Virus record (IMG/VR): IMGVR_UViG_3300034072_002214
Location: 1 to 37,906 of that record
Strand: one strand, 5' to 3'
DNA length: 37,906 bases
Origin: a virus
The translations under genes were made by a program, and so were the position numbers. The notes below the pieces were generated by a model. It saw only the letters and a list, made by a program, of their open reading frames with translations, was not told where the DNA came from and ran no database searches. This document shows, piece after piece, positions 1-37,906 of the stretch. Numbering within the stretch: position 1 is the stretch's first letter; every line of letters starts with the position of its first letter.

Positions 1-714
1 ATGAAGAAGAGAGATCTTTGGATAGTGATAGGCTCATTTATATTTTTTGTATTTATATCACTCTACATCTTGATCGAAAAGTTTTACCGGGCTTCGCCAA
101 AAATTGATAATCAAAAGCTTGGTGGTACAGCAGAGTTTGGTCAGTTTGGCGATTTGGTGGGAGGGATACTCAACCCTATCTTTGGATTTTTAACAGTTCT
201 TTTACTAATTTATACCGCAAACATACAGCGAAGCGTAGCACTAAACGAGCGTAAAGATCGTGAAGTAAACTCCATGCACGAACTAATCAAAAGAACCAAA
301 GAGGCAATCGATGATTATTCTCAAAAAGAAATATTTACAGATTCAAAAGGAAATAAATTTAGCTACCAATCAGTATACGCAACAACCAAAAAAGTTGATG
401 TGCATCAAAAAGAATTACTAGAAACAGCAATATCTGACATGCGAAATATCGATAATAGAGAAAAACTTTTTAGTATGAATAGTTTAACTGAAAATCACTG
501 GATCGCTTTTTATCTTCGAGAACAGGTGAAAAGACTTATTGGACAATATGAGCATTTATTAGCAATAGAAAGCTTCAAATATGCGAAGCATGATATTGCA
601 TCGCAATTTATTTCCTACATTTTAGATTCCAATATTGAAAAAATTTGTAATAGAGAGATGCATAAATCTATTAGAGATATAAGTGACAATTTCGTAATCT
701 CCCATTCAGATTAG
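1..714 (+). CDS. putAbiC-type abortive infection membrane protein
   Basis: Probable phage-defence cargo protein of 237 aa. Residues 9-26 form an N-terminal membrane segment, followed by the G-Q-F-G-D-hydrophobic-G-G-hydrophobic-L-N-P signature (about residues 46-60) that runs into a second membrane segment (about 55-72). A charged, helical cytoplasmic C-terminal half follows. This arrangement matches the putative abortive phage infection (putAbiC, PF16872) family as I remember it; the toxic mechanism of that family is not established. The gene is much more AT-rich than the tail genes it faces and lies at the end of the late operon in the opposite orientation, the usual place for a lysogenic-conversion gene. 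The ATG is the first base of the window, so its promoter and SD lie outside. The start is therefore provisional. Confidence 0.7.
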   Translation: MKKRDLWIVIGSFIFFVFISLYILIEKFYRASPKIDNQKLGGTAEFGQFGDLVGGILNPIFGFLTVLLLIYTANIQRSVALNERKDREVNSMHELIKRTKEAIDDYSQKEIFTDSKGNKFSYQSVYATTKKVDVHQKELLETAISDMRNIDNREKLFSMNSLTENHWIAFYLREQVKRLIGQYEHLLAIESFKYAKHDIASQFISYILDSNIEKICNREMHKSIRDISDNFVISHSD

Positions 715-719
715 CCCCC

Positions 720-1094
720 TCACTCAATCGTCTCCGCCAGCGAAAACAAATCATCAAGCTCCTGGTCTGTCATGCCCAGGGCGGCGGCGATTTGTAGCAC
801 GGACGGGTCAGTCCTTTTAAAGTTGGAGTACTCCCACTTCAACTTGGTGATCCTGTCCGTTGTCTCCAAATGAATAAAGGCCTCTACTTCATCGTAGCGG
901 CCAACCAACGCCAGCGCTGCCTTAGCCTGAAAAGTACTTACAGTAATATCAGCCTTCGGGTCAGCATCAATTAACTTTTCCTTTGTCGAATACTCACCGA
1001 CCAAACCCAACCGCTGCACTTCACTTTGCAGGTGCGTTAAATCCAGTGACTCAATAAATCCATTAGCGTGAGTAAAAACATTCACCAAAATCAT
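720..1094 (-). CDS. small tail-fibre-associated protein, paralogue of the 96-aa protein at 6502-6792
   Basis: A 124-aa protein of unknown function and the last gene of the tail operon. Its C-terminal 75 residues align by eye with the whole C-terminal part of the 96-aa protein encoded at 6502-6792. Both have F/Y-Q-A, then a G-x-(Y/F)-D-x-V-(E/K)-A-(F/L)-I segment, an I-x-K-x-(A/K)-W core, and a final P-x-hydrophobic-x-x-I-x-x-x-L-G-(M/L) ... L-F tail. Each follows a fibre-like gene, so a fibre assembly chaperone or tip protein role is likely but is inferred only from position. Its ATG overlaps the TAA of the preceding gene (TAATG), which suggests translational coupling. Confidence 0.7.
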   Translation of the reverse strand: MILVNVFTHANGFIESLDLTHLQSEVQRLGLVGEYSTKEKLIDADPKADITVSTFQAKAALALVGRYDEVEAFIHLETTDRITKLKWEYSNFKRTDPSVLQIAAALGMTDQELDDLFSLAETIE

Positions 1095-1909
1095 TAGCGG
1101 CGCCCTATTCCGTTAATTGTCAAACGCAACAAATCGATGTAAATCATACTCGTGGTAGCAGCAACCGTAGTGGTGGAAACTATGCCAGTACCAATCTTTT
1201 GCGATGTGATATTTGTCGTGATTGTTGCAGTCGCATGAATAGCGCCAGCCTCGGTGAAAATGTTAAACGTAATCGAATTATCCGCATTACAAACAATCTC
1301 CAACGAATACCAGTTTTTATTCACCAACGCAGGGAATGTATGAACGGTTTCAACACCGCCTGAAACACAAACAGCATCAATGGCATCGCCGGTAATACAA
1401 AAATACGCACCGTTACTTGATCGTGTTGCGGTGAGTGAATTTATAAAACCAACATAAGTAAGCCCCTCAGCCGCATTGGTTGCCAAAACTGCGGTGAACG
1501 TCATACCGGGTGCAATCACCAGCGTACCGGTAACCGATATACCGCTGGCAAAGCGATACCCACTGCCAACCGTAGTGCTTGATCGCAGCAGTGCTACGCC
1601 GGGGTGTTTGTTGGTAGTCATGGACTCGGCAGTCGCTGAGATAGTACCGCCGTTAACAGCGGCACCCGTCCACATGTCAGCATTGGTAGAAGCGCTTAAA
1701 AAATCCCACGTATAGGTCACGTTGTTAATATCACTAACAGCGCCACCACCAGTAGGATTCGCCCACGCCCTATCACCAGCACCCGGCCCGGTCTTGGTAA
1801 GCACCTGCCCTGAACTGCCGCCACCGGGGAGCAAATAAGGGTTGATCGCATTAAACTTATTTTTAATGGCCGTGGCCAATTCGCTAACGCGTTCTGAAAG
1901 CGTAGCCAT
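1094..1909 (-). CDS. putative tail fibre / receptor-binding protein
   Basis: 271-aa predicted virion protein. A short helical N-terminus is followed by a glycine-rich linker with the S-S-G-Q-V-L-T-K sequence (about residues 34-41), a motif common at the base of phage tail fibres. The rest is Ser/Thr/Ala/Gly-rich and beta-strand-like, resembling a lectin/jelly-roll receptor-binding domain. The ATG at 1909 is preferred over the GTG three bases upstream because it overlaps the stop of the previous fibre gene (TGATG). It is followed directly by the 124-aa chaperone-like gene. No enzymatic motif is visible. Confidence 0.65.
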   Translation of the reverse strand: MATLSERVSELATAIKNKFNAINPYLLPGGGSSGQVLTKTGPGAGDRAWANPTGGGAVSDINNVTYTWDFLSASTNADMWTGAAVNGGTISATAESMTTNKHPGVALLRSSTTVGSGYRFASGISVTGTLVIAPGMTFTAVLATNAAEGLTYVGFINSLTATRSSNGAYFCITGDAIDAVCVSGGVETVHTFPALVNKNWYSLEIVCNADNSITFNIFTEAGAIHATATITTNITSQKIGTGIVSTTTVAATTSMIYIDLLRLTINGIGRR

Positions 1910-2436
1910 CACACCAGCCCCGCATTGAACACCGCCACAAAATTTGTATCCGGGTTGCCAATTTCATCCTCACCAAATGCGCCAATATTTGTGCGGGCAT
2001 TTTGTTTTTGCAAAAGCGTTAAGCCCTGGGCATTTGTATCCGTGCGCACACGGTTTGCAAGGGCGGCAGTAATGGTGGCAATCACGTTAGGGTCATTGTT
2101 AAAAGCGGCGGCCAATTCAGCAATAGTATCCAGCGCTGCCGGCGCACCAGCGAGCAACCCATTCAATGCCGCTGTAATTTCACTGCTGATTTTATTAATC
2201 GACCAGGTTTGAGAGCTGCTTGCGCTTAGCGCATCATTGATGGTGGCGCCACTGCTCCCAGCGATAAAATCCAACGCGGTTTTCAATTCATTAATGGCCG
2301 CAACCAAATTGGATTTATTCGCAGTACTCAGGGCAGATAAATCTAACGTATTGCCATTAATATGGGTGCGAAGTGATTTACACTCAGTTGCCACTCGCGT
2401 TGCCAAATCCTGCATTCTTTGTTGCAAACTACTCAT
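1909..2436 (-). CDS. tail fibre-like protein with fibre-repeat C-terminus
   Basis: 175-aa protein with a coiled-coil N-terminus, the S-N-L-V-A-A-I-N-E-L-K segment typical of phage fibre shafts, and the A-L-D-T-(I)-A-E-L-A-A-A-F ... A-T-I-T-A-A-L-A repeat found in many tail fibres. The C-terminus carries an L-Q-K-Q-N-A-R-T-N-I-G-A motif, also a fibre shaft hallmark. It ends in a short tip that overlaps the following fibre gene. It probably connects the baseplate to the distal receptor-binding protein encoded next. Confidence 0.72.
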   Translation of the reverse strand: MSSLQQRMQDLATRVATECKSLRTHINGNTLDLSALSTANKSNLVAAINELKTALDFIAGSSGATINDALSASSSQTWSINKISSEITAALNGLLAGAPAALDTIAELAAAFNNDPNVIATITAALANRVRTDTNAQGLTLLQKQNARTNIGAFGEDEIGNPDTNFVAVFNAGLV

Positions 2437-2446
2437 AAACCACCCG

Positions 2447-2692
2447 CTAAATTAATTGGTTTTCAAAAACTAACGTTAAATCGCCCACATCTGGAATAGT
2501 GCCTGCCGGCAATTCATCACCCCAGCCATAATCAAACGCACCGCCCCCGCCAGACTTCAACACCTTTGGCGCGCCCGTTGGTGCTGGTGGCACTCCGGCA
2601 AAGCTCTCCACAGGCTGGGCGACCACTGAATTCTCAACCGTCACCGGCACCGTTACCGCGTTCGGTTGAACCACCACCTCAACGGTAATCAT
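2447..2692 (-). CDS. hypothetical small tail protein
   Basis: 81-aa protein, rich in Val, Pro and Gly. It has a beta-strand N-terminus of alternating Val residues and a G-G-G-G linker. Its start overlaps the stop of the preceding gene (ATGA), and it lies 11 bases before the next fibre gene, so it is clearly part of the operon. I do not recognise a family. By position and composition it may be a linker or adaptor between baseplate and fibre. Confidence 0.6.
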   Translation of the reverse strand: MITVEVVVQPNAVTVPVTVENSVVAQPVESFAGVPPAPTGAPKVLKSGGGGAFDYGWGDELPAGTIPDVGDLTLVFENQLI

Positions 2693-3027
2693 GCTCGTGT
2701 TACCCCGCGCTGAAAGGTGATTTCAATTGGGTCACTGCGCGCACCATTCACACCATCTGTAATCCACACATCCATCACCGCTTTTTGAAAATCCAAACCA
2801 ATGGTGATGGCTGCAGGAATTTTTAAACGCAACTGCCCGCCTTCATTATCGCGCTCAAAAAATGGCGAATCATTTTCTACAGCCAGTAACACATTGCCGT
2901 TCTCGCGCTGATTGCGCACCTCACACTTTGCGGTGTAACCCGCGAGCGGTAGCGGTGTAGCTGCACCCAGCTTGAAATTAAAAAAAGCCTCAAACGGCTC
3001 ACCGGCAACCATGAATGCTTTAATCAT
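2689..3027 (-). CDS. hypothetical baseplate-proximal beta-sandwich protein
   Basis: 112-aa protein. The ATG at 3027 is chosen because GGGG sits 5 bases upstream; an upstream TTG would add ten residues but overlaps the preceding gene and lacks an SD. The sequence alternates strands (A-G-E-P-F-E, K-C-E-V-R, G-Q-L-R-L-K-I-P, A-V-M-D-V-W-I-T) and looks like an Ig-like or BppU N-terminal-type domain that attaches receptor-binding proteins to baseplates. That assignment is structural guesswork. It lies directly after the spike gene. Confidence 0.6.
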   Translation of the reverse strand: MIKAFMVAGEPFEAFFNFKLGAATPLPLAGYTAKCEVRNQRENGNVLLAVENDSPFFERDNEGGQLRLKIPAAITIGLDFQKAVMDVWITDGVNGARSDPIEITFQRGVTRA

Positions 3028-3037
3028 AAAAACCCCG

Positions 3038-4018
3038 TTATTCAACAATTGGATCAAGGCGGCCCTTCAGTGCATCAGCTGCCGATTTCTCGCCACCATA
3101 TGCCCCGCTCTGGTCTGGCTTTTTAGTTTTTAACGGATTGCCGTTATCCGTGTATTCGTGCGTATGGTCTTTTGCAATGTTGGCGATGTTCGCCACCACC
3201 TGAATTAATTCGCTCAAAATCTGCAACACGTTTTCGCTTTCACTGCCCAGCCAAACTTTCCCGCCATCCTTAACTTTTATCAGTTGTTTCAGCTCAGCAA
3301 ATGAATCAGCAATTTTTCCAACACGCTGCCGCAGGTCACGCGCCACTTTTATGTTGCAATCACTGGCGGTAGTTAAATTCAAATTATCAACAGCAGAAAC
3401 ATTTAAAACCCCACCGCTCAATAATTTCAGCGCGCCCAATGCTTCTATCACTTTTGCGCCCAATACTTGCTCTGTACTGTTGCGTTTAACCAGCGCAAAA
3501 AACTCGTGCGCGGTGGTAGCAGCTGAATAACACTCCAACGCATAGCGAAAACAATCATCGGTAATATTGGCGTGAGTAGTGCGCTGCCAATTACCAGCAG
3601 CATCGGCGCGCTGTTCCACGCCAGTACCGGCCTGCAACAACAGCTCACCAGGTGCAACATTGGGTAAGCTCAAACCATCGCTTAACACGGTGCGAATAAA
3701 CGGTTTGCTGGGCAGGCCATAAGCAAAGGCCAGCTCCACAATCGCGCCCGGCTCTGGAAAACCAAACACACCCCGCTCAAGGCCAGCGCAATGCGCAGGC
3801 AGCGGCACCGCTTTAAATAGGGGGAATAATTCATCAGGCTCATGGTTTTCATCCAGCACCACCACATCCACCGCATAACGTGGCCTAAAAGCCTCACTCA
3901 ATGCAGGTGATGTAATCGGGTCGCTAATACTCTCAACCCGCGCAAAAACAGGCAGGTGGTACATGCCGGCCAATTCCGGTTTATTCCGGTCTACGATACG
4001 GACGATTTGTTTATCCAT
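3038..4018 (-). CDS. baseplate spike protein (GpV/gp45-like)
   Basis: 326-aa candidate central spike of the contractile tail, which punctures the outer membrane. The first half is an OB-fold-like region (P-V-F-A-R-V ... G-F-P-E-P-G-A-I-V-E-L-A-F-A-Y-G-L-P). The C-terminal 50 residues hold an H-T-H motif within K-D-H-T-H-E-Y, the type of His cluster that coordinates iron at the spike apex of P2-like phages. The ATG at 4018 with GGGGGA upstream is preferred over a TTG at 4030. It overlaps the hub gene by 28 bases. In classical P2 the spike gene comes first in its operon; here it follows the tail genes, an order I recall from VHML-like phages. Confidence 0.72.
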   Translation of the reverse strand: MDKQIVRIVDRNKPELAGMYHLPVFARVESISDPITSPALSEAFRPRYAVDVVVLDENHEPDELFPLFKAVPLPAHCAGLERGVFGFPEPGAIVELAFAYGLPSKPFIRTVLSDGLSLPNVAPGELLLQAGTGVEQRADAAGNWQRTTHANITDDCFRYALECYSAATTAHEFFALVKRNSTEQVLGAKVIEALGALKLLSGGVLNVSAVDNLNLTTASDCNIKVARDLRQRVGKIADSFAELKQLIKVKDGGKVWLGSESENVLQILSELIQVVANIANIAKDHTHEYTDNGNPLKTKKPDQSGAYGGEKSAADALKGRLDPIVE

Positions 4019-4719
4019 CGTGTCCCCCAAGGGTTAAAGTCCCACTCAATTTCCATGTGTGCATCGCTAAAACTCACGCTCGTAATAGTGGCCCCACTGG
4101 TAAATTTCACACCAGGGCGAACACTGGGAACTGCAGGCACCTTGGCGGCATTTGCAATACCACTGCGAGCCTGCCACTCCACCGGCAACGCAATTTCTTT
4201 ACCGGCCCAATAGCTATCCTTCCATGCACCCACAAACACAGAACCATCGCCTTGTTGCTGCCAAATCATTTGCGGCACACGGTAAACACGCGCCAATGAA
4301 TCCATGCAGTGATAGCCGTGCCCAATAGAGTAAAAAGCCGGGGCTTTGGTTTTGCAGTAATCCGCCACAGGGTGCACAAAACGGATCGCGGTAATATTGC
4401 TTGCCGTTTTTAAAACCTCGGGCAGTGAGCAATTTCTAAGGTTTATGGGCAACATCCGGTTTAAAGCGGCAGTAAATTCCCGGCAAAAAAGTTGCTGTTG
4501 TTTTTTGTCGATAGGAAACGAATTTTCGATAAAACCAGAAAACAAGGCTGTCAGCGAATTCGGGTTGTAACCTATGCTGAACTCAACAACACCGGCCAGC
4601 GTTTCGCGTGTATTTACAGTGAATGCAGCGCGCCCCGGATTAAACAAACCAAGCCGCACATCATCTGTATTTAACTCAACGGCCTTGCCATTCACTGTTA
4701 GCAACTTATGCAGTTTCAT
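3991..4719 (-). CDS. baseplate hub / late-control protein D-like
   Basis: 242-aa protein placed immediately upstream of the spike gene, where gene D or gp44-type hubs lie in related phages. It begins K-L-H-K-L-L-T-V-N-G and has the beta-rich appearance of a tail-hub domain (I-G-Y-N-P-N-S-L-T-A-L-F-S-G-F-I). No peptidase motif is obvious. The ATG at 4719 is preferred; it overlaps the previous gene by 14 bases. Role assigned from position and weak sequence resemblance. Confidence 0.58.
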   Translation of the reverse strand: MKLHKLLTVNGKAVELNTDDVRLGLFNPGRAAFTVNTRETLAGVVEFSIGYNPNSLTALFSGFIENSFPIDKKQQQLFCREFTAALNRMLPINLRNCSLPEVLKTASNITAIRFVHPVADYCKTKAPAFYSIGHGYHCMDSLARVYRVPQMIWQQQGDGSVFVGAWKDSYWAGKEIALPVEWQARSGIANAAKVPAVPSVRPGVKFTSGATITSVSFSDAHMEIEWDFNPWGTRWINKSSVS

Positions 4720-5257
4720 CACTGGCCGCCTTGGGTGCTAAAACAGAGTCAAGCGAAGCCAGTATTTTTTCAAAGCTGCCCATTGTGGTTTGTTCGGTGG
4801 CTGCATCTTCACCGCTAGCACTAACCGTTTCACCGCTGGAGGCCTGTGTAACGCCCACCACTTTGGTTTGTCGCTGTTCTATTTTTTCAGGGACACTCTG
4901 GTATTCCTTGAGTGAAAAATTTACCTGCCATGCGCGCAGGCGATAATCCTCACGAACATCAAAAGAGCCGGTGAATTTAACCTGCCGCACATTCATTGCA
5001 TTTGCCGCTGGCTCAACAATGTCATAAACCAATAGTGAACCATCCGCATTAGTAGCACGTGCAACAGCCGTTAATTCACTCAGCGAATCCACATCGTCAA
5101 AAGGCAACAGCAGCGCAACAGTAATTTCAACCGGCTTAATGCCCTTCTCCGCCGTATCGGTGCCACTGGTTTGCGCGCCCAGGGTTTCATCCTCAAACCG
5201 CATACCAACCGTTACGCGCTGCTCTTTGTTTGGTACGGTGTAATCATTCAGCATCAT
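4706..5257 (-). CDS. baseplate complex protein, GpU-like
   Basis: 183-aa protein encoded between the 300-aa protein and the hub. The first 125 residues are beta-rich, with a W-Q-V-N-F-S-L-K-E-Y segment resembling the end of tail-tube/baseplate GpU domains. The last 50 residues are Ser/Thr/Glu/Ala-rich and probably disordered. It starts at an ATG-ATG pair overlapping the upstream stop, so translation is probably coupled. The assignment rests mainly on position. Confidence 0.5.
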   Translation of the reverse strand: MMLNDYTVPNKEQRVTVGMRFEDETLGAQTSGTDTAEKGIKPVEITVALLLPFDDVDSLSELTAVARATNADGSLLVYDIVEPAANAMNVRQVKFTGSFDVREDYRLRAWQVNFSLKEYQSVPEKIEQRQTKVVGVTQASSGETVSASGEDAATEQTTMGSFEKILASLDSVLAPKAASDETA

Positions 5258-6156
5258 AGGCCCATCAGCTCCCGCAACAATTCCAGCTCACCCGGTGGGC
5301 TGGTAAATACCACACAGCAGCACAAAGGCGCGTCATGCCCTGCGCCGCTCGCCTCCAGCAATGCTTTAGCTTGTGCCGGGGTTTTGTTGCCAATGAATTT
5401 CGCAACGCCCTCACCGCCATTAAAAGCCGCTTGAACAACAAGCAGCGCGCTTTGTGACTCAGCAATCAAGCTGGCTTTTTTGGCAATCAAATCATTTAAT
5501 TCTTGCGTGGGGTCAACAGCACCCAACTCATAGGCCTCAGCGTGTGCGCTGTATTCACCAACAGCACCCGCCGCGGATGTAATGCCGTGGTAATCACCCA
5601 AGCTATGGCCTACCCAGCGGGCATTCATCGCTGCAGTGGGCAACACAATTTTGTCGGCCTCCACACTTGCTATTTGCCCAGCACGGCGAGCGCACAACAT
5701 CGTTTGCGGCAACGGGAAAACTGAATTGAATTGTTTCAATGCTTCAGAAAAACCAAAAAAACCATCCGCAGAAATAAGCACAACTAAAACGTCAATCGTT
5801 CCACTTGGTGATGCGTAGTCATGCTGATCCGTTAATTTTTCTGCCGCTGCTTTAACAGCATTCGCCCTGGATAAATAACGGTAGTGACCATCACCCTCTC
5901 CAATTCCTTGCACCCAAGGGTGAACACAAGCAACGCTCACACCCACCAGCATTCCATCAACCACGTGGCCATGCTCGCCAATACTGCCGGTTGCAGCACC
6001 TGCCACTGGGTTGTTGGTAGTGCTGTAATCCGGGGCGGCACTTAGCCTGCCCTGTGCAGCGCCCAGTTCAGCACCGGCACCGGCAAGCGCGGTTTGCACT
6101 GAATCGGCAACGGCCTCCAGCGTTGGGGGGAACTGAAATGCAACTTGGCTAAACAT
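5254..6156 (-). CDS. phage tail-region protein of unknown function
   Basis: 300-aa protein that I do not recognise. It is Ala/Gly-rich with an N-terminal helical part, an H-G-H segment near residue 60 and a Cys-rich patch (C-C-C-V-V) near the C-terminus. The middle region (about 110-165) looks like a strand-helix fold (I-D-V-L-V-V-L-I-S-A-D-G-F-F-G-F). The ATG at 6156 is embedded in the stop of the previous gene (ATGTTTAG) and is preferred to a TTG 12 bases earlier. Its place inside the baseplate cluster suggests a structural or DNA-circularisation-type role, but nothing in the sequence proves it. Confidence 0.6.
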   Translation of the reverse strand: MFSQVAFQFPPTLEAVADSVQTALAGAGAELGAAQGRLSAAPDYSTTNNPVAGAATGSIGEHGHVVDGMLVGVSVACVHPWVQGIGEGDGHYRYLSRANAVKAAAEKLTDQHDYASPSGTIDVLVVLISADGFFGFSEALKQFNSVFPLPQTMLCARRAGQIASVEADKIVLPTAAMNARWVGHSLGDYHGITSAAGAVGEYSAHAEAYELGAVDPTQELNDLIAKKASLIAESQSALLVVQAAFNGGEGVAKFIGNKTPAQAKALLEASGAGHDAPLCCCVVFTSPPGELELLRELMGL

Positions 6157-6505
6157 TTTCAGCAACAACCGCTAATTTTTTCTTGTAGCGCGACCAACCA
6201 AAAACACGCACAGCGGCATAGATTGGTAAGCGATAACGGCGGCGCACTCTCTCTAACTCCATTAGCTGCAAAAATATTTCATCTGCCGCTTTTCTGTCGA
6301 ACCCGCGAGAATACAAATAGTCATGCACAATAGCGGCACAACGTGTGCGGCCCTTAAACAGCATGTAAAAAATAGGAATGCGCGGCACACTGTCTAAATC
6401 AGTTTTAAAACCAATAGGCACAACATAATCACCAAAGCAAAACGGCTGCAGCAGTTTGAATTCAGTGCGCCCAACCGGGGTAAGTTCAGGTGCTACAAAA
6501 CTCAT
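6149..6505 (-). CDS. DUF1353 family protein
   Basis: 118-aa protein with the DUF1353 (PF07087) pattern: G-F-x-T-D-L-D-S-V-P-R (about 33-43), then A-A-I-V-H-D-Y-L-Y (about 57-65) and a D-R-K-A-A-D-E-I-F segment. The conserved Asp, His and Asp residues suggest a small metal-binding or hydrolase-like fold; no activity is established for the family as far as I know. It overlaps the upstream gene by 4 bases (ATGA) and the downstream gene by 8. Confidence 0.8.
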   Translation of the reverse strand: MSFVAPELTPVGRTEFKLLQPFCFGDYVVPIGFKTDLDSVPRIPIFYMLFKGRTRCAAIVHDYLYSRGFDRKAADEIFLQLMELERVRRRYRLPIYAAVRVFGWSRYKKKLAVVAENV

Positions 6506-6792
6506 AGCGCGCCCGCCGTAATTCCTTGCGCGCTTTCAAACAAGGCATCCACTTGTTCATTGCTCAAACCCAGTTGGTCAATAATCAGCGCCACCATTGG
6601 GTTATCACGGCGAATATCCAAACCGCGCTGCCACGCAATTTTTATGCGGGCGGGTGTATCAGGGTGTTCTATCAGCGCCTTAACGCCATCAAATAGCCCT
6701 GCCTCAGTTAGAACAACTTCCGCTTGGTAGGCAGTAATAACAGGAACATTTACGCCTTCCACTGGGGGAAAGGAAATTACACCGCTATACAT
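6502..6792 (-). CDS. small fibre-associated protein, paralogue of the 124-aa protein at 720-1094
   Basis: 96-aa protein encoded directly after the Asp-box fibre gene, with TAATG stop-start overlap. The segment from Y-Q-A-E to the C-terminus aligns with the C-terminal part of the 124-aa protein at 720-1094, including the I-K-I-A-W core and the D-x-P-hydrophobic-x-x-I-x-x-x-L-G-L ... A-L-F-E tail. A fibre-specific chaperone or small tip protein is plausible because each copy follows a different fibre-like gene. Confidence 0.68.
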   Translation of the reverse strand: MYSGVISFPPVEGVNVPVITAYQAEVVLTEAGLFDGVKALIEHPDTPARIKIAWQRGLDIRRDNPMVALIIDQLGLSNEQVDALFESAQGITAGAL

Positions 6793-8216
6793 TATTTAAT
6801 CCTCACGTAATCACACATCCCCTCAATAATGTTTGACGCACCATTGAAGTGAAAACCAACATAATCGGGAGTGGTGTAGTCCACCTTTAGCATCGCTGAT
6901 TTGCTGCCACCCTGCGATTCGTTAAGGCTAAAACCACCCATCACCAAGTTTCTAAAACAAAAATATTGGGCATTTGAACCGCCAAGTTCCTCTGCTGATC
7001 GGGAGAAATTTATCAATTCAAAATTCACAAAATCAGTGGTGAAATAAAAAGAGTTTTGAAGGCCTAAAACCATCCCGCCAGTAACGCTAAAAACTCTAAC
7101 GAAAAGCGAACCACCTAAAGATCCAAAGTGGCTGCGAAATGGTTCAGGAATAGACTGGCTTACATCAACCCAATCAAGGCCGTTAACTGAACTGAAAAAA
7201 TAATAAGTAGAACCAGAATGCCCGCACCAAAAAAACTTACCCAATGCGTAAGTCATGTCTTGAAATATCACAGAAGATACTGGTGCATTTATCGTTGAAA
7301 AGTTTGCGCCACCATCGGTAGTTCTCAGGTAACTGTTCGTGTTTTTTCTACCAATAATGATCACACCATTGGCAGCCTGAACCAGTGGGATATAACTACC
7401 AATTACCGCAACGGGCAGCGTTCTATTTGCTTTCACTGTGCCACTGGTAAAACTCACGCATGCAACATCGCCAGAGGCAACAAAAAGCCCCGTGATTCCA
7501 TCAGAAGAACCACGAACACTATCGGCCACTCCACTGGTTAAAACTCTCGCAACAGATGCAACGCTAAAACTTTCTCCCGCGTTGGTGCTGTGCGATGTAT
7601 TTATTGCAGCGGCTGTGTTGCTCGCAACAACAAATGCGCCACCCACAAAAATAACGCCTGTCGCTTTACCGGGCAGGTTGTGGGGCACAGCAGTAACCGT
7701 GTTGCCACCATCTTTAACAACCAAAACGTGGGTTGCATTGCTGGTAGCAATAACAACAGTACCCAAACCATCTGTTGCAGCCTGGGTAATCATTCCATTA
7801 ACGCCTCCGGGGTAAACCAGCTGCCCGTAACTGCGCAAGGCCTTCTGCTCCAGCGCCTTTTCATATCCAGCTTTGGTGTGCAGCAAGCCTTTCAACAACC
7901 ACTCATGGCCAGAAGAGTCGGTAAACTTATCGCCTGAAAATGGGCAGCTTTTTACGTGGCCAATGGGTGGGTGCAAACCATCAGTGCTTGCACTTGCCGC
8001 CAAAATAATTAAATCCTCAATTGCACTGGCCGCACCCACTGCATTAGTAACCCGCTGCAGTTGTGTATTTAAATTGGCTTGATCCAATATCACCCCAATA
8101 CTGGAGGCCTTCTTAGCCGCAATTGCCACTTCAATCACTTGATCAAAAGTGGAGGCATTTGTCAGCGCATTAATACGAGTTTGTAATTCGTTTTTTAAAG
8201 CAGTGGTGTCCAGCAT
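6792..8216 (-). CDS. tail fibre/tip protein with Asp-box beta-propeller
   Basis: 474-aa predicted receptor-binding protein. Residues 1-75 are helical and resemble a fibre anchor. The body contains sialidase-type Asp-boxes (S-x-D/N-x-G-x-x-F/W): S-T-N-A-G-E-S-F at about 210-217, T-T-D-G-G-A-N-F at about 299-306 and S-V-N-G-L-D-W at about 343-349. Each ends a four-stranded blade-like segment. This supports a beta-propeller fold that may bind or trim surface glycans. I cannot identify a complete sialidase active site (no clear R-I-P or arginine triad), so binding is more likely than catalysis. AGGAG lies 5 bases before the ATG. Confidence 0.72.
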   Translation of the reverse strand: MLDTTALKNELQTRINALTNASTFDQVIEVAIAAKKASSIGVILDQANLNTQLQRVTNAVGAASAIEDLIILAASASTDGLHPPIGHVKSCPFSGDKFTDSSGHEWLLKGLLHTKAGYEKALEQKALRSYGQLVYPGGVNGMITQAATDGLGTVVIATSNATHVLVVKDGGNTVTAVPHNLPGKATGVIFVGGAFVVASNTAAAINTSHSTNAGESFSVASVARVLTSGVADSVRGSSDGITGLFVASGDVACVSFTSGTVKANRTLPVAVIGSYIPLVQAANGVIIIGRKNTNSYLRTTDGGANFSTINAPVSSVIFQDMTYALGKFFWCGHSGSTYYFFSSVNGLDWVDVSQSIPEPFRSHFGSLGGSLFVRVFSVTGGMVLGLQNSFYFTTDFVNFELINFSRSAEELGGSNAQYFCFRNLVMGGFSLNESQGGSKSAMLKVDYTTPDYVGFHFNGASNIIEGMCDYVRIK

Positions 8217-8224
8217 GGCTACTC

Positions 8225-9199
8225 CTACAAACCGGCCAGCGCCAAACGGCGCAACTTAATAAAATCGGGGTGGGTTTTTAATTGCTCGGGCTGCATCGCG
8301 GTATCCGCTTTTGCGCCCTGGGCAGATGTTGCAAATGTGTCTATCAGCGCGCCCGGCACCGTGCGCTTTACGCGCAAATCAGTCACCACACCTGCCCCGC
8401 TAATGCTCGCCACTTTTACCAAGTAATGCGGTTTTCCTGCTGGGTCGTTGTAGTCGGTTAGCGGCGCTCCGGGCGCGCTGGTTAACAATTGGAACGTGCT
8501 TTCACCACCTGCAAATCCACCACTGCGGTAAACGTCAACATACACATCCACAGGCAGGGCCAAACCTGCCAAGGCGGAATCTGCATTTAAACGAACGCGA
8601 ACACCCTCCACATAGGCCGTACCCGCTTTTGCAAGGTAATTACCACCACCCGCATTAACCACACGGAACGCATCATTAAAAAATAAACTGCGCCCGTAAA
8701 AATCGCGCATATCAGTAATCAGTGCGGCATCAATGTTGTCCAACACATCGGTGAACGATATTTGCCACGTTTCAGCAGGCACAGTAATGCCGGTAACTTC
8801 AGCAGCATTGTTGTATTGCGTTAAAAAGTTACGGGTTATGGTGTTGCCAGCGGTTAAACCAGCCGTTTCATATTTGTATTGCCGTGGCGTGTAGCTCACA
8901 CCAATCAGGGTGTTTTCCTCATCGACAATACCCACCCAATTAAAATAAAAATTACCAACGGTTGAACCCAGAATAATGCTGTAAACCACTTTGTTTTCAG
9001 CTACATAACCTTGTGCTGTTTTTGGCCCCTCACACACAATATGCTCTGGCGCAGGCATACCCTGCTCCAAATCAACAGGTGCGCCGGTGTCTAGCCCAGG
9101 TATATCCGCAAACACGAATTTGGAAATAATGAATGGCTGGTTGTTGGCTTGTTTCAGCGCTATTTTTGCGCGGCCTGAATTAATAACTGCTGCTGCCAT
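8225..9199 (-). CDS. phage tail-collar fibre protein (GpH N-terminal type)
   Basis: 324-aa protein with the N-terminal tail-collar fibre domain (DUF3751-like): I-N-S-G-R-A-K-I-A ... F-V-F-A-D-I-P-G-L-D ... V-V-Y-S-I-I-L ... F-Y-F-N-W-V-G-I-V. In P2 this domain attaches the side fibre to the baseplate. The C-terminus lacks a long shaft and ends in a short helical piece, so the distal fibre is probably made by the neighbouring Asp-box protein. SD AGGA precedes the ATG. Confidence 0.8.
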   Translation of the reverse strand: MAAAVINSGRAKIALKQANNQPFIISKFVFADIPGLDTGAPVDLEQGMPAPEHIVCEGPKTAQGYVAENKVVYSIILGSTVGNFYFNWVGIVDEENTLIGVSYTPRQYKYETAGLTAGNTITRNFLTQYNNAAEVTGITVPAETWQISFTDVLDNIDAALITDMRDFYGRSLFFNDAFRVVNAGGGNYLAKAGTAYVEGVRVRLNADSALAGLALPVDVYVDVYRSGGFAGGESTFQLLTSAPGAPLTDYNDPAGKPHYLVKVASISGAGVVTDLRVKRTVPGALIDTFATSAQGAKADTAMQPEQLKTHPDFIKLRRLALAGL

Positions 9200-9207
9200 G
9201 GTTTTTC

Positions 9208-9732
9208 CTAAAAGCTCGCCACATCAAATGACCATGAGTTATCAAACTCAATGGTCGCCAAATCAACTGAGACTGCGTTAATTGTTTCAAACTCGTACCG
9301 GCGGCAAGTGCGCCCGTATTTTTCAATTAAAATTTTTAACAGCTCCGCGTTTTGAGCCAGCTGGCTATCAGTCAGGCGTAGCACAATAACGTCCCAGTCT
9401 TTACCGTCTACGCGTTCATCCACCTCCACGTAACCAATACCAAGGCGCATAAAAATTCGCTTAATGCCTACAATGGAACCCGCATCACGCGCATTTACAT
9501 AAGCAAACTTCACCCGCGCCCGGTAAAGCCAAAGTGGTTCTGTTGCAAAGCGGTCTATATCGCGCTGCCACGCAATCATGTTTAACACCTGCAGGGTGCA
9601 GGTCATTGGGTCTAGTTGGGTCATTGGCCAGCGCAAACCCAATTCAACGTTTTCCCACCATTTTTGGCACAGCCGTATCAGCGGTATTGATTGCCCTTTG
9701 TTAAACCAAAAATTCAGGTCGAGTTTAATCAT
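9208..9732 (-). CDS. I: tail formation protein GpI
   Basis: 174-aa protein of the P2 GpI family, needed for baseplate wedge assembly. It has the typical L-x-x-I-A-W-Q-R-D-I-D core (about 50-60), followed by the R-A-R-V-K ... A-G-x-x-x-G segment that marks GpI proteins. It lies between J and H as in P2 and overlaps J by 8 bases. Confidence 0.85.
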   Translation of the reverse strand: MIKLDLNFWFNKGQSIPLIRLCQKWWENVELGLRWPMTQLDPMTCTLQVLNMIAWQRDIDRFATEPLWLYRARVKFAYVNARDAGSIVGIKRIFMRLGIGYVEVDERVDGKDWDVIVLRLTDSQLAQNAELLKILIEKYGRTCRRYEFETINAVSVDLATIEFDNSWSFDVASF

Positions 9733-10906
9733 CGTATTGCACCGTCACTTCGCCCATGCGTGGAATGTTGAGTGCGCTGATTATTTCACTCAGGCTGAAT
9801 TGCACTGAGTGCAACAGCGGGAATAAACGGTGCAACTCAGCGCCCAACAGCGAAAAAGAAAACCGGCTAAGCGGTTGCGTAACGGTCATGGCGTACTCGT
9901 TATTTGCGCGAAAGGCGGCACCAATAGCATTGGTCACTCCATTTAACAGCTCGGCTTTTTCTTCCACCGTTGCACTGGGTACAGCGCGAATTGTCACGGT
10001 GAAATCATGTTCAGTTTCCGGCATGGCAAAAATGCGCAAATCGTCACCGTGGCCGTGGTTGCCTGCATCCATTACATGGCTTTCTATTTCCGCAATCAGT
10101 TCAGAACTTGGCTGGCCAACGTCCATAAGAATGTACGCATTAGCAGTGCCAGGGCCACGCGGTGCGCCATGTTCAAAAAACACATTGCGGGTATTAATGT
10201 TGGCAAACGTGGTGATTATTTTTAAATACACCGCGTCTGTGTGGAATTGGTTCACCGCTGTAACCTGGTTGCGAATTCTCATGCGGTAATCGTCCGGGCT
10301 TTCCTCATCGGCCCCGGCGCTGGTGAGCCAATCGGCGCTATTGGTAACGGCGTTAATACCGGCAATAGGCACCTGCAAAATAGCGTAGTAACCCGCCGGC
10401 AAGTTGTAGCCCTCGCCAGCTTCTACCGCCTCAGCAGCAACGCTAATACTCGCCACACCGTCTGCAATAATTGCGGTGGCTAATGTTTTAAGGTGATAGC
10501 TGCGCCCGTTAATTAATGGGCTTTTTACAATGGTATTGGCAGGAATCACCAAATCACCCACGGTATTAACGCGGCTAAAAAGCAAATTGCCTTTTGCTTT
10601 TTTTGCCGCTTTAATTTCTAAATCCACCGCCCAGCCAAACATGTTCAGCCACACACCGGTTGCAGTGCGCAAAAACATGTTGGGTAAAATTTGCTTTAAC
10701 AAAAGCTCTTTAACTATCCACAACACTGGGGTAGTCACCAGCGCTGTTATGCCACGCCAGAACGGGGAAATTTCTGCCTTATTGTTGTAAGGAAGGTTTT
10801 CAGCAACAGCCAAGGCCTGCCACTGGGCTTTTGCTTCGTCTTCAGTGGTTGGCAAGCCAGCGTCTTTCACCATTTTTGTAAATGCACTGCTGTAATCGTC
10901 GCTCAC
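9725..10906 (-). CDS. J: baseplate assembly protein J
   Basis: 393-aa baseplate wedge protein of the Baseplate_J family (P2 J, Mu gp47). Recognisable features are the N-terminal W-x-G-I-T-A-L-x-T-P region, the beta-rich A-N-T-I-V-K-S domain, and the D-D-Y-R-M-R-I-R-N segment (about residues 204-212). The start is a GTG with GAGG 5 bases upstream, overlapping the stop of the preceding gene (GTGA). Together with GpI and the W-like protein it forms the wedge. Confidence 0.9.
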   Translation of the reverse strand: MSDDYSSAFTKMVKDAGLPTTEDEAKAQWQALAVAENLPYNNKAEISPFWRGITALVTTPVLWIVKELLLKQILPNMFLRTATGVWLNMFGWAVDLEIKAAKKAKGNLLFSRVNTVGDLVIPANTIVKSPLINGRSYHLKTLATAIIADGVASISVAAEAVEAGEGYNLPAGYYAILQVPIAGINAVTNSADWLTSAGADEESPDDYRMRIRNQVTAVNQFHTDAVYLKIITTFANINTRNVFFEHGAPRGPGTANAYILMDVGQPSSELIAEIESHVMDAGNHGHGDDLRIFAMPETEHDFTVTIRAVPSATVEEKAELLNGVTNAIGAAFRANNEYAMTVTQPLSRFSFSLLGAELHRLFPLLHSVQFSLSEIISALNIPRMGEVTVQYDD

Positions 10907-11220
10907 ACGCTCACCTCAATTGGCCCGTATTGCATGGTTTGTGCGGTAATTAAAAAGGTTTCGTTATCCACTCGCTCTACTCGGGCTGTACCAGGGCGAA
11001 TGCGTTCATCGTCTTCCACTTTTCTTTCTATGCGCACCATGCCCCGCTTAATCTTTTCGCTACTCCGCTCGCCAATCATTTCAATCAATATCCCGGTTTC
11101 ACGGATCATGTGTTGTATGTCCTGGGCGATGCTGGCGCGGCCATCTATTCCAACTGGAAGCCCAAAATCGTCCAGCACAATGCTGTCGTCTTGAATTAAC
11201 AAATCAAAATGTTCGGTCAT
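10903..11220 (-). CDS. DUF2590 family, GpW/gp25-like baseplate protein
   Basis: 105-aa protein in the position of GpW (gp25-like wedge). The D-L-L-I-Q-D-D start and S-I-A-Q-D-I-Q-H-M-I-R-E-T-G motif (about 33-46) match my memory of DUF2590 phage proteins. It lies between the tape measure gene and J. The ATG overlaps the tape measure stop (TGATG). Confidence 0.75.
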   Translation of the reverse strand: MTEHFDLLIQDDSIVLDDFGLPVGIDGRASIAQDIQHMIRETGILIEMIGERSSEKIKRGMVRIERKVEDDERIRPGTARVERVDNETFLITAQTMQYGPIEVSV

Positions 11221-13448
11221 CACGCACTCATTAACAGTTGATCACGCAAGGAATAACCATCCACTTTCTGCGTAGTGTTTACATTCAATGTGCCAATGCT
11301 GGTGCCGCTGTTGCTGTTGTTGCTGCTGTTGTTAATTTGCTGCAGCAAACCACCTTGGGGCACGTTGCGTTGTGGTGCATCCGGGCGGGGGGCCAGTTTT
11401 TCGCGTTCGCGCTCTACCGTTTCATTCAAGCGCTCGGCGGGGGCCGGTGCGGTGGGCACTGCCGCCAGTGGTACAGAAAACGCGGGCGTATTGGCTGGCT
11501 GCGCAATTTGCATAACCGCTGGAATGGTTACCGGTGCAGGCTGGGCAATATTGGCGACCATGGGAATTTGTAGCGGCTGTGGCGGCACGGCCCCTGCTGT
11601 TTTTTCAGCGGCTTGTTGCGCCGGGTTGCTTTGTAAACTGCTGGTGTCAATGTTTACACCCGGTAACAGGTTTACGGTTTCCAACGCGGCCTTGGCGGTA
11701 TTCATTAACCCGTCAAAAATATTTAATTCAGCCAGCCAATTTTTAAATGAGGAAAACCACTCAGGAATTTTGTTCAGGTTTTTAATCAGGAACCCAACAA
11801 AATCGGCAGCGAGTAACAGCGGTTGAAAAATAAATTTCAGCACGGGGTTGTCTTCAATAACAGCGCGGAAGGCCTGCCACTTTTCCAACATGAAATTAAC
11901 GGCGCTCAGGGTTGCGGCCTTTACGGTGTCCCAGTGTTTTACCAGCATCACAAGGCCTGCAATTAACGCCACAACACCAACCACAATCCACGTAATAGGG
12001 TTAGCCAGCAATGCAGCGGCAAACGCCCATGCGCTGGTTGCGCCGGCAATAAAGGCGGCTTTCATGGCAATTAACCCGGTAATGAGTACAGGAAAGCGAA
12101 GGGCCGTTGTTAAAAGCAAAATTCGCGTAGCAGCGAGCGATGCATTCCATAACCAGATGCCAGCGCGCACTAAATAGAGTGGCGATTTCAAAATACTGAT
12201 TGCCGTTTTAAAGCCCACCACGGCAATCATTGTCATGCCTTTAGCAATGGCTAATGCAGAAACAGCGGCAACCACAACGCCAACCCATACCGTGAGTTTT
12301 GCCAGCAAGCCAAAGAGGTGCGGGTATTTGTCAATCCACGTACTAAGTACATTTAAATTTTCAATAGAAAATTCATACAGCGGTAACAATGCTTCTGTGA
12401 TCAAAGCCCCCCAACCAATTCTCACTGCAATATTCGCTTGGTTAAGCCGCTCTTGCGCATCGGTCAGTTGTTTTGCTTTCCAAATGGCATGCTCCATACC
12501 ACGCACCTTGCCTAATTCGGCAATCGCACTGGTGAGGCCTGTGGTGTTGTTCATCAGCAGTTTGATGGTGGCCACGGCCTCATCGGAACCAAACGCTTTT
12601 TTAAGCGCATCGCTCTTTGCTACGGTATCAATCGCACCAAATTTGTTTTGGAGTTTTCCCAGAATTTGCTCCACCGGTAACATGCGCCCTGCACTGTCGG
12701 TGAATTGCAAACCTAGCTTCTCCTGGGCGGCTCCTACGCCGCGCAGGAAGGCCTTGTACTTAGTACCCGCCTCACTACCACTCATGGTGGCCTGCAATTG
12801 CCCCAGAATGGCCATTTGCTCGTGCATGGCTATGCCGTGGGCTTGGGCGTCTGCACCCAAGCTGGTGAATGCGGCACTCATTTGCATACCGTCAGATTTA
12901 AAAATATCCACGGCCATAGAGGTTTGCCCCGCGAGTAATTGAACCCACTGGGCGCGCCCCATTTTGTCTGCAGTGTTTTGGAAAATACCGTACATGGTGC
13001 CCATGTAATTGGTAATGGTGTTGGCATCGGCCTTGGAGCCTTTGGCCAATATGTTTCCGGCCTCGGTGAACTTCACCAGTTCATTGCCACTTAACCCGGC
13101 AATGGCACTTTGAATATCGTAAGAACTGCTAACAAAAGCAGCGGCGCTCTCGCCGTATTTAATGGAAAAACTTAACGCGGATCGCTCCAGTTTTTTTAGC
13201 GTTTCATCGGCAACACCCAGTGTTTTAACGCCCATGACTTCTTTGTGAAATTCGCGGTAGTCGTTGGTCATGCCCTGAATGGCAACACCCACACCCCACA
13301 TACCGGCAACGCCGCCGGTAATGTTGGCAAAGCCCAGTGCGGTGTTTTTGGTGAGCTTGTCCATAGCGGCGTTTATGCGGTTAACAGGCGCAGTAATCTT
13401 GTCGATCAATTCAATGCGCATTAACAGCTTTTCTAACCGGCTCGCCAT
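11220..13448 (-). CDS. tail tape measure protein
   Basis: 742-aa protein, the longest tail gene. The first ~330 residues form the P2-type tape-measure core (TIGR01760-like): I-T-G-G-V-A-G, the A-x-x-F-V-S-S-S-Y-D-I segment, and G-S-E-A-G-T-K-Y-K-A-F-L. Hydrophobic segments at about 385-520 are typical of proteins that later help DNA cross the inner membrane. The C-terminal 150 residues are Pro/Ala-rich, then Asn/Ser-rich. The ATG at 13448 with GGGGA upstream is chosen; a TTG 21 bases earlier would overlap the upstream reading frame more deeply. Its length sets tail length. Confidence 0.92.
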   Translation of the reverse strand: MASRLEKLLMRIELIDKITAPVNRINAAMDKLTKNTALGFANITGGVAGMWGVGVAIQGMTNDYREFHKEVMGVKTLGVADETLKKLERSALSFSIKYGESAAAFVSSSYDIQSAIAGLSGNELVKFTEAGNILAKGSKADANTITNYMGTMYGIFQNTADKMGRAQWVQLLAGQTSMAVDIFKSDGMQMSAAFTSLGADAQAHGIAMHEQMAILGQLQATMSGSEAGTKYKAFLRGVGAAQEKLGLQFTDSAGRMLPVEQILGKLQNKFGAIDTVAKSDALKKAFGSDEAVATIKLLMNNTTGLTSAIAELGKVRGMEHAIWKAKQLTDAQERLNQANIAVRIGWGALITEALLPLYEFSIENLNVLSTWIDKYPHLFGLLAKLTVWVGVVVAAVSALAIAKGMTMIAVVGFKTAISILKSPLYLVRAGIWLWNASLAATRILLLTTALRFPVLITGLIAMKAAFIAGATSAWAFAAALLANPITWIVVGVVALIAGLVMLVKHWDTVKAATLSAVNFMLEKWQAFRAVIEDNPVLKFIFQPLLLAADFVGFLIKNLNKIPEWFSSFKNWLAELNIFDGLMNTAKAALETVNLLPGVNIDTSSLQSNPAQQAAEKTAGAVPPQPLQIPMVANIAQPAPVTIPAVMQIAQPANTPAFSVPLAAVPTAPAPAERLNETVEREREKLAPRPDAPQRNVPQGGLLQQINNSSNNSNSGTSIGTLNVNTTQKVDGYSLRDQLLMSA

Positions 13449-13450
13449 GT

Positions 13451-13660
13451 TTAATCCCCATTTGACCAAATACCGTTGGCCACAGAATTTTTAAAACTTT
13501 CCCAATAACTTTTTTCTAAATGCAACGCGGTAGCTAATACATCGATGTCGTTTACATCCCTACCGGGCAAATGCTTCATAGCAAGTGCCTGGTAGTGGCT
13601 GTATTGGTTCTCGCCTATTCGCTCTGCGCGTTGCTGGATTTCTTTACAAAAATGCCCAGG
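13451..13660 (-). CDS. E'-like reading frame between tail chaperone and tape measure (frameshift product or short gene)
   Basis: Open frame of 69 codons in the -1 frame relative to the tail chaperone gene, overlapping its last 46 bases. It ends with TAA two bases before the tape measure ATG. The peptide reads as real protein (K-E-I-Q-Q-R-A-E-R, then H-Y-Q-A-L-A-M-K-H-L-P-G, then L-E-K-S-Y-W-E-S-F-K). A -1 shift would give a product of about 150 aa, close to the P2 E+E' extension. No perfect slippery heptamer is present; the best site is GGC-ATT-TTT-GTA, where only the TTT codon re-pairs exactly. Alternatively an internal ATG at 13579 would make a separate 42-aa protein, but its SD is weak. 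Confidence 0.6.
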   Translation of the reverse strand, partial: PGHFCKEIQQRAERIGENQYSHYQALAMKHLPGRDVNDIDVLATALHLEKSYWESFKNSVANGIWSNGD

Positions 13661-13908
13661 TCAGGCGTGTATTCCTCCAGCACGGCGCTGGCCAATTGCA
13701 CTTCTGAACCAACGTGTTCAGCCAGCAATGCCTTCAGCGTGGCTTTTTGTTTTTGGTCAACTGTGGTCATTAAAAAATTGTGGCAAGGAGCAACCTTGTT
13801 GTTTTGCGTAGTACCGTTGATGTACTTGTTGTAGTCATCGCGGTTAATGGTGAAGGTAAATTCATTGCCGCACATTTCCGCGTGAATCACTTGTTCGTTT
13901 TTGCTCAT
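13615..13908 (-). CDS. E: tail assembly chaperone (GpE-like)
   Basis: 97-aa protein directly upstream of the tape measure region, the position of P2 gpE. It has a beta-rich start (F-T-F-T-I-N-R-D-D-Y-N-K-Y-I-N-G) followed by helices, typical of phage tail assembly chaperones. GGGGA lies 8 bases before the ATG. The last 46 bases overlap an open -1 frame, as expected for a G/GT- or E/E'-type chaperone pair. Confidence 0.8.
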   Translation of the reverse strand: MSKNEQVIHAEMCGNEFTFTINRDDYNKYINGTTQNNKVAPCHNFLMTTVDQKQKATLKALLAEHVGSEVQLASAVLEEYTPDLGIFVKKSSNAQSE

Positions 13909-13942
13909 GGTTCTAATCCCCGAGGGTTGGTTGGTTAAAAAA

Positions 13943-14200
13943 TTACTTGTTAAAAAAATCTTTCAGCCCCAGCACAAACACACTGCAAAGGCCGGTTAAA
14001 AAAATGGTTATCAGGGCACGGGTGGCGAGCTTGCCAATCTGCTCACTGGCCAAACGCTGTTTGCGTAGGTGCGCGAAGTCGGCTTGGCTCTCGCGCACGT
14101 TGTCTGCATCAATCCCCAACTTTTGCAGCACTTCGGTAACAGCTTTTGCAGCACCAGCGGCGGCTATTGCTTCCAGTTCTTGCTTGGTTAACTCACTCAC
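13943..14200 (-). CDS. small membrane-anchored phage protein
   Basis: 85-aa protein starting at a GTG with GGGG 6 bases upstream; earlier in-frame starts have no SD. Residues 3-45 are charged and helical. One membrane segment lies at about 60-78 (A-L-I-T-I-F-L-T-G-L-C-S-V-F-V-L-G-L), followed by a short charged tail. It is the first gene of the tail operon after the interruption at 14.2-15.2 kb. Function unknown; holin-related or DUF6127-like small phage membrane proteins are possibilities. Confidence 0.6.
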   Translation of the reverse strand: MSELTKQELEAIAAAGAAKAVTEVLQKLGIDADNVRESQADFAHLRKQRLASEQIGKLATRALITIFLTGLCSVFVLGLKDFFNK

Positions 14201-14242
14201 ACGCCGCCCCTTACGCTGTTTATTACACGGCATTACACGCCG

Positions 14243-14295
14243 CACTTTCTTAAAGGCCTTTGGCCTATACTCCGCGCTCCACTAACAAAAAGGAG
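14243..14295 (+). promoter_or_regulatory. candidate promoter and strong SD for the 61-aa gene
   Basis: A TATACT -10 box lies at 14266-14271, with a weak CACTTT 17 bases upstream as -35. The spacer ends in a small AGGCC-TTT-GGCCT hairpin. AAGGAG at 14290-14295 is 8 bases before the ATG at 14304. This is the only visible start signal for a plus-strand gene inside a region of minus-strand late genes. Confidence 0.4.
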
Positions 14296-14303
14296 CAGTA
14301 CCA

Positions 14304-14489
14304 ATGTCTGAAGAAGTTATGAACATCAACTCAAAAGAATCCGTAGCGCTAGAGCTCGCGAAATTCATCACCCTCCAAGTGGATAGGGGATCAACTAAAA
14401 CCCCTACAAAGGCCGAGATTCTTAAGACTTACGAGCAAAGCCTAAAAGTCGTTGGAGGCCAGACGGCGGAGCGAGCACTTGGCGAATAG
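14304..14489 (+). CDS. small hypothetical protein (61 aa)
   Basis: Charged 61-aa protein with an excellent SD (AAGGAG). It contains L-E-L-A-K-F-I-T-L-Q-V, then T-P-T-K-A-E-I-L-K-T-Y-E-Q-S-L-K-V-V, a short helix pattern common in small gammaproteobacterial phage and cargo proteins. Its last 68 bases overlap the convergent 52-aa gene on the other strand. Function unknown. Confidence 0.55.
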   Translation: MSEEVMNINSKESVALELAKFITLQVDRGSTKTPTKAEILKTYEQSLKVVGGQTAERALGE

Positions 14490-14580
14490 TTTTAATTTCC
14501 GCCGCCGCTTCTTGCGCGGTTAGGGATGGCTTCATTTTCATTAACTCAAGGACGAGTTTTACTTCCTCTGCTTTACCCAT
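14422..14580 (-). CDS. small hypothetical protein (52 aa)
   Basis: Short minus-strand ORF with AAGGGG 7 bases before its ATG. The 52-aa peptide starts M-G-K-A-E-E-V-K-L-V-L-E-L-M-K and continues with an L-T-A-Q-E-A-A-A-E-I-K-T-I-R helix, a helical hairpin typical of small regulatory phage proteins. It converges on and overlaps the 61-aa gene by 68 bases. Either gene could be the real one, or both, in which case their transcripts would be mutually antisense. Confidence 0.5.
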   Translation of the reverse strand: MGKAEEVKLVLELMKMKPSLTAQEAAAEIKTIRQVLAPPSGLQRLLGFARKS

Positions 14581-14680
14581 TTCAAAACCCCTTCTAATCG
14601 CTGGTTGCTACTGGTTATTACTCATTACTTCACTATGTTGCATATTGACGCCCACAAGCCGGTGCGCTAATCTGCATTCA

Positions 14681-14919
14681 CAGCGGCAAAATCCGCTGTC
14701 GGGATTCTGACCCCCGGTTAATTCAAACGAGCACAAGGCGCTCTGGCGCTTTTTTTGTGCCTGCAATCCAGCTACGCTTGCGTTATGGCGGCTGGGTGGG
14801 GCCACCTTCGGGTGGGCCGGTGCGCGTTTGAGCCGGTGGTCAGAACCCTGTCCAGTCGCCTCCATGAATTCTGACCTCATGAAGGCGGTTTAAAACCCAA
14901 TTCAAACGAGGCTCACGCC
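14681..14919 (+). ncRNA. C4-type antisense RNA locus, copy 1 (body 14787-14860)
   Basis: Structured leader of the 101-aa gene. In order: a CAGCGG/CCGCTG hairpin (14681-14698); box a1 TTCTGACC (14705-14712); box b1 TTCAAACG (14722-14729); a terminator hairpin; then the C4 body. The body has a closing stem GGCGGCTGG (14787-14795) with CCAGTCGCC (14852-14860), a hairpin capped by UUCG (loop 14807-14810), and a CCGG/CCGG hairpin with b' CGTTTGAG in its loop (14825-14832). Next to it lies single-stranded a' GGTCAGAA (14838-14845). Boxes a2 (14869-14876) and b2 (14901-14908) repeat a1 and b1; b2 abuts the SD GAGG. a' and b' therefore can pair with both box pairs. The layout matches P1/P7 C4 RNA and resembles P4 CI RNA. 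Confidence 0.82.
14731..14760 (+). terminator. intrinsic terminator between a1/b1 and the C4 body, copy 1
   Basis: Stem AAGGCGC (14735-14741), loop TCTG, return GCGCTTT, then a T run to 14756. An outer GCACAA/TTGTGC pair is also possible. The equivalent hairpin in copy 2 has different stem bases (AAGACGC/GCGTCTT) but keeps pairing and the T run, so it is a conserved functional element, probably an attenuator controlled by antisense binding to the adjacent b1 box. Confidence 0.7.
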
Positions 14920-15225
14920 ATGAACAAATCCGCACGTAAAACCGCTTCACTTCCGTTACAACAAACCCGCCGCGTTATTCAGTTGGATCAATCGCAATTT
15001 GCGCTTTATCAATCCGGGCAAATTGATATTTACGCCCCGGACGGTACGCGCCTGGAATCCATCGGCCACTTTCCTGCTGAAGAAAATCGCACACGCTTTG
15101 TGGATCAACTCTCGCTGGTGGAAGCGCTGGTGGTTAATTGCAATGGCCAACTGGAGTTAAGTGACCGGGCCATTGCAAGCCTTGCTGATTTGCTTAATAA
15201 ATCCCAAAAAATGATTGAGCATTAA
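14920..15225 (+). CDS. C4-controlled protein, 101 aa, paralogue of the 100-aa protein at 27841-28143
   Basis: 101-aa protein of unknown function. It shares R-R-V-I-Q-L-D-Q-S-Q-F-A-L-Y-Q-S-G with the 100-aa protein (R-R-I-V-T-L-D-A-S-Q-Y-A-L-Y-Q-T-G). Both continue with a (D/E)-(I/L)-x-x-P-x-G-x-x-L-(E/D)-(S/T)-(I/V)-G strand region and an (F/L)-x-D-Q-L-x-L-V-E-(A/C)-L-(V/L) helix, ending in a helical hairpin. The SD GAGG at 14908-14911 touches box b2, so C4 RNA binding would block translation. By analogy with P1 it holds the place of icd/ant, but there is no sequence similarity that I can see. Confidence 0.78.
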   Translation: MNKSARKTASLPLQQTRRVIQLDQSQFALYQSGQIDIYAPDGTRLESIGHFPAEENRTRFVDQLSLVEALVVNCNGQLELSDRAIASLADLLNKSQKMIEH

Positions 15226-15240
15226 CGGGTATTATTGCCG

Positions 15241-15543
15241 CTAAGAACTGGCGGGTTTTACACAACCCGCCAGCACCGCCTCTAACTGCTCTGCATAGAG
15301 TTTTAATTGCGCTCTATCGGTTAACACCACATTCACTAATTCACAGTCGCTTTCGTGCCCCTGTATTTTTGCGCTGGCCAGCACTGGCGCTTGCGGTAAA
15401 TCTTTTTGCTCAATACAGGGCGCAGCAACCACTTTGGTAACGTCTACCGGTGTGTATACCGGCACTTCCTCCACGCTGGTGCAACCCAACAACAACCACG
15501 CACCAACCATTACCAGCAACATCAATAATTTTTCTTGCAGCAT
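15241..15543 (-). CDS. outer-membrane spanin-like lipoprotein (Rz1-like)
   Basis: 100-aa lipoprotein. The signal peptide ends in L-L-L-G-C, with the lipidated Cys at residue 21. The mature part is short and proline-containing (V-P-V-Y-T-P-V-D-V) with four further Cys and a helical C-terminus. It follows the Rz-like gene with TAATG overlap. Together they would fuse inner and outer membranes at the end of lysis. It is longer than a classical Rz1, so the o-spanin assignment is based on context. Confidence 0.7.
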   Translation of the reverse strand: MLQEKLLMLLVMVGAWLLLGCTSVEEVPVYTPVDVTKVVAAPCIEQKDLPQAPVLASAKIQGHESDCELVNVVLTDRAQLKLYAEQLEAVLAGCVKPASS

Positions 15544-15932
15544 TACGGCAACACCTCGTCCAAAATTGTTTTACCTATGCCCGCTACGGTGCAGCTGGCG
15601 CCTTTGTCTTGCTCTAACCACGCAATACGGTTCTGCAACAGCTGTACGCGCTGTGCGGCCTCCTGCTGGGCCTTTACGCGAGCCTCGGCCATTTGTTGGG
15701 CGGTGGCTTCAAACGCTTTAATTTTTAATTCCTGGTCGGCTACTGCGTCCCGCATGTTGGCCACTTCAATTTTGCGCAGCACTGCATCGGATAACAGCTG
15801 GGTTTGTTTATCCTCTAACCCCTTCACCTTTGCGCGTAGTGAAATGTTTTCAATGAACGTTGGGATTAGCACCAGCAACAGCAGGAACGCCACTACAAAC
15901 GCCACATAGTCTTTAATACTGCCGCTGATCAT
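15543..15932 (-). CDS. inner-membrane spanin-like protein (Rz-like)
   Basis: 129-aa protein with one N-terminal membrane segment (about 7-27, Y-V-A-F-V-V-A-F-L-L-L-L-V-L-I) and a long periplasmic coiled coil (about 30-115), the hallmark of Rz-type i-spanins. The ATG at 15932 with GAGAGG upstream is chosen over a longer version that runs deep into the holin gene. It overlaps the holin-like gene by 20 bases. Confidence 0.75.
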   Translation of the reverse strand: MISGSIKDYVAFVVAFLLLLVLIPTFIENISLRAKVKGLEDKQTQLLSDAVLRKIEVANMRDAVADQELKIKAFEATAQQMAEARVKAQQEAAQRVQLLQNRIAWLEQDKGASCTVAGIGKTILDEVLP

Positions 15933-16203
15933 TGTTGCCTCTCTGGTACTGGTAACTGTTGCCACGGCTGGCGAATGATTCACTGGCGTTTTGAATGGTG
16001 TTGCCGCCAATGAATGTGCCCACGGTGCCAATAATTAAAAATTTGTAGGTTTCCTGGTCGATGTAGCCAAACACCAACAACAGGGTGTTCACCACACAGC
16101 AGCCAAGCGAGAGCAAAAAGCGTGTGCCCCCGTAGCGGCTAAAAATGTGTGGCTCATTCAAAATCAGTGCTCTCAAAAAGCGTGTAAGTGAAATGCGGCC
16201 CAT
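15913..16203 (-). CDS. holin-like membrane protein
   Basis: 96-aa protein with two membrane segments at about 26-47 and 54-70, a basic N-terminus, and a hydrophilic C-terminus rich in Gln, Asn and Arg. This is the size and topology of a two-TM phage holin. The ATG at 16203 lies 50 bases inside the preceding candidate endolysin gene, an overlap common in lysis cassettes. It lies between a cell-wall enzyme candidate and the spanin pair, which supports the holin call. Confidence 0.68.
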   Translation of the reverse strand: MGRISLTRFLRALILNEPHIFSRYGGTRFLLSLGCCVVNTLLLVFGYIDQETYKFLIIGTVGTFIGGNTIQNASESFASRGNSYQYQRGNNDQRQY

Positions 16204-16753
16204 ACAGGTGGGCGGCATAGCGAGCAAGGCGCATCAGCTCATCAAAATCACGGCTGTCTGCAATCACTTGGCACCCGGCGCTCCACTTGTCCACTTGGTT
16301 GCTTTTGCCATCGGCACGCGCACGGTGGCAATTCAGGCCAATTAATTCGCGGTGGCCAATGCGGGCGTTTAAATCCAACTTCGCATCGCGGTTGTTATCG
16401 CGAATCACCACCGTGGGTGTGCGTTGCACCAGTGCCTCGTATTTGCCCTGGTGCAAACCAATCTTCCACAGTGCTGGGTATTGCTCTGGGGGCAAAATGG
16501 CAGTGCCTTGCACATTGGCGGGGTTCAGGCGGTAAAAGGTGCCGGGGTCTGTGGTGCAGGCAAATACGCGCAACACTGGCTGGCCTTCATCGGTAAACGC
16601 CACACAAAACAAATCGTTAAACGTGTTGGCCTGCACATCGCGCATATTGCGAATGCCCACCAAATTTAAATTGAAGTCGCCTTCAAAAAATTGGTAACCC
16701 TTAGCGCGGCAAATTTGCTTAATGGCTTCATAGCTCAAGTGTTGCAGTTGCAT
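16154..16753 (-). CDS. candidate endolysin with H...S-x-G-C motif
   Basis: 199-aa protein in the endolysin position of the lysis cassette. Near residues 139-163 it has G-L-N-C-H-R-A, then V-D-K-W-S-A-G-C-Q-V-I. A conserved His (143) followed by S-x-G-C (Cys 161) resembles the catalytic arrangement of L,D-transpeptidase-fold enzymes, which also occurs in some phage lysins. Earlier in-frame starts are ignored because the ATG at 16753 overlaps the previous stop (TAATG) and has AAGGG 7 bases upstream. Activity is inferred. Confidence 0.62.
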   Translation of the reverse strand: MQLQHLSYEAIKQICRAKGYQFFEGDFNLNLVGIRNMRDVQANTFNDLFCVAFTDEGQPVLRVFACTTDPGTFYRLNPANVQGTAILPPEQYPALWKIGLHQGKYEALVQRTPTVVIRDNNRDAKLDLNARIGHRELIGLNCHRARADGKSNQVDKWSAGCQVIADSRDFDELMRLARYAAHLYGPHFTYTLFESTDFE

Positions 16754-16986
16754 TACCCAACCCTTTGTGACTTTTGGAACAATTCGCGCTGGTGAAAACC
16801 TTCGCACTCTGTACAACGCTCCACACCGCCTAACGCTTGCCTTGCCTGTTCAATTTCAACGTCACAATCCGTGCAGTGCGTAAGGCTTTTGATGTGGAAG
16901 CGGTTTTGCTTTAACTGGTATTGCAGTGCCGTGTGGTTTAACGCGGCCTGCAGGTCTACCGCGTTATCCAAAAAATCCGCTGCCAT
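16753..16986 (-). CDS. DksA/TraR-type zinc-finger protein
   Basis: 77-aa protein with a C4 zinc finger: C38-x2-C41 and C58-x2-C61, followed by a basic helix (G-F-H-Q-R-E). This is the TraR/DksA family found in P2-like phages between tail and lysis genes. TraR-type proteins bind RNA polymerase in the secondary channel and mimic ppGpp/DksA effects. The start overlaps the tail tube stop (TAATG). Confidence 0.85.
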   Translation of the reverse strand: MAADFLDNAVDLQAALNHTALQYQLKQNRFHIKSLTHCTDCDVEIEQARQALGGVERCTECEGFHQRELFQKSQRVG

Positions 16987-17438
16987 TAGCGGATGTTTTC
17001 AGTGGATTTACGGGAGAGATACGGCACACCGTTAATGCGTACAAAGTCTGGGCTGGTTACATCAAACGGGATTTTGTGTTTTGCTTTTTCACCGCCCTTT
17101 GCATCGATGTTGAGCAAGTCACTAATGCGCAGTGAACAACCAAACATTTCAATGTTTAGTGCTTCATCGTCCACATCGGCATTGGTCACAATGTCAAAAT
17201 CGTCCAACTCCTCAAAACTGCCGGCTTTTCTGGCGGCATCAATAATTAAATTGAAGTTTTGGGTATCCACTTCAATTTCACCGGAACAACTCACCTCGCC
17301 TGCAACTTTTCCGTTTGGTACGCCTTTGGTTTTTGAAACGCCTTTTGCGTCATCAATGCTGGCGCTCATGGTTTCCACGTGAATCATTAAGTCGCCAACC
17401 ATCACATCAAAATCGCGGCCGCCAATTCGCTTACCCAT
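16986..17438 (-). CDS. tail tube protein (DUF2597-like)
   Basis: 150-aa protein starting at an ATG with GGAG 8 bases upstream; a longer frame would run into the tRNA gene. It begins G-K-R-I-G-G-R-D-F-D-V and contains I-H-V-E-T-M-S-A-S-I-D-D and G-E-V-S-C-S-G-E-I-E-V-D, the pattern of the DUF2597 tube proteins of contractile phages. It follows the sheath gene, with the tRNA between them. Confidence 0.8.
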   Translation of the reverse strand: MGKRIGGRDFDVMVGDLMIHVETMSASIDDAKGVSKTKGVPNGKVAGEVSCSGEIEVDTQNFNLIIDAARKAGSFEELDDFDIVTNADVDDEALNIEMFGCSLRISDLLNIDAKGGEKAKHKIPFDVTSPDFVRINGVPYLSRKSTENIR

Positions 17439-17466
17439 GTTTGTTACTCCAAAAATAACTTTGTTT

Positions 17467-17542
17467 GGCTGGCTAGGAGTGAGTCGAACACTCAACCTCT
17501 GGTTTTGGAGACCAGCGCTCTACCAATTGAGCTACTAACCAA
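17467..17542 (-). tRNA. tRNA-Trp (anticodon CCA)
   Basis: Complete 76-nt cloverleaf on the minus strand. Acceptor TGGTTAG pairs with CTAGCCA (7/7 with one G-U); D-stem GCTC/GAGC with loop AATTGGTA; anticodon stem CTGGT/ACCAG with loop CTCCAAA (anticodon CCA). The variable loop is AGGTT, and T-stem GAGTG/CACTC carries loop TTCGACT. Discriminator base G73 fits bacterial tRNA-Trp, and CCA is encoded. It sits between the sheath and tube genes in the same orientation, so it is probably cut from the late tail transcript. Confidence 0.93.
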
Positions 17543-17558
17543 TATTTTTAAAATGGTG

Positions 17559-18671
17559 TTAATCACCCGTGCTGGTTAAATCCAAAATTAAATTAGCGGT
17601 AATGTCCTTGGGGGAATTCCAAGGGCGCACTTTTATGTACACCTCCACCGCGTTTTGACTTGGCCACACAATGGTGATGCTGTCATCCGCGGGCGGGCGA
17701 ATGTCGCCGGGGAATTGCGTACCGGCAAAAACAGTGCCTTTGCTCATTTCACGCAATGGGCGCATGAAGTAGGTTTTATTGGCTGCGGTAGAAATTGAGC
17801 TGTCGTTGAATGAACGGTTTGCCACTTTTTTAATGGCCAGAATGCGCACACGGCGGGCGGCTTTATCCACCACGCGCAGGTTTTCAATTACCTGATAATC
17901 GCCACCGGGTTCATCCAGCATGTTGCAATCACCCCAGAAGGTGCCGGGGTAACCGGTATAACTTTGTGGGCAGGAAAGTCGGTTTGCGTCCAAGGTGGTT
18001 AAAACCGCCGCTGGCAGCGGTACGCCTGCGCTATCCACTGGGGTATCGCCCAGCGCCAGAACGGGGCCGGTTTCTACGCGCATGGGGGAATCCGCAATAC
18101 TTACTGCGCGGTTGCACAGGCGGCCCAGCAATACGCCCAGGTTGTTGCCGTGCAGCTGCGGCACAGCCGCAACACGGTAAGCGCTCACGCCGTTGGGAAT
18201 GGCAGCCTGGGCAGCGGTGTATTGCGCCCAGGTTTGGTCATTGGCATTAATGCCCGGAGTGGCCACCAAAATTCCCACACGGTGCGCGTGTTGGGTGCGC
18301 ACCAGTTCTGCCTTGGTTTGCGCCGCATTTAAATCGGCAGCGGTTTCAGCGGGAGTACACACGCCCACCAATTCCACCTCTATGGTTTGCAGTGCCAGGT
18401 CCAGCGCTTCGCGCCAGTCGTCATCAGCAGCAATGGGGGCGGCATAGGCTTGCCAATTCTCACCACCGTTTATTTGGGCGGCTGTTACTTGGGTTTTTAA
18501 ATCGCTGGCGGCGGCACCCAGCAATACATTCAAATCGCTCTGTGAGTTCAGTGAAATTACTTCGCCCACACCGGTGGCACACACACCAATAAAAAGCGCT
18601 TTGCGTTCTACCTCGGGAAAATTGCCCTGCCCTAAGTTCAGGTTATTTACGGTTACCTTGCCCTGTGCCAT
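17559..18671 (-). CDS. tail sheath protein (DUF2586-like)
   Basis: 370-aa contractile sheath subunit. The N-terminus (V-T-V-N-N-L-N-L-G-Q-G) and the C-terminal half (F-M-R-P-L-R-E-M-S-K-G-T-V-F-A-G-T-Q-F-P-G-D) fit the DUF2586 sheath family of P2/VHML-like phages. The position before the tube gene is also that of FI. AGGGTG lies 7 bases before the ATG. Confidence 0.85.
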   Translation of the reverse strand: MAQGKVTVNNLNLGQGNFPEVERKALFIGVCATGVGEVISLNSQSDLNVLLGAAASDLKTQVTAAQINGGENWQAYAAPIAADDDWREALDLALQTIEVELVGVCTPAETAADLNAAQTKAELVRTQHAHRVGILVATPGINANDQTWAQYTAAQAAIPNGVSAYRVAAVPQLHGNNLGVLLGRLCNRAVSIADSPMRVETGPVLALGDTPVDSAGVPLPAAVLTTLDANRLSCPQSYTGYPGTFWGDCNMLDEPGGDYQVIENLRVVDKAARRVRILAIKKVANRSFNDSSISTAANKTYFMRPLREMSKGTVFAGTQFPGDIRPPADDSITIVWPSQNAVEVYIKVRPWNSPKDITANLILDLTSTGD

Positions 18672-18673
18672 AG

Positions 18674-19321
18674 CTACACCCTTGAGTGAATTGTGTTTTC
18701 AAAAATTTTGTCTACAAACTTGGTTACTTGCGTTTGCGTTGCACCTAAAAACGTTCGCGCTGGTACGCTGGTAATCCACGCTTTTTTTGGCGTTTCTTCG
18801 CGCAGGATTGTTAAAATCAACCCTGCTTGTTTTTGCTTTAAATTTTCCTGAATCCATTTAAGCGATGGCTTGCGCCATTTCTTACTGCCCTTCACGCGAA
18901 TTTTGTAACCTTCATCGCGCAGTGCCTTGGCTTGTTTTTTTGTTGCCGGGTCTTCGTAGTGCGCTCGCGCTCCACGCTCTTGAGCCATTTTTGCGGCAGT
19001 CATTACCTGCGTAACGCCTTCATGCTGCTGATAGGCAACATGGCCTTTAAACCCTACTTCCACAAAATCCGGCGTTGTGAAATTTGCTGCTACCTGCCGG
19101 CTCAAATGCCGCAACAATTTACGGTCATTCCCGCGCTTACGTGGCACCCAGGGGCGGCCCTCTACATCACGTTGGGCGCGCAAATTGCGAATGCTTTGCC
19201 GCTTAATTTCACGGCCAATGCCGCCCAATAATTGCCGCCGTTTCCGTGGTGGTAGTTGCATGGCCTCCAGTCGCTTTTGCGCACTTAGGTTGCCAAACAC
19301 ATCAAACTTAATTGCGCTCAT
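18674..19321 (-). CDS. S: tail completion protein GpS
   Basis: 215-aa basic protein of the phage virion morphogenesis / P2 GpS family: R-K-R-R-Q-L-L-G-G-I-G-R-E-I near residue 30, then R-P-W-V-P-R-K-R, and a C-terminal P-A-R-T-F-L-G segment. It helps join tail to head. It overlaps GpR by 14 bases, as in P2. Confidence 0.87.
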   Translation of the reverse strand: MSAIKFDVFGNLSAQKRLEAMQLPPRKRRQLLGGIGREIKRQSIRNLRAQRDVEGRPWVPRKRGNDRKLLRHLSRQVAANFTTPDFVEVGFKGHVAYQQHEGVTQVMTAAKMAQERGARAHYEDPATKKQAKALRDEGYKIRVKGSKKWRKPSLKWIQENLKQKQAGLILTILREETPKKAWITSVPARTFLGATQTQVTKFVDKIFENTIHSRV

Positions 19322-19793
19322 AGGGTTTATCCGTTGGGCGCTCTTGGGTGTCGCCTACCCCCACTTTGTTTGCATCGCTAATCACTGCTGGGGCTACGCT
19401 GTAGCGGTTGCCATTGAATAAAATCGGGCCGTTATCGTCTGGCACTACGGTTATGCCTTCGTCAAACGTCACCTTTATTTCCAAATCAACCGTGAAGTCA
19501 TCCAGCGGTGTTACATCCACCTCGGGTGGAGGCAAATCCAAATCATCGCGATTGCAGTCGTTCTCCATTAGCCACACGCACAACAGCGCTAAAAACAAAT
19601 CGGCATCTTGCGAATAGCGCTCTACTGAGAACACTGCGTCATATTTAAACCGGCACAGCAACAAACCATTACCAATGCGTTTACTGGCTGGCTCGCTGGT
19701 GCCGTTTTCCATCCAGTAATCCAGCTGCTCAGCACCAAACAAATTTTGCTGCAACAGGAAACTGGCCAGCGCTTGCATTTTTGCGAGAGCCAT
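19308..19793 (-). CDS. R: tail completion protein GpR
   Basis: 161-aa protein of the P2 GpR family. Characteristic segments are E-N-G-T-S-E-P-A (about 29-36), the Y-D-A-V-F-S-V-E-R-Y-S-Q-D-A-D-L-F-L-A-L-L-C-V-W-L core (about 52-76), and an acidic C-terminal half with D-L-E-I-K-V-T-F-D-E. It lies between GpL and GpS exactly as in P2. Confidence 0.85.
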   Translation of the reverse strand: MALAKMQALASFLLQQNLFGAEQLDYWMENGTSEPASKRIGNGLLLCRFKYDAVFSVERYSQDADLFLALLCVWLMENDCNRDDLDLPPPEVDVTPLDDFTVDLEIKVTFDEGITVVPDDNGPILFNGNRYSVAPAVISDANKVGVGDTQERPTDKPYERN

Positions 19794-20258
19794 TTACAGC
19801 AGCTCCACACTGACGTTTTCAGTAACACCCATGAGGCGGCGAATAGCGCGGCCAGACTGGGCTAAAAAATATTGGTAAGTGTCCTCACCTTCTTTGGCTA
19901 AATTCTCGGCCTGCTCGCGGCGGTTCATGGTGGCAAATGCCATTAGCAACAACCCCACAGCGCGGCAAAAAACAGCGCGCTTGTATTGCTCAACTTTTGC
20001 CAATTCTTCACCAATGGCAGCGGCATCTACTTGCTCCAGCATGGTGAAGCCCTGCAAATTCCATTGTGCTTTTTTAACCACCAGCTGCTCATTGCAATCG
20101 CTAATGGCTAACCGGGTGTGGTGTTCAATCACGTCCTGCTTGTACTCAGTAGGCACACGGTAAAAGCGCTGCAACTCGCCCAGTTTTATATCCGGGTAAA
20201 AACCATCGTTGGTTATTTCCGTATTCAAATAAGTGTCTGGCTTGCCGGTGAAACTCAA
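19794..20258 (-). CDS. L: head completion protein GpL
   Basis: 154-aa P2 GpL-family protein that completes the capsid vertex after packaging. Typical features are the early D-G-F-Y-P-D-I-K-L-G-E-L-Q segment, R-L-A-I-S-D-C-N, and E-Q-Y-K-R-A-V-F-C-R-A. It overlaps the small upstream gene by 4 bases (ATGA). Confidence 0.87.
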   Translation of the reverse strand: MSFTGKPDTYLNTEITNDGFYPDIKLGELQRFYRVPTEYKQDVIEHHTRLAISDCNEQLVVKKAQWNLQGFTMLEQVDAAAIGEELAKVEQYKRAVFCRAVGLLLMAFATMNRREQAENLAKEGEDTYQYFLAQSGRAIRRLMGVTENVSVELL

Positions 20259-20455
20259 AATGGGCGCTCCACTTCAGTAACAACAACATCAACGCGTTGT
20301 GCTGTGGCGCGATGCTCCAACACATGGAAGGTGCCGCCGTTTACACGTGCTAATCGTTCGGCCTCATTTACTGCAGACTGATATGTGCTGTGTTTGTAAC
20401 TCGGGCTAGTGCCTTCTCGCCAAACAATCCAAAATTGCGGGTTATCAAAAGCCAT
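20255..20455 (-). CDS. small hypothetical protein between terminase small subunit and GpL
   Basis: 66-aa protein starting F-D-N-P-Q-F-W-I-V-W-R-E-G and containing the helix S-A-V-N-E-A-E-R-L-A-R. This W-x-V-W...A-x-x-E-A-x-R-L-A pattern is common in small proteins that pair a strand-turn-helix with an unknown ligand. The ATG at 20455 with AGGA upstream is preferred over a 17-residue extension. Function unknown. Confidence 0.6.
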   Translation of the reverse strand: MAFDNPQFWIVWREGTSPSYKHSTYQSAVNEAERLARVNGGTFHVLEHRATAQRVDVVVTEVERPF

Positions 20456-20554
20456 AATTTTTAGTCCTATAGACACCGCGCAAAAACGGGACAACCGATA
20501 AAACACACTGCGTTTATTGGCTCCCGTTTGCGGGTGCTCTCGGGGAGAGACGGT

Positions 20555-21265
20555 TTAGGCCTTGCCTAATTTCTGTTGCACTTTTTGCAGTGCGGTTTTA
20601 ACGCCGTGTTTCTCGGGGTTAACTTCCACGCACTTCAAGTAGAACTTTTCGGCCTTTTCAAATTGCTGTTCAACTTCGGCAAATTGCGCAACCAGTTTGT
20701 AAATTTTGTTCAAGGCAATGGGGTGCGTTACTAACCACTGTTTGCTTTCCACACGCTCCAGCACTTGGGTTAAAAATGGTTCTGCGCTGTGCCCTGCTTT
20801 AAGCTGGCGCTGTGCCCAGTCGTGTATGCCCTCAGCAATAAAAGTATCCAGTGTGCTGCTGGTGAAATTGCTGGGCAGTTTTTGTTGCTGCAACATCGCC
20901 AAATCTGAAAACTCAATGCAGGTATCAATCTGCTCAACATCCAGCAACCAAATACAAAACCACACCAGCGGCTCAAACGGGTGATTAGCGCCGCTCTCTT
21001 TGTACTGGGTGATGTAGGGCGTCCACTTGGGAATTAATTGCTCCTTTTTCAGGGCGATTTTTTTCTGCACATCGGTGAGCGCGTGAAGCGCGGCTAAATC
21101 CTGCTGCATAGACATTTGCAGTATTTCAACCGGTGCGTTTTGGTCTGGAATGAAATTAACGTTTGCGGCGCTTTGGCCTTCTGCAATTGCAGTGGCTTGC
21201 GCGCTTAATTGCGCGGCAGCAATGCGGGCTTTGCATTCCGCTTGGTGGCGTTTAGCGAGTGACAT
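20555..21265 (-). CDS. M: terminase small/endonuclease subunit GpM
   Basis: 236-aa GpM-family terminase subunit that cuts cos DNA. Family features are the M-S-L-A-K-R-H start, the L-x-x-D-L-A-A-L-H region, P-K-W-x-P-Y-I (about 89-96) and the W-x-L-D-V-x-Q-I segment. The C-terminal 60 residues form TPR-like helices. GGGG upstream of the ATG. It follows the capsid gene after an intrinsic terminator. Confidence 0.88.
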   Translation of the reverse strand: MSLAKRHQAECKARIAAAQLSAQATAIAEGQSAANVNFIPDQNAPVEILQMSMQQDLAALHALTDVQKKIALKKEQLIPKWTPYITQYKESGANHPFEPLVWFCIWLLDVEQIDTCIEFSDLAMLQQQKLPSNFTSSTLDTFIAEGIHDWAQRQLKAGHSAEPFLTQVLERVESKQWLVTHPIALNKIYKLVAQFAEVEQQFEKAEKFYLKCVEVNPEKHGVKTALQKVQQKLGKA

Positions 21266-21285
21266 AAATTGGTTCCCCGAGTTTT

Positions 21286-21310
21286 AAAAAGCCCGCCCCG
21301 GTGGAGCGGG
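21286..21310 (-). terminator. intrinsic terminator between capsid and terminase small subunit genes
   Basis: On the minus strand the stem CCCGCTCC pairs with GGGGCGGG (one G-U) across a short ACC loop and is followed by CTTTTT. It lies 45 bases after the capsid stop and would let most transcripts stop after N, giving an excess of capsid over M, L, R and S. Confidence 0.75.
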
Positions 21311-21354
21311 TAAATCAACGTGACGCATCCATGCGGGCCATGAAAAAAGTGGCG

Positions 21355-22386
21355 TTACACCCAGGCGGCGCCTTCTTTGATTTTGATGTTCTTAAACTCA
21401 AAACCAGCCGCCATTTCTTCGTTCTCCACCACGTAGCCATCGTTTACGCTGGTGTAATCTTCCACGCGGTTGCGCTTGGGGTTGTCGATCACTTGGCGGC
21501 GCACGCTGGTGTCTTGGTAGTACCAGCTCAGGTTGTCGTAGGTGGTGATGAACAGGCCACGGCTGGGGAAGCCGCTTGGCGTGTCTACGGGCAGGCCGCC
21601 ATACATTTTGGTGACCTTCTCGTTAGCGATACGCTCTTTCTCGCTTGGGGTGGCACCCTGGGCTGTGTACAGGGCCGCTTTGTCGGCAGCGAGCAAATCA
21701 GAGCCGATAAACGCAATTAAATCGCCGCGCTCACGGAAAATGGGGTCAAGCATTTGGCGGCAGTCATGCACGGCGGCATCCAAGTTGGGGTAATCGCCAC
21801 CGGCACCAATGCGGATTTGTCCAACAGTCGCGCCCTGCAACATCCAGTGCGAGCCGCCATCGTATTCACGCATCAGCTGGAACCAGCCTTTGTTCACGTC
21901 TTCACCGTTGGGGTTCGCAACTTTGTCGGTCACAGCGGCGGCGCTGGTGCCATACCAGCCGGTGCGAACGCGCGCCATGGCGATAGCCTTGCGCACCCAG
22001 CTGGCGTACAGGTCTTGGAAATTAGGGAACTTGGCCCAGGCATCCACCGTGGCGTATTTGATATAGGTATCAAATTCAGTGGAGTGCAATTCGTAGTCCT
22101 GGCTGCCCAATGCCAACACTTCCTGCGGCACACGGTCGTTTGCATCGGTGTTGGTGCGTTTACCCAACACACCGGCGACAGCGCCAAGAACCTTTTCGCC
22201 TTTCAATTCATCAACGGGGAAGGTGTTGATTTTTTTCAGGAAGGTATCTTCCTCAACAATTTTGCTTTGCAGTGTTTGTGCAACCGTTGGGGTTACGCTG
22301 AATTGTTTTGCAACTGACTCCACACCAAAAGTGGCGGCCATTGCAATACAAAACGCTAAATACTTTTTCTGACTGACTTCATTCAT
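21355..22386 (-). CDS. N: major capsid protein GpN
   Basis: 343-aa P2 GpN-family capsid protein. Typical parts are the F-S-V-T-P-T-V-A-Q-T-L-Q-S-K-I N-terminus and F-L-K-K-I-N. Also typical are the W-A-K-F-P-N-F ... A-M-A-R-V-R-T-G-W-Y-G core (about 110-150) and P-K-R-N-R-V-E-D-Y near the C-terminus. ATG at 22386 is preferred to a TTG nine bases earlier. As in P2, the N-terminal ~25-30 residues are probably removed by the GpO protease. Confidence 0.93.
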   Translation of the reverse strand: MNEVSQKKYLAFCIAMAATFGVESVAKQFSVTPTVAQTLQSKIVEEDTFLKKINTFPVDELKGEKVLGAVAGVLGKRTNTDANDRVPQEVLALGSQDYELHSTEFDTYIKYATVDAWAKFPNFQDLYASWVRKAIAMARVRTGWYGTSAAAVTDKVANPNGEDVNKGWFQLMREYDGGSHWMLQGATVGQIRIGAGGDYPNLDAAVHDCRQMLDPIFRERGDLIAFIGSDLLAADKAALYTAQGATPSEKERIANEKVTKMYGGLPVDTPSGFPSRGLFITTYDNLSWYYQDTSVRRQVIDNPKRNRVEDYTSVNDGYVVENEEMAAGFEFKNIKIKEGAAWV

Positions 22387-22453
22387 TTTTTTCAATCTCT
22401 GAAAAGGGAGTGATTACACTTTGGTAAAAAATTTAATGTGGGGCGATTAGCGA

Positions 22454-23296
22454 TTAACAGATCACGCCGGTATTTGCGCTTGCGTCGTCACCGGCTGGTT
22501 GTGTGCCCGGCACTGGCTCTTTTTGCAAAGAGGCAAAGTCTTCACTCAATTTGGTGAATTTTTCGGAAAGGTCTTTCAGTGCTTTTTCCGCATCGAATTG
22601 TTCGGTAGGTGCTGGCTCAGTTTTTGGCGTTGGTGCTGGCGCGGGAGCCGGTGCTGGTTCCTTCTTGGTGAAATGCCCAATCAGTTCTTCCAACAATGTG
22701 TTGGTTTTGTTTTGTGTTTCGGTCAGTTGATTGAATTGCTCTTTGTCCATTGCGGTGTCCCGGCTTTCGCCTTTGCTGTGTTTTAAAAGTGAGGTGAACT
22801 TTTCCAACAGGCTTGTTTCTTCATCCTGCTCAACAGCGGATGAAAAACTAATTTCGTTGCCTGAGATCCAGAACTTGTCTTTATCTGCACTGAAATTTAA
22901 TTCAGTGGTGCCAACGCTGGCGGGTTCGTCTGTGGCGGCCATTCCGCCCAGGTAAAACTTACCGGTGCCCCGGAAGTTTTTAAGTACTTCAATTGAGCTA
23001 TGGGTGTACTTGCCACGGCGGTTGGCATAGACAAGATCATCGGACGGGGCGAGAATCGCCATGAGGTGAATTTCACCTTTTAATGCGGGGTCTGTGGCTG
23101 GCTCCACTTTTAAATCAGTCACCTTGCCCTGGGCGCCAAACCAGCGCTCATGGTCTGGCCAGATTTTTGCGGAATAAACCGATTCTTTGTAAGTTTCTGC
23201 CATGTCCTGCAGCCACACTTTTTCAATGACGCGGCCATCCACAGTGGCACCACTGGTGGCAATAATTACCCAATCGGTTTTTAAATGTTTTGCCAT
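22454..23296 (-). CDS. O: capsid scaffolding protein and protease GpO
   Basis: 280-aa P2 GpO-type protein: an N-terminal serine protease joined to a C-terminal scaffold. Residues corresponding to the P2 triad Asp19/His48/Ser107 are D20 (T-V-D-G-R-V), H49 (P-D-H-E-R-W) and S101 (H-S-S-I-E-V). A Pro/Ala repeat (about 214-230) separates the protease from a coiled-coil scaffold with N-x-L-L-E-E-L. It is transcribed away from the terminase gene. Confidence 0.92.
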   Translation of the reverse strand: MAKHLKTDWVIIATSGATVDGRVIEKVWLQDMAETYKESVYSAKIWPDHERWFGAQGKVTDLKVEPATDPALKGEIHLMAILAPSDDLVYANRRGKYTHSSIEVLKNFRGTGKFYLGGMAATDEPASVGTTELNFSADKDKFWISGNEISFSSAVEQDEETSLLEKFTSLLKHSKGESRDTAMDKEQFNQLTETQNKTNTLLEELIGHFTKKEPAPAPAPAPTPKTEPAPTEQFDAEKALKDLSEKFTKLSEDFASLQKEPVPGTQPAGDDASANTGVIC

Positions 23297-23485
23297 GCAA
23301 TCAACATCCAGTGAATTAAAAATAAATAATTTATTCCGTGCTTATTCAGCGAGTGATTGCAGAATATTGGTGTTTTGAACTAGGTACAAAGCCAACAGGT
23401 TCGATTAATTTCTAAAAGTTTCATTTAGAAATTTGTAAAACTTTCCCGCATCTTTAATTTGCATTCAGCGCTTTACACTGCCGCT
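23297..23485. promoter_or_regulatory. divergent late promoter region with Ogr box (23371-23388)
   Basis: 189-bp gap between divergently transcribed O and P. TGT (23371-23373) and ACA (23386-23388) are separated by exactly 12 bases, the dyad recognised by P2 Ogr/P4 Delta, with further flanking symmetry (TTGG...CCAA). The Ogr homologue is encoded at 26387-26632. The box would sit near -55 of either promoter. I see no second perfect copy here and no good -35 elements, which is expected for activator-dependent late promoters. Confidence 0.65.
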
Positions 23486-25261
23486 ATGAATGCAAAAGCC
23501 ACCACACCGCCAATTAAAGCCACACCTGAAATAAAGGCCGCCGCACGCGGCCTTTATTTGCAGCACACGCCTATCTCTGTTATTGCGGAACGCTTTGGTG
23601 TTTCTGGTCGCACCGTTTACAACTGGCGCGATGAAGGCGAGTGGGACAACTTAATTGCAGGCGTGAGCATTGAGCAGGCGATAAGCCGCCGCATCATTGA
23701 TTTGGCAGAGCAGAAAAATAAAACTCCGGCTGAATTAGATGAAATGGACAGGCTGATTAATCAGCTGGACAAAATGGCAGGCGTTCGCCTCAAGGAAGCA
23801 AAGACAGCAGCTGTATTGAAAGGTGAAGCCGCAAACGATGGCGGCGAGATTCAAAGCCAGCGCGCAGATAAAAAGAAAAAATCCAAAATAAAAAATGATG
23901 TTAGCGGCATCACTGCTGAAGCTTTAGAAAAAATACGCAAGGAACTGTTTTACGAATACCAGCACAATTGGTTTGACAATAAAGGCCAGCGCACCCGCTT
24001 TATTCTGAAATCCCGCCAGATTGGTGCCACCTACTATTTTGCGTGGGAGGCCTTTGAGGATGCCATTCTCACTGGCGACAACCAAATATTTTTAAGCGCC
24101 AGTAAAAACCAAGCGGAAATATTCAAAGCCTACATGATTGGCTTTGCGCATAAATATTTTGAGCTGGAGCTAAAAGGCACCGACTGCATAACACTCAGCA
24201 ACGGTGCAGAACTGCGCTTTGTTTCCACCAATGGCCGCACCGCCCAGGGCTACCACGGCCACTTGTACATAGACGAAGTATTCTGGATTCCAGACTTTAA
24301 AAAGCTGAACGCTTTGGCCAGCGGCATGGCCGCGCACAAGAAGTGGCGCAAGACTTACTTTTCCACCCCGTCCATTAAATCCCACGGCGCTTACACATTG
24401 TGGAGCGGTGAGAAATTTAACGACAACCGCAAGGCTAAAGCTGAATTCGATTTGTCCCACAAGGCGCTTAAAGATGGCCAGCTGGGTGCAGATAAAATTT
24501 GGCGCAACATCGTTACGGTGGTGGATGCACAGGAAAAAGGCTGCGATTTATTTGATATTGACGAATTGCGCATTGAGTACAGCGAAGCAGAATTTAACAA
24601 CCTGTTTATGTGCGCATTTATGGAAGCCGGGCTTTCGGTTTTCAAGCTGGGCGATTTGCTCAACTGCGCAGTCGATAGCAATGTGGTGTGGGTTGATTTT
24701 AAAGCCGGCACCGTTCGGCCCTATGGCAACCGCCCGGTGTGGATTGGTTACGACCCCGCCCGCGTGGGCGACAAATCCGCCGTGGCGGTATTGGCCGCCC
24801 CGCTCTCACCTACTGAAAAATTCCGCGTATTGGAGAGCATCACCCTGCGCGGTGCATGGCGAAACCAAGCCAATGAAATTAAAAAATTGGTTGATAAATA
24901 CAACGTTGCGTTTATGGGCATTGACTGCACCGGCCCCGGCAATGGCGTATTTGAAATGGTGCAAAACTTTTTCCCCCGCGCAAAACCAATCCACTACGGG
25001 CTGGACACCAAAACCACACTGGTACTGAAAGCCCAGGACGTAATTGAACATGGCCGCATTGAGTGGGATGCAGAACATACCGACATTCCCCAATCCTTTT
25101 TGCAAATCACCCAAACCAGCACTGGCAACGACCAGATCACCTACGCGGCGAACCGCACACGCGACACCGGCCACGCGGATAAAGCCTGGGCAATTATGCA
25201 CGCGCTCCACAACGAACCTTTAAACACCGAACGCCGCAGAAGCGGTGTAGCAATGGGCTAA
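23486..25261 (+). CDS. P: terminase large subunit GpP
   Basis: 591-aa packaging motor. The N-terminal helix-turn-helix (about 27-50, V-I-A-E-R-F-G-V-S-G-R-T-V-Y-N-W) is typical of GpP. The ATPase has Walker A K-S-R-Q-I-G-A-T (175-182) and Walker B-like Y-I-D-E (261-264). A C-terminal nuclease-like region begins with W-I-G-Y-D-P-A. The ATG at 23486 is chosen over an upstream TTG; no strong SD is seen. Confidence 0.93.
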   Translation: MNAKATTPPIKATPEIKAAARGLYLQHTPISVIAERFGVSGRTVYNWRDEGEWDNLIAGVSIEQAISRRIIDLAEQKNKTPAELDEMDRLINQLDKMAGVRLKEAKTAAVLKGEAANDGGEIQSQRADKKKKSKIKNDVSGITAEALEKIRKELFYEYQHNWFDNKGQRTRFILKSRQIGATYYFAWEAFEDAILTGDNQIFLSASKNQAEIFKAYMIGFAHKYFELELKGTDCITLSNGAELRFVSTNGRTAQGYHGHLYIDEVFWIPDFKKLNALASGMAAHKKWRKTYFSTPSIKSHGAYTLWSGEKFNDNRKAKAEFDLSHKALKDGQLGADKIWRNIVTVVDAQEKGCDLFDIDELRIEYSEAEFNNLFMCAFMEAGLSVFKLGDLLNCAVDSNVVWVDFKAGTVRPYGNRPVWIGYDPARVGDKSAVAVLAAPLSPTEKFRVLESITLRGAWRNQANEIKKLVDKYNVAFMGIDCTGPGNGVFEMVQNFFPRAKPIHYGLDTKTTLVLKAQDVIEHGRIEWDAEHTDIPQSFLQITQTSTGNDQITYAANRTRDTGHADKAWAIMHALHNEPLNTERRRSGVAMG

Positions 25262-25265
25262 CACA

Positions 25266-26312
25266 ATGAGCAATCGCCGTAACCGCCGTAACAACACTGC
25301 AACCAAACCAGACACGTTTGTTAACGAAACTCGCCCCAGCGCGCCCACCATATTTAAATTCGGTGAACCTGAATCTGTGCTATCCAATTCGCCCAGCGAT
25401 TACCTTGGCGTTTTTCTGGCCCCCGGTGATTACTATGAGCCGCCAATTTCATTGGTTGGCCTGGGCAAAATTTTGCGAGCGAACGGGCACCACTGCACCA
25501 TCCCGCCGTTCCGCAAAAACCGCCTACTGCAGTACTACAAAACCAGCAGCGTGATTAGTGATGATGACCTGGGCAACGCATCCATTGACTACGATGTTTT
25601 TGGAAACTGCTACCTGCAAAAAATATTCAACCGTTTTAATCAGGTGATTGCATTCCGGCACCTGCCTGCCATTTCAATGCGCAAAATGAAAAAGGCAGAT
25701 ACCTACTGCCAGTTGCAGAAGGACGGCAAACCGCCCATTGAATTCAAGCCGGGTGAAGTGGTTCACCTGAAAGAATATGACGTGATGCAAACCGTGTACG
25801 GTATACCCCAGTATTACGGCGGCATTAACTCTATTTTGTTAAGTGAAGATGCAACCCTATTCCGCCGCAAGTATTACGTGAACGGCGCGCACATGGGGTA
25901 CATCCTGTACACCAGCGATTCATCGCTAGACCCGAAGGATGAAGAAGCGATTAAAAAAGCGGTGAAGGAAAGTAAGGGCGTGGGTAATTTCCGCTCACTG
26001 TATTTGAATATCCCGAACGGGAAAAAAGACAGTGTGCAATTGATCCCCGTTGGTGATATTGCCACCAAGGACGAATACGAGCGCATTAAAAATATTACCC
26101 GCGCAGAAATATTGGCCATGTGGAGAATGCAACCCGCGCTCTCCGGGGCCATGCCAGATAATGCCGGTGGTTTTGGTGATATTACGAAAATTGCAGACGT
26201 TTATTTTGAATATGAAACGGTGCCCATGCAGGATAATTTCTTAAAGCTAAACCAGTACACAGCACCGGGTTTTAAATTGGAATTTGGTAAGCCAGAGAAG
26301 GCTGCAGCATGA
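25266..26312 (+). CDS. Q: portal protein GpQ
   Basis: 348-aa P2 GpQ-family portal. Characteristic segments are Y-Y-E-P-P-I-S-L-x-G-L (about 57-67), H-x-x-x-P-P-F-R-K-N and Y-G-I-P-Q-Y-Y-G-G-I. The R-A-E-I-L-A-M-W-R-M-Q-P-A-L segment with P-D-N-A-G-G-F-G-D lies near the C-terminus. It follows the terminase gene by 4 bases, as in P2. Confidence 0.93.
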   Translation: MSNRRNRRNNTATKPDTFVNETRPSAPTIFKFGEPESVLSNSPSDYLGVFLAPGDYYEPPISLVGLGKILRANGHHCTIPPFRKNRLLQYYKTSSVISDDDLGNASIDYDVFGNCYLQKIFNRFNQVIAFRHLPAISMRKMKKADTYCQLQKDGKPPIEFKPGEVVHLKEYDVMQTVYGIPQYYGGINSILLSEDATLFRRKYYVNGAHMGYILYTSDSSLDPKDEEAIKKAVKESKGVGNFRSLYLNIPNGKKDSVQLIPVGDIATKDEYERIKNITRAEILAMWRMQPALSGAMPDNAGGFGDITKIADVYFEYETVPMQDNFLKLNQYTAPGFKLEFGKPEKAAA

Positions 26313-26340
26313 TGGACTATGCTGCAAAAAAACGCACAAA

Positions 26341-26349
26341 TGTTATACT
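26341..26349 (+). promoter_or_regulatory. extended -10 promoter candidate for ogr
   Basis: TGTTATACT is a TG-N-TATACT extended -10 element 38 bases before the ogr ATG. No good -35 is visible, which fits extended -10 promoters. It overlaps the region just after the portal stop. Confidence 0.45.
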
Positions 26350-26386
26350 CTTGCCGCGCACAATTTTATTTCGCGGGGAAGACCAA

Positions 26387-26632
26387 ATGATTCTAATCAG
26401 ATGCAAAGTGTGCAAGGGAAAGGCGATAGTTCATGCCAGAAAAGAGTTGGACGTAACAATGAGCCAGCTTTATTGCAGCTGTAAAGATCCAGAGTGTGGC
26501 CATACCTTTGTTATGGATTTATGTTTTAGCCACACGCTTTCACCAAGTGCACAGCAAGCCAAAGATGTAGTAGTAAGTTTCTTGCGCGCCCTGCCGGATG
26601 CAGAGCGCCAGTTAATGCTTGCGAATTTATAA
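26387..26632 (+). CDS. ogr: late-gene activator Ogr/Delta
   Basis: 81-aa zinc-binding activator of phage late promoters. Cysteines C6-x2-C9-x22-C32-x4-C37 have exactly the spacing of P2 Ogr. The start at 26387 has GGGGAAG upstream; a longer frame begins in the portal gene and is rejected. The Ogr-type box at 23371-23388 is its likely target. Confidence 0.92.
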   Translation: MILIRCKVCKGKAIVHARKELDVTMSQLYCSCKDPECGHTFVMDLCFSHTLSPSAQQAKDVVVSFLRALPDAERQLMLANL

Positions 26633-26869
26633 TCAGGCGGCCTTCACCACGGCCACCTGATTTGAATAGACTGTTTTCAAAATTCCTTCCGCTTTTTCCA
26701 TCTGCTGATTTTGCCACTCCAGCAACACAAACAAGCCGCTAGCCTCCTGCTCTGATAATTCGCTCGCACTCATTCTTGTGCACATGCCCTGAATCAAACT
26801 GTTTACAGCCCTTACCTGCTCCAATGTTTCAAGCGCGCTGTTAAATTTTGTTACCTCTCTTGTCGGCAT
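26633..26869 (-). CDS. hypothetical helical protein downstream of C4 copy 3
   Basis: 78-aa helical protein convergent with ogr. GGAG lies 8 bases before the ATG at 26869. Its middle (S-E-L-S-E-Q-E-A-S-G-L-F-V-L-L) faintly resembles the C-terminal hairpins of the C4-controlled 100/101-aa proteins. It is the first gene after C4 copy 3, so it may be the controlled gene. Longer frames through the RNA element are probably not translated. Confidence 0.6.
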   Translation of the reverse strand: MPTREVTKFNSALETLEQVRAVNSLIQGMCTRMSASELSEQEASGLFVLLEWQNQQMEKAEGILKTVYSNQVAVVKAA

Positions 26870-26904
26870 TTCATTTACTCCATGTTTCTTACAGGCGTAG
26901 AAAC

Positions 26905-27299
26905 ACCTGCAAAAATTGCATCTATTAAAAATAAAGTTGATTGATAAAACGAGAAACTGCGGATTGCCCGCAAAAATGAGTATCGCGTTTGTTCTGCCCT
27001 TTGTACTGGGGGCGACTGAGCAGGGTTCGCAGTGCTGGCGCAAAAGCAAGCCAGCCCACCCCGAAGGGTGGCCCCACCCAGCCGCCATAGAACAGGCGTA
27101 ACCGAGGGGTGGCAATTGATCACCTGACGATCAATTGACCAGCTTTTGCTTTTGCAGGCTGCGAAACCCGGAGGCACATGAGGTGCCACGGCGCAAAGGT
27201 TAGGCAGCACGCCGGATTCTGTCAACGGATTTTTGTGACGCAGTTCCGCTACTGAAAGGTAATGCTATGTAATTGCTTTTTCATGCAATTTTTGCAGGT
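26905..27299. repeat. 17-bp perfect inverted repeat flanking C4 copy 3
   Basis: ACCTGCAAAAATTGCAT at 26905-26921 is repeated in inverse orientation at 27283-27299. The pair brackets C4 copy 3. Next to the right copy, TTCATGCAA occurs twice (27280-27288 and 27302-27310), 22 bp apart, about two helical turns. No transposase is near. The repeats could be insertion scars or protein-binding sites controlling the C4 transcript. Confidence 0.55.
27011..27165 (-). ncRNA. C4-type antisense RNA locus, copy 3 (body 27011-27086)
   Basis: Same body as copies 1 and 2 but more diverged. The closing stem GGCGGCTGGG (27086-27077) pairs with CTCAGTCGCC (27020-27011). The UUCG hairpin has one extra base pair. 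The second hairpin stem is GCTGGC/GCCAGC instead of CCGG/CCGG. Its loop TTGCTTTTGC (b', 27049-27040) is a perfect 10-base complement of b1 at 27146-27155, and a' CTGCGAA (27026-27032) pairs with a1 (27159-27165). The hairpin between a1/b1 and the body (27113-27137) has no T run. I find no convincing a2/b2 downstream. Confidence 0.72.
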
Positions 27300-27411
27300 A
27301 CTTCATGCAATATTTTGTGGTCAATGTCTCACACGCGCATGGTTAATTTCCTACAGACAGGCGGCATCTAAATCATCACTATTCTGAGCACAAAAATGAA
27401 TGGAGTTTTTT

Positions 27412-27804
27412 ATGTCGAATGAAACTGATAAAAAAAATGCGAAAGAAAGTGCAATAGGCTGTTTAATTTTTATTGTTATTGGAGGAATACTTTTTGTCTC
27501 ATGCAGTTCAGACGAAAGCGAAACACCAGAACAAAAAGCGGAGCGGATGTGCAAAGATGAAATTTCAGCAAGAGTGATGGCTCAATCTTTTATAAAAGAT
27601 CGACTGAAAGCTCCATCAACTGCAGAGTTCAGCGGGTATGGCGAAACCAAAACGTTATACCTAGGGGACTGTACACACCAAGTTATAGGCTATGTTGATT
27701 CACAAAATAGTTTTGGGGCACAAATAAGAACACACTACTCAGCAACTGTAAAAAATTCAAAAGGAACTGAAAACTGGAATCTAATTGATTTGACCACAGA
27801 ATAA
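27412..27804 (+). CDS. exported or membrane-anchored moron protein
   Basis: 130-aa protein. A charged N-terminus is followed by a hydrophobic segment (about 14-30) ending in F-V-S-C-S-S, which resembles a lipobox, so it is either a lipoprotein or an N-terminally anchored protein. The exported part holds D-R-L-K-A-P-S-T-A-E-F and G-Y-V-D-S-Q-N-S-F-G-A, a recurrent pattern in small phage and plasmid cargo proteins. GGAG sits 6 bases before ATG 27412. It has its own terminator and AT-rich composition, fitting a lysogenic-conversion gene. Function unknown. Confidence 0.75.
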   Translation: MSNETDKKNAKESAIGCLIFIVIGGILFVSCSSDESETPEQKAERMCKDEISARVMAQSFIKDRLKAPSTAEFSGYGETKTLYLGDCTHQVIGYVDSQNSFGAQIRTHYSATVKNSKGTENWNLIDLTTE

Positions 27805-27807
27805 ATT

Positions 27808-27831
27808 AAGGCCGCACATGCGGCCTTTTTT
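27808..27831 (+). terminator. intrinsic terminator after the moron gene
   Basis: AAGGCCGC-ACAT-GCGGCC followed by six T. It starts 4 bases after the moron stop and also lies just after the end of the convergent 100-aa gene, so it may serve both directions. Confidence 0.88.
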
Positions 27832-27840
27832 ACACGCCCC

Positions 27841-28143
27841 TCAATTTAGAAACTCATTCGCCTGGTGCAGCAAATCCACCAACCCCGCCCCTGCCCGCTC
27901 GTTTAGCTCCAGCGGGTAGTTGCCATTGCACAGCAGGCATTCCACTAGGTAAAGCTGATCCTGCAGGCGCATACGGCTTACTTCGGCTTCATCGCGGCTG
28001 GCAAGGGTGCCTACGGTGTCCAACAACTCGCCAGTGGGCGAATGCAGCTCTATGTTGCCGGTTTGGTACAGGGCGTATTGGGAAGCGTCTAGGGTGACGA
28101 TACGGCGGGATTTTGGGGCAGTTTTGCGGGTAGCAGTGTTCAT
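27841..28143 (-). CDS. C4-controlled protein, 100 aa, paralogue of the 101-aa protein
   Basis: 100-aa protein clearly homologous to the protein at 14920-15225 (R-R-I-V-T-L-D-A-S-Q-Y-A-L-Y-Q-T-G and L-Q-D-Q-L-Y-L-V-E-C-L-L). The two differ in the basic N-terminus and in the central loop. Its leader contains C4 copy 2, and box b2 (28158-28165) lies just before the SD GAGG, so its translation should be silenced when the cognate RNA binds. Function unknown. Confidence 0.78.
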   Translation of the reverse strand: MNTATRKTAPKSRRIVTLDASQYALYQTGNIELHSPTGELLDTVGTLASRDEAEVSRMRLQDQLYLVECLLCNGNYPLELNERAGAGLVDLLHQANEFLN

Positions 28144-28157
28144 GGCGTTAGCCTCAT

Positions 28158-28380
28158 GTTTGTGGTTTTAAAACCGCCGCCATGAGGTAGTAAGTCATGG
28201 AGGCGACTGGACAGGGTTACTACCACCGGCCCACAAACCCACCGGCCCACCCGAAGGTGGCCCCGCCCAGCCGCCATAACGCAGGGTAGCCGAACGCCAG
28301 GCACAAAAAAAGACGCAGGCGCGTCTTGTGCCGCTTGTGGATTTCCGGGGGTAGTAGTCCCGACAGCGGATTTTGCCGCT
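28158..28380 (-). ncRNA. C4-type antisense RNA locus, copy 2 (body 28202-28275)
   Basis: Leader of the 100-aa gene, colinear with copy 1 over about 240 bases. Shared blocks are the AGCGG/CCGCT hairpin, the terminator-like hairpin (AAGACGC/GCGTCTT plus T run, about 28302-28328), the GGCGGCTGG/CCAGTCGCC closing stem, the UUCG hairpin and the CCGG/CCGG hairpin. The variable boxes are wholly different from copy 1: a1 CTACTACC (28350-28357), b1 CCACAAGC (28333-28340), b' GTTTGTGG (28231-28238), a' GGTAGTAA (28217-28224), a2 TTACTACC (28186-28193), b2 CCACAAAC (28158-28165). Every box pairs with its own a' or b'. Confidence 0.82.
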
Positions 28381-28511
28381 GCCTTTACAGAGTAGTACGG
28401 GGGTTTGGCGGGTGTCAATATGCGCTACAGTGAAACTATGTGCATTAAAGTGAGTCATTATGATTGTAAAGTTCGTTGCTCAAATATGATGTGTGTGCCA
28501 GTATTTATGTG

Positions 28512-28540
28512 TTGACAGACCTGTCAATTGAACAAATTAA
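28512..28540 (+). promoter_or_regulatory. toxin-antitoxin promoter with palindromic operator
   Basis: A perfect -35 TTGACA (28512-28517) lies inside the 16-bp inverted repeat TTGACAGACCTGTCAA (28512-28527). AT-rich -10 candidates (AATTAA at 28535 or TTAACT at 28537) follow at 17-19 bases. An operator covering the -35 fits autorepression by an antitoxin or toxin-antitoxin complex. Confidence 0.6.
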
Positions 28541-28570
28541 CTATCGAGAACAGTCTTAACCGGCCATTCT

Positions 28571-28613
28571 TGCGCCCCTTGAGGGCTTAAAGGTGCGCCC
28601 CCTTGAGGGCTTG
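28571..28613 (+). repeat. tandem TGCGCCCC(C)TTGAGGGCTT repeats in the toxin-antitoxin leader
   Basis: Two near-identical copies start at 28571 and 28594, 23 bp apart. Each contains a GCCC...GGGC short hairpin. They lie between the promoter and the antitoxin ATG and could be regulator sites or mRNA structures affecting translation; the second copy ends just upstream of the start codon and includes the only SD-like bases (GAGGG). Confidence 0.7.
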
Positions 28614-28617
28614 AGAT

Positions 28618-28872
28618 ATGCAGAACAGAAAATATTTCACCCCATCAAAACTTGGGAAAACAGCAAAGATAACCAATGCTTACGTAACCACCCAAAGTAG
28701 TTACGTTGGTTATTGTGTCATACGCCCAAAATTATCAAGACCAGTTGAAGCAGTTAAACCTGGTCGCTTCCGCATGACATCGGAAGAACTCAGTGCAATC
28801 TCCAAAAAAGGGGCAGAACTACTTCTGAATGCAACCCCTGAAGATATGAACAACTATCGCAAATGGCAGTAG
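28618..28872 (+). CDS. putative antitoxin of the YafO-type pair
   Basis: 84-aa basic protein directly upstream of the toxin gene, overlapping it by 10 bases. I do not recognise the Phd/YefM fold expected of YafN antitoxins. The C-terminus (M-T-S-E-E-L-S-A-I-S-K-K-G-A-E-L-L) is helical and could wrap the toxin, and the N-terminal part is short and strand-rich. Antitoxin role inferred from gene order, overlap and operator palindromes. Confidence 0.62.
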   Translation: MQNRKYFTPSKLGKTAKITNAYVTTQSSYVGYCVIRPKLSRPVEAVKPGRFRMTSEELSAISKKGAELLLNATPEDMNNYRKWQ

Positions 28873-29285
28873 TTGTTCGCCGCTCAGATTTTCTCGCCAA
28901 ACAAGTTACCGCCGAAAAATTAGCAACGCTAATTGCGGACTTTAAGGATTTGAAGTCGGGAATCCCAATAGGTACCTTTGGTAAGGATGTTGCTTACGAC
29001 CACATAAACACCCTCCCGTCTGTGAAAGCCGAAGAACTCAGACACATTCACATCATTGGTATTAATGACACCTTTAAGTCATATGTTAGGCAGGAAAATA
29101 AAACCAGCGACAACCACTTGGTTTATTGCAGTAATTTTTTTGACCCAAACACTTATTTGCTAATTGCTATTCTTGAGCCAAACGCCCATGAGTTGGCCAA
29201 AAATAATCAATTGATGTTAAACCTTGTCGATATCGCAAAAGATTTTAGAAATATGAATTTCGCACAAGCAGCAACTACCGCTTAA
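28863..29285 (+). CDS. yafO: YafO-type mRNA interferase toxin
   Basis: 140-aa protein resembling E. coli YafO over nearly its full length. Shared elements are F-G-(R/K)-D-x-x-Y-D, (R/A)-H-I-H at about 60-63, and the D-x-H-L-V-Y-C ... F-D ... L-L-I-A-I-L-(K/E)-P-x-x-H-(K/E)-L-A-(R/K)-(D/N)-N-(N)-Q core (about 82-119). YafO is a ribosome-dependent endoribonuclease that cuts mRNA downstream of the start codon. The toxin starts inside the antitoxin gene and is followed by a terminator. Confidence 0.88.
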   Translation: MAVVVRRSDFLAKQVTAEKLATLIADFKDLKSGIPIGTFGKDVAYDHINTLPSVKAEELRHIHIIGINDTFKSYVRQENKTSDNHLVYCSNFFDPNTYLLIAILEPNAHELAKNNQLMLNLVDIAKDFRNMNFAQAATTA

Positions 29286-29315
29286 CAAAAAGGCCGCTGA
29301 ATAGCGGCCTTTTTT
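29286..29315 (+). terminator. intrinsic terminator after yafO
   Basis: AAAAAGGCCGCT-GAAT-AGCGGCC followed by six T. It lies directly after the yafO stop and just before the end of the convergent 136-aa gene; the A run on the other side could make it bidirectional. Confidence 0.92.
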
Positions 29316-29317
29316 AT

Positions 29318-29728
29318 TCACCCCATAAACGCTTTTACTTCGATTATTTCTTGCGGTGCCCTGCCCGTTAGCACCAGGAAGTAACGCCACACTCCATAGG
29401 GGATTGTACGATCCCCGCTTTTATATTCGCGCACTCGCCTATCACCCGTTAACCCTAACAAAGCCGCCAGTTTTCCATCGGTGTTGTATTCAGGGAAATG
29501 GCTTTGGAAGTGGCGAAAGTAGGCACCAATAATGTCCGGGTGCGGCGGCTCCCAGCCCTCTCTCTCTCGCAATAAATGGGTGCGCGGGTATTGGCTTTCG
29601 TCTACTTCTGTTTGACCTGGTAATTCAGGCGCTTTCAGATTTTTTTTCAATTGATCAATTGCAGCCTTGGTGCTTTGTTCAAAAATAATTTTCTGCTGCT
29701 GTTTAATGCTGGGCATTTGTATTTTCAT
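29318..29728 (-). CDS. HTH regulator-like protein
   Basis: 136-aa protein with a Cro/CI-like helix-turn-helix near the C-terminus (about 83-110, D-G-K-L-A-A-L-L-G-L-T-G-D-R-R-V-R-E-Y-K-S-G-D). It has a charged helical N-terminus and the P-H-P-D-I-I-G-A-Y-F segment. AAGAGG precedes the ATG. It is transcribed after the 95-aa gene, from a promoter that contains a perfect palindrome, so it may repress its own operon. Confidence 0.7.
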   Translation of the reverse strand: MKIQMPSIKQQQKIIFEQSTKAAIDQLKKNLKAPELPGQTEVDESQYPRTHLLREREGWEPPHPDIIGAYFRHFQSHFPEYNTDGKLAALLGLTGDRRVREYKSGDRTIPYGVWRYFLVLTGRAPQEIIEVKAFMG

Positions 29729-29752
29729 GCTGAAACCTCTTGAGTGAAGTTT

Positions 29753-29770
29753 GGGGGGCTTTCGCCCCCC
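29753..29770 (-). other. GNRA-capped RNA hairpin between the 95-aa and 136-aa genes
   Basis: On the minus strand a 7-bp G/C stem is closed by a GAAA tetraloop (GGGGGGC-GAAA-GCCCCCC). It lacks a T run and is not a simple terminator. It could be an mRNA-stabilising or processing hairpin that separates expression of the two genes. Confidence 0.5.
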
Positions 29771-29774
29771 TCCC

Positions 29775-30062
29775 TTAGCACGGTGACAGTTCGATGTTGC
29801 GAACGTCGGAAACTCGGATATTAACCAGACTCAGTGTTCCTGTTGCTAACCCTTTCCAGTGCCCTGTGTTGTGGATACTCACAAACACGTAGAAAAGGTA
29901 GTCAGGCAATAGGATGTCGGCTCGCTCTACTTTCAACCCTATGTGTTCTTTGTTAAACACTCGGGTTGGCTCACCGACTCTATCCTCTGAGCCTCGCCTA
30001 ACTAACCAGAAATGTGCATCAGGAAAGTTAGTGCGTATGGTTACAATCTCGCAAAGTTTCAT
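29775..30062 (-). CDS. small protein resembling part of an HsdS target-recognition domain
   Basis: 95-aa protein. The end of the sequence, L-L-P-D-Y-L-F-Y-V-F-V-S and G-T-L-S-L-V-N-I-R-V-S-D-V-R-N-I-E-L-S, resembles the last strands of type I restriction specificity subunit recognition domains (a Y-L-x-Y-hydrophobic helix, a T-x-x-x-N-I-R-x-x-D strand, then I-x-L-x-P). It would be only half of a domain. AAGGAA precedes the ATG. Possible roles: DNA-binding decoy, restriction inhibitor or simple regulator; none proved. Confidence 0.62.
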   Translation of the reverse strand: MKLCEIVTIRTNFPDAHFWLVRRGSEDRVGEPTRVFNKEHIGLKVERADILLPDYLFYVFVSIHNTGHWKGLATGTLSLVNIRVSDVRNIELSPC

Positions 30063-30133
30063 CTCAGTTCCTTACCGGTGACAACGACTAGCCCCCTCGG
30101 AATGAGTGGCTCTCTGCGTGCCACCGTGAGAAC

Positions 30134-30162
30134 ATATTAGGCGCATTGCGCCTACCTGTCAA
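30134..30162 (-). promoter_or_regulatory. sigma70 promoter with a perfect palindrome as spacer
   Basis: On the minus strand TTGACA (30162-30157) and TAATAT (30139-30134) are separated by 17 bases. The spacer is almost filled by the 17-base palindrome TAGGCGCATTGCGCCTA (30138-30154). A repressor bound here would block RNA polymerase completely. It drives the 95-aa and 136-aa genes; the 136-aa HTH protein is the obvious candidate repressor. Confidence 0.82.
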
Positions 30163-30185
30163 CAACTAATTAACTCGCCAGAAAT

Positions 30186-30209
30186 AAAAAAGGCGACCAA
30201 TTGGCCGCC
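30186..30209 (-). terminator. intrinsic terminator after the 54-aa lipoprotein gene
   Basis: Minus-strand GGCGGCC-AATT-GGTCGCC (one G-U) followed by six T, 18 bases after the lipoprotein stop. Confidence 0.8.
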
Positions 30210-30226
30210 CATTTCATAAAACATTT

Positions 30227-30391
30227 TTACTTTTTTGCTAACACTTTTTTGCCTTCAAACTCACACGTAAATTTTGAATCTTTGGTTGCCACTTCGGTTA
30301 CACATTTGGCAGTGTTGACCAGATCAATAATTGGTGTGGTGTTGCAGCCGGATAAAATAATCATCATTAAAAATAGCGATAGCGTTTTCAT
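30227..30391 (-). CDS. 54-aa lipoprotein
   Basis: Small gene of 54 codons. The peptide has a signal sequence M-K-T-L-S-L-F-L-M-M-I-I-L-S-G-C with lipobox L-S-G-C (Cys16). A short exported part holds two Cys (C30, C43) in F-T-C-E-F. GGGAG lies 5 bases before the ATG, and a terminator follows the stop. It may be an entry-exclusion or surface-modifying protein of the lysogen; function unknown. Confidence 0.75.
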   Translation of the reverse strand: MKTLSLFLMMIILSGCNTTPIIDLVNTAKCVTEVATKDSKFTCEFEGKKVLAKK

Positions 30392-30400
30392 ATTTGCTCC

Positions 30401-30631
30401 CTACCTGTTTGTGATCTGATATTTGCTGACCCCACACAAATTTTCTTCCAGCGTTATTAGTGATATTTTATCCGGGGGAACACAAAGCACACTTGCAGCC
30501 AAACCACGCGCAGCAATTATGGGCGCCGCTGTACTGGTTTTACGCTCGCCATCTAGCCGCGCTTGAAACGTTGAGCCTGTCCAGCGAACTGTGATTACAT
30601 CCGGGTCAGTGATTGATTTGTGATGTGCCAT
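30401..30631 (-). CDS. hypothetical early protein (76 aa)
   Basis: 76-aa protein starting M-A-H-H-K-S-I-T-D-P-D-V-I-T-V-R-W-T-G and containing F-Q-A-R-L-D-G-E-R-K-T-S. GGAG lies 10 bases before the ATG. Overlaps the 3' end of the 77-aa gene by 26 bases. No family recognised. Confidence 0.6.
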   Translation of the reverse strand: MAHHKSITDPDVITVRWTGSTFQARLDGERKTSTAAPIIAARGLAASVLCVPPDKISLITLEENLCGVSKYQITNR

Positions 30632-30839
30632 TTGTTTGCTGCTCCTGTTGTTTTAATCTGAATTGCGCGCCGGTTTCTGGTAGGTAGCGGATTGACTTGC
30701 CGCCTATCCGTTTTTCTAACAGCTTTGCCCGTAGCAGTTTGTTTAAGGTTTGTCGGGACGTTTTTAATTGGTGCCGTGACAACCACCCCGCGCCGATTAA
30801 TTTCTCCAAGACTTCTTTGTCATGCTGGCTGAGCTGCAT
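30606..30839 (-). CDS. small winged-helix-like protein
   Basis: 77-aa protein. K-E-V-L-E-K-L-I-G-A-G-W-L-S-R-H-Q-L-K-T-S-R-Q-T is followed by L-N-K-L-L-R-A-K-L-L-E and a K-R-I-G-G-K-S-I-R-Y wing-like hairpin, an arrangement typical of small winged-helix DNA-binding proteins. The ATG at 30839 is chosen, but a GTG nine bases upstream is possible. It overlaps its neighbours on both sides. Confidence 0.6.
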   Translation of the reverse strand: MQLSQHDKEVLEKLIGAGWLSRHQLKTSRQTLNKLLRAKLLEKRIGGKSIRYLPETGAQFRLKQQEQQTNGTSQINH

Positions 30840-31119
30840 TGCCTTCACCTTTCCTGCGGGTGCGTTTTTTCTTTTCTGGCTGCTGAGTTATTACCGGCAT
30901 TTGTTGCGCTTCAATTTTTTGTTTTAACTGCTCCACAAACTTTTGCCCGTAGGTGATTGCCGCCTTTTCCGTGGTGCTGCACTGGTTGCCAAGGTAGATG
31001 CCGGCGCACACTGGGCGCCAGCCATCGCCGGCAGATGTTTTGCCCAGCAAGGCGCGCACGGTGCCGCCCTTGAGTTTGTTGTAAAGATTCACTTCGCCTT
31101 TAGTTGGTTTTGTTTGCAT
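30820..31119 (-). CDS. hypothetical early protein (99 aa)
   Basis: 99-aa protein with an ordered N-terminal half (G-E-V-N-L-Y-N-K-L-K-G-G-T-V-R-A-L-L, then W-R-P-V-C-A-G-I-Y-L-G) and a basic C-terminal tail (E-K-K-K-R-T-R-R-K). The ATG at 31119 with GAGG 9 bases upstream is preferred over a 12-residue extension. It may bind nucleic acid; no family recognised. Confidence 0.58.
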   Translation of the reverse strand: MQTKPTKGEVNLYNKLKGGTVRALLGKTSAGDGWRPVCAGIYLGNQCSTTEKAAITYGQKFVEQLKQKIEAQQMPVITQQPEKKKRTRRKGEGNAAQPA

Positions 31120-31318
31120 TGCGGTAATCCTCAACTCGGAAATTATGTTTTGCACAAAATGCGTTAAAGTTTTGCGCGCTTTTAAAATGGATTGTTACGT
31201 AGTCACCTGCATCGGTTGTGATGGATACCGTCATTACCGGTTTAGGTGCCGCTGAACTTGCTTGAATTGACGCATCAATAATCGCATCACTACAAAATGC
31301 TGAAAATGTTGTACTCAT
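31100..31318 (-). CDS. hypothetical early protein (72 aa)
   Basis: 72-aa protein, mostly beta-strand and helix (M-T-V-S-I-T-T-D-A-G-D-Y-V-T-I-H-F-K). It overlaps the following gene by 20 bases. A GGGGG stretch precedes the ATG. No family recognised. Confidence 0.55.
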   Translation of the reverse strand: MSTTFSAFCSDAIIDASIQASSAAPKPVMTVSITTDAGDYVTIHFKSAQNFNAFCAKHNFRVEDYRNANKTN

Positions 31319-31331
31319 CCCCCAAACCCCC

Positions 31332-32285
31332 TTACAGAATTACCGATTGAACCAGTTGATATTGTTTGCCTTCCCGCCGTACTTTGTTTTGTTCCACTAA
31401 GTACTCCAGCACTTTTTTTGCTATGTGGTGCCGCACACCACCCTCGTTAATTATTCGCCGCACGGCGGGTGGTTGGCCGTAGGTTCCTGCCAATATTTTT
31501 TTGGCTAATTCGTTTTCGGGTTCGGTTAACTCGCTTGGCTTTGGTATTGCAGTGGGCACTTGGTTTGGCTCCTTTTTTGTTGCGGTGTTTGTTGGTGGTT
31601 CACTCCATATTGGTAATGGTTCCGGCTTGGATTTTTTGCCCATGCCGCCCAGGGCGAGAAGTGCGGCGATTGCGCAAATATCCACAATGACTGCCAGCCC
31701 TATAAACGCGCCTTGGCGAATTGCTTCTGGCGACTGCCCCAAGGGTATGGACAAAGCAGCAAAAAGCGATTGTGCGTTGCCCTGTGCGGTTTGGCGGTAG
31801 GCTTTAATTTCTGCCAGTGCGTTATCGCGCTGTTGTTCCAATAATTTCACTTGCTTTGCGGTTTCTATGGCGCGGGTGCGGTAACTACCTTGCGCGTCTG
31901 CCGCAACCAGCCCGTTGAGTGTGTCTATCTGCTGTTGCAGGCTGTTTAATTGTTGCGTTTTGGTTTTGTATTCAAGGCTGTTTTGTTGCGCGCTTTGTGT
32001 TTGCTGGTTGTAAGCGTTCTCTAAAAAACCAGCGGTAGCGGCAACAGAAATACAAACCAACACGCAGCCAATAATTAACAGTGCAGCGCCCCCGGCATTA
32101 CGTTTTTTCAGGTAATAAACCCCAGCAGGAAAAAACGAATATTTGCAGGCCTCCAGCGCGGTGGCAGTGACACCGGCCAACACTTTGCCGTGTAGGTCTG
32201 TTGGCATTGATATCCAAAACAATACAGCGCTGGCGAGTGTGACCAAGCACAGAAGCATGGTTGAAAGTGCGATTACTAATTTCAT
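31332..32285 (-). CDS. membrane protein with coiled coil and C-terminal winged helix
   Basis: 317-aa protein. Hydrophobic segments lie at about 3-25, 37-57, 68-88 and 190-214. Between the third and fourth is a long Gln-rich coiled coil (about 90-165). The last 65 residues (E-N-E-L-A-K-K-I-L-A-G ... H-H-I-A-K-K-V-L-E-Y-L-V-E-Q-N-K-V-R-R-E-G-K-Q-Y) look like a winged helix. GAGG lies 6 bases before ATG 32285. Such an arrangement suggests a membrane-tethered DNA-binding or sensing protein; no family recognised with confidence. Confidence 0.7.
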   Translation of the reverse strand: MKLVIALSTMLLCLVTLASAVLFWISMPTDLHGKVLAGVTATALEACKYSFFPAGVYYLKKRNAGGAALLIIGCVLVCISVAATAGFLENAYNQQTQSAQQNSLEYKTKTQQLNSLQQQIDTLNGLVAADAQGSYRTRAIETAKQVKLLEQQRDNALAEIKAYRQTAQGNAQSLFAALSIPLGQSPEAIRQGAFIGLAVIVDICAIAALLALGGMGKKSKPEPLPIWSEPPTNTATKKEPNQVPTAIPKPSELTEPENELAKKILAGTYGQPPAVRRIINEGGVRHHIAKKVLEYLVEQNKVRREGKQYQLVQSVIL

Positions 32286-32293
32286 GTAACACC

Positions 32294-32737
32294 TCACCCA
32301 CGCGGCTCATAAAATGATTGGATAATTTTTTGCGATTCAGCGATGGAGTCCAGCGCTTCATTGCGCACCGCATCACTCATTCCGCCGTATTTCAAACAAT
32401 TGCGCGATAACACCAGTGCGCTTTTTAATTTTTCAATCTGGCGTTCATGCAGAGTGATGGTGCTGCGGCGAGATATTTTTTTTACTTCGCCCGGCTTTTC
32501 TGCTGGCAGTTGTGCGCGCACAAATCGCGGTGCCATTGGCTGCGGCACCGGGAGCGCTATTACGTTGGTTGGCTTTTCCATTTGCTTTTCCTCATGTGAA
32601 ATAACTTGGTTTTTTAAAAGTGTTTTGAACGTGTGGCTTTCCAACACTTCCGCCCAGGGCACGTACTGGTTAATGGCTGGGGTGTTGTCGTACTCGGCTT
32701 TTATTTCTTCCTCGGTGACTTCATCCAGGCTACGCAT
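32294..32737 (-). CDS. hypothetical early protein (147 aa)
   Basis: 147-aa protein. The N-terminus has an acidic helix (E-V-T-E-E-E-I-K-A-E-Y), followed by a proline-rich middle. A C-terminal helical hairpin (E-R-Q-I-E-K-L-K-S-A-L, then M-S-D-A-V-R-N-E-A-L) closes it. GGGGG precedes the ATG. It overlaps the upstream gene by 8 bases. Function unknown. Confidence 0.6.
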   Translation of the reverse strand: MRSLDEVTEEEIKAEYDNTPAINQYVPWAEVLESHTFKTLLKNQVISHEEKQMEKPTNVIALPVPQPMAPRFVRAQLPAEKPGEVKKISRRSTITLHERQIEKLKSALVLSRNCLKYGGMSDAVRNEALDSIAESQKIIQSFYEPRG

Positions 32738-33083
32738 TGGCTAAATCCCCCATGTAGGTTTTGTGTTTAATTTGGCGGTGCTTTTTTATTTCCAACCGCA
32801 TTGCGTTTAAGTGGCCGCGCATTGCTTCACGCACTTCCACCGGCATTGCTGCCAAGTCACTTTCAATTTGGTGGCGGGCCAAGTAGGTGAGCATCCACCA
32901 CGCTTGAACGCGGTTTAACGCATTACGGAAATCTGGCTGGCGCAACCGGGGCTGGCCCTTGATGAAGGCCTCCCGCTCGACTTCCGTTTTCTTGGTGTAC
33001 AGCTCCCACGCCATGCAATCCATGCGGAATTGCCAGCTGCTGGAGTCCTCGGGATCGGTTAAAAAATGGGGCTTGTTGGTCAT
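32730..33083 (-). CDS. hypothetical early protein (117 aa)
   Basis: 117-aa helical protein with S-S-S-W-Q-F-R-M-D-C-M-A-W-E-L-Y and M-R-G-H-L-N-A-M-R-L-E-I-K-K-H-R. An in-frame extension to 33389 passes through the GGCAACA repeats and reads as low-complexity Ala/Val/Asn peptide; the ATG at 33083, with GAGAGG upstream, is therefore preferred. The extension could be real if the repeats are coding rather than an origin. Confidence 0.6.
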   Translation of the reverse strand: MTNKPHFLTDPEDSSSWQFRMDCMAWELYTKKTEVEREAFIKGQPRLRQPDFRNALNRVQAWWMLTYLARHQIESDLAAMPVEVREAMRGHLNAMRLEIKKHRQIKHKTYMGDLANA

Positions 33084-33143
33084 GGCGAATTGGCCTCTCG
33101 GGTAGAGAATAAAAACGGTTTTCTGGGAGGTGGCTTTGCAAGT

Positions 33144-33370
33144 GGCAACAGCGGCAACATTGGCAACATTTCCCGCCAGCCCAGTAATTACGCGGGTTTC
33201 AAGGCGCTGATTTGTTGCCAGTGGGCTGGTTTTTGCTGGCAACACTGGCAACATTTTTGTTGCCAGCTGTTGCCGCTGTGTTCCAAATTTGTTGACGCCG
33301 CAAGATTCAGTTAAGTGATTGTTTTTAATGGTCATTTTTCTTTTAAATACCTCTTGTTGACGTTGTTGCC
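33144..33370. repeat. iteron-like GGCAACA/TGTTGCC repeat cluster, candidate origin
   Basis: The 7-mer GGCAACA or its complement occurs nine times: starts at 33144, 33153, 33162, 33213, 33238, 33247, 33258, 33268 and 33364. Several copies are 9-10 bp apart and most extend to CTGGCAACA. Both orientations are present. The cluster lies just downstream of the primase-helicase gene. This resembles iterons bound by phage replication proteins. The alternative is a repetitive coding stretch. The gap at 33371-33435 also holds a CCCTAT/ATAGGG hairpin at about 33401-33417. Confidence 0.55.
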
Positions 33371-33435
33371 AGTTTTTTTTGGTAGTCATCCTTTTTTTGC
33401 CCTATTTTTCATAGGGTCAAAAAAACACATACGAA

Positions 33436-36117
33436 TCAATTAGTTGCGACTTCTGCGGGTTTTGCGAACACCCAACACCTAACCGGGATCTTCTCTATGC
33501 GTGACCGCACTCTTTTTTGCCCAAGGAAGCGGTAGTGCTGGCTCTCCGGGAGAACCCGTTTTAGGTCGTTAATTGAAATGACTTCTTGCCCACGCTTGCG
33601 CGCATGTTCAAACCAGTCGTTAAGGTTCACGGCAATAACGTTGTCATCGGAGCTGTGATTCAAGCGGGAGTACTCAATCTGCTTTTGGCCATGTTCATCA
33701 GTGATGGTCATCGCCTGGTCATTGATCCAGTGATAGGTTTCCCAGAATTGTTGAACCAGTGGATGCTCGGCAGTGAGGCGCAAATCCCGATCCATAGCGC
33801 GCTGCTCGATATGGGTTAAGGCCTTGTCCAGGACGTCATCGGGGAAATTGCTGAAAAGCACACGCAGGGCGTCTACGGCGGCCATTACCTGCGCATGGTT
33901 ATCAACTACCCGCTGGCTTTTAATGTTGGAATTAGCGGTTAAGCGCGCGCGGTGAATTGCCCAGGCCGAATTGAAAGCAGCCAGCCATTTTTGTTCATTC
34001 ATTAGCGCGTGATGCAGGTAGCCTGAAACGGCTTCTGGATCTATTTGTTTTAACCGGTCTGCAATTGCCCTGTTCTCGATGCGCTTGTGCGCGGTGGTGC
34101 AATGCAAGTGAACAATGCGGCTGAGGATTGCAGGGCTTGCCGATACGGTGGCGTTTTGACTGATTACCAATGTCCCACGAAAAATTAAATCGTTGGTTTG
34201 GTTGTCATTGGTTTTTACACCGCGTGAGCCAATGGTGCCGTTTAGGTCGGATATTTTTTTGTAGCGTTCCCAGTCAACGCCACCAAGATTACGCCCGCCC
34301 TTTTGGTTTCCGGTTTGCTCCTTGTCGCTCTCCAGAAAAACCACCGGCATATTTGATACCTGGGCGAGTGTGCGCGCTTCAGCTGAAGCACTCATACTCA
34401 AAATATCTACGCCCTCATTTAAACGGCCAAAGAGTTTCCACAAGAAACGAATTAGGGTTGATTTGCCCGCTTCTTTCTCACCGGTAATTTCCAAAAAAGT
34501 TAAATTCTGGTGAACCTTTTTTACCTGCTGAGCAAATAGACTTAATGTCCAAAAACCCAATGCGGCGATTCCATTCATATCAAAGACTTTTATAAAATCA
34601 GGTAGCCAGCTTTGATCAAAGGCGGTGGAGTGCGCGAACTCCATTCCACTCAATGTGGTTTTTATGCTGCAATTACCAAAGTGCAAATAGCCGTGTTCAT
34701 TCGTTTTAACGTAGCGGCCTTGTTGGTAACCAAACTCAGGGAAAACATAAGAACCACTCACCTCTTCGTAACCAATAAAGGGAACGGTTTCAACTGTATT
34801 GATAGTTTGGCTGCTCCACTTTTTGGTTAAATAATCCAATTCCTTTGCGCCACCTTTGAAGTGACCAAAGTCTGTTTGGTTTAACAGTGCTGTGGATATG
34901 GCTTTGGCATCGCCAAGGTTGGAGGGGCTTAAACCAACCAAGAATGGCTTGCGATGCTTTGGCATGTGAACGTCAAATAGATATTTGCGCTCCTGGGTGA
35001 ATTTATCTTTCTCGATATGAAGAAAATTCAATTCACAATTGGCCAAATGGTTTACATGAAGGCAACCAACAAAAATGGTGAAGTGATCATTGTTCCATTC
35101 GATTTTTTGTGATTCTAAATCCTTGTTCAATTTGTCCCAGTTAACACGCACACCGTAAGTTTCTTTCCCAAAGGTCATTACGCTGTAGTTGAATGGGTGC
35201 CAGCAATATTGGGCAAACGCTTTGCGCTTAATATCGGTAGCAGCCAGCAAACGGCCACGCCATTTGCATTCCTCCAAGTAGTCTGGCGTTAGTTTTTGCT
35301 CACGATACAAATCATCCCAATCAATACTGGCCGAGTGCGGCAGATTGATTCTGGCTATTTCCTTCATATCGTTAAGTTCTTTCAGGAACTTAGTGCTGGC
35401 ATATTCGCCTGCCATGCCTGCGTCATACGCCAAGCACCAGGTTATGTTGCGCCCTTTGTTTGCATTAATTAATTCACGCGGGAGATTGTTGCTGCTGAAT
35501 GCAGCGGCAGTTTTATAGCCCAACAAGTTAAACGCTATCGCGTGGAAAATTCCTTCAACGATATAAACGTGATCGCCATCGGCAATTTCTTGCCCCGGTG
35601 GTGTCCAGCACTTGTCTTTGTATTTTGTTCCGTATTTAAAATCGGCTTTATTGGGCTTCTCTCCATTTTTTGTATTGTCACGAATATCACGCTCGTTAAT
35701 TAAACGATCCCACCAAAAGCCATCCCACAATAAAAAGCGCACGGTTTCTGCGTGACGACCGTTGGCCAGTTTTAATGTGCCCTGCTCATACCAGGATTCA
35801 GTTTTGATTAAGGGAAAACCACGCACCATCGACATATATGCCTTAGCGGTTGCGTAAGGATCTTCTTTGGTTGACGGGTATTTATCAGCGAGGTTTTCCC
35901 ACAAGTGGCGATAGCGAACCTTAGTAGATTCCTGATAGCCGCATTTGTTGGTGCGGTTGCATTTCAACTGATAGGGCTTTTCCAAGCTGATAAAAACTTC
36001 TTTCTCTTTGCAATCCGGGCAGGTTCCACCATAGAGCGCTTTGGCCCCGGATTTGTTTTTAAACGCGAGTTGGGCATCAGCCAGTAATGCCTCAACTATT
36101 TGTTGTTCTAAGTTCAT
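33436..36117 (-). CDS. primase-helicase (zinc ribbon, TOPRIM, DUF927-type helicase)
   Basis: 893-aa replication protein. N-terminal zinc ribbon C33-x2-C36 with C53 and C59; TOPRIM-like region with Y-I-V-E-G-I (E188) and L-A-Y-D-A-G (D232); helicase with Walker A G-E-K-E-A-G-K-S-T (546-554) and Walker B V-V-F-L-E-S-D (592-598). This combines primer synthesis and DNA unwinding. It replaces the P2 A-type rolling-circle initiator, so replication differs from P2 and is closer to P4 alpha. GGAG precedes the ATG. Confidence 0.9.
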   Translation of the reverse strand: MNLEQQIVEALLADAQLAFKNKSGAKALYGGTCPDCKEKEVFISLEKPYQLKCNRTNKCGYQESTKVRYRHLWENLADKYPSTKEDPYATAKAYMSMVRGFPLIKTESWYEQGTLKLANGRHAETVRFLLWDGFWWDRLINERDIRDNTKNGEKPNKADFKYGTKYKDKCWTPPGQEIADGDHVYIVEGIFHAIAFNLLGYKTAAAFSSNNLPRELINANKGRNITWCLAYDAGMAGEYASTKFLKELNDMKEIARINLPHSASIDWDDLYREQKLTPDYLEECKWRGRLLAATDIKRKAFAQYCWHPFNYSVMTFGKETYGVRVNWDKLNKDLESQKIEWNNDHFTIFVGCLHVNHLANCELNFLHIEKDKFTQERKYLFDVHMPKHRKPFLVGLSPSNLGDAKAISTALLNQTDFGHFKGGAKELDYLTKKWSSQTINTVETVPFIGYEEVSGSYVFPEFGYQQGRYVKTNEHGYLHFGNCSIKTTLSGMEFAHSTAFDQSWLPDFIKVFDMNGIAALGFWTLSLFAQQVKKVHQNLTFLEITGEKEAGKSTLIRFLWKLFGRLNEGVDILSMSASAEARTLAQVSNMPVVFLESDKEQTGNQKGGRNLGGVDWERYKKISDLNGTIGSRGVKTNDNQTNDLIFRGTLVISQNATVSASPAILSRIVHLHCTTAHKRIENRAIADRLKQIDPEAVSGYLHHALMNEQKWLAAFNSAWAIHRARLTANSNIKSQRVVDNHAQVMAAVDALRVLFSNFPDDVLDKALTHIEQRAMDRDLRLTAEHPLVQQFWETYHWINDQAMTITDEHGQKQIEYSRLNHSSDDNVIAVNLNDWFEHARKRGQEVISINDLKRVLPESQHYRFLGQKRVRSRIEKIPVRCWVFAKPAEVATN

Positions 36118-36147
36118 GCCTGAAGCTCCACCACGTTGTCGTTTTTC

Positions 36148-36369
36148 TTATGCATTGCTGGGGGTCGATTCTTTTAAACAACGGCGGTTTAACTCGGCGA
36201 GATTCACAAAGCGACGACGACCAATTTTCACTGTCGGGAGTTGTTGGGTTGCAACCATCCCGCGGACCGTGTCCTTCGAAATGCCAATTTTTTGTGAGAA
36301 CAATTCTTGGTCCATGATGGGAACTTCAATCGCGGATGTGCTGGGTTGGGTGTCTTTGTTACTTTGCAT
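36148..36369 (-). CDS. AlpA/Cox-like DNA-binding protein (excisionase candidate)
   Basis: 73-aa protein with a helix-turn-helix of the excisionase type (F-S-Q-K-I-G-I-S-K-D-T-V-R-G-M-V, about 24-39) followed by P-T-V-K-I-G-R-R-R-F-V-N-L-A-E-L. It occupies the position of P2 cox, first gene of the early operon and divergent from the repressor. GAGG 7 bases before the ATG. Probably both an excisionase and repressor of the lysogeny promoter. Confidence 0.82.
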   Translation of the reverse strand: MQSNKDTQPSTSAIEVPIMDQELFSQKIGISKDTVRGMVATQQLPTVKIGRRRFVNLAELNRRCLKESTPSNA

Positions 36370-36394
36370 ATGTGAGCCTCACTCTAGTTTATGA

Positions 36395-36514
36395 CTTTGA
36401 AGTATGTTCAAAGCCTACGAGCAGAGTTTATATGCACGATTTAAAATCCGTCAACCGCTTTATGGAATACTTTGCATTAGATTGTTGTATTGACGCTTTG
36501 CAGTATGTGCAAAC
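36395..36514. promoter_or_regulatory. immunity operators (two 19-bp dyads)
   Basis: CTTTGAAGTATGTTCAAAG (36395-36413) is a perfect 7-bp dyad with spacer GTATG. CTTTGCAGTATGTGCAAAC (36496-36514) has the same spacer and 6-bp arms. Further CTTTGCA half sites lie at 36362 and 36470. The two dyads lie in the 167-bp gap between divergent cox-like and repressor genes, 101 bp apart. This fits cooperative repressor binding. -10/-35 boxes are not clear enough to call. Confidence 0.75.
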
Positions 36515-36536
36515 ACAACCCTTGGGGAGGGGAAAA

Positions 36537-36836
36537 ATGGAACTAAAGCCAGGCAGACGGCTGAAAATAGCGCGTGAGTTGATGGGCGTTAACCGCAATC
36601 AATTTTCAAAAATGACCGGTATTGATTACCTGCGAGTGGTGACGATTGAGGAGGACAGAGGCCGGATGTCGGTCGATGATCTGGCGCTTATCGTCAAGCT
36701 CTTTCCAGAGTTAATGAACTGGCTTGTTTTGGGCGAAACACTCGATATCGAAACCTTTGCCGCTAGCAAAAACGAACACATGATCATGTTGGCCGACAAT
36801 CTCGAAACCCATGGTATGCCTGAGGCTGATGAGTAA
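36537..36836 (+). CDS. CI/C-type repressor (small XRE protein)
   Basis: 99-aa protein matching the size of P2 C. Helix-turn-helix at about 17-40: M-G-V-N-R-N-Q-F-S-K-M-T-G-I-D-Y-L-R-V-V-T-I-E-E-D. No C-terminal autopeptidase, so RecA-independent as in P2. GGGGAGGGG directly before the ATG at 36537; longer frames cross the operators and are rejected. The stop overlaps the integrase start (TAATG), so they are cotranscribed. Confidence 0.85.
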   Translation: MELKPGRRLKIARELMGVNRNQFSKMTGIDYLRVVTIEEDRGRMSVDDLALIVKLFPELMNWLVLGETLDIETFAASKNEHMIMLADNLETHGMPEADE

Positions 36837-37906
36837 TGGCAGTAACCGCTAAGGACAAGGTTCGGAAAGTTGAACCTGGTATTTGGAAGCTGGTAGATGA
36901 TCGTTTTTATGTGGAAATTCGCCCCAACGGTCGCAGTGGCCCAAAGGTAAAAAAAACGCTGGATAAACTGGATGAAGCGCGGCGATTTAAAACCAATGAG
37001 TTTGCCAAAGCACAATCCGGCACCGAAGCTGTAAAACTTAAAAAGGATTCGCGGCGGCTCGCTGATTTGGTGGAGGATTGGTACTCACTGCACGGTTACA
37101 CCCTAAAGGATGGCGCGGGCCGCAAGGGTATTTTGCTTTATGACTGTGAATTGCTGGGCAACCCGGTAGCGAGCAAATTTACTGCTGAAGATTTTGTGTT
37201 GTTCCGCAAGATGCGCCTGGAAACACCACGCGGTGAAAACACCGGCAAGATGATTACGGCCAACACCGTTAACCATTCGCAAGCCTATTTCTGCGCGGTT
37301 TTTAACACGCTGATCAAGCTGGGCAAGTGGCATCACCCCAACCCACTCCACGGCCTGCCTAAACTGAAAATTGACGAACCCGACCTGTGTTTTTTGGACA
37401 AGGCTCAAATTAAATCGTTACTCAGTGAATTGCAGTTATCTACCACTCGGGATTTGTACATTATCGCCAAGATTTGCCTGTCTACCGGTGCGCGCTGGGG
37501 CGAGGCGGCTGGGCTGAAGGCTACCCATGTGAAGGGTCAGAAAATCCATTTCAGCAAAACCAAGAGCGGTAAGGCGCGTTCTATTCCGATTAGCGCGGAG
37601 CTGGAGGAAGAAATACTGAAGGGGCGCCCCAAGAGCGGCCTGTTGTTCAACCAGAAGAACCATAGGCATGGTTTTGAGGATGCGGTGACCAGGGCGGGGA
37701 TAAAGTTGCCTGACGGTCAGTTAACGCACGTTTTGAGGCATACGTTTGCCAGTCACTTCATGATTAACGATGGAAATATTTTGAAACTGAAGGAGATCCT
37801 TGGGCATGCCACTTTGGATATGACTATCCGATACGCAAAATTGGCTCCCAGTCACTTGTCACAGGCGGTTACCCATAACCCAATCGCCACACTTTACAGC
37901 GCTTGA
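36836..37906 (+). CDS. int: tyrosine integrase
   Basis: 356-aa tyrosine recombinase. Catalytic residues: R220 (T-G-A-R-W-G-E), K243, H298 and R301 (L-T-H-V-L-R-H), H324 (L-G-H-A-T), Y333 (T-I-R-Y). A core-binding domain covers about 75-170. It is the last gene in the window and its attachment site probably lies just beyond. The order repressor-integrase on one strand and cox on the other is that of P2. Confidence 0.94.
   Translation: MAVTAKDKVRKVEPGIWKLVDDRFYVEIRPNGRSGPKVKKTLDKLDEARRFKTNEFAKAQSGTEAVKLKKDSRRLADLVEDWYSLHGYTLKDGAGRKGILLYDCELLGNPVASKFTAEDFVLFRKMRLETPRGENTGKMITANTVNHSQAYFCAVFNTLIKLGKWHHPNPLHGLPKLKIDEPDLCFLDKAQIKSLLSELQLSTTRDLYIIAKICLSTGARWGEAAGLKATHVKGQKIHFSKTKSGKARSIPISAELEEEILKGRPKSGLLFNQKNHRHGFEDAVTRAGIKLPDGQLTHVLRHTFASHFMINDGNILKLKEILGHATLDMTIRYAKLAPSHLSQAVTHNPIATLYSA

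Follow-up and report, generated by a model that had tools for sequence, protein, structure and literature searches.

The virus record analysed here (IMG/VR record IMGVR_UViG_3300034072_002214, positions 1 to 37,906; this whole stretch of 37,906 nucleotides is referred to as the window) is a 37.9 kb virus contig of the P2-like type, in which the genes at 23459-26632 include those for terminase, the portal protein, and an Ogr/Delta activator. Three C4 antisense RNAs were identified with Rfam, at 14781-14866 on the plus strand (C4-1), 28281-28196 on the minus strand (C4-2), and 27092-27005 on the minus strand (C4-3), and the isrK leader, also detected with Rfam, precedes C4-1 and C4-2 only. The features of the C4-3 locus are as follows.

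27197-27225, minus strand: putative sigma-70 promoter, TTGACA-17-TAACCT, assigned from sequence
27173-27187, minus strand: first leader hairpin, GGCAC-CUCAU-GUGCC, with 2 of 5 pairs changed on both sides over four loci
27159-27165, minus strand: a1 box TTCGCAG, carried by the loop of a small hairpin at 27170-27155, exact complement of a'
27146-27155, minus strand: b1 box GCAAAAGCAA, exact 10-base complement of b'
27113-27137, minus strand: hairpin H1 (CAATTGATC ... GATCAATTG), with double-sided changes in 5 of 10 pairs
27005-27092, minus strand: C4-3 antisense RNA body (RF01695)
27040-27049, minus strand: b' loop TTGCTTTTGC, exact 10-base reverse complement of b1
27026-27032, minus strand: a' segment CTGCGAA, exact 7-base complement of a1
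26957-26973, minus strand: conserved, terminator-like hairpin TTGCGGGCAATCCGCAG with loop GCAAT/GCAAA and a T-rich stretch 3' of it, situated ahead of the 78-aa gene and after C4-3
26633-26869, minus strand: gene for the 78-aa protein, part of the proposed operon and convergent with ogr

The body of C4-3 was scored at 55.8 bits by the RF01695 covariance model (gathering cut-off 45 bits), and its boxes are unlike those of C4-1 and C4-2, which bears out the sequence-only reading of the locus as a genuine, diverged C4 with a third specificity. The same reading had held that the architecture was kept through compensatory stem changes, and this was also observed: the P3 stem is GCTGGC/GCCAGC, as opposed to the CCGG/CCGG-type stems of the sister C4s, and 6 pairs make up the P2 stem CCACCC-UUCG-GGGUGG, as opposed to 5 in both sisters (CCACC-UUCG-GGUGG). 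C4-3 is thus a genuine member of the known C4 RNA class, and what is new is a conserved lineage of such loci without a2/b2 boxes.

The putative promoter was not listed by a consensus promoter scan at 27197-27225; it is conserved in aligned relatives, where it reads TTGACA-17-TAATCT both in genome G001 and at the decayed G002 locus. In the leader, the first hairpin aligns with the first hairpin of the c4-a1b1 model at a sub-threshold score, and the a1 hairpin corresponds to the same model (RF03163; 17.6 bits, under the cut-off of 46.7). Despite this score the order of elements is that of c4-a1b1: one hairpin comes first, a second carries a1 in its loop, and b1 follows. The stem of the second hairpin varies among the phages (CGGG/CCUG, CGGG/CCCG, and UAGG/CCUA). 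H1 occupies the place that the isrK terminator has in the sister loci; it covaries and is not followed by a U tract, and no T run or clear terminator was found in the interval between b1 and C4. The missing T run was considered as a peculiarity of the lineage and this was rejected, as many ordinary loci also have no T run before C4. Downstream of C4, the stem of the hairpin at 26957-26973 has changed in a compensatory manner in G001/L004 (TAGTGGGCAATCCACTA), and this hairpin is possibly a weak terminator ahead of the 78-aa gene, a type of match that occurs at chance frequency in the window. In G004/L007, a strong terminator, GCCTCCATATTACTTATGTGAGGC and then T, lies directly 3' of C4.

Several repeats were observed around the locus. 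The inverted repeat ACCTGCAAAAATTGCA / TGCAATTTTTGCAGGT, at 26905-26920 and 27284-27299, brackets the whole of C4-3, and on its 5' side ATTGCATG is found twice, 22 bases apart (in L004 as ATTGCGCG/ATTGCGTG); these upstream repeats are possible operators. With 3 or fewer mismatches allowed, 13 occurrences of the motif ATTTCCTACAGAC were counted, at 27346-27358 of the window and elsewhere, where 6.7 are expected and 0 of 100 shuffles were as high; relatives retain the copy that lies upstream of C4-3.

The a1 and b1 boxes are located in the locus's own leader, 54-73 bases 5' of the C4 body. As had been read from the sequence, the b' loop is a perfect 10-base complement of its own b1 and a' pairs with a1; the two-box pairing score upstream was 48.5, which was matched by 0 of 60 shuffles. 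Complementarity of a' and b' to upstream a1 and b1, as in RF01695-type loci, extends over 7 + 10 bases in C4-3. The apparent absence of a2/b2 before the 78-aa gene was upheld as well, since no exact a2/b2 runs of 5+5 bases were found downstream of C4-3 and the downstream two-box pairing score of 35.5 was not distinguished from shuffles (p=0.30). C4-3 hence does not have the a2/b2 pair that P1/P7-type loci carry at the downstream gene's ribosome-binding site, a feature that is not part of the Rfam model. In the sister loci C4-1 and C4-2, a2 is located at +2 and b2 at or just before the Shine-Dalgarno sequence, and in other loci b2 is at or adjoining the Shine-Dalgarno sequence of the downstream gene.

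Relatives of the phage were retrieved by means of the portal protein (one IMG/VR contig and three MAG contigs), and C4 loci were taken from their genomes and from 144 genomes of Cellvibrionaceae. The C4-3 locus belongs to a small conserved lineage. Four syntenic loci, each just behind ogr and before a homologous gene of 74-84 codons, were compared, namely those of the window, L004 (IMG/VR 3300020151_002124), L006 (Gammaproteobacteria MAG C7_D7_9), and L007 (Cellvibrionaceae MAG P9_D7_14). Their boxes are as follows.

Window: a1/a' TTCGCAG/CTGCGAA; b1/b' GCAAAAGCAA/TTGCTTTTGC
L004: a1/a' TTCGCAT/ATGCGAA; b1/b' ACACGTACG/CGTACGTGT
L006: a1/a' TTCGCAA/TTGCGAA; b1/b' GCACAAACG/CGTTTGTGC
L007: a1/a' TTCGCAG/CTGCGAA; b1/b' AGTGAACAAC/GTTGTTTACT, with one G-U pair

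The upstream pairing exceeded all shuffles in all four loci, and the downstream pairing stood out in none. The b boxes have changed almost completely among the four intact loci, with b1 still tracking b'. Over the whole alignment, both partners had changed in 17 of 59 pairs, and pairing held in 95.8% of cells; 0 of 500 shuffles were as high and a one-base slide abolished the signal, both of which are lenient controls because only four sequences were available and the structure was taken from the same alignment. Since a1/b1 and a'/b' have changed in step in four related phages, the match appears to have been kept by selection, and the pairing of a1/b1 with a'/b' in C4-3 is well supported. The suggestion that C4-3 acts only on its upstream boxes gains support from these compensatory a1/a' and b1/b' changes in four phages that all have no a2/b2.

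Loss of this complementarity in close relatives, named beforehand as evidence against the proposal, was absent from the four intact loci and present in a fifth: Cellvibrio UBA7671 keeps the promoter, the downstream hairpins, and the gene, and its leader boxes and C4 have decayed together, so that only a C4 remnant without a1/b1 is left. In a sixth phage (IMG/VR 3300012943_000687) the homologue of the 78-aa gene is present and C4 is absent, and a DNA-pattern search for C4 in IMG/VR yielded no further member of the lineage. These two genomes, in which the gene outlasts its C4, are what would be expected if a2/b2 had been lost and C4 were simply decaying; decay would not maintain the match of a1/b1 to a'/b' through a nearly complete change of the b boxes in four intact loci, and we consider this explanation highly improbable.

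The census comprised 88 C4 loci, for each of which exact runs complementary to a'/b' were measured upstream and downstream, with the flanks of other loci as the control (95th percentile of the null, 6-7 bases). Intact a1/b1 boxes were found in 72 of the 88 loci, including the 4 of the C4-3 lineage. All 4 have intact a1/b1 and no a2/b2, whereas a2/b2 are present in 67 of the 68 other family loci with intact a1/b1 (Fisher's exact p = 3e-5, a value that treats as independent loci that are not), and both box pairs were present in 18 of 18 further order-level loci examined. Because the four loci are orthologous, the loss of a2/b2 may be, and probably is, a single event, which places the evidential weight on the covariation that followed it. 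The one exception among the other loci, G079:C55:87982-88062, has intact a1/b1 and a terminator, has no a2/b2, and is apparently unrelated to the C4-3 lineage.

Some genomes of the Cellvibrionaceae group contain many C4 loci with many different a'/b' pairs (18 matches in G026 and 13 in G003), most of which precede a protein family of ~105 aa (MDN...LDQxQYAFYQQSRLEIHSPxG...). In G103:C2, G060:C11, and G127:C84, C4 is followed by proteins that resemble, by eye, phage regulators of the BRO-N or Rha type, an arrangement that recalls P1 ant.

The presence of up to 18 C4 loci in some MAGs of the group makes cross-talk conceivable, and it had been suggested that C4-3 might silence a target elsewhere, such as an invading phage or another prophage; a satellite or a gene of the host would be further candidates. 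The results did not favour this. The pattern TTCGCAG-N0-30-GCAAAAGCAA gave 8 matches in the 144 Cellvibrionaceae genomes, as against 4 for the reversed control, which is at chance level, and none was in a C4-bearing genome. Both boxes together were found in none of the other 87 census loci, and no second target site was shared by the four phages, in which the sole consistent sense site is a1/b1. On the genomes and loci covered, a target elsewhere is regarded as very unlikely.

The C4 RNAs of P1 and P7 act in trans, and that of P1 is excised by RNase P; the processed product expected for the C4 class is about 77 bases long. By comparison, the leader, C4-3, and the 78-aa gene may form one operon transcribed from the putative promoter at 27225-27197, with C4 excised from the operon transcript. 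The free C4 would then pair in trans with a1, in its hairpin loop, and with b1 of nascent leaders, and this pairing would lead to premature termination ahead of the 78-aa gene, as P4 CI RNA does at seqA. The route would be leader attenuation and not covering of the ribosome-binding site, and the outcome would be autoregulation, in which C4 limits its own operon in the lysogen, and silencing of any newly infecting phage that shares its specificity. Given that a1/b1 persist where a2/b2 have been lost, the explanation that fits best among those left is seqA-like action. We therefore lean, on balance, towards C4-3 being a C4-type antisense RNA that has a1/b1 of its own leader as its only remaining target and acts by leader attenuation; the pairing stands on firmer ground than its outcome, which we infer.

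Covariation by itself is no proof of action in trans, because the same pairing forms a stable predicted cis fold in most C4 loci. In each of the four loci, the predicted cis fold of the leader plus C4 has a' base-paired with leader sequence (0.94-1.0 at the best positions), and RNAalifold selected this fold. Together with the covariation, these predictions are consistent with an attenuator that works in cis only, in which a1/b1 and a'/b' pair within one transcript, a co-transcriptional choice between sequestered and free C4 affects downstream terminators, and there is no trans target. A cis fold special to this lineage was rejected, since it was predicted for most C4 loci examined. That the fold is shared with ordinary loci, that the relatives in P1 and P7 act in trans, and that a1 is presented in a hairpin loop, an arrangement shared with c4-a1b1 and favourable for intermolecular pairing, argue against a purely cis attenuator, and it is considered unlikely. 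Quite unlikely, in our estimation, is a one-site self-regulator in which free C4 bound to nascent a1/b1 also frees the new C4 from the predicted cis duplex; if true, one C4 RNA would aid the folding of the next, giving a self-reinforcing RNA immunity switch without a target at the ribosome-binding site.

Action of C4-3 on its own leader may be compared with several known systems. The C4 RNAs of P1 and P7 (RF01695) share with it the fold, the variable a'/b', the upstream a1/b1, a small downstream gene, and transcription from one strand; in those RNAs, b' blocks the ribosome-binding site and a' confers specificity (PMC5320573), whereas C4-3 has no a2/b2 at the ribosome-binding site and the gene starts 135 bases after C4. 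The c4-a1b1 (RF03163) and isrK (RF01394) leaders resemble that of C4-3 in that a leader hairpin precedes a1, which is itself in a hairpin loop, and b1 comes next; the C4-3 leader scored below the cut-off of both (17.6 vs 46.7 bits, with hairpins and a1 aligning in order, and 13.6 vs 50 bits, with no U-tract terminator after b1). Structural homology of IsrK to SeqA RNA has been described (PMC4825925). As summarized in that article, which cites Sabbattini 1995 and Briani 2000, P4 CI RNA brings about termination through pairing with two sites, seqA on the upstream side and seqC on the downstream side. Going by that summary, P4 CI RNA and C4-3 are alike in that an antisense RNA pairs with an upstream leader site of its own transcript and differ in that C4-3 has the upstream site only, with no downstream seqC-like site, termination in C4-3 being proposed by analogy. 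The Group 1 C4-derived sRNAs of Acinetobacter baumannii are likewise many diverged C4 copies with different a'; action on other RNAs has been suggested for them but not proven (PMC5320573), whereas the partner of C4-3 is its own leader. Ordinary C4 loci have both a1/b1 and a2/b2, which makes the role of the upstream boxes hard to separate. The C4-3 lineage kept only the upstream pair, matched through sequence change, which indicates that upstream pairing is selected in its own right, and it provides a natural one-site system that isolates what the upstream a1/b1 boxes do.

The start codon lies 82-146 bases after C4 in the four-locus lineage and mostly 46-54 bases after it in other loci. Homologues of the 78-aa gene in four relatives encode 74-84 aa, and the protein was modelled with AlphaFold2 as a two-helix hairpin (mean pLDDT 87); no match was found in Pfam, PHROGs, or PDB sequences. 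Homology to the ~100-aa products encoded after C4-1 and C4-2 was considered and rejected, the same region aligning without significance (E 0.11). By analogy with the P1 operon, the 78-aa protein may have a regulatory role, as a small protein acting on lysogeny or on the host.

The products encoded 3' of C4-1 (14920-15225, plus strand) and C4-2 (27841-28143, minus strand) resemble the ~100-105-aa family and had no match in Pfam or PHROG. Beside C4-2, at 28618-29285 on the plus strand, an 84-aa ORF precedes a gene for a toxin of the YafO type (PF13957, E 2e-29), the two together being a probable type II toxin-antitoxin pair. A tRNA-Trp gene is also located within the phage record, at 17466-17541 on the minus strand.
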